Below, piece by piece: positions 1-64,000 of a stretch of 64,000 nt of DNA (its first letter is position 1; each line of letters opens with the position of its first letter). The stretch is from NCBI GenBank assembly GCA_000697055.1, contig JNDT01001891.1:1-64000 (forward strand), read 5' to 3'. This stretch comes from Saksenaea vasiformis B4078. Lineage: Eukaryota; Mucoromycota; Mucoromycetes; Mucorales; Saksenaeaceae. The position numbers were made by a program, and so were the translations under genes. The notes below the pieces were generated by a model that was not told the origin of the DNA, did no database searches, and saw only the letters and a program-made list of their open reading frames with translations.

Positions 1-247
1 CAATGAGACGTAATGATCGTTCTCTAAGCTTTCTCGGTCTTCCCGTTCTAGGTTTCGACGCGGTAGTTCCAGTTTCATTGAATCTTTTTACTATTTTTTG
101 GACCGTAGATCGATCCAGTCCCCTGGACTTAGCGATTGTGCCATACGACATTCCAGCCTCCCTCATGCCCACGATGATCGCACGCTCTTCCACTGAAATT
201 TCAGTATTTGGTTTGCGAGTGTTGTTAGAGATATCCTGAAGAGGCAT
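1..247 (-). CDS. Tc1/mariner-type transposase, N-terminal part, cut by window edge
   Basis: Reading leftward from an ATG at 247-245, the frame stays open to the window edge (82 codons). It shows the paired helix-turn-helix DNA-binding region of Tc1/mariner transposases: an entry segment (EISVEERAIIVGMREAGMS), a second helix pair (YGTIAKSRGLDRSTVQKIV) and the GRPRK basic linker between the two helix-turn-helix units. In the family this part binds the terminal inverted repeats; the DDE catalytic domain would lie left of the window. The gene sits about 100 bp downstream of the Fanzor gene on the same strand. A possible terminal-repeat edge is the CACTCCTAG at about 349-357, but the left end is not available for comparison, so the element boundary is unproven. 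Whether the transposase is intact cannot be judged. Confidence 0.8.
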   Translation of the reverse strand, partial: MPLQDISNNTRKPNTEISVEERAIIVGMREAGMSYGTIAKSRGLDRSTVQKIVKRFNETGTTASKPRTGRPRKLRERSLRLI

Positions 248-348
248 AGCAGCTAGTTTACGAGAGAAGTGAGAAAAGTCGAGTGATATTCCTATCCTAC
301 GCGTTTTACACTCTGCGGAGTTTATTCAAGTGTAGACAGACTTTCTTT

Positions 349-3300
349 CTAGGAGTGTATAAGAACACTTACTAATGGTCTGAGAGCTTGATCATCGGCA
401 GCTTGTCCCAACTGATGGTGGTGGCACACCTTGATCGGACACACGCTGCTGCGATTATCTGTAATGGCTATATTAAAAGATCCAGTTAGAGTAACAAGTA
501 TGCAGCCTGATATTTACTTGCCTAACGGTCGAAGATCTGGGCATTGTGATGTCGGATGCATAGTTCGTTCGTTCTCGTCAAGGCAATATCGTTTGGCTCT
601 CCCAGCCCCGACAAACCGAACTACTTTGGTTCTATTGATGAAGTCCAATTTTCGAATATTTCCAGCGGTTTGATACATACTCGTGTGGACATCGTGCTGT
701 TGGTGCTCGAAACTGTTCCGTGTCATGGTCGCAGTTTGAACACACCTTGCTAGTGTTGTATTCAGCGACCAGAACAACGAGAGCGTGCCTTGCGAGAACT
801 TGCCGGAATGTCTAGTATTTGGAATGCGTGAGACTTGTCTATAAGAACTTGTAAATGCTCACCTTCACTGGAACTGGACCCTGGCCACGCATTGTAGGTC
901 GCAAATCCGCGTCACCGTATGCAATGATTGCTGGTTGTTCTGGACGAGGATGTTGTCGGCGTGCCTTGCGACGGCGATGCTTCCGCGATGATGGGGTCGA
1001 CTTGTAGTGTGGTCGTACGTCCGGCTTTTGTAGATAAGTTAGCATAATGTGAAATCTTTAGAGACTTACGTGTCGGGGTGTCCAATTGGCAATGCGATCA
1101 GCCAGCACGTCGAGTGTTCTCCGCCTGGCAGAGTAGAAAAGGAGTCGATTTTCTCGATGTCGATAGCTTTTGTTGAAGTTATGGAGCCTAATAAGGAATT
1201 AACAGAATTGATTTCATGCGTTTTCTTCTTACGTGTTATGAATGATGCTCAAGGCAGTGATATATCGCTGAAATCCTTGCATGCTCATAACGGTGGGAGG
1301 ATTGTTCGTCAGTAAGTCGTACTGAGGCTGTATTTCTGCCGCGGTCCTAGATTTCAGTTCATTCTGCTTCGACCATGAAAACATTGACCGCAGTCTATCG
1401 ATACCAAGATTAGCTCAACAATAGGGGGACATTTGTAACTTACTGGTACTCTTTGTTACTGATCGTGGCAGAATGAGCGTTGCGAAGTTCGGGAGTGTCC
1501 ATAGCTTCGTTTGTATCTACGGCTGTGAACAACGATCGGATCCCTATAAGAATGTTAGATGCAGAAAGAGATCGACTGTCAGTCACGCGCCTGGATCTAC
1601 ACCAATGATTCTTGACTGAGCTAATCGATCCTGGTCTAGCCCACGAGGCTCCTTATTCAGATGATATATTCCTCTTTGCCAAGTACTCAGGTCCATCTCT
1701 CGGGGCAGCAGTCGAAAATCTCGTTTAGAAGATGGATATCGTTCTTATGAAACACAGTAAGTAATGGAAGACTCTTCATTGGCATACCTGGTCGACGGCG
1801 GTCGAATTGTACGGAGACAGACACCCCGTCGGTTTGCAAGTAATATGCAAACTCCAACTGGAGTTCCGGTTGATCATCTGCAAGAAGCAAATCAGTTGGA
1901 TGATAGACTTAAATAGAAGATTGCTTACGTTCAGGATCAAATCGCCGACGTTTCGCTTGACATTTATCGATATCGAAAATTTCCTCCCAAATCGCCTCTT
2001 TCCACTCGCTGTCGCGGCATCGATGCTCGAATTGTCGTTGAGGCATGAACGCTCTTCGGAGTGGACCTCGTCGTGGGCCCTAAATTGAAAAAAGTATCAG
2101 ATGCATATACTATGTAAACTTGGTTACCAGAAGCCGTTCGGGAACATGCTGGTTTGCCAAGTAGGCGTCTCGCAGTAGATACCACAGTACTCTTGTGAAT
2201 ATGGGAAAATGGCCGATCTGATGGTCGGTTATCGGAAGCAATGACCAGAGTTTCCCGTTATATTCGGTACTGTAATGGTGCAAATGATATATATACTGAA
2301 CAATACGTGGCATGAGCGGAACAGCTTCGTCGTCTTCCGGGTCCAAATCACGGATTTCCACACCAGCCATATGACGTTCGTAAAGTTCATGCTGGATACT
2401 ATGAGAGCGGCATAGATGTTAATCAATTACACCCAATTAATCTGTCGTACTTACCGGTAAAACTCTGCCACTTCTGCTCGACGAGGCATATCTTCCCATA
2501 CGTGATCCTGCAATGGTTCATGGTTGAGAACGTTTGCTACAGCTACATCAGCTATAAATGATAGATATGAAATCACTGGACCTTTGAATAGAGTTCATTT
2601 ACCATGATGAGCGGGGCCGCCACCGGGGAGATTCCCTCCAATCTGTTCCTTCAAGTTGACAAAGTACGCGCGGAAGACCATTTTCAGAAATATAGGGACA
2701 TTGACCACCAAATGTCGTTTTACATCTATTGGTACAAATTATTGATGATTATGGAGTATTGATAATATGAACATTAAAGTACTTTGAATTATTTGGGCGG
2801 GAAAAGTATCTGCAAATGAGCCGTACACTCCTTGAACTTCTACGATCCCGTAAAAGGCTATTACGTATATTTTTAGGAATAATCGATGCATATGAGCAGC
2901 TGGAAGCAGTATATATATCTTACGTTCATTAGCATCGACATTCCTACGGAGAGGATGGAAGTGCGATATGAAAGTTTCGAGTAGATCGATCTGCCATTCC
3001 GGCTAAACAACGTAGCTTTCCGTTAGACATCTTGATAGAACTATACTGTACTTACATCTACGCCTCGGATCACCGTGCTCACTCGGTTGTTAGCGAACCG
3101 GTAGGCTCTACTCCAAAATATCCTAGTCGTAATGGGTGGGAACTCAAAAGCGTTCTCTGTGCCGAGTCCTTCGACCCAGCAACGCAAATGGAGATTCACC
3201 AAGTTAACTGCGTCGCGTTTCATTACATGATATTCTTCGGCAACAAGTTGCAATTGCTCCTGTCAATAGCGCGTTAACAAGATATTGCTTGTTGGAATGA

Positions 3301-3461
3301 ATACTCACTCGTAAGTATTTATAGTCATTGTTTAGAAAACTGGACAGCTTTAGTTTTCTGGTAACTCTTTCTATCTTGCCATCGGTTCGCGGTAGAAGTG
3401 ATTGGCGATATCGCTGTCGTTGCCGTTGCCTCGGCGGGCCTTCCTCAGCAAGGGGTTCCAT
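349..3461 (-). CDS. Fanzor-family (eukaryotic TnpB-like) RuvC nuclease, 17 exons, 765 aa
   Basis: Hand-spliced exons are 3461-3309, 3259-3056, 3002-2924, 2857-2783, 2725-2603, 2551-2455, 2398-2128, 2079-1929, 1877-1788, 1743-1591, 1543-1444, 1394-1233, 1187-1070, 1024-863, 811-681, 631-522 and 467-349. They total 2298 nt with every junction in frame. Visible motifs: RuvC-I IIGVDPGIRSLFTAVD (Asp about 464); a conserved AYGDADLRPTMRG block (about 630); RuvC-II LVVLVAEYNTSKVCSNC (Glu about 663) running into the first CxxC of a zinc finger; further Cys in ARCPHE and VCPIKVC; and a final QAADDQA (Asp 751/752) in the RuvC-III position, weaker than the usual RDxNAA. Family knowledge: Fanzors are eukaryotic relatives of TnpB and are guided by an RNA encoded near the gene's 3' end. 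The start was chosen as the first ATG of the open exon 1. Introns 10 and 16 use GC-AG. The last ten codons may lie partly in the flanking Tc1 repeat. Activity is not established. Confidence 0.82.
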
Positions 3462-4204
3462 GGGTCGACAGCAGCGTAAAGCAGCAGGTGATGGAAAAGA
3501 AAATGATGGAGATCAAAATACGTTGCCAAAAAATGAGTTTATCTATCTGCCAGTTTTCATTGTTATGAACTGCAGCAAACTTGTGTAACACTTGGCATTC
3601 ATTGTATTGTAATCCGATCAGTCGACGTAATTTTTCGCCTTTAAGTTCCTGATAAATCAGTGTTTCAGGATTTATCAACCTTACGCCTACCATATAACTT
3701 CAGCAGTAGGCGCCAGCGTTTCAGGATTAATTACACAGGCAGTATGGCCACAAGACGTATGAACCTTTGTACTGTTTAAAGCCTATTGGTCAACGTTTGA
3801 TCGCTGCATATTAGTCCGCATACGATTGACTCATGTTCTTTGTCCGTCGGATCGGGAATGTGTTCTTATAGCTAATCACAAACAAATAATTCCTGCTAGA
3901 AACTGGTCTCTGTGGACAGTGCTGTCGTGTCCTAAAAGAAACTACTCCTTCTATTTAAAGAGGAAATACCTGGAAGAAGCAAGTTTGTAGACGCAGAACT
4001 GTCTTCCATATTGAAAGATAATAAACGGCTGTGCAATGTAGCAATGCTTGGAACGCAGGTAGACTTTGCCGCAGTTGGGTCTCGATGATGTGATAAAAAC
4101 ATTGTAAAACGAAGTGTAAATGCGCTCTATCCTTTTCATGCTAAATATATATGTGATCATGCGAATCACGGGTGAAAACTTGTCTATTCTTTCGTCTCTG
4201 TCTT
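3462..4204. other. Spacer between Fanzor gene and MULE transposase
   Basis: No supported gene. A leftward 82-codon frame (3693-3445) overlaps the start of the Fanzor gene in a different frame and has no recognisable domain; it could be a 5' exon or nothing. Leftward frames at about 3950-4204 may be decayed remains of the MULE C-terminus. No clear terminal inverted repeat was found. Confidence 0.4.
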
Positions 4205-5599
4205 TCAGCAGGCCCTATTCCCGATATTTGCGCTTACTCGTACCGTGGTCATTTGGAAGTCGAACTCTACGTCATTTGTCAAGGTATAGATCATATAGAT
4301 CAATCGATCCACTCTTCTATTCTGGTTTCTTCCAAGGTAGGTTGTCTTGAGCTCGTTGTGCCAGCTTTCCACGTAGTTGTTGGTCTCCATGTTCGTGAAG
4401 ATCTGTGGCTGGAATGCTGCACACCAATACCTGATCCGGTCATCGTCTATCCATTGCTCGCGAAAGTAATTCATGAAGACGGTGTGGTGCGAATACGATT
4501 CGACGAATTTGGCGAATTTTTCGATAGCGCATGACACATCTCTTTCCCACATGAGCGATTTAAGATCGGTGATGATCATCTTGTGTATGCGTTGATTTTC
4601 TGCTGTACTTCCAACCTTGACTTTTGTACGGATGTTATCCATCCATGCTCGAGCAACATGGAACAGGCATTGCTGAATGGTCACTGTTGGAAACACAGCC
4701 TTGATCGCACCTTGTTCAGCCAGACTACAGTCGATTGTTATCTTTGTTGGCGTTTTCAGACTGCAATTGCCCGTAAGAAAGGTCAGCCATTTCACCAAGG
4801 GGCGACTGCTCCGATCTCTGGTAAAGAAGTAACCGACAGGGCAACCGTTTCCTGTCACTCTGTGGCGGACAACAAGAGTATACAATATGCCGCTAGAGAT
4901 GGCAGTGGTGTTATGTGTGGCATCGAGACAAAAAGCATTCGACTCAGCGAGGAGGCTTTTCTGCCATGGCGAACAAAAGGCGAAACTGTACTGGTCGATC
5001 GTTGAGAACACACTGTATCCTTTGGAGTTGAGTTCAGTTAGCCATAGTTTGACTGACTCCACTTCGTTTCCTCTCTTCTTGAACTCCCTCTCTTGTGCCT
5101 TGCAGTACAGGTTGTAGATATCTGCCGAGTGCAATGCCTGATCTCTATGCGAGAGCATTGGCATTTGTTCGTCATCCTCAACAGCTGTAAAACGTGCAAA
5201 TCGTCTCTGCAATTCAACACGGATATCTCGTTGCTGGTATCCTTGCTGGATTCTGGTGAGGATGATTTCCTTTACGGAATCAGACAATGGTAAGTACTCT
5301 ATGTCTTCCAATGAGCAGTGTGAACCCTCATGTTTGATTGTCACCGTTTCTTGAGAATGGCGATCACGAGTAACGATTAAACGCGCAGTGCATCCAATCT
5401 TCTTACTTGGCTTTTGGAGTGGACGCATTTTGCCAGATGTACCACCAGGGAGACGATCGTGTCGATTTTTTTTAGTTCCTGAGCGATGGCACAAATACAC
5501 GTTTCTCCAAAGGTGTAAAGATCGTTTTTCGCGTCGTCCGGTCTGCTCCTCCATCTCACCCTTACTAGACTTCACCGCTGAAGGATAACGAGAATCCAA
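4205..5599 (-). pseudogene. MULE (Mutator-like) transposase, probably frameshifted at its 3' end
   Basis: A 464-codon open frame carries an N-terminal FLYWCH/FAR1-like zinc-binding region (KPSKKIGCTARLIVT then HEGSHCSLEDIE, about residues 64-101) and a MULE transposase domain: first Asp in FCLDATH (about 226), second Asp in KITIDCSLAE (about 290), the C2H motif CLFHVARAW (about 311) and a late Glu near NNYVESWHNELK. This is the DDE catalytic set of Mutator-like elements. The open frame begins at a TTG; the first in-frame ATG is near 5554, and an upstream exon at 5760-5600 is possible. At about 4208 the frame stops, but the +1 frame continues as GPAERQRRKNRQ, which looks like the expected continuation, so a one-base frameshift is likely. 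No SWIM zinc finger could be recognised afterwards. It lies about 740 bp upstream of the Fanzor gene on the same strand. Confidence 0.75.
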
Positions 5600-6407
5600 G
5601 ACACTCCATACACCTGCGGAGAGTGCTTAATAACATTCTCCCAATCTCTGACATGAAGTTCTTGCGTATCAGGAATAGCTTGATATCTTTGGATAATAAA
5701 ATTTGACATATTGTATTGTAGAAATGCGTTTTCTGACTTCTTTTGGAATTCAGAAATCAAAGAGATGGACTTCGTCCCAATATGGAAAGTAAAAGATGTC
5801 CGACAGCCAATCCTTGTCGAAAGATCACTTTTTCACTTCTTTCTCGCGAAATATGAACGCGAACAAAAAAGGAAGAACATATTCTTTCTCTACTCTTTAT
5901 GCTCTATCGAATGGTATTTTTTTTTACAAAAATATTTTTTTGGTGAAATTTGAGTGAAAAATGGCGATTTCCCAAGGTTAACCTCTTTGGTTTTTGCTCA
6001 TCTTTAGCTGCACTTGCAAACTTTCAACTAGCAACTTCAAAAAATCTTTTTCTTTCATTTATATATCAAAATGTAGCTGCTTCCTTCCTTTTCCATGATA
6101 TGCTTTCCATTCTTTGCTGCGAGTTTTTTGCATGGATTTTTCTCAGATAAATGGAGAAAATGGTAATTTTTCAATGACGTTGCATTTTTTAAGAATCACT
6201 CATCAAAGCCACCTTCTAATTTTTTTTAGAAGACCGAATAAAAGTGGGTGACATAAGGGCGTGCCGTGCCGTGCCGGTGCCCGTGACTGCATCCGAAAGT
6301 GCACAAACTGCTTGAGGGCCTGTGTACCAAGAAGCTCCTCCTTCATTTGCATCCGTACGTAAAACCGTCCATCCATCAGGGCATAATCACTGATCTTTCA
6401 CGTTAGC
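5600..6407. other. AT-rich intergenic region and RPP1 promoter
   Basis: Short open frames here look random. The part at 5900-6230 is very T/A-rich. A run of GTGCC units lies at about 6261-6285, some 125 bp before the RPP1 start codon, and may belong to its promoter. A leftward 62-codon frame at 5760-5572 might be a first exon of the MULE gene. Confidence 0.4.
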
Positions 6408-6851
6408 ATGTCTGCCGAACTCGCCGTTGTCTACGCTGCCCTCATCCTTCAGGATGACAACGTTGAAATCACCGTAAGTCTTATTTTTTATTGGGCAGCA
6501 ACGGGAAAAAAATCTAACATAACCCACTTCTAGGCTGACAAGCTCCAGACTTTGGTCAAGGCTGCCGGTATTGACGTCGAACCCATCTGGTTCTCTCTCT
6601 ACGCCAAGGCTCTCGCTGGTCAGAACCTCGGCGAGCTCCTCATGAACGTTGGTACCCCTGGTGCTGGTCCCGCTGTCGCTGCTGGTGCCGCCGCTGGTGG
6701 CGCTGCTGCCGAGGAGGCCAAGGAAGAAGCGAAGGAAGAGGAGAAGGAAGAGTCTGATGACGACATGGGCTTCGGTAAGCTATAACAGGATTGGTACTGT
6801 TCTCTCGCGGTTGCTGACATATTCTTTCTTCCCAAAGGTCTCTTCGATTAA
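6408..6851 (+). CDS. RPP1: 60S acidic ribosomal protein P1
   Basis: Three exons (6408-6473, 6534-6774, 6838-6851) encode 106 aa. The protein starts [17 protein letters not shown], has the helical P1/P2 dimerisation domain (to about residue 65), an Ala/Gly-rich hinge and the acidic tail ending [11 protein letters not shown], which is the invariant P-stalk terminus. Family role: P1 pairs with P2 on P0 to form the lateral stalk of the large ribosomal subunit, recruiting elongation factors; the same C-terminal peptide is the docking site. Length fits the family (about 105-110 aa). The last intron splits the tail so that only the final few residues (GLFD) come from a 14-nt exon. Codon use is strongly biased toward C-ending codons, unlike neighbouring genes, as expected for a highly expressed gene. 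Confidence 0.97.
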
Positions 6852-7027
6852 ACATCCTATCTTGATAATAAATAATCGCGTTCTTCTTTTTGTTTCGGTT
6901 GTTCAAATGCGTCGGATTATTATTGCAGGAATATAGTGAAAATGCGCGTATATTCGTACATATATGTGCGTACGTGTATGTGTGTGTCATTGAGAATTGG
7001 AAATGTATTTTCGACACGAAAGGATGC

Positions 7028-7280
7028 TTATGAGGTCAAAATATGACGCGAAAGGAACTTGAATCGACCAGATATCCTATTGTGTTGATGCCAAATAAGC
7101 CTTGCGCTGAGGAGCAGCAAGTTTTTGCTTAGCGAAGGGGATACTTGTTGCACCAAATCAAGGTTGAGCGGTGTTGGTACATTGCAATAGATTTCCAAAT
7201 ACACCAACCGGAACGTGCAAAAGTAACAGTATTCAGAAGGACGCATGAATTCCTTTTTCTGCTTTTTCTTCGGCTTCATT
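7028..7280 (-). repeat. Repeat family R2, copy 1, with short open frame
   Basis: Matches 51491-51740. The leftward translations of the two copies share FMRP..YC.F and a downstream LL.A.L.W pattern over about 65 codons, although the DNA has diverged. It could be a small element with a decayed gene or a repeated noncoding unit. In both places it is followed, 250-370 bp to the right, by a copy of the MITE-like inverted repeat. Confidence 0.45.
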
Positions 7281-7519
7281 TTCTCAACAGATCGTCATCG
7301 GAGCATACATCGATTGACTACCACAGAAACTCACGTCGTTTGACCTATTGTCTATACTTCTAGGCTGTAGAACCAAGCAAATGGCCACTCATGGAAGCCA
7401 TTGATCATACTCTCCATTTCAACAACGCGACACAATGCGCGGTGCCTATGCATGGGTACGGTTATCCCTCGAGCGATAAGTACACTGACATCTTCTCAGT
7501 AATCATGAACGTATTGTTA

Positions 7520-7672
7520 TGCTACTCTATATAACGTTTGTGCCCATCGGGGACCAAGTTGATGTAAGTAGAGTATAAACCTGTTGCCGATCTACGTACT
7601 AATGACCGCCAATTCAACCTTTCCCTATGAAAACTTGGCTCTTCATGGACGCAAAGTTTATATAGATTAGCG
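7520..7672. repeat. MITE-like inverted-repeat element, copy 1
   Basis: About 150 bp, with imperfect terminal inverted repeats of about 40 bp. The left arm begins GCTACTCTATATAACG and the right arm ends AAGTTTATATAGATTAGC. The arms continue inward into an ACCAAGTT / AACTTGG pair. Three other copies are in the window (48621, 52089, 58000). No transposase is inside, so it is nonautonomous. Target-site duplication is unclear. Confidence 0.65.
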
Positions 7673-7781
7673 TGAAAAATTGATTCAATGAAACAGTATA
7701 AATGCAAACAAACAGAAAAGCTACAGCAACCCTTGTCTACGTAACTTGCGCCGTTCTTCAAGCTAGAAAAAAAGAGTATCG

Positions 7782-8042
7782 TTAGTATTCATAGACCTTG
7801 TTTTGGATATCTGTTACCCATTTCTTCTTGCATTCCTTGTACTGCATGAAATAGTAGTCGCATTGGCGCTTGTCATAGTTGTTCCTGTCCAAACACTTCA
7901 TGCTCTCCTTCTCTTCTAAAGCACAAGGATTCATGTACTTTGTAATTTCCTTCTGTTTGAACTTTTCATTGAAATCTGGAGGGGTAGAGAAGTCCTCAAA
8001 GGTCGGTTTTGGCGGCGCTGGTGCTGGTTTAGTCAGAGGCAT
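7782..8042 (-). CDS. COX23: COX23-like twin CX9C mitochondrial intermembrane-space protein
   Basis: Single exon, 86 aa. The core has two CX9C motifs (CALEEKESMKC and CDYYFMQYKEC, about residues 40-67) spaced as in a CHCH coiled-coil-helix-coiled-coil-helix fold, preceded by NP and followed by KKKW, which matches the COX23/CHCHD7 group. In the family such proteins are imported by the Mia40 disulphide relay and help assemble cytochrome c oxidase. The open frame extends 25 codons further upstream, but the ATG at 8042 starts the Pro-rich leader MPLTKPAPAPPKP typical of the family, so it is preferred. The gene is divergent from the short-chain dehydrogenase, with about 245 bp between start codons that probably hold both promoters. 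Related CHCH proteins (COX17, CMC family) are the alternatives. Confidence 0.85.
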   Translation of the reverse strand: MPLTKPAPAPPKPTFEDFSTPPDFNEKFKQKEITKYMNPCALEEKESMKCLDRNNYDKRQCDYYFMQYKECKKKWVTDIQNKVYEY

Positions 8043-8287
8043 GGTCGTTACTGTCAACAAGCAAACGCGCGAATGCCTGCCCAATCGACCCCAGAAAATT
8101 AAGTCACGTCCGCACACCTTTTCAAATTCAGTCGTTTGGCTGTAAGCGCAATGCTGGTTTCAAGGTTCAAGAACTTATGGTATGGTGAAGGCTATTTCAC
8201 CTCCGCGGGCTACGGAAGTAGGTTTAAACTGCGACATTTTTTATTTGTCACTGTTATTTCGGTTCTTCTTTCACTTTACACTTCAGT

Positions 8288-9349
8288 ATGGATATCAGCA
8301 ACCTATTTAGCGTCAAGGACAAAGTCGTGCTGGTTACGGGTGGTTCACGTGGTATTGGTGAAATGATCGCCACGGTAATGCGAGCAATGAAACAAGAGAC
8401 TTTCATACTTATGCAACACGCTAGGGCTTTGTCCAAGCCGGTGCCAAGGTCTACATTAGCAGCCGTTCTTCCAAAGCTTGCGACGAAACTGCCGCAAAGT
8501 TGAATGCCCTCGGACCTGGTCAATGCATACCTATACCTGCTGACTTGCAGTCGCTTGACCAAGTGAAGCTGCTTGTTTCGGAGTTGTCGAAACGCGAGTC
8601 CCGTAAGCCTGCCGTGTTAATACATGTAAGCGTTGGTCGCATTAATTATTCCTGGCTTTGATACAGATCTCGACGTGCTTATTAACAATGCTGGTGCTAC
8701 GTGGGGTGAAGCAATTGACACCTATCCCGAGCAAGCGTTCCAAAAAGTGATGAACTTGAATGTTAACAGAATCTTTTCGTTGACACAAGCGTACGTGTAT
8801 CTCCTCAGACGAAAGGTTACTTAAAAATTAAGACAGGTGCTTACCACTTTTGAGATCAAAGGCCTCGCCCGAGAACCCATCAAGAGTCATCAATATCGGA
8901 TCGATCAATGGCATTGACGTAAGCCGATTCTTACCTTATCCGGTCATTTGAACTCAATTCATTGATATCCTGAATCCATAGACTCCCGGTGCTGAAACGT
9001 ACGCCTATTCCTCTTCCAAGGCAGCCGTTCATCATTTATCTCGTCACTTGGCTGGACGATTGAGCAAAGAGAATATCCTAGTGAATGCAGTTGCTCCGGG
9101 ATTGTTCCCATCCAAGATGACAGCAGGCGTACTGAAACAGTTTGGTGATAAGATGGTTCATTCTGTACCAGTGGGCCGTCTTGGAAGCCCAGAAGACATT
9201 GCTGGTAAAGACTTCGTTACTACGTAATGCAAATTCTCACATTCGGTTTAGGTACATGTATTTATTTGGCATCTCGAGCAGGCCAATATACCTCTGGCGC
9301 TACAGTGGTGGTAGATGGTGGATCTATCCAGGGTCGATCTTACTTGTAA
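8288..9349 (+). CDS. Short-chain dehydrogenase/reductase (classical SDR)
   Basis: Six exons (8288-8374, 8425-8602, 8667-8790, 8837-8918, 8982-9204, 9252-9349) give 263 aa. Motifs seen: cofactor loop TGGSRGIG (residues 17-24), NNAGA after strand 4, catalytic Ser in NIGSING, the YSSSK catalytic Tyr/Lys (YxxxK), and the closing VDGGSIQGRSYL. These place it among classical NAD(P)-dependent SDRs, with overall resemblance to 3-oxoacyl-ACP reductase/RhlG-like members. An Arg/Ser stretch after strand 2 (ISSRSSKA) suggests NADP preference by inference. No targeting signal is evident, so it is probably cytosolic. The substrate cannot be predicted. Its 3' end converges on protease A with only about 120 bp between stops. 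Confidence 0.93.
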
Positions 9350-9471
9350 AGATGCAATAAAAAGCAATATCGCATTGAAGTACGGAAATGATTTTTATTT
9401 TATTTTATGGCATTCTAGCACCAGAAAAAGGCAAAAGAAAAAAAAGGATTTATGATACACAGCAAAATAGG

Positions 9472-11018
9472 TTATGAAGACAACCACATAATGATGGACC
9501 CCATGATAGCTGTAGCAACGTATGCAAAAGTGGCACTCACCGAAGAGGCACTATTCGGTGGTGCGGCGCCAACGCCATTGACAGTTCCTCCTAGTCCGGT
9601 TGCTGCAGCAATACCAATCCGGTTACTGCCCACATCAAATACAAGATACGCGCTACGAAGCACGGAGTCGCCAAGGACGAAGAAACGGCCGTCCAATATA
9701 TCGACGGTGGACGTGTTTAGAGGAGCGATACCGAATATACATTTACTTGCTTGTTGAATAGTTGGTGCATCTACTGGAAGAACAAGCTGTGAAACTGGGA
9801 CACTAAAGGTCACCAGATTACTGTTATTTTCGGACGATGAATGCATCTGGAATTCGACAGTAGCTTTGCTAAAGATCGTCTGACAACCTATTTCATAGGC
9901 ACCTTGCACGGCACTGAATATGATTCTATCGGTGACAGCTGAGACGGCATCCAATGCGATCTTGGGTGGTAAATAAGTTAAGGTTGTCCCCGTATCAAAA
10001 ACGAACGCAGTTGGAGAGTCGAAATGGTGGCTGAAGTTGGATATACCATTTTGCACCTGAACGCCTTGGGCAGAGACCATCCAGTACGAGTATTGCGAGT
10101 TACCTGAACCAGTGCTAAGAGTTTGGTGTGGCGGATAAGAGCTCTGACTCGTGTCCACATAGGCAACAGGTAGATACGCCAGCTCGCCTGTATACTTCGT
10201 ATGATCAATACCACCAAAAATTATTTCTCCTGCCCATCCTGATACATCTTGGTTGTTCATGTAGATGGAGAATATGGGTTCTGGGATCAGTTTTTGGGCT
10301 ACCATATTAAATAAGACTGGGTTGTATGGCTGCTGACCAAGACCAGTAGACGCAGTAAGAAGCCGATAACCCATGCCGAGAATACCATCCGCGATGACAC
10401 CGTCGCTATTTGGATTATTTCTTGGGGTTGTAGTACCATAACTAGTAGTTATTGTCAAGATATCGAATGATGAAGTAGCGAGAGCAAATTGCTGACTCTT
10501 CACTGTTATCCCCGCTATCGTCACGTCGTCGCTCACATATGAGCCATTGGCATTGCCTATTCCATAGACAACACCAAAAGGTTGGTTCAGTGTTTTAAAC
10601 GTTGAAGACTTGCTTCCGTCGAATCTTGCGTAGGGACAGGAAGCAGCAGGGCATTGACTAGACGGAACCCATAAATCCGCACTTTACACAAAATAGAAGT
10701 CCGATTGAGCATACATAAAGTTTTTCCCATTATGCAAGTTTCTTGGCCAAAAAAAAATTTCTTCGTTTACCTGCCCGTATCAAGTACAACTGCAAACTTT
10801 TGAGGTGGTGTCCCGATACCAACTTCAATAAGATACTCTGACCCTGCATCATTGTACAGCGATGCTTGCCCCTGGCCTTGGCTTGACGCGGAAGCATCTC
10901 GTGCCGCGAGTGATCTTCGATACAGTGGCGTACGTATGAAGCCTGGTGTGTCGGTGCCCGTTGTGGAGTAGACATTTGTCGCAGCTGCGAGAAAAATTAA
11001 GGATAGCCTAATATACAT
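9472..11018 (-). CDS. Pepsin-like aspartic protease A, probably GPI-anchored
   Basis: Two exons (11018-10771 and 10681-9472) encode 485 aa. The first has an N-terminal signal peptide (about residues 1-19), a short propeptide with basic residues, and the entry to the catalytic centre VGIGTPPQKFAVVLDTG. The intron (phase 2) splits the codon after DTG, so the joined sequence reads DTGSADLWVPS. The second catalytic Asp is in FVFDTGTTLTYLP. The C-terminus ends in a hydrophobic stretch (ATAIMGSIIMWLSS) after small residues, which suggests a GPI signal as in yapsins. Family role: secreted or wall-bound endoproteolysis at acid pH. It is one of four paralogues in this cluster, all transcribed leftward. 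Sequence divergence from B and C shows it is an older copy. Confidence 0.92.
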
Positions 11019-12304
11019 GCTTAAAAAAAAGGAGAAAGAGAAGGTACTTATTTGGGAATACGTACGAGTAAATATATAGGTAGAAATAAATAAGTGAGTA
11101 GCTAAACATAAAGGTCAGCCGTAACATCGTCAAGTGGAGTGGAGTTATTTTGAAGCTTGGCACATGTGCATTTGCGATCATGTGCGCGGATTGGGAAATA
11201 GCGCAGTGATCTAACCTTGCCAAGATTTTCCGTTTTCACAGATTACTAGTCAACCCGATCCTTCAGATTGTGTTTGTGAATGATACATCGCTCATTGTGC
11301 ATCCAGAAAAATGTTAGCTTTATACAAAAACAATATTCCTTATATACATGTGCTCTAGCATGTAGTAACGTTGGAAATATTTCTACTCAACAGCTGTAAT
11401 AGCAATAGTAATAGCTTATGGATACAGTTTCCTTTGAAGGAGAAACTATAGACCGGAAAGATGGTTATATTTAGTTACAGATGCTTTATGGATAAACTTT
11501 TTAGACTTTTTATCACTGTTGAGCAGGTCTTTCCTGCGTATTTCTAGAAATCTATGACAATTTTGCAACGGGTCCTCCGATATTTTTTGCATTATTGTTT
11601 TGAAGCATCTGCATTTGTACTGCTTTGTTGTAGTCACGCAAATTATCTTCTGGGAAACTGCAGCTAAGTGAGACGATATGTATTCTAGCATGTCATTGTT
11701 AGTCTCATTATTGCATATGAGTTCTGCGTCACTAATAGCTAATATTGTATCTGTCTACTGTATTTATGTACAACTTTACGTCAGCTGCTGATAAGAACTG
11801 CCACACTTCCTTCGGATTACTGAAAACAGGGACACGCTCCTTTCACAAAGACTAGTTCCTAATAAAGTTGTGACCACCCATCATGTATATAACGTTACAC
11901 GAAGAGTACAGACCAAGCCGTCAGCCATGTCTTCCTAATATCAAGTCGCAAAATTGGAAATTTTATCGTGCAAAACATATGTACAGTATAAGATACGCCT
12001 TAGCGTTAATTTTGTAAAATGCGACATGGCGTTCCTGTGTACGTTGTATTGCAGAAGTTTGCAAAATGAGACATTCCTTTTCGAAAAAGATGCCACTGTA
12101 GTAAACTATATTCTGTACCACCGCTTTGGGGACTTGGAACACAGCCGTTATGTAAAGAAAAGGCTTCTTATTTCGAGTTGCTTCCTTGGCAGAGCTCACA
12201 TCTGCGTTTCCAAATAAGGATACAGTTCCTTGTGTATAATGAATTTTACGTATGCTAGCACAATAGTGCAATGATTCCACTGACAAATGCAGTCCAATGT
12301 AGAC
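11019..12304. other. Intergenic region, no gene seen
   Basis: Only short random-looking frames on either strand. No recognised domains, tRNA-like folds or repeats shared with other parts of the window were found. The first 200 bp probably include the promoter of protease A. Confidence 0.35.
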
Positions 12305-13798
12305 TCACACATGAGGCACGACTGTGTGCATCAGGGGCACTGTTTGGTTTGTCAGAGACATCGTTTGGTTTATCAGGGATATTGTCTGGTTATCAGGGAC
12401 GTCGTTTGGATTGCTCGGACCTAGACCGGTACCGTCGACATTTGCATTTGACCCTTTTGCTCCAGCAAGGCCTAAACGATTCTGCCCAATGTCGAATACG
12501 AGATAGGTGTAGCGTAGAACTGATTCACCAACTATGAATGTGTTATTGTACAGCGCGGCAACTTTTGTAGGTGGAGTATTGGGAGCGATCCCGAACACAT
12601 AGTACATGCTTTCATTAGCACCCACGGGAAAAAGTAATTCGAGAGCTGGGATCGTCAATCTGACCGGATCATCCTCCTTGTTGCCTGAGATTGAGAACTG
12701 AAACTCGATCCTGGCGTTAGTCGACAGCAGCGCTTCCTTGGCCACAACATACGCGTTTGATACAACATCGTATGCGTAAGTGTTGTTCCCATCTGTTACT
12801 GCATTGAGGATCGCCTCCACTTCATATGCTGGAAAATAACAAAAAGCGGTACCGGTGTCCATAATGAATGGCTCAGGTGATTGTAAAGGAAGAGCGACAC
12901 CGCTATTGCTCTTATGCACTCGGAAGCCTTGACCGTACACAGACCAAAAACGGTAGGCGTGATCCTGTTTGGATGGAGCTACCGGAAGATACACAATGTT
13001 GCCAACGTATTTGGATTCGTCAACACCACCGAAAATCATCTCGCCTACCCATCCTGATGCAGAAAATGTGTTCATGTAGACGGAGAAAATAGGCTGTGAA
13101 ATCAGGTTCTGTTCTATCATGTTAAAGACAAGACCGTTGTATGGCCTTTGTTCAGTTGTTGCCTGAGATGTCAATGCCGGATAGCCGAGGCCGAGAATTC
13201 CATTGGCTAACGTAATATTTTCCGAGATAACTTGACTTGCTGTATAGCTGTACCTGTCAAGAATACCCTCTGATAACATTACGAAACCAAGCTGTTGGTT
13301 TGTAACAGTGATACCTGCTACGTGCACTGAATCTGTGGCATACACTCCACCTGCTACACCAGTTCCATAAATGATATTAAACGTTTGATTCAGCTCACGG
13401 AAGGTGGAAGACTGGGCTTCATTGAATTTAGACCGTGGGCACGACGGACAATTGCTTGCAGGAATCCATATGTCTGCGCTGTATCGTCGTCGGCTATCAG
13501 TATTTACATCCATTTTCGCTTGCGTTGCAATGTACCTTCCTGTATCGATGGAAACAGTAAAAGTTTGCGGTGGCGTTCCAACACCGATATTGATAAGATA
13601 CTGTCGACCATGATCACTATAAAGTGGAGACTTAACAGGACCCTGCATCTCAAGACCATGCTGGAAGACTTCGGAGCCTTGTTTTGCTTTGTACAATGGC
13701 GATCGAATAAGCTTGGTCGTTTGAGTAGTAGACAAATGTGCTGTCGGTACTATTGACACAACTGCTGCCAAGACGAGGATCGACAAGTGGGTGTGCAT
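12305..13798 (-). CDS. Pepsin-like aspartic protease B, no GPI tail, stop-free intron
   Basis: Exons 13798-13536 and 13478-12305 give 478 aa. A signal peptide (MHTHLSILVLAAVVSIVPTA) and propeptide precede VGVGTPPQTFTVSIDTG; after splicing the centre reads DTGSADIWIPAS. The second catalytic motif is FIMDTGTAFCYFP. The 57-nt intron has no stop and keeps frame, so an unspliced message would add 19 residues directly after the first catalytic DTG. Unlike A, C and D there is no C-terminal hydrophobic segment. The end instead holds repeated NQT sequons (NQTISLINQTMSLTNQTVPL), so the product may be secreted in soluble form. A stretch at 12985-13197 is nearly identical to protease C. It is a paralogue in the four-gene cluster. 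Confidence 0.92.
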   Translation of the reverse strand: MHTHLSILVLAAVVSIVPTAHLSTTQTTKLIRSPLYKAKQGSEVFQHGLEMQGPVKSPLYSDHGRQYLINIGVGTPPQTFTVSIDTGRYIATQAKMDVNTDSRRRYSADIWIPASNCPSCPRSKFNEAQSSTFRELNQTFNIIYGTGVAGGVYATDSVHVAGITVTNQQLGFVMLSEGILDRYSYTASQVISENITLANGILGLGYPALTSQATTEQRPYNGLVFNMIEQNLISQPIFSVYMNTFSASGWVGEMIFGGVDESKYVGNIVYLPVAPSKQDHAYRFWSVYGQGFRVHKSNSGVALPLQSPEPFIMDTGTAFCYFPAYEVEAILNAVTDGNNTYAYDVVSNAYVVAKEALLSTNARIEFQFSISGNKEDDPVRLTIPALELLFPVGANESMYYVFGIAPNTPPTKVAALYNNTFIVGESVLRYTYLVFDIGQNRLGLAGAKGSNANVDGTGLGPSNPNDVPDNQTISLINQTMSLTNQTVPLMHTVVPHV

Positions 13799-15112
13799 TC
13801 AAATATGAAGACAAAGGATAGACTGTTGACCAGATATTTATAGAATATAAAACGCTTTTTTGTGATACATTACGTTGACCGTGCCTTCTGGCAACTTTGT
13901 GTTTCACATAGTCTGCCCAGGTCCGCAAGAAGCACTTCCAGAAATTTCAGGCGTTATCCCAGAATGAAATTTTTTAGCGGTTAATAATAAAAACGTCACG
14001 ATAACCTGGTTCTTTGGTATAATGGCATATTCAAGAAACAGAAGATTTAGCATCGCAGTCTGGGAATATGTCACAATATTTTAGCGCTAAAATTTTGTGT
14101 TAGCATGGTCACAATTTCAGGAGCAGAGTCGTGGCATACTTTTTAAACAGGTAAAGTTATTGCTTGCGTTTACTCAATGGTATGCTGTATATGCTCCACT
14201 ACGCAAATACCGTTCTTTCCTTTTCCAACGAATCATGATCGGAAGGATCTTTTTAACGATAGCTGGAATTGCCCATCATAATCAAACAATGCTTGACGCT
14301 GTAAGTAATTTTTTTGAGCCTTATCCTTTTACATGTTTGTATACAAAATCCAACGCAACATGTAATGAACCTCATTAACACTCTACTCAAAGGTGTCAGG
14401 TCTGATAAGAAAACAGAGCCCCGTAAGCGATGGTAACTTGCGTAGGTATAGCAGCGTACAGATGACCAATTTTAAAAGAACGTTAGGTCCTTAGTCAACC
14501 TCCACTACCATGTATTGGACTGATAAAAAGGAGACCCAAACTGCCGTATTCTCTTGCAAGACGTTGATGGAGGGGAATTTTGGAAATAGGTAAAAGGATG
14601 TTAAGACCATATCGTACAACAAAATAGATAAAAGCTCTCTTTTCGAGAATTACTTTCACACCAGCTTATGCACGAATCTCGGTGTTTCAAGAAAAGGTTA
14701 TGGTATGTGTCTAATAAATCATTCCCGTACTGGCGGCACCATCGGTCCATCATGGAGAGATTCTTCCACAGATATCCAATGCCTCGTATGAGACAATAAT
14801 GTAACACGACGGTGGATCCAGTCGCAACGAGTGATGAGGTGTATGTTAAGCTAAAATATTTAGCATGGACCTGGACAGAAGTGGACAAAATCCTACTTCT
14901 ACTTAATGATAGGACACCTTGAGGCTTTAGCACCTTGGAGGAAGTTGAAGGCGTTACTGGCTAATATAGTCACTCATCGACAACTTTGAAGCCTTACCGA
15001 GAAGTCGCAAAACAGAATCGTGCGTCGCCGGATAACATGCAAAGTGTTACAGACAATGTGCTGAAAAGAGCGTCGAAACCATTTTATCATCGCATTGGAA
15101 TATGTACGGACG
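13799..15112. other. Intergenic region, no gene seen
   Basis: Contains the promoter side of protease B. Open frames at 14097-14378 and 14601-14933 have no recognisable domain or coding character. No repeats were matched to other parts of the window. Confidence 0.35.
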
Positions 15113-15520
15113 TCACAGCAACGTCTCATTATCATTCGTATAGGCGCCGTGTTCGTCAAGTCGTTGGCGGTGGTTGTTGATTTCGGTCATGATAGTTTGC
15201 ATGGATGCCGGAAGATCTTTGTGAGGTTCAAACACAAGGGTTTGTGCTGATGTTACAGGAGCTGGTGGTGGTGCGGCAGCGGTGACGGCGGTCTTATCTA
15301 TACATCCGCGTAGCTGTATGTGGTTGAGGTACTTGAGGCACTTAGAGCAGCGAAAGGCGGGCATAGGTGGATCGGCTTTGCCAGAGCCTTGTATGTTGAG
15401 TCTTCGCTGGGCTTGGCATTGCGGGCGCTCGAGAGAGTGGCGGTGGGTCTGATAGTCAGCCATCAATTGGCTCACTTGGGCCTCAGTGAGAGGAGGTACT
15501 CTAGGTTTGCTCGGCGGCAT
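15113..15520 (-). CDS. Hypothetical protein with a CxxC motif
   Basis: An open frame of 135 codons starts MPPSKPRVPPLTEAQVSQLM; an in-frame ATG 20 codons further upstream is also available. It is not recognised as any family. Visible features are a Pro-rich start, a Cys pair FRCSKCLKYLNHIQLRGC (about residues 57-74) that could bind metal together with nearby Cys/His, and an Ala/Pro-rich segment before a helical end. The codon pattern is plausible for a gene but it lies between element debris. It could be part of a transposon, or a chance frame. Confidence 0.3.
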   Translation of the reverse strand: MPPSKPRVPPLTEAQVSQLMADYQTHRHSLERPQCQAQRRLNIQGSGKADPPMPAFRCSKCLKYLNHIQLRGCIDKTAVTAAAPPPAPVTSAQTLVFEPHKDLPASMQTIMTEINNHRQRLDEHGAYTNDNETLL

Positions 15521-15938
15521 AGCACGAGCAACGGACGCGGTAAAGTTTGGGTGTTGATATACGCGAGTGGTGGACAACAAATAGTATGAGATTTATTGAT
15601 GCTATCGTATGCACTTCAAAAGTGTACAATAGCGAAGAAAGCAGTAGCGTAAAAGTTGATCAAAACTTTATTGATATTATTATTTTTTAATGACTGTGAA
15701 CGCGTCGCTAACTAAGCATATCCGCTCTAGCCCGGTCTGGAAGGAAGGGAATGGAAAAAACCTTTGTGGCAAAGGGAAAAAAAGCAAAGGCGAATGATGT
15801 GAGATCTATATAAGGAGGGTAAGGGAGTGCAGAAGAGGATGGGAAGGAAGAGTAGAAGGATCTGTTCGGGTGAGGTGGACGTGGGGGGAAAGGAGGAAAC
15901 TGTAATATGGAGAGAAAGGAAAAGTAGAGGGAGAGGGA

Positions 15939-16319
15939 TCAAGTGATGGGAGAAGAAGAAGGTGAGAACGAAGAGGTAGAAGAGGAAGGGGGACGCATGA
16001 GCCATTGGAGCAAAGCGGTGTTGGGGGTGGATGGAACAAACTGATCCTCTGAGTATTGTTCCGGAGGGGGGTGTGAAAGGCGGTCTATGGAGTGGAGGAT
16101 CTCACATAGGATCGGCCATGTGGTTTTCCAGTATTGTCGTTGGCTTGATTTGCACGGTTGGCGGGTAGGGAGTTGGTTGAGGACAAAGGAGATCGGGCCG
16201 AGTATCACTACGGGAACATTGAGGCGGCGATGGGCTTGTAGGCAGTGGATGGCATGGGGGCGGCTAAGTCGCGAGTTCAGAGAGCAATTGCGGTATGACC
16301 AAGGCTTCTCACTAGGCAT
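15939..16319 (-). pseudogene. Probable 3' remnant of a LINE reverse transcriptase gene
   Basis: A leftward frame includes SLNSRLSRPHAIHCLQAHRRL, PISFVLNQLP, and a WPILCEILHSIDRLSHPPP block. This resembles the C-terminal region following the reverse transcriptase domain in mucoralean non-LTR retrotransposons, as far as I can recall. No RT catalytic motif (YADD-like) lies in the window part, so it would be a 5'-truncated copy. Ser/Pro-rich frames continue left to about 15727. Identification rests on remembered family resemblance only. Confidence 0.4.
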
Positions 16320-16561
16320 CCAGCCTAGACGCCAGCGGATAGAGTCAAATGTCGTTTCAATAGACAGCGAGGTTGCGAAATCTGATGACTACCGTCAACA
16401 TACCGCATCGTGACACACAGTGGTGCTCAAGCAATCAAACAACATCAGAAGTCAATCTTGCTCTATATTACCTTCTTTAGGAACTAGGACGCTGTGCTAT
16501 GTAGAGGAATTTCTCGTTTTTAAATAAAAAAAGACTCGCGTCTTGTTTAATAACTCGTTAA

Positions 16562-18048
16562 TTAGTACAGTAATGCAACGACTCCACCGACGATTCCGGC
16601 AACAATGGCAGGCAAACGCAGATTAACGTGCGATGCATGATTAAGTTCTTTAGAGTTGTTTGGATCTAAGCCGTTGCCGCTCACAGTCGCATTTAAGCCC
16701 TTTGCTGCAGCAAGTCCTAGACGATTCTTTCTCATATCGAATGCGACATAGGCGTAACGAAGTACTGAATCACCAATTAAATACATATCTTTGGACGCTG
16801 AGTTGACTTCTGTTGTTTCAGCAGCAGGAGCGATTCCAAAAACGCTGTACATAAATGCGTCAGAAGATAGAGGAATCGTTAATTCAGCAGCCGGGATGGT
16901 CAGCCGGACCGGAGAATCGTCTGTTTTGCCTGAGATAGAGAATTGAAACTCAATCTTAGCATCCGTGGCCACCAGTGCTTTTCTCTTCACAAGATACACT
17001 TTCGATCGAGGGTCATATGCGTAGTTTTCGGGCCCTCCTGTTACTGAATCGAGGATTCCCTCCACCACCTGAGTTGGAAAATAGCAAAGAGAAGAGCCCG
17101 TGTCCATAATGAATGACGCAGGCGATTGTAACGGAAGGGAGACGGTGACGCCGCTTTTGAGAACCTGGAATCCTTGACCGTATATCGACCAGAAACGGTA
17201 AGTGTTGTCCCTTTTGGATGGTGCCACGGGAAGATAAACCATGTTGCCAACGTATTTAGATTCGTCTACACCACCGAAAATCATCTCGCCTACCCATCCT
17301 GATGCAGAAAATGTGTTCATGTAGACGGAGAAAATAGGCTGTGAAATCAGGTTCTGTTCTACCATGTTAAAGACAAGACCGTTGTATGGCCTTTGTTCAG
17401 TTGTTGCCTGAGATGTCAATGCCGGATAGCCGAGGCCGAGGATCCCATTGCTGACCATAGTATTCCGCTGGAGAATTGTTATTGGAACACCATTCTTGGT
17501 GAGGATATCGACTGTATCTGTTGCAAGTCCAAGCTGTTGGTTGGCAACAGTAGTACCTGCTATCTGTACGGAGTCTGTTACATATACTCCGGCAACCTTG
17601 CCTATTCCATACGTAATTTGAAATTGTTGCCTCAGGTTTTGGAAAGTCGAAGAGTGGGTTTCATCGAACCTATTAAACGGACATACAAGGGCAGGGCAGC
17701 TTGTTGATGGAACCCACGTATCCGCACTCAAGAGTCGTTGGGCGTCAGCACATGTATCAGCTTCTCTATTTCGTTTATCATCTACCTTCCTGTGTCGATG
17801 GATACAGTAAACTTTTGAGGCGCAGTACCTATGCCGATTTCAATAAGATACTGCGTCCCACGATTATTGAAGAGTAGAGATTTAAGAGGATCGCGTTTGT
17901 CGAGGTCTAACTGGAGGTCTTGGGAGGCATGGTTTGTTTTGTACAATGGTGTACGAATGAGCTTGGCCGTTTCTGCGGTAGGCAGATGCGCTGATGTTAC
18001 TGTCGACGCGGCCACTGCCAAGGTGAGGAGAGACGGATGGATATGCAT
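16562..18048 (-). CDS. Pepsin-like aspartic protease C, probably GPI-anchored
   Basis: Exons 18048-17786 and 17726-16562 give 475 aa. A signal peptide (MHIHPSLLTLAVAASTVTSA) and propeptide with dibasic KR come before IGIGTAPQKFTVSIDTG; spliced, the first centre reads DTGSADTWVPS. The second is FIMDTGSSLCYFP. The C-terminus (NLRLPAIVAGIVGGVVALLY) is a GPI-type hydrophobic tail, consistent with a yapsin-like wall protease. It is the closest relative of protease B; one stretch of about 200 bp differs at only about five bases, while flanking parts are much more divergent. The intron position is shared with the other three paralogues. Confidence 0.92.
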
Positions 18049-20412
18049 TCAAGTAGCTGAAAACAGAAGAAGGGGTGCTACGCCAGTGTATATTCAGAAC
18101 AAAGGTTTCTTTGTGGTACATTACATCGGCTATGCTTTGTGGGCAACCTTAAGTTGCACAAATCCTAACCAAGTCCGCGAGAGTCAGGTCTGCTCACAAG
18201 AAAGTGACTTGCACGTATCTCCAGGCTATTCGTAAAACATCTCTTTAGGACTAGCAAAGGAAAAGTGCCATGATAACCCAGCTCTTTGAGCATGACGAGG
18301 TATTCAAGATGCATAGAAAGTTTAGAATCGGAGTATGATACCGGTGTCCCACAAAATTTAAGCACTACAGTTGTACGTTAACATGAACAGCATTTGAAGG
18401 ATGTATACTTATTGTTATATATTTTATCATTGCAATGTATTGCGCTGTAATTCACTGTCCTAGCAATTGTGCTGTTAGTGAGAGGGAAGTTTCAATAAAA
18501 TAGCGCCACAGATAGCCACGGCAGTAAATGGTCATCCTTGATTAATTAATCATAAGACTGGTGACCGTTTTGCTTATACCAAGGGTTCCCAATCATGATC
18601 CAAAAGTGGAACATAATGTGAGTGTATTTCTCATTCCTAGCCCTTTATTTATTTGTGTAGAAATTCTAGCACAGAGTGTAACGGAGTCCGTCGTTGACTT
18701 TGTATAAAGGTGCCCTGTCCAAAGGTTAAAAAAAAATAACCTTGCAAAAATTGCAATTTACTCAAGTGTAACAGTGCACGGATGGCCAAATTGAAATCTT
18801 ATGGTACTTCCCGTACTTCAAAATAACCTTTATCGATTTCCTTCTCTTTTTCTTGCTGCTATGAGTACGTTCAACGCCTCACGAAAATTTAAGCCTACGC
18901 TATGGAGCGGATTGATTATACAGTTGTGGATACGTGAAGTTTTGCATGAATTTGATCTCTGAGCAGGTGCAATCAGCGTAACGATACGTCCCTGATCACT
19001 AGTTCGAGTGGCACTTGGATGTCATCATACTTCCTTCTAGATGGTGTGTCGGTTGTATCTAGATCGTTGAAGCAGTGTAAAATTTGTTGTCGATGAAAAC
19101 GGCACGGAAGGATACGACTGGCAACTAGTAGACAGAGTTAAGATAAAAGAATCACTTTGAAGAGCAAAATTCATCTGATGTCAATGCCAAATAATTTGCA
19201 ATTGACTCATGTTTATCCAGAAAGGTCCATCACACTTTGAATAACAAATCGCAACGATAAATGTGCGTACAGTATATGCGCAACCATAAGTCTATCCCTA
19301 TATTTCTACCCCAATACCCAACCTGCATATGTAACCGCTATTTCTCATCTGCGGTTTTATCTGTGAAATGTGCTAAAGAAAAGTGGAAACAGATTGCAAT
19401 CAAAACATAACGAGAACCTTGTTTGATCTTTTGCGCTGGTTTTTATCTGCCTTGCAGTTTTAACGACTCTTCAAGAGCAAAAGAAATCACGTAGTGGCTA
19501 TTTGACGATCGAGTTTGTAGTGGTTGTAGGTATATTCAGGCACGAGATCAAGAATGCCTATTTTCTTTCCCTTTTCCGCTTGATCATTAATCATCCAGTT
19601 TTAATATTGAGGTTTAGCCTGTCGAACAGGTGATCCGGTTCTCTAGTATAATTTATCTGCGGTGCACGAGGATTTGGCGATGAAGAATTTTCTATGAGAT
19701 GAAAATAGTACGGCCACGAAAGTAAAGCATGTCTTCTGTTGCCAAATATCTACAGAATTCTGTTTCTAATTACTGTACTGACGATCTATTTTATTGCTTA
19801 TTGAATGAAAATGTGCGCTATTCTAAATGAACTCTGCATCCATGAAGAAATCGAGTCGCAGTGAGAGAAAATAAAATATACGCTGTTATAATATCATTTA
19901 TGAAAAGAAATATAAATTTACTTATGTGAAATTCAAACCCTGATAGGTGCATGATCACCTAGGGACGATAAAAAGAATAAGAAAAGAAAGGAAGAAGGGG
20001 AGAGAGGGCTACAGGACGAAAGCTCACGTCAACTAACTCGATCTGTCAACCACACGGCTACTTCGCGTTATTGAACTGCTGCGATGGTACGTGCCGAAGA
20101 AATAAAGCGGGAGAAAATAAACAAAAGGGAAAGAAGAAAAGGGAAACATTTCCTGGATAGCTTATAGAGTAACCATCTGAAACGTACTCTCCAACCTCGT
20201 TGAATCTTTCGCATGCTGCCTATCCAAGACAGTGGCATTCACGTATAGAATGGAAGTGTATTCTTTGAATGAATGCATTATGAAAGGTCATCGCACTATG
20301 AAAAATAGGTTCCTGCTTGACTATTTTTCATTAACAAAAAAAATAGTCTATCAGGAACTGAGGTAGTACGGGAACCCGATGGGCTATTTTTTACCTAAGG
20401 AAATGTAGTCAC
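18049..20412. other. Gene-poor region with repeat debris
   Basis: No coding region is supported. It contains one copy of the R3 repeat (19530-19675) and, at the right end, an inverted-repeat element (20288-20444). Frames are short and AT-rich, with many stops on all six frames. Confidence 0.4.
19530..19675. repeat. Repeat family R3, copy 1
   Basis: Shares an extended pattern with 24065-24205: TTCAGG.ACG.GATCA.GAAT, an interior with CTGAT-like arms, and GTGATCCGGTT / ATGATCCGGTT followed by AGTAT.....TATC.G..G.GCACG. Similarity is partial, so both are old copies of one element. Confidence 0.4.
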
Positions 20413-20444
20413 TCAGGAACCCATTTTCCCATAGTGTCGTAGCT
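20288..20444. repeat. Nested inverted-repeat element
   Basis: An inner hairpin has arms GTTCCTGCTTGACTATTTTT and AAAAATAGTCTATCAGGAAC (three mismatches). An outer pair, CACTATGAAAAATAGGTTCC on the left and GGAACCCATTTTCCCATAGTG-like on the right (last base about 20440), encloses it. The structure suggests a small MITE, or two nested insertions of the same terminal sequence. Confidence 0.5.
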
Positions 20445-20940
20445 CAACGAGCATGATATGAAGTACTTCCAAACGTGTTTCTTGTTTTATGAACGAAAGA
20501 TCTCCAATCAGATGCACGCGCTTTTGGTTTGGTTTGAGAGAGCTCAACGAAACTCGAGTCTGCCCAAATCGGCTGTCGCTAAATACATCAACAAGATCCA
20601 GTGCGCCGAATAAATCCAGCACACTTTCTCCTGCTAAATGCATCGCTACAGAAAAGAGACGATCAAGCGTGCTATTCCTGTTCTCCGCAGTAGCGGTTCC
20701 AGGTAAGCTAATAGAGTGGCAAAGTAGACATATCCACAGTAACACATACGGGAATAGGGTTGTGCAACGACAGCTCCAGTTATAAAAAAAATTTTTTACA
20801 GAACCCAGAAAATATATCTTCAGTTTTTGAGTCCGTTGATTAGAAATCCTAGTGGCCGCTATAAACTGCGAGTGTTCGGTGCATTTTCTCGGTGGACAAT
20901 AAAGTCCGTGAAGATTCGAGCAGCAGCAATGCGACACCAT
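20413..20940 (-). CDS. Hypothetical frame, possible element-derived fragment
   Basis: 175-codon leftward frame. It overlaps the end of the inverted-repeat element and has no known domain. Its last third (VDVFSDSRFGQTRV then HLIGDLSFIKQ) resembles the broken leftward sequence at about 51150-51270, which reads FDVFNEN then, after a frame change, QLIGNLAFIKT. This suggests a repeated gene family of unknown role, one copy still open and one decayed. It may equally be a random open frame in its N-terminal two-thirds. Confidence 0.3.
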   Translation of the reverse strand: MVSHCCCSNLHGLYCPPRKCTEHSQFIAATRISNQRTQKLKIYFLGSVKNFFYNWSCRCTTLFPYVLLWICLLCHSISLPGTATAENRNSTLDRLFSVAMHLAGESVLDLFGALDLVDVFSDSRFGQTRVSLSSLKPNQKRVHLIGDLSFIKQETRLEVLHIMLVELRHYGKMGS

Positions 20941-21539
20941 GTCATATCAGTGGTAACCATGCTATGTGTTTCTAAAAAGAGATTTTAGAGCAACCAGCAA
21001 CTATAATCTATGTTCAACGGGCGCTGACATTCACTGCATATCTCTGGAATAATAGGCTGATCCAAAAAGTAACGTATACTATGAAATATGGAGGACAACC
21101 AATCATTTGTCTGTTACACGGACGTTGTTACCGGGAGAGGCCCCTGTCAGCTCGTCTGGATGGAGGCTGTGCATTATTTGCGCCATAGTGAATTCTGGGG
21201 ATTTTTAGTCAACGACCAGTGTGACCGTAACGTCTACAAGATCTGGTTGCTAGGGTGCTTATTCTATTAAGAAAGAGACGGAACCTGTAGTATTACTGAT
21301 GTAATCTGTATGCTTTCAGTCGAAAATCACCATAAAGATAATTAACTCTTAAAGGAAGTCTGGGACTGTGCCAATTAGCTTTTTTGAAGATCTCCTTTGG
21401 CTGAGCATAATGAAAGTTTGAGCTTATTTGATATCACGAGGTTCATTGTGGAGAAGCGTCTCTTTGTTCTATGGATGTCTAGATTCCAGTAGTAGGCTTT
21501 ATATTGTGTATAATTATAATATTTAGAATATCGTTCTAA

Positions 21540-23119
21540 CTAGAGCGCAGTGGCTATCAAAGCCAATGCGACAGCAGCGGCTGTACTGAGCTTTCCGATC
21601 TGTGTTGTCATGCCTGCAGAACGGGGATGGCCAGTGGCAGGGTCGATATTGGTCGGGAACGGAAAGCTCGAGTGTGTTCCTATATATCGTCCGTTTGAGC
21701 CGGTAGACGAAGGTACAAGTGCGTCGGTCCACGTGTAAGGGGAACCCTTCGATTGAGCTAGACCCACACGGTTGTTCTTCATGTCGTATACTTGATACAT
21801 CGATCGAAGCACAGAATCGCCGAGAAGATAACCTTGGGATGCCGGATCACTCAAAGATGCTATCGGGTGACTTAAGAGACCAAACACACAATGACTTGCG
21901 GTTTCAGGTCTGCTGCTATCCACAGGGATAATTAAATTAGCAATGGGTACAGAGATTCTGACAGGCTGGCTAGTGGTGCTTGTAACAGAGGTTGAGAAGT
22001 CAAGATCCACTGTGCTTTGACTTTTCGCTAATGCACACTTGACGCTGTATTGTTGACTGAAAAGTATGCTTGACCAGTCCGAACGATTTGCAGTAATCGC
22101 ATGCAGGATGCCTTCAATAATCTCGCTTGGGAAATACGAGAATGAAGATCCAGTGTCAAGGATGGCCGGCTTGAGATCGCTGAAGTTGCTCTTGTAACCT
22201 GGCAGGCCGTCCTTGGGTTCGACTGACACAGACTGACCTGGGACAGTCCAATAAACGTTTGTGCCTTTCAGATTACCAAACTTTCCGATATTGGCAGAGA
22301 CGCCGAAAAAGCCTGGGCCATAAGAGACCACAGGCAGGTAACTGAGACTACCAGAAAACTTTGTCTGATCGACACCGCCAAGAATCAATTCGCCATGATA
22401 TCCGAGTAGGAATGGATTATCAAAATAAACCGAAAAGATAGATTCTGGGATTGCCTTCTTGGCTGCGAGGTTGAATACCACAGGAACGTTACTCTCGCTA
22501 CCATTGCTTGCAATTGTGGCTGGCCAGCCTAGACCGATGAGGCCATTGTTGGGTGGATCACCGGGAATACCAAGGATCTGACGTGCTTCCACAGCAAGGC
22601 CAAAATATTGGCCGGTGACGGAAACGGAGCCAATAGTCACAGTGTCGATGCCATAGCTACCGTTGGCGGAACCCTTACTGTATGAGACTTTGAAATCTAG
22701 ATGTGGATCGGTGAAAGTGGACGACTTTGATTCATCGAAACGACCATAGGGGCAGACCTTCTCTGGACATTTGACAGAAGGAACCCACAGATCGCCACTA
22801 AACAACACGTTTAATTGAGCTATGATTCGGACCCTTTCTCTCTCTCACACCTTCCAGTATCCAGACTGACGTTAAACCGTTGACTTGGGGTACCGATTCC
22901 AACCTCCACCAAGTATTGTTTGGCGTGGACGTTGAATAACTGGACCGTAGATCCGTCACGTTTATCCATCATGAGCGATCGTTTTATTGATTCCTTGTTG
23001 GTGTCTTCAATTCGATGAATAGGGAGGCGCAAAGGCTTCGATCCTTCAGATGGACTTTTTGCCGCGTCACCAAGTGCTATACAGCACGCGATGGCGGACA
23101 AGATATTAAAAATACGCAT
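21540..23119 (-). CDS. Pepsin-like aspartic protease D, probably GPI-anchored
   Basis: Exons 23119-22851 and 22797-21540 give 508 aa, the longest of the four paralogues. A signal peptide (MRIFNILSAIACCIALGDA) and a propeptide with KR sites lead to VGIGTPSQRFNVSLDTG; the spliced centre is DTGSGDLWVPS. The second centre is AILDTGSSFSYFP. The tail has a Ser/Thr/Gly-rich stalk and a final hydrophobic run (STAAAVALALIATAL), consistent with GPI attachment. The intron (53 nt, phase 2 in the Ser codon after DTG) is at the same place as in A-C, so the split predates the duplications. Promoter elements were not identified. Confidence 0.93.
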
Positions 23120-24840
23120 GGTAAAGAAAAAAGCCAGAAAAAAGGAATAGCTAAAAAACCGAGGCTATTTAACAGCTGGTCGTATCGAACGTGAAGAAAT
23201 TGCTGGCCTCGAAATCGTGTCATTTAATGGTGTACAAACTGGTCAGAAAGCCTAGTATGGCTAAACTTGTTGTACAGTTGAAGCTGAGTTATATCTGCGA
23301 TTTTCGTGTAAACCTTAGGGCGATTCTCTCACTGCCAAATATAGTCAATTAAAGGACCTTCGCCACAAGTATCTTGTCATATACTCTAGGATGAGATTAA
23401 GGCGATGGAACGGATCGTATACCCATTAAAATTTAGTGTAGAGAATCGTAATACAGCGTAGCCGATGTTATCAAGCAACGAATTTTCAATCATCTAGCTC
23501 CCAATTTCTGTCAGGGGCAACAATTGCAGATCAACTTACCAACTAATGCTCCATCTGCCTTCCTTTGGTAGAAAATATAAAAAATTGCAACAACCAGTCG
23601 CAAGATTGAGCTCCCCATTTCTGCGTTACCATGGCTTCGCTTGCACAAAGGTGGCAGACGGTATTCAAGGAGATCACTGAGGTTTCACCACATCATTGAT
23701 GAGAGGAGAGGCGTTCCTTCTCAAAGTATTGATCCAGGTATACCAAGGGTCTATCGCGCAGCACTGCTTCACTTCCTTTTAAGGAACTAGGCTACCATTG
23801 TACTGCGCCTCTGTGGATGCTTGATCTGTAGGCTGTGACTTTAAACTATATTCTTTTCTTGCGTCATAAGCTAAAACTCGGTACAACACATATTCTACTT
23901 GCGCAGTCTAATTGGAATACTTCATAGAGGAAATAGAGACAGATAGCAGCCGCAAAACGCGAGGCTCCCTATTGTCTTCATACCACGTCTTTCACGGTTC
24001 TAACAGCTGGACAGAAAACAGAAAATTGTGTGCTGCTTATAATAGTGGGATATATATTTGTCCCCGGCACCTTCAGGTACGGGATCAGGAATAGAAATTC
24101 CTTTCAGCCTGATTCCTGACTATTCAGTTTCCCGTACTGAGATTTAACTGCTGAATAACATGATCCGGTTTCTGTTTAGTATACTTGTATCCGTAGCGTG
24201 CGGTCCGTTACATACGCGGCTTTTTATGTACTTTTTCTGCTGAACTGTATTCTAACATAACCATCAGTTACTCACATATCCAAGCGATTGCGGCTTCTTC
24301 CTCCTTTGGTCCTTTTTTCATGGATTCCCAGTAAGCAGTTTGATCTCGTTAAGCGCGGAGATCTTACGCTCCCTTCCTTCTCTTGGTTGTATCCCAGCTT
24401 CACTTGTAAATTTCTCCAACGCATACATATGAAATGATATTTTTTTTATGTACATTCAGACCTCCTCATTGTACAACAGAAACGGCAAGATTATATTTGC
24501 TCAGGACACAGCTCTCAAAACTAACCAATTTCGGAAATCCAGGCTGCAAAACATCGTTTGTACCAGTTTTCAGGACTTGAGGACCAGGAATTTTGCATTA
24601 AAATTGGTGCTTATGTGGAAACCGTAGTAGTTAGTCTATTTGAAATGACAGCTCCGTCTTTGTCATAGAAAATTGCAAGACTCCATTCATGCTGAATTCA
24701 TTTGTCGGTGAAGCGAACTCCGCTTCCCTTTCGAGAGAGTGGCTTTTCAAAAAGGATACATGGTCACACATTTGGCACTCGAAGAGGAACTTCGATCCTG
24801 CCTTCTCTTTTTTGCTTTGGTTCTGATCGTTTAACCAGAC
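23120..24840. other. Intergenic region with R3 repeat copy
   Basis: No supported gene. It includes R3 copy 2 at 24065-24205. The last 200 bp before BMS1 should include its promoter. A leftward frame at 24631-25200 is the shadow of the BMS1 start. Confidence 0.4.
24065..24205. repeat. Repeat family R3, copy 2, palindromic
   Basis: Partner of 19530-19675. This copy is partly palindromic: GTACGGGATCAGGAATAG on the left is matched by CTGATTCCTGACTATTCAG and TTCCCGTAC on the right. Foldback structure and two copies suggest a nonautonomous element. Confidence 0.45.
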
Positions 24841-27800
24841 ATGGAGGATAAACCGCACAAGGCACATCATCCCAAGCGAGCGGGAAACAAAGCTGAGCGA
24901 AAGAAAGAGAAAAAAGCTAGCGCACCTCAGAAATCGAACAATCCTAAGGTAAATCGCCCAGATCTTTACAAAAAGTGGATCGCAGTTGTCTAAATCCGGA
25001 ATTAGGCATTCACATTCCAAGGTCTTGGAAAAGCTGAACGAGCTGCCCGACGCAATTTCGATATAGGCGAGAAAAAACTCCATGTGCCTTTGGTCGATCG
25101 TACACCGCTTGAAGCACCACCAGTCGTAATTGCTGTTGTCGGTCCTCCAGGGGTAGGTCTTACAGCTGCTCAATGCAAAGAAGAGATATTTACCATGCAT
25201 TTAGTCCGGAAAATCAACCCTTATTCGATCGCTCGTTAAACGATACACAAAACACAACATCAATGACATTAGAGGTCCTATTACACTTGTCAGTGGTACG
25301 TTTACATGAAAAAATTCAACCCGCAAAAAGTTTTTTTTTTCTTTTTTACTAAGAGAATCCATATAGGCAAGAAGCGCCGTTTGACTTTTATCGAGTGTGC
25401 AAATGATATGAACTCCATGATCGATGTAGCCAAAATTGCAGACTTGGTGCTGCTCATGATCGATGCCAGTTTTGGTTTCGAAATGGTAAGCTGATAGACG
25501 TATTTCGCGCGATTTTATTTATTACAATTGGTATTCCAGGAAACATTTGAGTTTCTGAATATTCTCCAATCCCACGGTTTTCCTAAAGTGATGGGTGTCT
25601 TGACACACTTGGATAAGTTCCGCAATAACAAGACTTTGCGTACGACCAAAAAGCGTCTGAAGCATCGTTTCTGGACTGAAATCTATCAAGGTGCCAAGCT
25701 ATTCTACTTGTCGGGTATCATCAATGGCAGATATCCTAACATGGAAATCCAAAATCTGTCGCGATTTATTTCTGTCATGAAATTCCGTCCATTGATCTGG
25801 CGCAACACTCATCCCTACGTTGTTGCGGACCGTGTGGAAGATTTGACTGATCCAGAATTGCTGCATCGTAGACCTAATTGCGATCGTACCGTGACACTTT
25901 ATGGTTACTTGCGTGGCACGAACTTGAGATCGAACATGCGGATCCATATTCCTGGTGCTGGTGATCATGTTGTCTCAGATGTATCTGTCCTACCCGACCC
26001 ATGTCCACTTCCAGATAAAGAACGCAAGCGTTTGGATGAGAAGCACAAGTTGATTTATGCGCCTATGTCGGATGTTGGTGGTGTCATGTATGACAAAGAC
26101 GCAGTCTATATCAATGTCCCTGGTAACTTTACGAAAAAATCTGCCCTTGCACCTACCGAACGTGAAGAGGGTCAAGATATGGAAGAGGACACGGAACCTG
26201 CTGGCCCTGGTGAGAAAATGGTGATGGATCTCCAGGATGCCAAGGATACCCTTGCTGCTCAACTTGCAGAATCAGAACTGCGCATCTTTTCTGGATCAGC
26301 ACCTATGAGAGCTGGAGATATCCCATCGGATAACGAAGAAGAGGAAGAAGAAGGAGGTAAGATTTAACATGTTTTATAAAACTTGATTTCATTTGGGAAC
26401 ATCCAGGTATTACCGAACGCCTAGAACAGGATGGTACAGGAAGAACCCGCAGACGAGCAGTATTTGGGGATGAAGACGAGGAGATGGAAGACGACGGCGA
26501 CGACGATGACGAAGACGATGACGAAGACGATGACGAAGACGATGACGAAGACGAGGATGAACTGATGGCTAGTGATGATGATGAGGACGAAGATGGAAAG
26601 ATCCCTCTCCGAGGACGGGCACTCACAAAGTTCGATACCCGTAATATCCCAAGAAAAGGCGAGAAAGAGGATGCAGAGGATATGAGCAAAGAAAAGGATA
26701 TCCAGTTTGCAGACAGTGACAGTGAATTTGGCAGTGGTGACGAAGAAGACATGATTAATGTAGATGGTCGTCGTCGCCACGTTGATGATGAGGAGGAAGA
26801 GGAAGAGAACCTTGCAGGGGAGCTCCGTTGGAAAGCCAATTTGAAGGAGAAAGCAAGCGAAATGTTCCGCGCTCATCGTCGTGTCAACCTTATGTCACTT
26901 ATCTACGATAGTCCTGATGTGACACCAGAGGATATTGTCAATGGCAACTATGGTTCAAAGGATGATGAGGAGAGTGAAGATGAGGGTGACGAAGAAGATG
27001 AAGAGTTCTTCCGTTTGAAGCGAGAAAACAATGATAATTCAGCGGAAGTAATTGATAGCACACGCAGCCTTTTGCCAGCCGGTGATCTGGAAGAATGGGA
27101 TGACGACGAGGTTTGTATAATAGGAAGGGTATTGGATTGTTTGTATTAATCCTTGCTTGAAGGTATTGGACTCCATTCGAGGACGCTTTATCACTGGCGA
27201 CGCTTCTGGCGGGGCCAAGGACGGAAACGGGGAGGAAGAAGAAGAAGTGTATGGTGACTTTGAAGATTTGGAGGAAGGGGAGAAGAACGACGATCAAGAA
27301 GACGAGGAAGAACGTGACCCTGTTGAGGTGGAACGGGAGAGATTGGCTAAGCGCAAGGAGGAGCTCAAGAACAAGTTCAATCGCGAGTACGATGGAGAAG
27401 AGGAGGACGATGCTCCTGAAATGGACTTTTATGAAAAGCGCAAGGCTGAGATTGAAAAGCAACTTCAGACAAACCGTGCCGAGTTTGAAAACGACGATCC
27501 TCACACCCGAGCCTTGGTGGAAGGCTACAGACCTGGCAGCTATGTGCGTTTGTTGATCAAGGATATGCCATGCGAATTCATACAGAACTTTGATCCTGTC
27601 TACCCTGTTCTTGTTGGCGGCTTGTTGACGTCCGAAGACCAGTTTGGTTTAGTTCAGGTCCGAATCAAGCGTCATCGATGGCACCGAAAGATCCTGAAAA
27701 CCAACGACCCGCTTATCTTCTCAATGGGCTGGAGACGTTTCCAGAGTATCCCTGTCTATTCACTGAATGATGGTACACGAAACCGAATGTTGAAATACAC

Positions 27801-28917
27801 GCCAGAACATATGCACTGTCTAGCCACGTTTTATGGTAAGTGTAACCTCTGTGCCACGTGGGAAACCTAATTTCTTCGCAGGACCTGTACATACTCCCAA
27901 TACTGGTTTCTGTGCCGTTCAGTCGGTGTCCGACAACAAAACGGTAAATATTAGCGATTCTTCACGTGCTTTTCTAAACAGACACACGTAGTCATCCTTC
28001 CGGATAAGCGCGACGGGTGTCGTTGTTGATATCAGTCAATCTACCGAGATCGTCAAAAAGCTCAAGTTGACTGGTACTCCACAGAAGATCTTCAAGAACA
28101 CAGCGTTTATCAAAGACATGTTTACCTCTTCAATTGAAGTCGCCAAATTTGAAGGTGCAACGATCAGAACTGTCTCAGGTATTCGTGGTCAGATTAAGAA
28201 AGCTTTGCCGAAACCCGAAGGTCATTTCCGTGCAACGTTTGAGGATAAGATCTTGATGAGTGGTAAGTGACGTAATGTTTTCAGAAAAGCGATATAACGG
28301 GTGATTTGTGCAGATATTGTTTTCTTACGAGCGTGGTATGGCGTTAAGCCTCGTAAATTCTATAATCCTGTGACATCGTTACTGTTATCATCGAAATCAG
28401 AATGGCAGGGCATGCGCCTAACAGGCGAAGTTCGACGAGAAAGGGGTGAACACGCCCCTCAAAATGTTGATTCCATATACAAGGTATGACTCATCAGCCC
28501 TAAGAAGATAGATGAAACTGAATTATTATTATTATTATTTTTGGGTAGCCAATTGAACGCAAGACAAGGCGATTCAATGCGTTGAAGGTGCCCAAGTCCT
28601 TACAAGCGGACCTGCCGTTTGCATCCAAACCGAAGATCGCCAAGGCTCAGAAGGCACAAAGCTACGAGGCAAAACGTGCCGTTGTTCTGGAGCCAGAGGA
28701 AAAGAAGATATACACTTTGATGCAACAATTGAACACACTGCGTAACGAAAAGACTCGTAAACGCAAGTTGAAGGACAATGAGCGTCGGGCAGAATACGCC
28801 AAGAAGAAGGCCAAGGAGGATGCGGTGACAGTTGAGAAGGATAAGGAACGACGCAGGGCGTACTTCCGAAAGCAATCACAGGAAGCAGCTGCCAAAGCCA
28901 AGGCGAAATCTCGATAG
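24841..28917 (+). CDS. BMS1: Ribosome biogenesis GTPase Bms1
   Basis: Eleven exons (24841-24948, 25006-25152, 25205-25295, 25367-25485, 25540-26356, 26407-27110, 27163-27835, 27882-27943, 27992-28262, 28314-28483, 28549-28917) give 1176 aa. The N-terminus is basic ([20 protein letters not shown]). The G1 loop is GPPGSGKST, formed by joining exons 2 and 3; the G4-type motif is THLDK. The AARP2CN-like region follows, then long acidic tracts (about residues 475-740) and the conserved C-terminal DUF663/RIBIOP_C block ([41 protein letters not shown]), ending Lys/Arg/Ala-rich. Family role: nucleolar GTPase that binds Rcl1 and drives early 40S (SSU processome) maturation. Length matches the family. 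The 3' end is about 175 bp from the ADE12 start, same strand. Confidence 0.95.
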
Positions 28918-29091
28918 ATTTTTTTTTCCAAGTCGTGACTGAGCTGCACTCAAACCAATCAAAAAAAAGGAAGTTGGAAAAAATTTTATAGCTTATCATA
29001 TAAAAAGGGCCCGTCAGTCGGGAGCGCTTGTTTTTTTGGTTAATAAGACCAGGTTCTTCACCTTTGCCTTATTCCTTCGTTTGTTAAAACG

Positions 29092-30664
<1,573 letters not shown>

Positions 30665-31025
30665 ATCACATCATTGTATCTTTCTCCGTTTTATGAACAC
30701 AGATATATATAAACCTTAAAAAACAGTAGAAAACCTCAAACTGTGCATGAAGAGAGTGACATTTTTGGAATGGACAATTTTACACCTTGTGTTGTCGTAC
30801 AGATGATGGATCCGCTTCGTCCAGGCAGAATAATAGTGCTGCTGACCTGTTCCCTTCCCCCACGCGATCATGGCTGATCTTCGTGAACAGCAGGACTAGC
30901 GGAGCAACGTTTTCTAGTGGCAATTACCGCATCATTCTTACCAGAGAAAAGAGACATTTTTCTTGCTGACCGGTTAGAATTGGCATGAGGTGAATGCTCT
31001 GGCGGAGAATAAAACAATATTTGTC
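30665..31025. other. Short intergenic spacer
   Basis: Holds the ADE12 3' UTR and the promoter of the phospholipase C gene. No gene or repeat was seen. Confidence 0.4.
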
Positions 31026-32599
31026 ATGAACGTCCTATCCTTGAACTGCTGGTAAAGTAAAGGGCTGTCAATGTAGCCATGGCCTTATTCACCATCCAAC
31101 AGGGGACTCCATCTTGTTTCTAAACAGCGCCAGCCACGCCTTCAAGCCATTGCTCATGCCATTGCGGAGGCTAACTATGACATTGTCACACTTCAAGAAG
31201 TGTGGATGTGGAGCGATGTTGAATATATTAAGAATGTGGTTGCCAATGTCCTTCCATATGCACAGCATTTCTACAGGTAGAAATCAAATAAGGTGAACTG
31301 CATAATAAGACGCTGTTATTATTATTATTACTATTATTCTGTGCAGCGGAACGCTTGGTAGTGGGTTAGTTATTCTTTCTCGATTTCCCGTATTATCGTC
31401 GTGTTATCACCGCTACACCCTTGCTGGACGGCCTCTGAAGGTTTTCCATGGGGATTATTATGTTGGAAAAGGCTGTGCTTCTGTTTGCGTAGACCATCCC
31501 GACATAGGTCTGCTGGATATCTTTACAACGCATGTAAGTTCTGGAGACAAAAAAAAAGCCGAAGGGAAGGAAACTGACTAAATCGCAATAACAGCTTCAT
31601 GCAGGCTATGGAGATACAGACGAATATGAAGCGCATCGGATCTCAGAATCCTGGGAGATAGCACGCTTAGTGCGAGCTTCAGCTTCCCAAGGAAGACAAG
31701 TGATTGTGGTAAGTTATATCTTCTAAGATAAGAGGCGATTAGCTGAAAAAAAAAGTTAACAGACTGGCGACTTCAACAGCACACCCACGAGCTACAATTA
31801 CCAACTGCTGAAAGATCATGGGTTTCTAACCGATTCATGGCTTGAAACGAATCACGACAATCGCTTCCCTGATCAAGTTCAACATCTTGGTATCACCTGC
31901 GATTCGCCTCTCAATACGTGGACGAAGCACCCGTTGAAACAGAGTGCGCGCGACAAGGAACTGGGAGATCGTCTCGATTATATCTTTTACCGTCGTACAC
32001 CACAGTTACGTTGCATCCGTTCCTGTGTAGCCATGACGGATTTTGTGCCAGGAACACAGATGAGCTTTTCCGATCATTTTGCTGTCCATTCGACTTTTGC
32101 CATTGTAGCTGAGGCAACGGATACTGGTCCCTTTGCCCCTTCACCATCGCAATTAAGCAACCCCACATATTCCAGTTTGAAGCCGACGACCTTGCATAAC
32201 ATACTGGAGCTGTTTCAAAAGGATCAAATTGCTACCCGCAGAACAGCGAATCGCCTGCTAGCTACATTTGTTCTTTGCGTCTTTGTCGTTTTCTTCATGT
32301 ACATTGGTATTGTGTCGGTGTCAGCGACGCCATCCTTACGAGTGCATCATCCTGCAGCTGTTGTAGCAACCGTTGTGTGTGGTATTCTTGCCATTGTATT
32401 GGCTGTGGTGGCTACCATCTCTCTCATCGTTGGATTCGTGTTTGGACACGCAGAACAACGGGCCCTACGACAGTTTGCTGCTGAAGTGCAATTGCTATTG
32501 CAGGGAATACAATCACATATCCGGCGTACGGAAAACCTGGATTCCGAGACATTGATCACTTTACGCGACAATGACGAAACCAACCTATTACAGCAATAA
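31026..32599 (+). CDS. ISC1-like inositol phosphosphingolipid phospholipase C
   Basis: Five exons (31026-31051, 31103-31276, 31347-31533, 31595-31708, 31763-32599) give 445 aa. It is an endonuclease/exonuclease/phosphatase-fold enzyme: MNVLSLNCWGLHLVSK at the start, LQEVW (metal-binding Glu), TTHLHAGYG, TGDFNSTP, RLDYIFYR and the late SFSDHFAVHS (catalytic Asp-His). Two transmembrane helices near the C-terminus (about residues 315-340 and 350-385) match the layout of neutral sphingomyelinase-2 relatives and yeast Isc1, which release ceramide from inositol phosphosphingolipids at ER or mitochondrial membranes. The first exon is only 26 nt, and the Trp codon in NCWG is split by intron 1. Convergent with the kinesin gene; stops are 235 bp apart. 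Substrate is inferred from the family. Confidence 0.85.
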
Positions 32600-32834
32600 T
32601 ATATCTATTGCTTTTTCCGTAGCTAAACAAGAATTTCTCAAGCACATCCTTCTCGCTAGATAAATCATAAAGGAGATGGCTATGTTACAGCTTCTCACAC
32701 CGCCTTTTCGCTGTTTGACAACCATTGCAAAAGATTATAGTATGTCTTCTTGGCGATTGTTAGACAGGGACAGAATGATGCATGCAAAAGATTATCATTT
32801 TAATGAGGGAAAACAGTATCGTAAAATATAAGTT

Positions 32835-35996
<3,162 letters not shown>

Positions 35997-37770
35997 AATG
36001 TAAGTTGTTTGAAGTTAAAATGGAGAATCAAGTCCAACAAAAGGAGGAAGTGGTAAATGGAAATGCAATCTCTCGACGCTTCCGGTTCGAACGTGAATCG
36101 GAGATTGCACGCAATTCCGGAGCGCGATGCGAAGCGGTCATAGCCCGTCACGGCCTCAGGAACCGCACAGGGCACGCGTTCTATTTGCCATGAATGCTGG
36201 CTATGACCGAAAGTACCTACCTTTAACCGCACTATTTTCTTCAATGCAGTTGCTTCCAGTATAGGCTTTGCACCCTTCTAATAAACATCATCGCCGCCCC
36301 AATACCAGACACTCTGACCTTCTGTAGTGCTTGTTTTCTATGCTACATTACAATGATCTTTGTCTATCAAAATAAGGCTTCTCCAGAAGATGATCTGTCA
36401 GAATCCCGTAGTATGCTGAAAAATCAAATAAAAAATTACACTTTCAATTTCAGCACGATAATTATACATGAGGCTGCTAAGAAAATTGCTGCAGCTGGAG
36501 ATTAAAACTACAATGATCAGTGTAGCTCCCTTTCTTCAGGCACTGGAGCAAATCAGGATCGAGACAATAAAATGGTAAAAATGTAGATCATTTTAACTTT
36601 GGTGTTCCTAATGTCTACCTATTATATACCACTATCTTTTTCTTTCCTTTCCTCTTTTTCTTTTTGTGTATAGTAAACAGACTTCGGATTGGATGTATGT
36701 CATCGATCACTTACAGAAATGACAAACCTAGCGCAGAAGCTTTATGATTTCGTTACTAAAATGAGCGGTCAAGGAGGCCATGTGAACGAGGATAGTTTCA
36801 CCTGAACAAAAGACAGACCAAGGATAGCTAGCACATGGCATGTCCATTCTTGAAAATGTAACACTTCCGCGGCGTCAGCTACTAATGCGTGATGGTGGTG
36901 CTTGCTCCTTCTGACAATTCATAGACCGACGTATTGTTCCAAGGATAGCAATTCGGAAAGAGGGACGATTACCCATCGGAACTAACTTTATTTTGGTGGT
37001 ACGGTACCAAAAAAATTAACTAGTGGTCTTTGCTTAAGGGAGCGAAGCAGATCTACCAAGAACAGGACTTCCTCGATCTTTCGCCATGCCGATTTCCATT
37101 GTTACAGACCCTTAAGTACCATTAGACTTTTCCTTTTTGGTCTACGCTGGGCGTCTAGCTTATCCTTCGTTACCGTTTCCCACAGACTTTGTATTAGTCA
37201 TCCTCAAAACTATGATAAATCGTGGCGCATTTCTCAAGGTTTAACAAAAATAAACAAATTTTACTAATTGGGCTGTTTTTTTTTAATATAATTGTAATAT
37301 TTAGATAGTATTAGAGAAAAAAATTTAAGTGAAATATAGACATAGTAATAATGCTAGTGACGGCGTATGGGCGGCTGACTACAAAAATAAAGAAAAGAGA
37401 AAAAGAAAGAGGAAAAAAAAAAGAGAAGAGAGAAGAAGAACGAAAGAGAAAATAATGTACACGTGTGCAAATTGCATAAGAAGTAGATAGCGTTCAAGAG
37501 AAAGAGAAAAAAGGAAAAAAAAGAGAAGAGAGAGAAAACCAGAAGCAACCATAATAAAAGTTTAAAAAAGGAAGGGAATATTATATATATAAGAATTGTA
37601 AATAAGAATATGTATGATGTATAGACTGTGTGGTAGATATGTTTTTGTCTGATTCTTTTGCTTGCATGTATGTATAGTGCGGTGCCAGTTAATAAGAAAA
37701 GAAAAAGAAAGAAAAGGAAGGCGGAGTGGGTGACTTGAGGAAGGAAAAAGAGAGGCAGAGTTGGAGCTGT
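35997..37770. other. Intergenic region, no gene seen
   Basis: Short frames only. A purine-rich run at about 37375-37550 reads as low complexity. The far end is the 3' side of the Myb gene. Confidence 0.35.
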
Positions 37771-38370
37771 TTACAATAGTCCAGGAGCGGATTCACGGTA
37801 GTGTTGGACGTAGTGGTACTTCTTTCGGATGACATTTGTTGCCTTCGTTGATCTCAGTTCGCATTCTCTCCAGGTTCGACCACCCATATCTTGTGCGACG
37901 CATTTCCAGGCTTGCTTGAAAAGCTTAGCATGCTTTTTCATTGCCATTGTCAGCAATCTGTCTTCATTATCGGACCATTCACGTTGCTCGGCAACCTTGG
38001 CTTGCAAGGTTTTAAAACGTCCCCAGCAACAACCTCGGGAGCGGTGAGGCAAATACGTGGAGGAGATCATGGCCCATGACAAGCCTTCAACGTAGCCTTG
38101 TTGAAGTAGATAGTCTTCCTCGGGCGTCCAAGGAGTGCGTGTCTGAGGTGAAGCTTTTTGGCGACGGATCACTGATTGGTTCAGTTGCATGGGAGACGCT
38201 GGTGGTGACGAGATTGGTGAGGAGTAGCACGACGACGAACCGTTCGACGAAGCAGACGATGCGGATGACCAGTTGCCGAGTCCCATGTTGGGAGACTTTA
38301 GAATAGGATCCATTAAGATGATATTATCGTCAGTGTTGGAAAGAGGGCAAAGCAAGTTTTTAATATCCAT
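37771..38370 (-). CDS. Two-repeat Myb/SANT-like DNA-binding protein
   Basis: Single exon, 199 aa from MDIKNLLCPLSN. Residues 1-70 are Ser-rich. Two Myb-type helix-turn-helix repeats follow: RTPWTPEEDYLLQQGYVEGL (from about residue 82) and REWSDNEDRLLTMAMKKHAK (from about 132), each with the spaced Trp/aromatic residues of the fold. The second repeat ends WRECELRSTKATNVIRKKYHYV, rich in basic residues for DNA contact. It is likely a nuclear transcription regulator; the target is unknown. The open frame extends 57 codons further upstream, but that part covers a (TA)n microsatellite and lacks coding character, so the inner ATG is preferred. A TA run at 38433-38454 lies about 65 bp upstream and may be part of the promoter. 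Confidence 0.8.
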   Translation of the reverse strand: MDIKNLLCPLSNTDDNIILMDPILKSPNMGLGNWSSASSASSNGSSSCYSSPISSPPASPMQLNQSVIRRQKASPQTRTPWTPEEDYLLQQGYVEGLSWAMISSTYLPHRSRGCCWGRFKTLQAKVAEQREWSDNEDRLLTMAMKKHAKLFKQAWKCVAQDMGGRTWRECELRSTKATNVIRKKYHYVQHYRESAPGLL

Positions 38371-39726
38371 GTTGTGTAACAAATGAAGTGAGTAAGGGAA
38401 GAAAGCAAGATAGAAAGTAAAATCTTTCAGCCTATATATATATATATATATATAGGTACACGAATTTTTTTTTTCCCTTGTTCTTGCGCCCACGTCAAAC
38501 GGGAGATGTCTTAAAAGGGAACAAGACTTTTTGGTGTACATCTTCGGATCTAATGATGATGATAGGATCTTTCAAAATCTATTGTCATTAAATTTCGCGC
38601 GAGCCCCTGTTCCCCATAAAAGAGCGTAAAACTTTCTTATTTTTTCGTCATATCCGGTCTCTTTTCAGGGCTTCCGTTAGCTCCTATACAACTCCTTTTC
38701 TTGTTTTCTCTCCGCTGCTGGAAGGTAATCCCATGAACTCTGTCTTCTATCTCGTAGGAGACTGTTCATTTAACCCAACGTGGTTCGTATGACGGTAGCT
38801 ACTTGCGCATACAAAGAACACGCGATCTTCCTAGAAGGAAGGAGGCCTTCGTTGATCCATTTGACATTTGATTCGATCGTTTTACTGCTTATGACAACCT
38901 TCTCCAAACATTCTCGGGAAACCCTGCATCCTACCTATCCTCGATCACCCTCCCTCTTTTTCTAATTGTACCTTTCTCCGGTGATCGTCCTATAACTAAA
39001 CTTCTATTTTACATGGCCAACATAAAATACAGAAACTAAAGGAGCTATCCGCCATAGACATGGCTTTACACGTTATAAATGTATGGTTGGGAGGTACATG
39101 ACAAGTGCCCTCTCCCCTTGCCAATATTTTCATTGTCATTAACGTCAATGTACAAAGTACTAATCTGGACATCTGCGTAAGGCAAACAGAAACGACCCTG
39201 AGCGTGATGTTTGTTCCCACATGACTTGACAAGGTCGCTATTCCACTGTACTTTCTAATGGATCAAATAGATAACTTTTGCATCTAACTTGTCCTCTGAT
39301 GCTGCCATCTAGTCGATCTTGGTGTGGTTTCTGCCTAAAATAGAAAAGCAAATCACTGAAAGAAAGGAAAACATAAAGGATATACAGCGCAGTATCCTTA
39401 ACAGAAGAACAAAGAAAATGATAGTTTGATATAGTACCACTGAGGAGGTGATAGTGAAGCTTTTTTTTTTTATGTTGATCCGAGACACGTGAGCGGGAGC
39501 CACGAGTCTTCCTACGCGAACGGGATGTCATGTGGCTCTTGTACAAACAAATGCAAGGGATCCGAGACTATATCATCCTCGCACAGACGATTCTTCCTTG
39601 AACAACACGCGCGTGTTCTACATCCATATATCCAATTCGGTGTGCCTTGCCTCTGCTCTCGACGTCCCTGATTTTTTTTTTTCGATCGCTAAGTTTTAGC
39701 AACACTTGGAACTTGCCCTTTTTTAC
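38371..39726. other. Intergenic region with TA microsatellite
   Basis: Carries the upstream region of the Myb gene, including the 22-bp TA run at 38433-38454. A leftward exon-like frame at 39500-39680 (GGACGTCGAGAG onward) may belong to the SANT gene or be chance. No other gene was supported. Confidence 0.35.
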
Positions 39727-41208
39727 CTAAGAATGTGAACGGTGAGGACCCACATAAATGGGCCTTCCCGATGGTGTGTACTACATAATGAAATTAACTG
39801 GCCAACTTCTTCTTCTTCCTTTTTTTTTTTTGTCTTTCGCTTACCTCATAGTTCTTGTCAAATATCAAGCCTGCAGGTAAAATCTCACTTCGGTAGAAAT
39901 CTAATTAAAATAAACAAACTTTTTCTCATCTAAAAATATCTCTCTTACTGCTGCATTGGTATCCAACACTTTTACAATATCGTGAGGATAAATTTATCAC
40001 TTGTAATCAATAAAGCTTACCGATGAGGGATATAGCTTGCAAAGATACCCCACTGCCAAGCCAAGTTTCTGTTAGTTGCAGAATTTACGTACTACCTCGC
40101 AACAAACCTTGTCCCCGCAGCCATGTTCTCTCGCTACCTATCGCAGCAAATCGTATTATACACACTTGTCACATTCATGTACCTATTCTTACCTTTAGAA
40201 ATATCTCCTTTTCTTCCTTGGTCCAGTCTCCGGTCCATTGCTCCTAAAAAAATGTTTAAATCATCTACAATCTTCATTTTTTGGTTTCCTTATCAAGTCC
40301 TACCACACCAGGTTCATTGTTTCGATAAAAATACATGTTTGGGTTCTTCTTGAACATCGTTTGGGAAACCGCCTATATAGAGCATGGGTACAGGTCCTTC
40401 TCCTTTTTTTTAAACCCTACCTTGGCACTGAAACGACCGCCAGATTTTTTCTTTCCGGTCCCTGAAGGATCCTTAAACGAGAATTTTCCACCACCGTTTT
40501 TTTCCCATGCTTCAGATGCGGAAAGCTCAAACTGATATTTATCGATCAAATCTGGATTGATCCACCCTATTATACAGTCAGTCTCTTGTCGTCTTTTTTT
40601 AATCGTGTAGCTGTACCGGTGAAGTTTCCGTCTGTACGTATCGCATTTTGACGTATTTCTTCGTTAAAATATTCGTCAGCCGTCAGAAGCTTTCCATCCC
40701 AAAGCTCGTCGTCTATAACTTCGTTCTAAAACAAGATAAGGGCACTTGTAAGAAACTTGCACGCAGCTTTACATGTTGTTTTGGTATCTCAAGCGAGTTT
40801 TCGTTATCAATTTCAATGCTTGCTGGCTCGATGCCTCGCAAGCGAGAAGACTTTCTCTGCGGAGCTGGTACAGTCTTTTTCTTTTTCTCTATAGCGTCAT
40901 GAGTTGGGACGTCGTCTTACTAGGAGATGCACTTGCCAATCGTTTTGCGTGTTTTCGTTGATATTCTTTAATGGTTCCATTAGAACTCTATCATGAATAG
41001 TAAACGATTGGCTGGACTCACTTGACAGGCGCAGGTGCCTGAGGCAAGTTGGGCGTGTCATTCAACGCGTCTCGCGCTTCATGCAAGTTGAATTGCTCTA
41101 GAAGTTCACGATTGCGTTCAATGTTTCGTAATCGTTGTTGTTCTGAAATGCATGAGTCATTGTCAACGGAGAAATTGCATATTCACCATAAGCTGTGAGT
41201 TCGGGCAT
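39727..41208 (-). CDS. SANT/Myb-domain protein with WDR76/CMR1-like N-terminal motif, many tiny exons
   Basis: Reconstructed by eye from short leftward exons. It starts at ATG 41208 (MPELTAY, exon 22 nt) joined to EQQRLRNIERNRELLEQF, a motif like the N-terminus of WDR76/CMR1 proteins. A basic part follows (KRLASASPKKKKK, RKSSRLRGIEPASIE), then NEVIDDELWDGKLLTADEYF, WINPDLIDKYQFELSASEAW, GGGKFSFKDPSGTGKK, FKKNPNMYFYRNNEPG, and a SANT domain in four small exons: EQWTGDWTKEEKEIFLK, VAREHGCGDK, WGIFASYIPHR, VGYQCS, then NFYRSEILPAGLIFDKNYE. It is probably a nuclear chromatin or DNA-binding protein. I recall similar proteins as unnamed in mucoralean fungi. The stop at 39729-39727 is tentative, since a donor-like GTAAAA follows, and the junction after exon 2 is uncertain. 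Confidence 0.65.
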
Positions 41209-43855
41209 GTTTGCACTGCAACAACATCTGAGAGAATTTCACCTTTGAAGAAGTGTGACTTCTCAAAATGGATGCAGGATTTCTTGCGTCGCCATAATGC
41301 AGGCATTGTTGCACAGTCTTACTTGGTCTCGATCCAAGGAGCACCAGCCTACTGTTATCGGCATTGGCATCGTCACCATAACAATGGTCTAGTATTACGT
41401 GTCGTCATGTTCGATAGGATTGTCAAATTTCTATCCTGCCGGTAGGGTGTACTCGTACCTTCCCTCTTACGGTAGTCGCAAATCTTTTAGTGACCCATAC
41501 TTTCAAGTCTTCCCGCCCAAACTGCAGATGGCCGCATTGTCCATTCTCACCACGAAAAAAAAAAAAAAAGAAGTCGTATGGTTACCACGTTTTCTTGTTT
41601 ACGGCTCTATCCATCTAACGCAAGGACGATGTCGATCAACGTGGAATAACAAAATGAGCACTGACAGAAGTCTCGAATATCAACGTGATATCTAGCTTAA
41701 TCTCTTTGCATCGATCCTCTTATCTGTGAACCACCTTGACTGCAAGATATCCATAGTAGTTGTGTGCAATTGATAAATGACGAAAACTCATAATGATTTC
41801 CTTTCTCTTAAAGCGTATAGCACGTCTCTGGAAAGGCTGCAAAGGTTTATAGCCCTCGCCATGGATTGAATATGCCAGATGACTTATGCAACTTCTCATG
41901 TTTAGCGCTCTTCCCTGCGCTATCGTTCGTACTGTTATGCTACCTCATCAGATGGCGAAGAGTTACCTTGGCAGTATATGTGTAAGATACGGTTCATTTA
42001 AGGAAAATAGCATGGTGCCTTTAGAAAACTGAATCCTAAACAATGCCTTATTTACATGGGACGCGAGGTGATCGAACATGCTGAAGCGGCTAGGGGTCTA
42101 AACTGGTTACAATTTGTTTGTTTAAACCGAGGCTTGTGATACGAATCAGGCGAAGATCTCCTGTATTTCACAATAGCGCCATGTTGAACATGGCGATGTC
42201 GTCCTTCTGGTATATGAACCTGGCTATCCAGGCGCAAGGGGCTATCTAAATGCATGGAAACTTGGATTTTGGGCGTATAACTCTCACATGTTGTCGAAGA
42301 CTATGGTGGATCAGCCCTCTAATTATCAACAGGGCGGTGGAAACCTAACATCATTTTCTTTGTTACCCGATACTTGCACGTGGAGCACAAGTTGGCTTAA
42401 TCTGCATGAGTACGTAAGTGAGTTGAAGAAACCAAAACTTTATCTCGCATAAAGGATCACTCTTTGTAAGGCCTAGCATTTATGGTAGCGCCTTTTTTGT
42501 TGAAACTGACGGGACACCCCTAATAAAAAGACCCCACGGAGAAAACCAGTACTCTATCGTGGAGAAAGGCTATTCAGGTTGATTGCTTCCGTTTCTTCAA
42601 CAGGAAACTTGGTTCTCTAGCGTCATACATGAAATTCGGATTATCAATTTCTTAATGTTTTTGGATGCACAATTATCTAATGACAGGCGACGCCCTAAAG
42701 AGCTACAATTATGGGAGAATTGCAGTACTATCCTTCCTTAGCGATATCGTGCGATAGTGGCACTTGACATGTCGTTGGCTGCATTGTCATATTTTTCCTG
42801 TAAGGGCAGCAAATGTGCATAGGTGTAACCGCTAATATTACTTTCTGAAAGCGGAAAACAGCAAGTAAGCACATCGTGCCACTTGTACCATAAAAGATCC
42901 ATGAGAAGGGGCCCAATTAATTGTAGTGACTGGGAGTAGGTTCCAATTAAACGCTAACAGCGAATATTACTCAGTGAGTCGCTATATAACATGAGAAGAA
43001 GATCTCTTAAGGAGGATGTAGACATGGTTGTGCTCATGGATAGCCTCAAACAACAGCATCCTGTTTTATTATCTATAGATCGTAGTAAAACGAAATATAT
43101 ATGCATCGGTAGAACTGCACTACAGGTACTAAAGGATAAAAGTAACGGGTTATTTCAGGGGATAGCCGATACAAAACAAAAAAAAATAGAAGTCGTTTTT
43201 TCTCTATGGAGGATTTTTTTTAATATTTTGTTCATATGCATGCGTCTGCATACTACTTAGCCGACAGAAGCCTGAGGTACAGCTCCCTTGGAAATTAGTA
43301 TCCACAACGGACGACTGCCTAACAAATGGTTATATTAAAAAGACGCTGTGTTCCTGTTGCTAGGGTGGACATTTACGATAGGGGCGAACCATTGGTACAT
43401 CGACGAAGGCACAATGATGTAATTTCTTAAATAAATTTAATTGCCTGCGTAGAGATAGCTCGAAGCAGCGTAACTAGCGTTGCCCTATTATTAGTGCTGT
43501 GGCTGCTATTCTTTACAAATAGGTTCAAATGAAAGTGTTCTCTAAACATGCACTGTAGCGATGGGGCAATCGTGCTCCCATCTTCAAGTTAGCTCCAAAG
43601 AGGTAGCGATTCTTGGAGAGTCGACTCTAGTTAATATATTCACTGTAATGTGTAGCGTCTATTGCGTTCCTGCTCGTCCAAGCGATAGTGATATAAGCCA
43701 AACAATTATATGTACAAGCTTCTATTTCAAATCATATCGTATCATAAAAGGAGTGTATTTAGGTTCTTTTTTCTTCCATTTATGCGTTTTGAGAGCTGAA
43801 AATGAACAAATTTGTTATGTGCGGTTGCTAGTCGGGTATATACAAGTTGGGGACG
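41209..43855. other. Gene-poor intergenic region
   Basis: No gene could be supported on either strand in about 2.6 kb. Frames are short with no domain. Given the hidden SANT gene next to it, a gene made of very small exons cannot be excluded. Confidence 0.35.
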
Positions 43856-46369
43856 TTAGCCACCATTTCTCACAGGCATTGGGGGTCTTGGACGTTCGAC
43901 ATCAAACGTAGGTGCTGATTCCGCAGGTCTCTTTGTCCAAAAGCTTAAGCGATTCAGTTTTTTAGGTTTTGTCCCTACAGATGATGATGTAGGAGGGGAG
44001 GATGACAGGAACATCATAGAAGATGATCGTCGTGTCCCTAGGCGACGCTGTTTGACTTCTGCCGATGTGCGGTTTTGGGTATTTGATGAAAATTGTTTAA
44101 ACAATGTTGAAGGGAAGCTTTCCGTCCTTGGCATGGACGGTGTCATATCATCGAGGCCCTGTGGTGGTTGTTTGCTAGCGTTGCTGTTTTTGCGCAAGCC
44201 AAACAGGCGGCCCAAACCCTTTGTATCGCTTGGTTTGCTGGGTTTGCGTGGTCTATTTACATGGGCATATTTCGTGCGTGATTCAAGAGGGGTTGATAAG
44301 CTTGCACTTAAGGACAGCTGAGGCTCTACTCTCGGCAAATGCTCGTCATCCGCTTGTGCTGGTCTACCTCCCAGTGTACTTAGTGCAAGTTCAAGCCTCG
44401 ACTGCTGACCGCGTGAACTAACGGCAAGAGATGATGTGGGCTCAGGAACTGTAGACTCCTGTCGGATGTACTGTAACTGAAGTAACGGTTCAGATAACTT
44501 CGTTGTGAGACGTTGAGCAAAGTCATATTCCTCATGCGAGTCGCGACTGGGGTCTAGATCTGTGAGAAGCTGGTGAATGATATCGTCAAAGGTCCCGGAG
44601 TGTTCGGAACAAGCTATGTCGCAAGGGTCGGGTCCATCTTCCGAAGATGTCTCCTCGGCATCTGGTTCTTGTGTGAGTGGATCATCATCGTCGGCACTTC
44701 TATTTGCTCGTTTCGACACGATCTCTCGAAGTGAACTTTGTCGAGAAGCGGATTTCGCAAAACCCCATTCAGAGTGGACACGAAAGGGTGAAAGTGGTAT
44801 AGAAGGCAAATCAAAGGCAGCTACATCTGCGGATTCGTTAGCAGTGGATGCCTCCACGGGATGCATCAATGCTATGGATGGCTTTTTATAGCATGTGTGC
44901 TCCTTTGGTTTTCCTTTGGAGAGTTGTAATGCTTCCATGATATCCTGAGTAACAGATGATTTTCTTTGGCCGTTTTGCATGTTTGGATCTTCGTTGGGGG
45001 GTGGCCCCTTCTCGTCCGACGCCGGAGAAATCACATTCTCGTTGGCAGGGTCCTCTGCAAGCATCCTCGATGCATTGTTTGCTTCGTCATTTATATCGCC
45101 ACCGCCTGTGAATAGGGGATGACAGAGTGCATCCTTTGCTTTGACTCGTCGGTTGGGATCGAGAAATAGAAACTGCTGCAATAAATCTAGCATGGCGGAA
45201 GAAGCGGTTGGAATGACTGATTCAAGGGGTTTAGGTGGTAACTACGGGGATATGAGATATCTCCATACTGGAAGGGAACATCAAACCTGAGGAAAGTCAA
45301 ATCCAATTTTATTTGCAAGTTTGACACCTTCTCGCCACTCTTCGCCACCATGTTGCGGTGTTGATATAACTGGAGGCGGTGCTGCATCCACTGTATCTGA
45401 TCTCTTCCTTGTGAATCCGGGGCTGAGTCGTCTGTCTGACTTGTGTTTTTTCTTCCCCGATCCGGCGTCGGAAGGGCTCCCGAGAAGTTCACAAATTCGA
45501 TAGAGCTGATCGATCTCAGATTGCCCGGGGAACAGAGGGCGGAGTGTAATAATTTCTGCAAAGATGGCACCCACTGCCCAAATATCAACGGGGTAAGAGT
45601 ACGATGTGGATCGCAGTAACACTTCAGGAGCTCGGTACCTAAACGATGCCAAATAAGTCTTGTGATGGGGATGCTGATTTGTTTACCATCGAGTGCTGAC
45701 ATATTCTGTATAGGGTGGCCTACTCTTAAGTTCTCGAGCGAGACCAAAATCCGCCAGCTTTATGATTAAACGATCTCCTGCAGATCCAATTAAGAGATTC
45801 TCAGGTTTCATATCTCGGTGGAAAATGCCGTGATGATGGATATGCGCCACCGCAGCGAGAATCTGGTGTCTAATGGAGCACATGGTAAATAAACATAAAA
45901 ATGGATGGATCCCAAGGCTTTACAATATGTCTCGCGCTTCGCTGTGTTGGATGCTTTGATTATCCTCACGTCTTTGTTTCATAAGTTGGTACAGGTTGCC
46001 ACCATTCATGTATTCCATAACAAAGTAAAGTTCCTTCGTCGGTCCAAGGAAGGTGTCATAGAGCTGCACGATATTTGGATGCAAAGTCAGGTGCTTCAAT
46101 GTTTTATATTCTCGTAAGTTGGCACATTCGGATAGGCTATTAAACTTTTGTTTCATGACCTTGACAGCAACCTAAATGGAAAAGTAAGAAAAGGGAATGT
46201 GATGAGCGATGAATGAGCAATAACACGAGTGAGCTGACGGACATGAAGATGACAAACGTACGAATCGATGAGTTGCCTTGTTTCTAGCCCTGTGCACGGA
46301 GCCAAAGGAACCGTTGCCTATCTGCTCCAAGAATTCGTATTTTTCATAGGGCGAACCTTTCCTGGCCAT
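43856..46369 (-). CDS. MAK/ICK/Ime2-type serine/threonine kinase (RCK family)
   Basis: Five exons (46369-46262, 46171-45924, 45869-45687, 45638-45287, 45241-43856) give about 758 aa. Kinase motifs in order: glycine loop IGNGSFGSV (about residue 17), VAVKVM (catalytic Lys), [16 protein letters not shown] and a MAPK-like activation loop [13 protein letters not shown] with the TxY pair. An insert of about 40 residues ([13 protein letters not shown] to STPQHGG) lies late in the C-lobe, as in Ime2 relatives. The C-terminal 400 residues are disordered, Ser/Pro-rich and acidic. The family controls meiosis/sporulation or cilia length; Mucoromycota lack cilia, so a developmental or growth role is inferred. 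Neighbours give no hint. The start was chosen as the ATG just before the kinase domain. Confidence 0.9.
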
Positions 46370-46410
46370 GAGAGAGAAAAAGGGAGAGAAGGTATCGCGT
46401 CAACAAAAAA

Positions 46411-46443
46411 AAATAAAATAAAATAAAATAAGATAAAATAAAA
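46411..46443. repeat. (TAAAA)n microsatellite
   Basis: Tandem AAATA/TAAAA units with one G interruption, just upstream of the kinase start codon. May affect promoter spacing. Confidence 0.8.
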
Positions 46444-48620
46444 GAGCTGTAATAAACTGATAGGATCAAGAAGGGAAAAAGGGATATCGGGGGCTAAGAA
46501 TTACGACACGGGAGCCAGGGGCGAAGCGAACAATTTAGACTATGAATTGTTTAGTTATTATTCCGACTTGGATCACGAGGAAGCCTCATCTTGCTAATTC
46601 ATTTCATACAGTCTTTCCAGAAAGTGAAGTTGCACCAGATGAGAATTGATGTCGCGCTGGCTCAAGAGTGAATGTTGCCAGTTCTAAAAATAAAACGCCG
46701 CTATGTTGACAAATTGGATGGTCGCACCGAAGCCATTGGCCTCAGCTCTTCTTCTTCTTCTACTTGTTCTTCTTGTACTTGCATATAACTAGAGTCTAGA
46801 AAGATGGAAGTGGAACTATTATCGATAGGTATGAATGACCCGAGCCTATAGATTATGTCATGAGGAGTGGCAGTACCGTCTTGAACCATGAGTTCCCTGC
46901 AAAAAATTACCATTGCCTATCGCAAGTCGTATGCTGTTCGACGAACTTTCGAGAGAACCTTCTGGACCAGCCAGTCAGATATTGAAGTCAAAGAGCTTGC
47001 AAAGCGACTGCGCAAGTGATCCACCAATCTATCAGCATAAGTCTGAGTAATACATTTGCTCGTTACAGTGCGTTTTCAGAGTAACTATGGACACCTTCGA
47101 TTGTAAGTTTTGTTTTCCTTTCTCTTTTTCATTGTAGGTGTCACCAGCAGTTGATTCATTCCAACGATGGATTTGGATGATAACATATACGGAGCAGAAA
47201 CGATCCTGTCATGTTTCTCGAGATGAAAAATGAGGAGGAACCATTTGAATGCTCAACGACGGACAGTCGATGGATAGAGGTAGGAATGGGAGCTTAACAT
47301 CTCTTTTTTTTGAGCTGTTGTTTGTCATGACATCTGTTAAAGTACTTGTGAGAATGCCGGACACAGCCGTTAAAGTCACTCAGCTTCAATCTATTAGAAG
47401 CGCCGCTGACTCTTCGCTAGCTACAGGTCTCTTTTTTTCCCCAGGAGGTTGTTAAGTTGTACTTTTACTCTTAACAACCAGAATTACTCAGTTAGATTGA
47501 GCTCAGGTGAATATGGAAGCAAATAAACACGACGGTAGCTTCAGGGCATAATACACTTGGCTATATCTTCAGAAGTATCAATAGCATCCATGATGAAGCT
47601 TGGATCTTGTGTCAAGAATAGCACACTCTTATATAGTAGAGACCATCTCGTCAAAAAAGTTGTCAGTTCCCAAAGAGTCCCAGGTCTTGATTCAAATTAC
47701 ACCAAATCATCGAATACCTTCCTTCTGTTGACAACATAAGTCAGTAGGCTATTTCATTCTTTTGAAGAGGAGATTAATCGTCGTAATTAAAGACATAGTG
47801 TAACATACTAGCCCACCAATGGCCAGCACCGTTGTCACCTATCAATCTCTAGTTGAACGCTGTGGTGCCTGAAAATGCCCAATTCAAGGCAATTGTTATC
47901 CGATCAGCAGCTGTCACTGCTCGGCCTTAAATGCTGGTTCTCTTACCCTTGTATTTTTGCATGAATATTCTCTCTCCTAACAAGCACATACAAGTGTTCT
48001 ATCCAGGGACTATCGGGTAAACTTTAATGATACCGTTAAATTGTTTAAACCATATTTGTTGCAGATCTCGCCATCTGACATAATTGCAGAGTTATACTAC
48101 AAGGATAAAGTTACCGGTGTAAGTCAGCGTCAGATTTAGATTATCAGACTTAGCTCCAAACGGAGACTTTATAGAGTATGGTTCTTTCGTCTCGCATAAG
48201 GAACTTTTTAGATAATGGATGTGAGGGATGTTTTAAAATAATGCTGATCCTTTTCTCTCCTCTGACTTTGTTTCTTGCAGCAAGGACGTTAACCCATCAT
48301 ACTCTTTCGTGTGTCGTTTAGAGCCTCATGAGCCGTGTTCAGAACCGCCTATCCTGCGTATAACCTGTGTTTACCACGGAATAAGTATTGTCGCATCTGC
48401 GATTGCCCACACTACGCAGTAGATCATCAGTTATTACATTGCACCAGTCCTCTGCAATGTGCATCTTTCATTGCTGATCCCTTCACCAGATAATCTTCTC
48501 GCCTTCTTCACCGGTGTGAGGTGCGCTTTTCGCCTATGGCCCAAACCCGTAGTTAACTTTGGGTAAGCAAACGGGCATCAAGTTACTGCTACATTTACTA
48601 ACCATGAAGAACTCTTCAAC

Positions 48621-48764
48621 TGACTTTATATGAATTTTATGTCCACCAGGGACCAAGTTTACATGACTAAGGTGTGAATCGACGTTTTAATGACAGTCTG
48701 TTTAATCTTCCATTCAGCGCAGACTTGGCTCGCCATGAATGCAAGATTGTATAGATTGGCATAG
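48621..48764. repeat. MITE-like inverted-repeat element, copy 2
   Basis: Diverged copy of the element at 7520. The left arm has TTATATGAATTTTATGTCC and AGGGACCAAGTTT; the right arm has AGACTTGGCTCG and TATAGATTGGCATAG. Left of it a block TTTACTAACCATGAA is shared with copy 3 (52065-52080), so the conserved repeat unit reaches further left. Confidence 0.55.
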
Positions 48765-49465
48765 AACAGTAATATAATTACTAGAGTCGCTAAGTAACCA
48801 TATATTATTATCATAGAATGTTGGGGATTCTAGATGCAGCCCCTGCAGACACATGCGTTAAAAGCTATTACGTTGCAGTCAAAACCCGTTAGTGTTATCC
48901 CCGTTAGTGTTATAGGCTGTACAGTTATCAAATTTTGGACATTGTTGATTCGAGTTATGTTGTAGATACCACTAATCAAGACCTCGTTTATGTTATGATC
49001 TCCAACTTTTTGATACGACTGCAACTACATTTCACTATAGGATATGCGAGAACTGCTTATGTCAAATAAATAAGTATAGCCCTCTCTCTCAGCCTGATTG
49101 AATTCAAAAACACGTGTAAGTCTCTTTTATTTTCTTATCTTTCCAATTGAAATGCTGGTACGCAGTCATGTAAAAAAGGCAGCAGCAGCGAGCATGAGGT
49201 TCGCCAGCAGAACGTGCAAATTCTGCTTGTATGACCACGTGCAGGCAAACGAATGGGCAGTAGCACTTGATAAAGAAAAGTAAAGAGACAAGAGAAAGAG
49301 GAAGAAAATATAAACGGATTCTAGTTACCAGCAATTGACAAGAAAATTTATTATGGCGTAGCACCATCAAGGTCAGGTGAGCAAAAAGAAGGCAGCGAGG
49401 CGTGTAACAAAAACGGGAGGTAGTTTAGACGCCACACCTTCCCATTTTTGTTCCTCTTTGCAACC

Positions 49466-50665
49466 ATGGTGACCAGTAACCCAACGAACGAAGTTTTATT
49501 TGAAGACGATGCCTTTGCCGCCAGCCAGTCTTTAGAAGAAGAGCTTGCAGGAAAAGGCTATCTTACGGAAACGCCTTTTGGCTCATCTCTCGCTGCTGAA
49601 CTGCATTCAGCGACAACCATCGGTCCACTATCACCTACACAGAGCAGCCCACTTCCTACAGCGGATCGCTTGCCACCCAATGCTGTCAAAGATACTTCTC
49701 ATTCCGGGCTGGTATTAGACCTTGATAGACAGAGTGTTGATAGTAAGGCCGATTCCGATAGTCTGCCAAGGGGTGTATCCCATTCGTTGGCCGACGAAGT
49801 ATTTTCTAACCAGACAAGCCCTATCATGTCACCACTACAGTGGTCATCAGCCATGAGTACTTCTACGAGTTTATATGGCCGTAGTCGACGTAGTTCATTT
49901 TCCTCAACATGGTCCTCGTTAGAGGCTGAGGATGATGACCCCTTTGAAATGTTGAAACGACAGCTAGAGGATCTTAACTCGGCGGTGTGGGAAACGAAGA
50001 CACTGCATAAGCGATTGTTCAACACGCTCCTTGCGAGTGAATCACAGCTGCAAATGCAAAAGAGCAGCAGTGCTGGCGCTTTGACGACAACAAATAATAA
50101 TGGCAATTATGCACCTCCACTGGAACTTGTTGTCACCACTGTCATCAGTCTAGTGGAACGGAAATCTCGCGATAGAGAACGACAGATCAATTATCTTCGA
50201 AGTCTCGATAGCTCTATCCGGAAAGAGGCATCATGGATGACCATCGATGCGATCAAAGACCTGGAATCTCTTGTAAACTCCATGAAATCAACTTTGCACG
50301 ACCAAGCATACACTTATGAGAACCCCCTACCTGCTCTTCGAGAATTGAATGTCGACACATCTGCAGTGACGGAATCACTGGACGAACTAAAAGAGTTGAT
50401 GTATGTCAACAAACGCCAAGTCCAGGAACTTAATTCGAAACTTCGTTCTATCGCAAAGACAGTGCATGAAGTGCGAAAAGACATTAGGCGGATAAACAAG
50501 TTTTTGGAGGAGAAAGACGACGATGCAGTTGTGCTCGAGAAAGGTGAAGTAGAGGAACGCATCAAACAGATCATGTGGGGATTAGATGATTTGGATGAGA
50601 ACAGTTCCCGAAAGCTTAAACAGATGCAGAGCTTTTGGGAGAATCCGATTGCCGATGTATGCTAA
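49466..50665 (+). CDS. Hypothetical coiled-coil protein
   Basis: Single exon, 399 aa from MVTSNPTNEVLFEDDAF. The ATG at 49466 has a strong context (AACCATGG); another in-frame ATG lies six codons upstream. Residues 1-150 are Ser/Thr/Pro-rich and acidic. After DDDPFEMLKRQLEDLNSAVWETKT a mostly helical region follows to the end, with heptad-like stretches such as LDELKELMYVNKRQVQELN and VHEVRKDIRRINKFLEEK, so a C-terminal coiled coil (about residues 240-395) is likely. No enzyme motif, signal peptide or membrane segment was seen. It is not recognised; a scaffold or cytoskeletal-adaptor role would fit but is only a guess. Confidence 0.75.
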   Translation: MVTSNPTNEVLFEDDAFAASQSLEEELAGKGYLTETPFGSSLAAELHSATTIGPLSPTQSSPLPTADRLPPNAVKDTSHSGLVLDLDRQSVDSKADSDSLPRGVSHSLADEVFSNQTSPIMSPLQWSSAMSTSTSLYGRSRRSSFSSTWSSLEAEDDDPFEMLKRQLEDLNSAVWETKTLHKRLFNTLLASESQLQMQKSSSAGALTTTNNNGNYAPPLELVVTTVISLVERKSRDRERQINYLRSLDSSIRKEASWMTIDAIKDLESLVNSMKSTLHDQAYTYENPLPALRELNVDTSAVTESLDELKELMYVNKRQVQELNSKLRSIAKTVHEVRKDIRRINKFLEEKDDDAVVLEKGEVEERIKQIMWGLDDLDENSSRKLKQMQSFWENPIADVC

Positions 50666-51111
50666 AGGTCCTTATCTATTTTAGTTATTCATATTTGTTT
50701 TGGTGTGAAAATCACATATATGTATGTACTTCTTCTGTGTTCCCAGCTTTACCATGCCATATTCCCCCGCATAGATGCACCCATAAAGAATCAAGCTTGC
50801 GCTGTGGAGATGATTGAGTATGTGGTCATCCGTATATCAGTAAATTGATAAGAGCTTTTACTTGCATGAAAATCTACTCGAGTGGCGTAAAAAACGGTCA
50901 TGATCGACATCTGTGATGCACTTACCGGATATACACTTAACTGCTGAAGGGTGCATACTTCCACCCTAACCGCGCACTTGTTACTCATGGACGTGGCAGA
51001 AGTGAGTATGTGAAAGAATGCGCTGCAGAAAACTTGAAACAGGGCACTATCTGCTGGTCCTAATGCAAGCTATACAAAACCGCAAGTGGATTTGTTTGCG
51101 CTGAGAGCAAA

Positions 51112-51152
<41 letters not shown>

Positions 51153-51490
51153 TTTTTATGAACGCAAGGTTTCCAATCAGTTGTGCATTTCCATTCGGAC
51201 CGAGAGCGACCAATCGAAGCGAGTCCGCGCGAGTACGTTTTCGTTAAACACGTCAAAAGATATGAGAAAACGCCAATGTGATGGATAAGTCCGATAGATG
51301 CAGATGACTTTTCTGTGTGAATTATTTCCCTACTTATGCTGGTACGGCATTGGCAAATTCTCATTGGCAATAAACCAGTCTGCTGTGCAAGCCCGCATTT
51401 CCACAGGTGGATCTCTCCATACGAAAAAAGGACAAAAGCCATTCCCAACATGAAATCCTGTAAATATGGGATTTTGATTACAGATTTACA
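50666..51490. other. Intergenic region with TA microsatellite and decayed fragment
   Basis: Contains an uninterrupted (TA)n run of about 37 bp at 51114-51150. Next to it, leftward sequence at about 51151-51270 resembles the C-terminal part of the frame at 20413-20940, but with a shift of frame. No intact gene is present. Confidence 0.4.
51114..51150. repeat. (TA)n microsatellite
   Basis: Uninterrupted alternating A/T of about 37 bp, the longest TA run in the window. Confidence 0.9.
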
Positions 51491-51740
51491 TCATCCAAGT
51501 ATTACTTTGCATCGACACCAACTCAATTCTGCGGTGAGGAGCTGTAGATCTTTGCGCAGAGAACCAGGTGCCTTTACTTCTGAATCAAAGGTGTATTGCG
51601 CTGGTCCATTGTAACAGGTCCACCCCACGTACCAATCGAAACGCGTAAAATGGCAATACTTAAAGGGACGCATGAATTTCTTTTTCTTTTTTTTTTCTTT
51701 GGCTTTGTTCATTTTACATCCCCGGTACGTACTTTTAATG
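51491..51740 (-). repeat. Repeat family R2, copy 2
   Basis: Partner of 7028-7280. Leftward translation gives KFMRPFKYCHFTRFDW and LRKDLQLLTAELSW, parallel to EFMRPSEYCYFCTFRL and LSKNLLLLSARLIW in copy 1. Adjacent T-rich DNA encodes the Lys run before it. About 350 bp to the right is MITE-like copy 3. Confidence 0.45.
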
Positions 51741-52088
51741 GAATACGCATCCAGGATCACTCATGTCTTTTGATGTATTTGTTTAGCCTGTATGACCTCT
51801 GTCCCGAACTGTCTCGGCTGTGGTGGCGTCTTTACCCATCACTTAAGTGAGTAAACTAAATGCTGTCGCGTTCAGTATCACTCATTTTGTGCAATAGTCG
51901 CTGGACGTTTGCATAGCTTCAAGTCCTCTGCAGTGCGTTTCAACTGGCCTTGTGCCAAACTCCTCCCTCTCCCATCCCCATCCATCAGGTGCGGGATGCG
52001 GCCCCCGTAGATTTGCAAGATTAGCCTTCGGGGGTAAGTAAACTGACATCCAAGTATTATTCCATTTACTAACCATGAACAAATTTTT

Positions 52089-52246
52089 ATGCTATCTATA
52101 TGAATTTCGCGTCCATCGAGGGGCCGCGTTGATGTAATTCGTGTATGAATTTGTTACCAACTTATGTATTAACGAACGCATACTTGTTCCTTTTCTTAGC
52201 GTAAAGGTGGTTCCTCATGGACGCAAAATTTATATAGATTAGGGTA
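52089..52246. repeat. MITE-like inverted-repeat element, copy 3
   Basis: The left arm is ATGCTATCTATATGAATTTCG then CGTCCATCGAGGGG; the right arm is TCCTCATGGACGCAAAA then TTTATATAGATTAGGGTA. About 158 bp long. The preceding 60 bp (GTAAGTAAACTGACATCCAA, TTTACTAACCATGAAC) are also shared with copies 1 and 2 in degenerate form. Confidence 0.6.
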
Positions 52247-54223
52247 AAAACTTGTTCAATAAACAGTCTTCCACGCTCTAAAAGAACCTGATTATATGAC
52301 TATGCTGAATATTGAGCATTGTGTTTCTTGCGCTTATCTCCTTGTTTAATCTGGTTTAGCGTCTAATAAACGCCATGTTTCATTAGACTTACTGTCATCA
52401 TATTGCCTGACACACAAAAATCTGGGGCTGCGTTACACGGATCTGTGCCATTGTATGATAGGTTTACGCCAAAGTCTTATTTGGATCTCACACTATATAT
52501 ATCTATTAACGATAACCCTAAACGTATATTTGGGAACAAGTTGATTTGATTTTGCTCCCATGCACAGTTTATTAAGTTTCTATTCCATGACACGTTCGAT
52601 CTCGCTCTGGAGTGCGCTTTGACCAAGTGTTCCACAAAGGACGTTTCTGTCGTACATGATGTAATCTGAAGCAACTTTCTTTGGGTAACTCTTAGAATAG
52701 TGTCCACAAAGCTTAGTACCAATTCAGATCAAATGTTTGAGAAAGCACGCCATCGCAGCATCTCGTAAACAGCCTTCTCCACAAGGCACTAATATTAGCT
52801 TGATAGCTTGCTCGGCTTTATCTTGATACATGTAGGGAGCATTCATTTTTATCAAATGTATCCAAACCAAACTAAGTAATGAAGTGAATACAGAGAATGA
52901 TGCGGTGCAAATTACAACGTCAAGTCCGCTAATATAATTGACATTATAGTTCATGGTGCACAAAGAGTGTAATTTTTTCCTCTCATTTGCTGAAACGCGT
53001 ATGTTGTACAAGTGGCTTTTATATTGAGAGAATTGAGAGAACATTTGCTTTATGATATACCATTCTCGCCATTCGCATTTAATAAGTTCAATACTAAAAT
53101 CGCTTAAATCGTAACCCTGTGCAACTGAACAAAGGTTCTGTTCCCTGTTAGCTTACTACACGCTGTCGTTCGCCATAACTATCTCTAGCTCACTACCACA
53201 TCTTCTCTTAATACTGAAGCACATATCTGAAGTCCACTGAAGAACACAACGGCTCGATCCATCTGTCGAGGGATATTTACGGTGACGTCCACTTTCGTGA
53301 TGAACTGACGAATCAAACTAAATACTCTGAATGCTGTGACGTTGTTGACTACAATCTCTGACTCGTCGTAGTCTGGACTTCGGTACACATAGTAGACGGA
53401 GTGTCGTCTGATGACTATGCGAAACGGTATGCACCGATCATTTATCTGCTAAACGGCGGACACGTAAGATCCGAGAATAAGTTTCAAAACCAGGAGGCAT
53501 ATCAGCAACAATTCTACAAGCCTGGGGGTGCTTTGGTCCCGAGATAGCGTGTGCTATAGACCTGTTATTTCAATACTATTGCATTAGAGATACTATCTGC
53601 TTTAGAGTAAATTCCCGTGTAATATCCGTTGCCAATTTCTCTCTCTAGAAGATTCTATGCTCCCACATGAGGGAGAGAGGTTCTTGTAAGCGGTGCTATC
53701 TGGCGATGAATAAATGAACATGGTCGAAATCAAGACATGACAGTGGATGACGGAAAGCCGTAGCACTCTCATCATGTTCTGCTCAAATAGGATTTCAGAT
53801 TCCGATAGTGGGCCGGTGAAATTTTTGCGGTCCCGTATGCGTTGCGTGCAAGTGACCCAGTGGATTCAGTCGGGGGGTTTGTGAGAGAGCGATTCCCGTC
53901 CCCAGCTCAGAAGTATACACTTTTTTTTTCTTTGTCCAACGTACCAAAGGAGGTGGAAGACGAAACATTGTATAAACCTTCTTTTTTTCTTTTTTCTGCT
54001 GTTGTTTTCAGCTCTTTAATTCTATTTTTACCCTTGACATTCAAAACATTCTCACACAAAAAAGACAAACCTCCGCTCTTCTCTTAACGCTTACACTTTC
54101 CAGATCGACACTTCTTTACGTCTCTCATTTTCACGTCATCGACACGCACTGATATATATATATCTATATATATCTCTATATATACACACTTTCCCCTCTC
54201 TGATATCTTTCGACACAACATTC
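52247..54223. other. Gene-poor region and capping enzyme promoter
   Basis: Leftward frames at 52477-53388 (three of 67-106 codons) have no recognised domain and may be remnants of an unknown gene. The last 80 bp before the capping enzyme hold a TA-rich run at 54151-54186, possibly its core promoter. No gene is claimed. Confidence 0.35.
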
Positions 54224-57200
54224 ATGGCTGCTAGTCAGTATCCTTCTCAAGTACATCAACCACCTACCTCTGCCGCGCCTCATCATACGGAACATCCTTC
54301 AATACCGGAAAGCATCGGGAGACGCGTTGATCCCAACTACTCGAGAATCTTACAAGCACGAGTAAAGGAACTGTTACAGACGCAACAGGATGGGTTAGCA
54401 TATTATCAACCTTGAATTAAGGAGAGTGACAAATCTAACCAGCTCGATACTAGCTTTCCAGGATCACAACCTGTCAGCTTTGAATCGAAACATCTAAAGG
54501 TATTGCAACAAGAAGACTACTATGTGTGTGAAAAGACGGATGGTGTCCGTTATCTCCTATTCTTTGTCCACTCACCAAAAGGCCCCGCGACATTTATGGT
54601 AATTTGCAATTTCATGCGCCTTTCGTCATTCATCTCACGCTGTATCCATCCATGATTAAGTTTGATCGCAACAAGACTTGGTTTTACATTCCAAATTTAT
54701 TATTTCCCGTAAGAAATCGAGACAGAGAATACTTAAGGGATACATTGTTGGATGGAGAGCTGGTAATGGATGTCGATGAGAACAATAAGGTAACTCTATA
54801 GGATATATATATACGATGGTGCATCTGACATTCAACGTAGAAAACATGGCGCTTCTTGGTATTCGATTTGATGGCATTGAATGCGGTGTCCATGATACAA
54901 CGATCTTTCAATACAAGGTTGGGGGTATGTAACGTTGATCTATAAATGGAAGAAGATAGCTTATACGACGTTATCCAGCTTCTCCAATACGATGTCCTTT
55001 CTCCGTTTCATGCCAGTCAACGCTACATCACCGATGCAAGTAAAAGTCCACCCTTTACGTAGGTGATGTTGAAATACCGTGCACGAAGTTAATGCGTACA
55101 GTAGAATTGAATTGAAAAGAATGGAGCGTGGATATGGGTTGCAACTTGTGTTTGACCATATGTCAAAGTCAAAACACAAGTGTGATGGTGTTATTTTCAC
55201 TCCTGTCAAATGGCCTTATGTTCCGGGAACCTGCGAGAAACTGTGAGTGGCATATGATCTTTTTTGATCTAAAAGGCTGACCGATTGGGTTGATAGAATA
55301 AAGTGGAAACCACCAGAGCTAAATACGGTTGATTTTCGAATCGCGGCGAAATTCACCAAAGAACACAAATTGAACTATTCACTGGAAGTGCTATCACATG
55401 GCGTCACCTACAAGTTTTTCGATCATTTTCAACCTGAACCAGCCTTGGCACAAGAGTAAGTTCGATATAAAAGAAAGTAGTGGTAGTGTTTGAGTCAACT
55501 AAAGATATTTCTTCCAAGATGGCGAAACCAAAATCCAGACAAGCGTATTGCTGAATTTCGGTGCGTAAATCAGTCATATAAAACAAAGGGCAGGATAAAA
55601 TTGAACGGTAATGTATAGATTTGATGACGATTGGAATGTCACGGTTGTAGAACAAGGCTATGCTCCTTATACAAAGAAAGGCGGTTGGAGGTAAACAGGA
55701 GACGTGGGTTTATTGTTCGGAAGTGAGTTGACGCACAGATCTAGATTTGTACGATTTCGGGAGGATAAAGATACAGCCAATGATGAGAGTGTGGTGAAGA
55801 AAATATTGACGAGTATACGTGATGGCGTAACGAAGGAACAGTTGCTTATGCATATGGATGAGGTTCGTGCGGCATGGAAAGCACGCGAAAAAGGCGTATC
55901 CTTGCCGCATGCATCCTCAAGCAAAGCGCCTGACGTACTATCTCTTTCCACCAATGCCTCTTCGCACGCACCCCATTCCATGTCTCTGATGACGCCAACA
56001 TCAGCTAGTCCCGTTCTTCCTTCGCCTTCGGTGGCCAACACCGGAGGTTATTTTCGGTATGAGCCAGAGAGTACTACTACATCACGGCAGAATTCGATCG
56101 ACATGGGGTATATGGTGGATAGGCGACGTTCAGAGATGGATCTCCGTATAAGTAACGTGGAAGGCAAGCCATTGGCTAGCACGACACAGATCGGCAAGGA
56201 AGAATTGGCACACAAACAAAATGTGGATAGTGGCACTTCCAACAAGGAATTTTCGAATAAAAGGGAAGTTAGCGCAATAGACGAATCATCGGAGAGAAAA
56301 CGGCACAAATCGTTCAAGACAGAGAAAGAAAAGACTGAGTACGATGCCAAAGTCAAATTGGAGGCGGATAAGGTGGATGACGAAAGGGGGGCATCTGAGA
56401 GTGATACGCTTTCAACTGAACAGCTGGCTAAAAAAGTGGAACGTGAAACATTATCACCACCACCTACCACTGCTACTACTACTACTACTACTGTTAGCCA
56501 GTCTGTTACACGAGAAGTTTCAACTGAAGAGAAAAACAAGCCTGGTCAGACACAGGCGCTGTTAACAGTAAAGGAAGAGCAATCGTCCCACCCTGAATCC
56601 GTTATTGCGCCAAGGGAACGGCGACGCAGAAAGAGTTCTGCAACGTCCTACCCTACTTCGTTTACAAAAAAAGACGGCGTCAACGTCGCGCATGAATCAA
56701 GCAACAAAATGAGGAAACTGGAGAAAAGGGCCTCTGGTCCACCCCCTCTCGCACCATCACGAAGCTCTCCTGTGCCATCCACTCAAATTGAACCTCCTCC
56801 TCCACCACCTCCTCGTTCTGTTGCTACTACTGCCGCTACTACAACCCATACACCATCCGAGCCACGTTACGTTCATGCCAAATATACCGAAGAAAACGGT
56901 ACGCGCTTTGACCACCGTTCGAAATCAATACCCGATGTGACAAGCAAGCTACGTCAAAGCTCGTCCAGCAACATTCATAGTTTACTGACCACTTCCGTTG
57001 AACCCTTAAGCTCTACCTCCTCTTCACCCAGACAGACACATGAGCGACCTCAAAAACAACATCCATACAACTTTGAAACGATTTTACAGCCAGACAAACG
57101 TGAATCGGAACGCTATGCGGCACGTCAATTTATCAACTACCATGTGGACGGATCACATATCCTCACCACATCCTCTTCGTCCTCCTCCTATCATGAACCA

Positions 57201-57635
57201 TTGTACGCAATGAAAGGACGACCACCACCTCATGCGTGGCAACCACAACAACAACAACAACAAACCGCTGCGCAAGAGGAACGGTATCCCCCCGCCATTG
57301 TCCACGAACACGTTCCTTCCATACCATCGTCACCCGACAGAAGGCAAAGAAATACATGGCAAACATCCACACCCATCAATGCACCCTCCGCAGGATACAC
57401 CCATCCCTACCTATCCCGTTCGCAACACCCACCGTATATCTATGATGAGTACTATCAACAACAACAACAACAGCAGCAGCAGCAGCAGCAACAACAGCGA
57501 CGATATGAAGAGAGTGGTTATCAAAAGCCAAATTATCCTACAGAACATGCTGTTACGGAACGTCATCCAAGCAGTGAGACAAATGCTAACCCGAGACGAA
57601 GTACTAAAGCCATGTTGGATTTCATCCTGAACTGA
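54224..57635 (+). CDS. mRNA capping enzyme (guanylyltransferase) with long disordered C-terminal tail
   Basis: About ten exons, roughly 985 aa. Nucleotidyltransferase motifs in order: [11 protein letters not shown] (Lys attacks GTP), [12 protein letters not shown], IIIa [49 protein letters not shown]. An OB-fold stretch lies between V and VI ([16 protein letters not shown]). Fungal capping guanylyltransferases (yeast Ceg1 type) add GMP to nascent mRNA in the nucleus and are usually about 400-460 aa. Here about 560 residues follow motif VI, all low complexity: Ser/Thr-rich, poly-Pro (PPPPPP), KR-rich and a poly-Gln run near 57459-57497. Clear exons include 54224-54393, 54454-54598, 54661-54789, 54841-54924 and a last one starting about 55732. 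The junction near 54925-54960 does not keep frame with the best splice sites, so one base may be off or an odd donor used. Confidence 0.88.
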
Positions 57636-57999
57636 ACAAAAAGAAAAGAAAAAAAAAGCGTCATCCACCCATTTTCCCCTTCACATCACGTTTCTCTTCC
57701 TTTTTTTTTTCTTTTTTTCCCTGCACACAATTTGCTCATACATACTCAAATACGCAAGCAACAAAATACAAAACACAAATACACGTGGGCACACAGACGC
57801 CCAAGCACAGACGCGCCTTTTTTCTTCCTTTTTTTTCTATTTCTATCGTTTTCATTCCTGTTTTCTATCTTTTTTCTTTCTTTCTTGTGTGTACATGTCT
57901 GTCTTCCCTTTTTTCTTTTTCGCTTTTTGTTTCCTTCAAACCTTTGCGCGTTTGGTTTGTCGCTGTGATCCTGTATTACTGTTCATTGAATGAGTTTTT
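57636..57999. other. T-rich 3' region after the capping enzyme
   Basis: Pyrimidine-rich tracts (for example 57700-57720 and 57815-57930) with no gene. Probably the 3' UTR and terminator region. Confidence 0.4.
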
Positions 58000-58154
58000 C
58001 TATGCTAATCTATATAAATTTTGCGTCCGTGGAGAGTCAAGTTTGCGCAAAGGAAGAAGAATTGAATAGATCATCATTTAGTAACATGAACTCACACTCT
58101 ACTTTAATCAACTTGGGTCCTCCGATGGGCACAAAATTTATATAGAATAGCATG
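58000..58154. repeat. MITE-like inverted-repeat element, copy 4
   Basis: About 155 bp. The left arm is CTATGCTAATCTATATAAAT then TTTGCGTCCGTGGAGAGTCA; the right arm is ACTTGGGTCCTCCGATGGGC then ACAAAATTTATATAGAATAG and CATG. It lies between the capping enzyme and helicase genes, which converge here. Confidence 0.65.
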
Positions 58155-58612
58155 CCAATGGATGTTCATCTTGTTTTGCCCGCAAAGGATAAGTCGGATA
58201 GAGAGACTGACTGGTAATGCAAAGAAGCTAATGTAGCAGCAGCTAGCGATTGATTGCCGGGAGGTGAGTGAGTATGACAACAACCCAGACAGAGGCCATG
58301 CTTGTGTGTTATCTTAAACTATGTGATGGTGTGTTTAACGCTACTGTGCCTATGCAGAGTTTATTTCGAGTAGAATGTATTTCATGAAGTGGGTATTATT
58401 AGAGTTGGCTTCAGTAAACTGGACAAGTACACACATGCTTCCACAAACGACTGTGATGTCTGGGGCAATCTTGGTCATGATTTTGGAATTCAATAAAAAA
58501 AAAGCCACAAAAGATGCTGTCTGGAGCTTTTTTGATAATTTTTGAACAGATGTTTGCTACACTAGGTTAATGCCAATCTTCTTATAATTTTGTTGTTTTC
58601 TTTCTGTGATGT
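58155..58612. other. Intergenic spacer, no gene seen
   Basis: Contains the 3' side of the helicase gene. No frames of interest. Confidence 0.4.
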
Positions 58613-62252
<3,640 letters not shown>

Positions 62253-64000
62253 GATCCGATGTTTCTGTAAAGCAGAGGAAAGGGGGAAACAAAAATTTCA
62301 GAAAGGAAGTGTTTAAGGACAGCTGTCGGGGTTTATGACGTTGCGAAAATGACCCAATGAAATTCCCAATTCAAACAACAGTATTGTTTGTTTCAACGGA
62401 CTGGGAAGAAATGAAAAGGGAAAAAGGGGAACCACCTGCGTTATTGTTCATACCAGGTTATACAGAGCTATCATGTGCCCTACTTTTCCACTGTCAAAAT
62501 CAAATAGCGTCATATGTTATCACAAGACAACCATCTTCCTCCAAGACAAAAAGGTCCCGTTAAACTTGATCAATGAGAGCACCCTTTTCATCCAGGCCTG
62601 CAGCTTTAGTGGTTCATCAATTCTGGTAGGTATCACATTTCAGATCTAAGGATGCTAAGCCGCTTACTAACGTAAGTTGACGTGTGGTTGCACGTGGGGC
62701 AATCAAAACTTTTCTTTTCATCAGCTCACTTTTTAAGTAAATTGGGTATTGGGTTGTCTATGGACAAAGCACATCAGGACTATATCCGTTCCTTATGTAT
62801 CCATTCCATGGGATATTTGCCAATCTTTCTTCTCCCAGTTCAGACTTTCAATGCCCGGAGGAAATCATTGTTACAGCTCAGACTATAAAAAAGATCTTGG
62901 TGCCTTGAGTTAGAATCGTTGAGCACATGTGCTCAATGCGCAATAGAGTGATGCATGATGAGCAAATGCATGTTTAGTTGACAATCAGAGATCATTGTGC
63001 CGAAGGACTTGGAAAGGTACAACCGTATTTCAACCGCGAGCGTCCTGTGAATTTGTGTGATTTGCTGATCATGACAAAGGCATCCAACGCTTGATTTTGG
63101 TATCCACTCTTTTCAATATACTGTGACGGGTTGCACTCCCTCCAGACTTATGTAGAAGGTGTGATCCCTTTCTCCGCAGGAGAATGAACAGGTTTGGCTT
63201 CTGACATACGCGCCGTCTTCTTTGTTAATATTATGAAGATTGACGTCGTGCCTTAGCCAAATCCTTAACGGGGTATTCAGTTCTCCGGACGTCTCTTCTG
63301 CTTCCACATTAAAAAGATAGGCGCAGCAATGCTCCTATCTCTACGTTTAGCTCATGACTTTGCCTCTCAAGCCAATCTCTTCAGCTTAACTTTGATGATC
63401 AGCAATAGTACTACCACGTTTAAATCATCCATGACATGCTATCTGAACGATACACGGATTTTTGCATGTAACTTTTTCACCTATCGAGAAGGCTACTTGC
63501 TTTGATCATCAGACAAGTTTATGTTAGCTAGGAATAAGAGGTGACAAGTGATTGTAGTTACCATGCAGAAGACAGATACGTATTATGATGATGCCAATTT
63601 GTCTGTCGTTGAGATGATTGAGGAGGGAGACGCAGAGATGTCTCATTCCTCTTGTAGACACGTGTATATCAACGGATATCGCAGATATCGTGTATGCAGC
63701 TATCCATTGTAAACCGTAGCGTACTTTTCCTACTGATAACATTTATTTGGACAAAAGTAAGTTTACAAGTTGTACGATTGTGCAGTCTTCTGAGTGTCCC
63801 AAAATAATAGACAGAATGTCACCTTCCCCTTAGAGCCATAGGAGTGGAGTCGCCTCGACATCGTGAAATACGTTTACATCAGATTTGATATTTAGGGAGG
63901 GGGTCTAATGCAGCATGGAAGAGCATACGGTGATACAAAGATTGGCGCTGAATTTACATACTATTCTGCTATTCTCAGGAAGGTTTGATGTATCTATTGA
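62253..64000. other. Intergenic region to window end, no gene seen
   Basis: Starts with the helicase promoter. Short frames (for example 62357-62563 and 63524-63742) lack domains. A gene made of small exons cannot be excluded. Confidence 0.35.

Follow-up and report, generated by a model that had tools for sequence, protein, structure and literature searches.

A probable Mutator-borne Fanzor1 gene copy in Saksenaea vasiformis whose RuvC-III exon lies beyond a Tc1/mariner insertion

The stretch of DNA analyzed here, called the window throughout, comprises 64,000 nucleotides from Saksenaea vasiformis B4078 (contig C421, positions 1-64000), and most of an intron-rich nuclease gene is found near its left edge. 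The best hits of one gene fall in Apophysomyces (65%) and Radiomyces (60%), pointing to a Mucorales-like fungus. It is very likely, in our judgment, that this gene belongs to a multi-copy Fanzor1 family and is borne by a Mutator-like element (MULE), and that a Tc1/mariner transposon in intron 17 has split off the exon encoding RuvC-III. As we read it, the element would run leftwards from about position 6258, first through a MULE transposase and then through an 18-exon Fanzor gene, and would continue on a second contig, C344.

An earlier note on this DNA had proposed an apparently complete Fanzor gene of 17 short leftward exons joined at 16 in-frame junctions, and this arrangement was reproduced. 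The frame opens on the minus strand with an ATG at 3461 and, when spliced, descends to 373 through 17 exons and 16 in-frame junctions with no stop, provided that two junctions use GC donors (at 1590 and 521). All on the minus strand, exons 1 to 5 lie at 3309-3461, 3056-3259, 2924-3002, 2783-2839, and 2603-2725, exons 6 to 10 at 2455-2551, 2128-2398, 1929-2079, 1788-1877, and 1591-1743, exons 11 to 15 at 1444-1543, 1233-1394, 1070-1187, 863-1024, and 681-811, and exons 16 and 17 at 522-631 and 373-467. The introns between them measure 44-93 nt; 14 of the 16 are GT-AG and two are GC-AG, namely intron 10 (1544-1590) and intron 16 (468-521, donor GCAAGT). GT donors tried at these two introns were dropped, as both run into stops. 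The codon count is 756 rather than the 765 given earlier, or 759 if intron 3 ends at a TAG acceptor that is present in all 15 aligned rows, the window among them. Exon 4 starts at 2839 with this conserved acceptor and at 2830 with the AAG acceptor of the 756-codon model, which is the model used for residue numbers and for dN/dS.

The motifs named in the earlier note are likewise found on the spliced frame. GVDPG, which is RuvC-I, lies in exon 10 (Asp codon at 1597-1595), and AEYNTSKVCSNC, which is RuvC-II together with the first zinc knuckle, falls in exon 15 (catalytic Glu codon at 763-761; CSNC at 742-740 and 733-731). The second cysteine pair of the zinc ribbon would, by its position, be encoded in exon 16. 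Directly before the catalytic Glu the window has Ala. Fourteen other copies include this site, and 12 of them have Asp there; the exceptions are L038, with Ala like the window, and L012, with Tyr.

Can such a reading, with its many short exons, arise by chance? The other copies in the genome argue that it does not. A search of the 38.7-Mb genome with the window protein gave 165 matches, which fall, among the matches listed, in at least 31 places including the window; some of these places, at contig edges, may be two halves of one locus. The 30 places besides the window were retrieved, and 20 of these were aligned with it for splice sites. At each intron the sites are largely common to the aligned copies, single decays aside, with a few rows misaligned (e.g., L037 at introns 1 and 2). 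At intron 10, where the window has a GC donor, the 16 copies shown (window included) divide into 6 with GC and 10 with GT. Compared with L017, on contig C420, all 17 exons of the window are equal in length, and the 749 codons compared give a dS of 0.697 and a dN of 0.085, hence a dN/dS of 0.12. The nearest copy spanning all 17 exons, L009, yields 0.018/0.098, or 0.18, and the values for 20 other copies against the window range from 0.08 to 0.41. Because of the shared splice sites, the exon lengths of L017, the dN/dS of 0.12, and the Fanzor1 profile match described below, we regard the spliced reading as beyond chance; the window's reading frame would appear to have been maintained by selection until recently.

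Eight copies extend from exon 1 to exon 18, including L016, which lacks the first 29 nt. The only unbroken one among them is L017 (C420, 2000-5290), with all splice sites and a frame of 798 codons. A second Fanzor subfamily is made up of L025 to L033 (C272, C445, C606, C233, C298, C177, C363, C535, and C538), and protein identity between the two subfamilies is roughly 45-76%, depending on the stretch. As an observation in its own right, all 16 copies shown have the GC donor of intron 16, and this points to a stable GC-AG intron rather than decay.

The earlier assignment to the Fanzor family was correct, and the type is Fanzor1; it is, however, a family profile and no single sequence that identifies it. 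When the window model alone was searched against the PDB, the only match was PpFz1 at an E-value of 0.13, which is not significant, and this search was dropped as family proof. The earlier note had suggested a check against TnpB/Fanzor profiles, and the outcome depends on the profile: for Pfam PF07282 (TNB, cut-off 26.3 bits) the window model scores 17.2 and L017 23.5, both below the cut-off, and an NCBIfam scan gave no entry near cut-off, whereas a profile of our own, A2, built from L017 and four relatives (five sequences) and run with hmmsearch against the PDB, matches the Fanzor1 structures SpuFz1 (1.3e-13) and GtFz1 of Guillardia theta (3.1e-9). PpFz1, a solved structure from Parasitella parasitica, which also belongs to the Mucorales, is absent from the A2 matches at E ≤ 1. 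The catalytic residues of SpuFz1, which PMC11423790 gives as D383, E541, and D606, align in the profile alignment (offset 394) with the Asp of GVDPG, the Glu of DEY, and the Asp of WNRD in exon 18. On the strength of this profile match and triad alignment, we assign the gene, by its sequence, to Fanzor1.

The Fanzor1 motif, as worded by Bao and Jurka (2013; PMC3627910), is D-X(125,275)-[TS][TS]-X-X-C4 zinc finger-X(5,50)-RD. It can be followed through L017 from D455, over 201 residues, to T657 S658 and then K V, the presumably zinc-binding cysteines 661/664/697/711, 41 further residues, and R753 D754. The window lacks this RD, which stands on the other contig.

Relatives in the protein database are few and distant. 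The nearest among the matches listed are two fungal proteins, P0001 (hypothetical protein BJV82DRAFT_676465 of Fennellomyces sp. T-0311; 36% identity over 87% of the query) and P0002 (BYT42DRAFT_617251 of Radiomyces spectabilis; 42% identity over 16% of the query). P0001 stops after RuvC-II and finds no match of its own in the PDB, P0002 is without the N-terminal half, and neither name says Fanzor. When the C-terminal half of L017 served as the protein query, two more distant proteins were obtained, one of them with PF07282; this search was of limited reach, because it did not bring back the known relatives P0001 and P0002. P0001, P0002, and these two proteins are the four relatives that entered profile A2 with L017.

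What follows exon 17 decides whether the window's copy is complete. In all 15 copies shown past the window's break, exon 17 is succeeded by a 17th intron and then by an 18th exon, which reads FWNRDV in 12 copies and contains RD in 14 (L015 and L023 each keep the RD despite one changed residue; L024 is without the R), and L025, of the second subfamily, has FWNRDINAGRN. The exon goes on to ...RNMRRILVAYMENGH... in L009, L016, L017, and L020, whereas L010 has a frameshift at this point. Intron 17 of the window's copy begins with GTAAGT at 372 and the sequence then switches at 359 to TACACTCCTAGAAAG..., which is repeated elsewhere in the genome. This is the terminal part of a Tc1/mariner element (1-359, minus strand), starting TACACTCCTAG at 359, with a transposase ORF whose ATG stands at 247; contig C421 ends within it. 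The HTH domains of this part match PF25787 (Sleeping Beauty HTH) at 7.1e-10, below the cut-off, and PF13551 at 1.2e-9, above it.

The transposase continues on contig C344 (PF01498, 4.1e-13). There, in order, stand the rest of the Tc1 transposase, the opposite terminal repeat, TATCTGTTGCTCTG... belonging to intron 17, and exon 18, whose acceptor, WNRD, and stop are intact; the right end of the Fanzor element is on C344 as well. TA is found at both Tc1 joints and terminal repeats at both ends, and uninterrupted copies read ...TTCTTATATCTG..., from which it follows that a TA was duplicated on insertion. The element thus has the TA target duplication, the terminal repeats, and the transposase domain of Tc1/mariner. 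Its two halves come to 359 (window) + 990 (C344) − 5 (overlap) = 1344 nt, and a full-length copy at L023 is 1343 nt. Of the RuvC triad, then, the window's copy has the D and the E; the third D is absent, being encoded by exon 18 on C344. Judged from these alignments, the copy is incomplete, and a Tc1/mariner insertion has cut off its RuvC-III exon.

This bears directly on the earlier picture of a complete gene stopping at 349, in which D751/D752, part of ADDQALRPL in exon 17 (codons at about 396-391), served as the RuvC-III Asp. That the frame is open so far is true; but exon 17 ends at 373, and the last codons and stop of that model (349-372) are the opening bases of intron 17 and, after these, Tc1 terminal repeat, within which the stop at 351-349 falls. 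Each of the 15 copies shown has an exon 18 further on, with RD in 14, and it is the exon-18 Asp, not ADDQ, that aligns with SpuFz1 D606. ADDQ is therefore not RuvC-III as far as the alignments tell, and we find a gene ending at 349 scarcely credible. Motif reading alone can mistake ADDQ for RuvC-III, and comparison of the copies was required to see it.

As C421 and C344 are separate contigs, their junction inside the Tc1 element is not read through, and a contig that terminates in a repeated element invites the thought of an assembly error, the true locus running directly into exon 18. We consider this highly improbable: the joint is exact, with a TA target in the intron followed by the terminal repeat, and the two halves, with their 5-nt overlap, sum to a full-length Tc1.

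A further possibility is that intron 17 is still removed by splicing, Tc1 included, and that the locus yields full-length Fanzor with RuvC-III. The donor GTAAGT at 372 is intact, as are the acceptor, exon 18, and stop on C344, and we would leave this reading some room, while regarding it as unlikely, for an intron of about 1.4 kb would have to be removed in a gene whose others measure 44-93 nt. We favor instead an interrupted gene in which the last intron, enlarged from about 50 nt by about 1.34 kb, would be poorly spliced, so that the main product would end within the Tc1 repeat and, having no RuvC-III, would be a dead or weak nuclease. From its sequence, then, the window's Fanzor copy is probably split and inactive. 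The earlier suggestion of a copy active, or recently so, is accordingly to be divided: activity of this copy now is not likely, and recent activity is a fair but unproven reading, exons 1-17 being open and dN/dS against L009 being 0.18.

The element that hosts the gene is, by its transposase, Mutator-like. Upstream of Fanzor and within the same element lies a MULE/MuDR transposase ORF (4205-5626, minus strand), which matches PF10551 (8.9e-8) and Transposase_mut (6e-6), above cut-off. Among 39 genome matches (E ≤ 1e-20), it is the sole full match of 451 residues and has no stop; two of the 39 cover at least 440 of the 451 residues, and the window's is the only one free of stops. The left end of the element is placed at 6234-6258 (minus strand), beginning CCTTATGTCACCCACTTTTATTCGG at 6258, and is partly common to L010, a Fanzor element without transposase that shares much of the window's left-end stretch. 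L020 aligns with the window over 5.8 kb, MULE and Fanzor together, and L014 over most of that. MULE pieces occur in 11 of the 30 other retrieved Fanzor loci; the piece found in the second subfamily, in 6 of the 9 loci L025-L033, is in reversed orientation.

The low dN/dS could also be expected of a domesticated host gene that is no longer transposon cargo. We give this almost no credence in view of the many copies with common ends and different flanks, the seven of eight full-reach copies broken by stops, frameshifts, or splice-site loss, and the MULE pieces beside Fanzor both in the window and in those 11 other loci.

Right ends of the element, in copies with different flanks, fall on the same or nearly the same base. 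The terminal inverted repeats are about 11 bp and imperfect (CCTTATGTCAC vs ACTTAAGTCAC), and no longer ones were found in the three elements searched. Of seven elements with both ends, one has a target-site duplication within the 8-11 bp typical of the MuDR/MULE superfamily: C538 (L033/L052, second subfamily) carries the 10-bp CAAGGTCATA at both ends, and its left end begins TGTCAC, internal to the left ends of the other copies. The remaining six have no such repeat at their ends (a 9-bp repeat of C525 is located elsewhere), and mismatched end pairs give repeats of up to 7. No target-site duplication was seen for the window element.

From around the stop codon toward the right end, both subfamilies share a nearly identical block, GCTAGGC[AC]GTAAG...AAC[TG]GCCAAC[AT]AGCCTCT..., which was aligned for 25 of the 30 extracted copies. 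In the hairpin that contains the stop codon and the hairpin next to it, 99.2% of cells are paired. One pair changes from A-U to C-G between the subfamilies (columns 54/64, stop-codon hairpin); this change distinguishes the two subfamilies only, and because it is one event the compensatory support is modest. By eye, the pairing of the first hairpin is also kept between the subfamilies. All 500 of 500 shuffles are beaten on the percentage of pairing, on the covariation score, and on the count of doubly changed cells, and the number of doubly changed pairs (1), equalled by 491 of the 500, is at chance level on that measure. RNAalifold's second compensatory pair (columns 31/106) was discarded, as it belongs to a long-range pairing that we do not believe. 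Folding energy of the whole 122-nt block is not striking (z of -1.9, -2.1, -0.4, and -0.9); the 79- and 69-nt cores give -2.85 and -1.38. An Rfam scan of three loci returned 0 matches. In the window's own 3' half, on C344, 11 nt of the block are missing.

The hairpin block overlapping the stop codon is a candidate omega-RNA by analogy with SpuFz1 of Spizellomyces punctatus, whose 75-nt scaffold lies between the stop codon and the right end and extends 14-15 nt into the flank (PMC10432273). By the same analogy, an intact protein of the family would bind RNA transcribed from a block spanning the stop codon and the right end, and with a guide from flanking DNA it would cut matching DNA, as demonstrated for SpuFz1.

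In 24 of 27 copies the block is directly succeeded by a stretch of 54-60 nt that runs GTAAG ... TGACTTA(A)G (one-base variants allowed), leaving about 7-9 nt to the element end; L023, L026, and L035 are without it. In length this intron-like stretch resembles the gene's other introns (44-93 nt). We raise, as a rather doubtful idea, that the guide RNA of this family might be completed by splicing, the intron-like stretch being removed and the scaffold joined to flanking guide DNA. If so, a eukaryotic transposon would mature its omega-RNA through the host spliceosome. The idea is weakened by the acceptor-like bases, which double as terminal repeat, and by the shortness of GTAAG, easily met by chance; no branch-point match in the stretch stands out by eye.

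Set beside known systems, the family is Fanzor1, and what is new is the carrier with its transposase, the deep intron content, and the RNA arrangement. From Rhizopus, Phycomyces, and Mucor, Bao and Jurka (2013; PMC3627910) described Fanzor1 in MuDR-type elements (ROr-4, PBl-3, and MCi-4) that lack a MuDR transposase and have 9-bp target-site duplications and terminal inverted repeats like those of confirmed MuDR elements. The likeness lies in Fanzor1 being found in Mutator-type transposons of Mucorales, with one element here having a comparable duplication; the differences are the open MULE transposase in the window element, the short, imperfect inverted repeats, and a clear duplication in one of seven elements. 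Neither the literature matches listed nor section 12 of PMC3627910 describes a Fanzor element that encodes a MuDR transposase itself.

With SpuFz1 (PMC10432273, PMC11423790) the family has in common the RuvC D/E/D triad, the zinc ribbon, the WNRD, and an RNA-like block located after the stop codon on the side of the right end. It differs in having 18 exons where SpuFz1 is a single ORF, a longer stretch from zinc ribbon to WNRD, and an intron-like stretch between the RNA block and the right end. A diverged family is thereby added to Fanzor1 (36% identical to the nearest among the matches listed), with its own Mutator-type transposase in the element. With its numerous copies in two subfamilies, one of them unbroken, and a common RNA-like block, it offers a usable system for studying the production of nuclease and guide RNA alike by an intron-rich transposon of eukaryotes.

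Elsewhere in the window, four aspartyl protease ORFs (PF00026, E-values 1e-53 to 6e-59) form a tandem family on the minus strand within 13.4 kb, at 9472-10683, 12305-13798, 16562-17839, and 21540-22844. An AARP2CN domain lies at 25498-26367 on the plus strand (PF08142, 1.9e-29), followed by ORFs to 27870 with long acidic stretches, and this plus-strand region, 25498-27870, presumably resembles BMS1. Two neighboring RanBP2-type zinc-finger proteins (PF00641) are encoded on the minus strand at 58613-59500 and 61332-62297.
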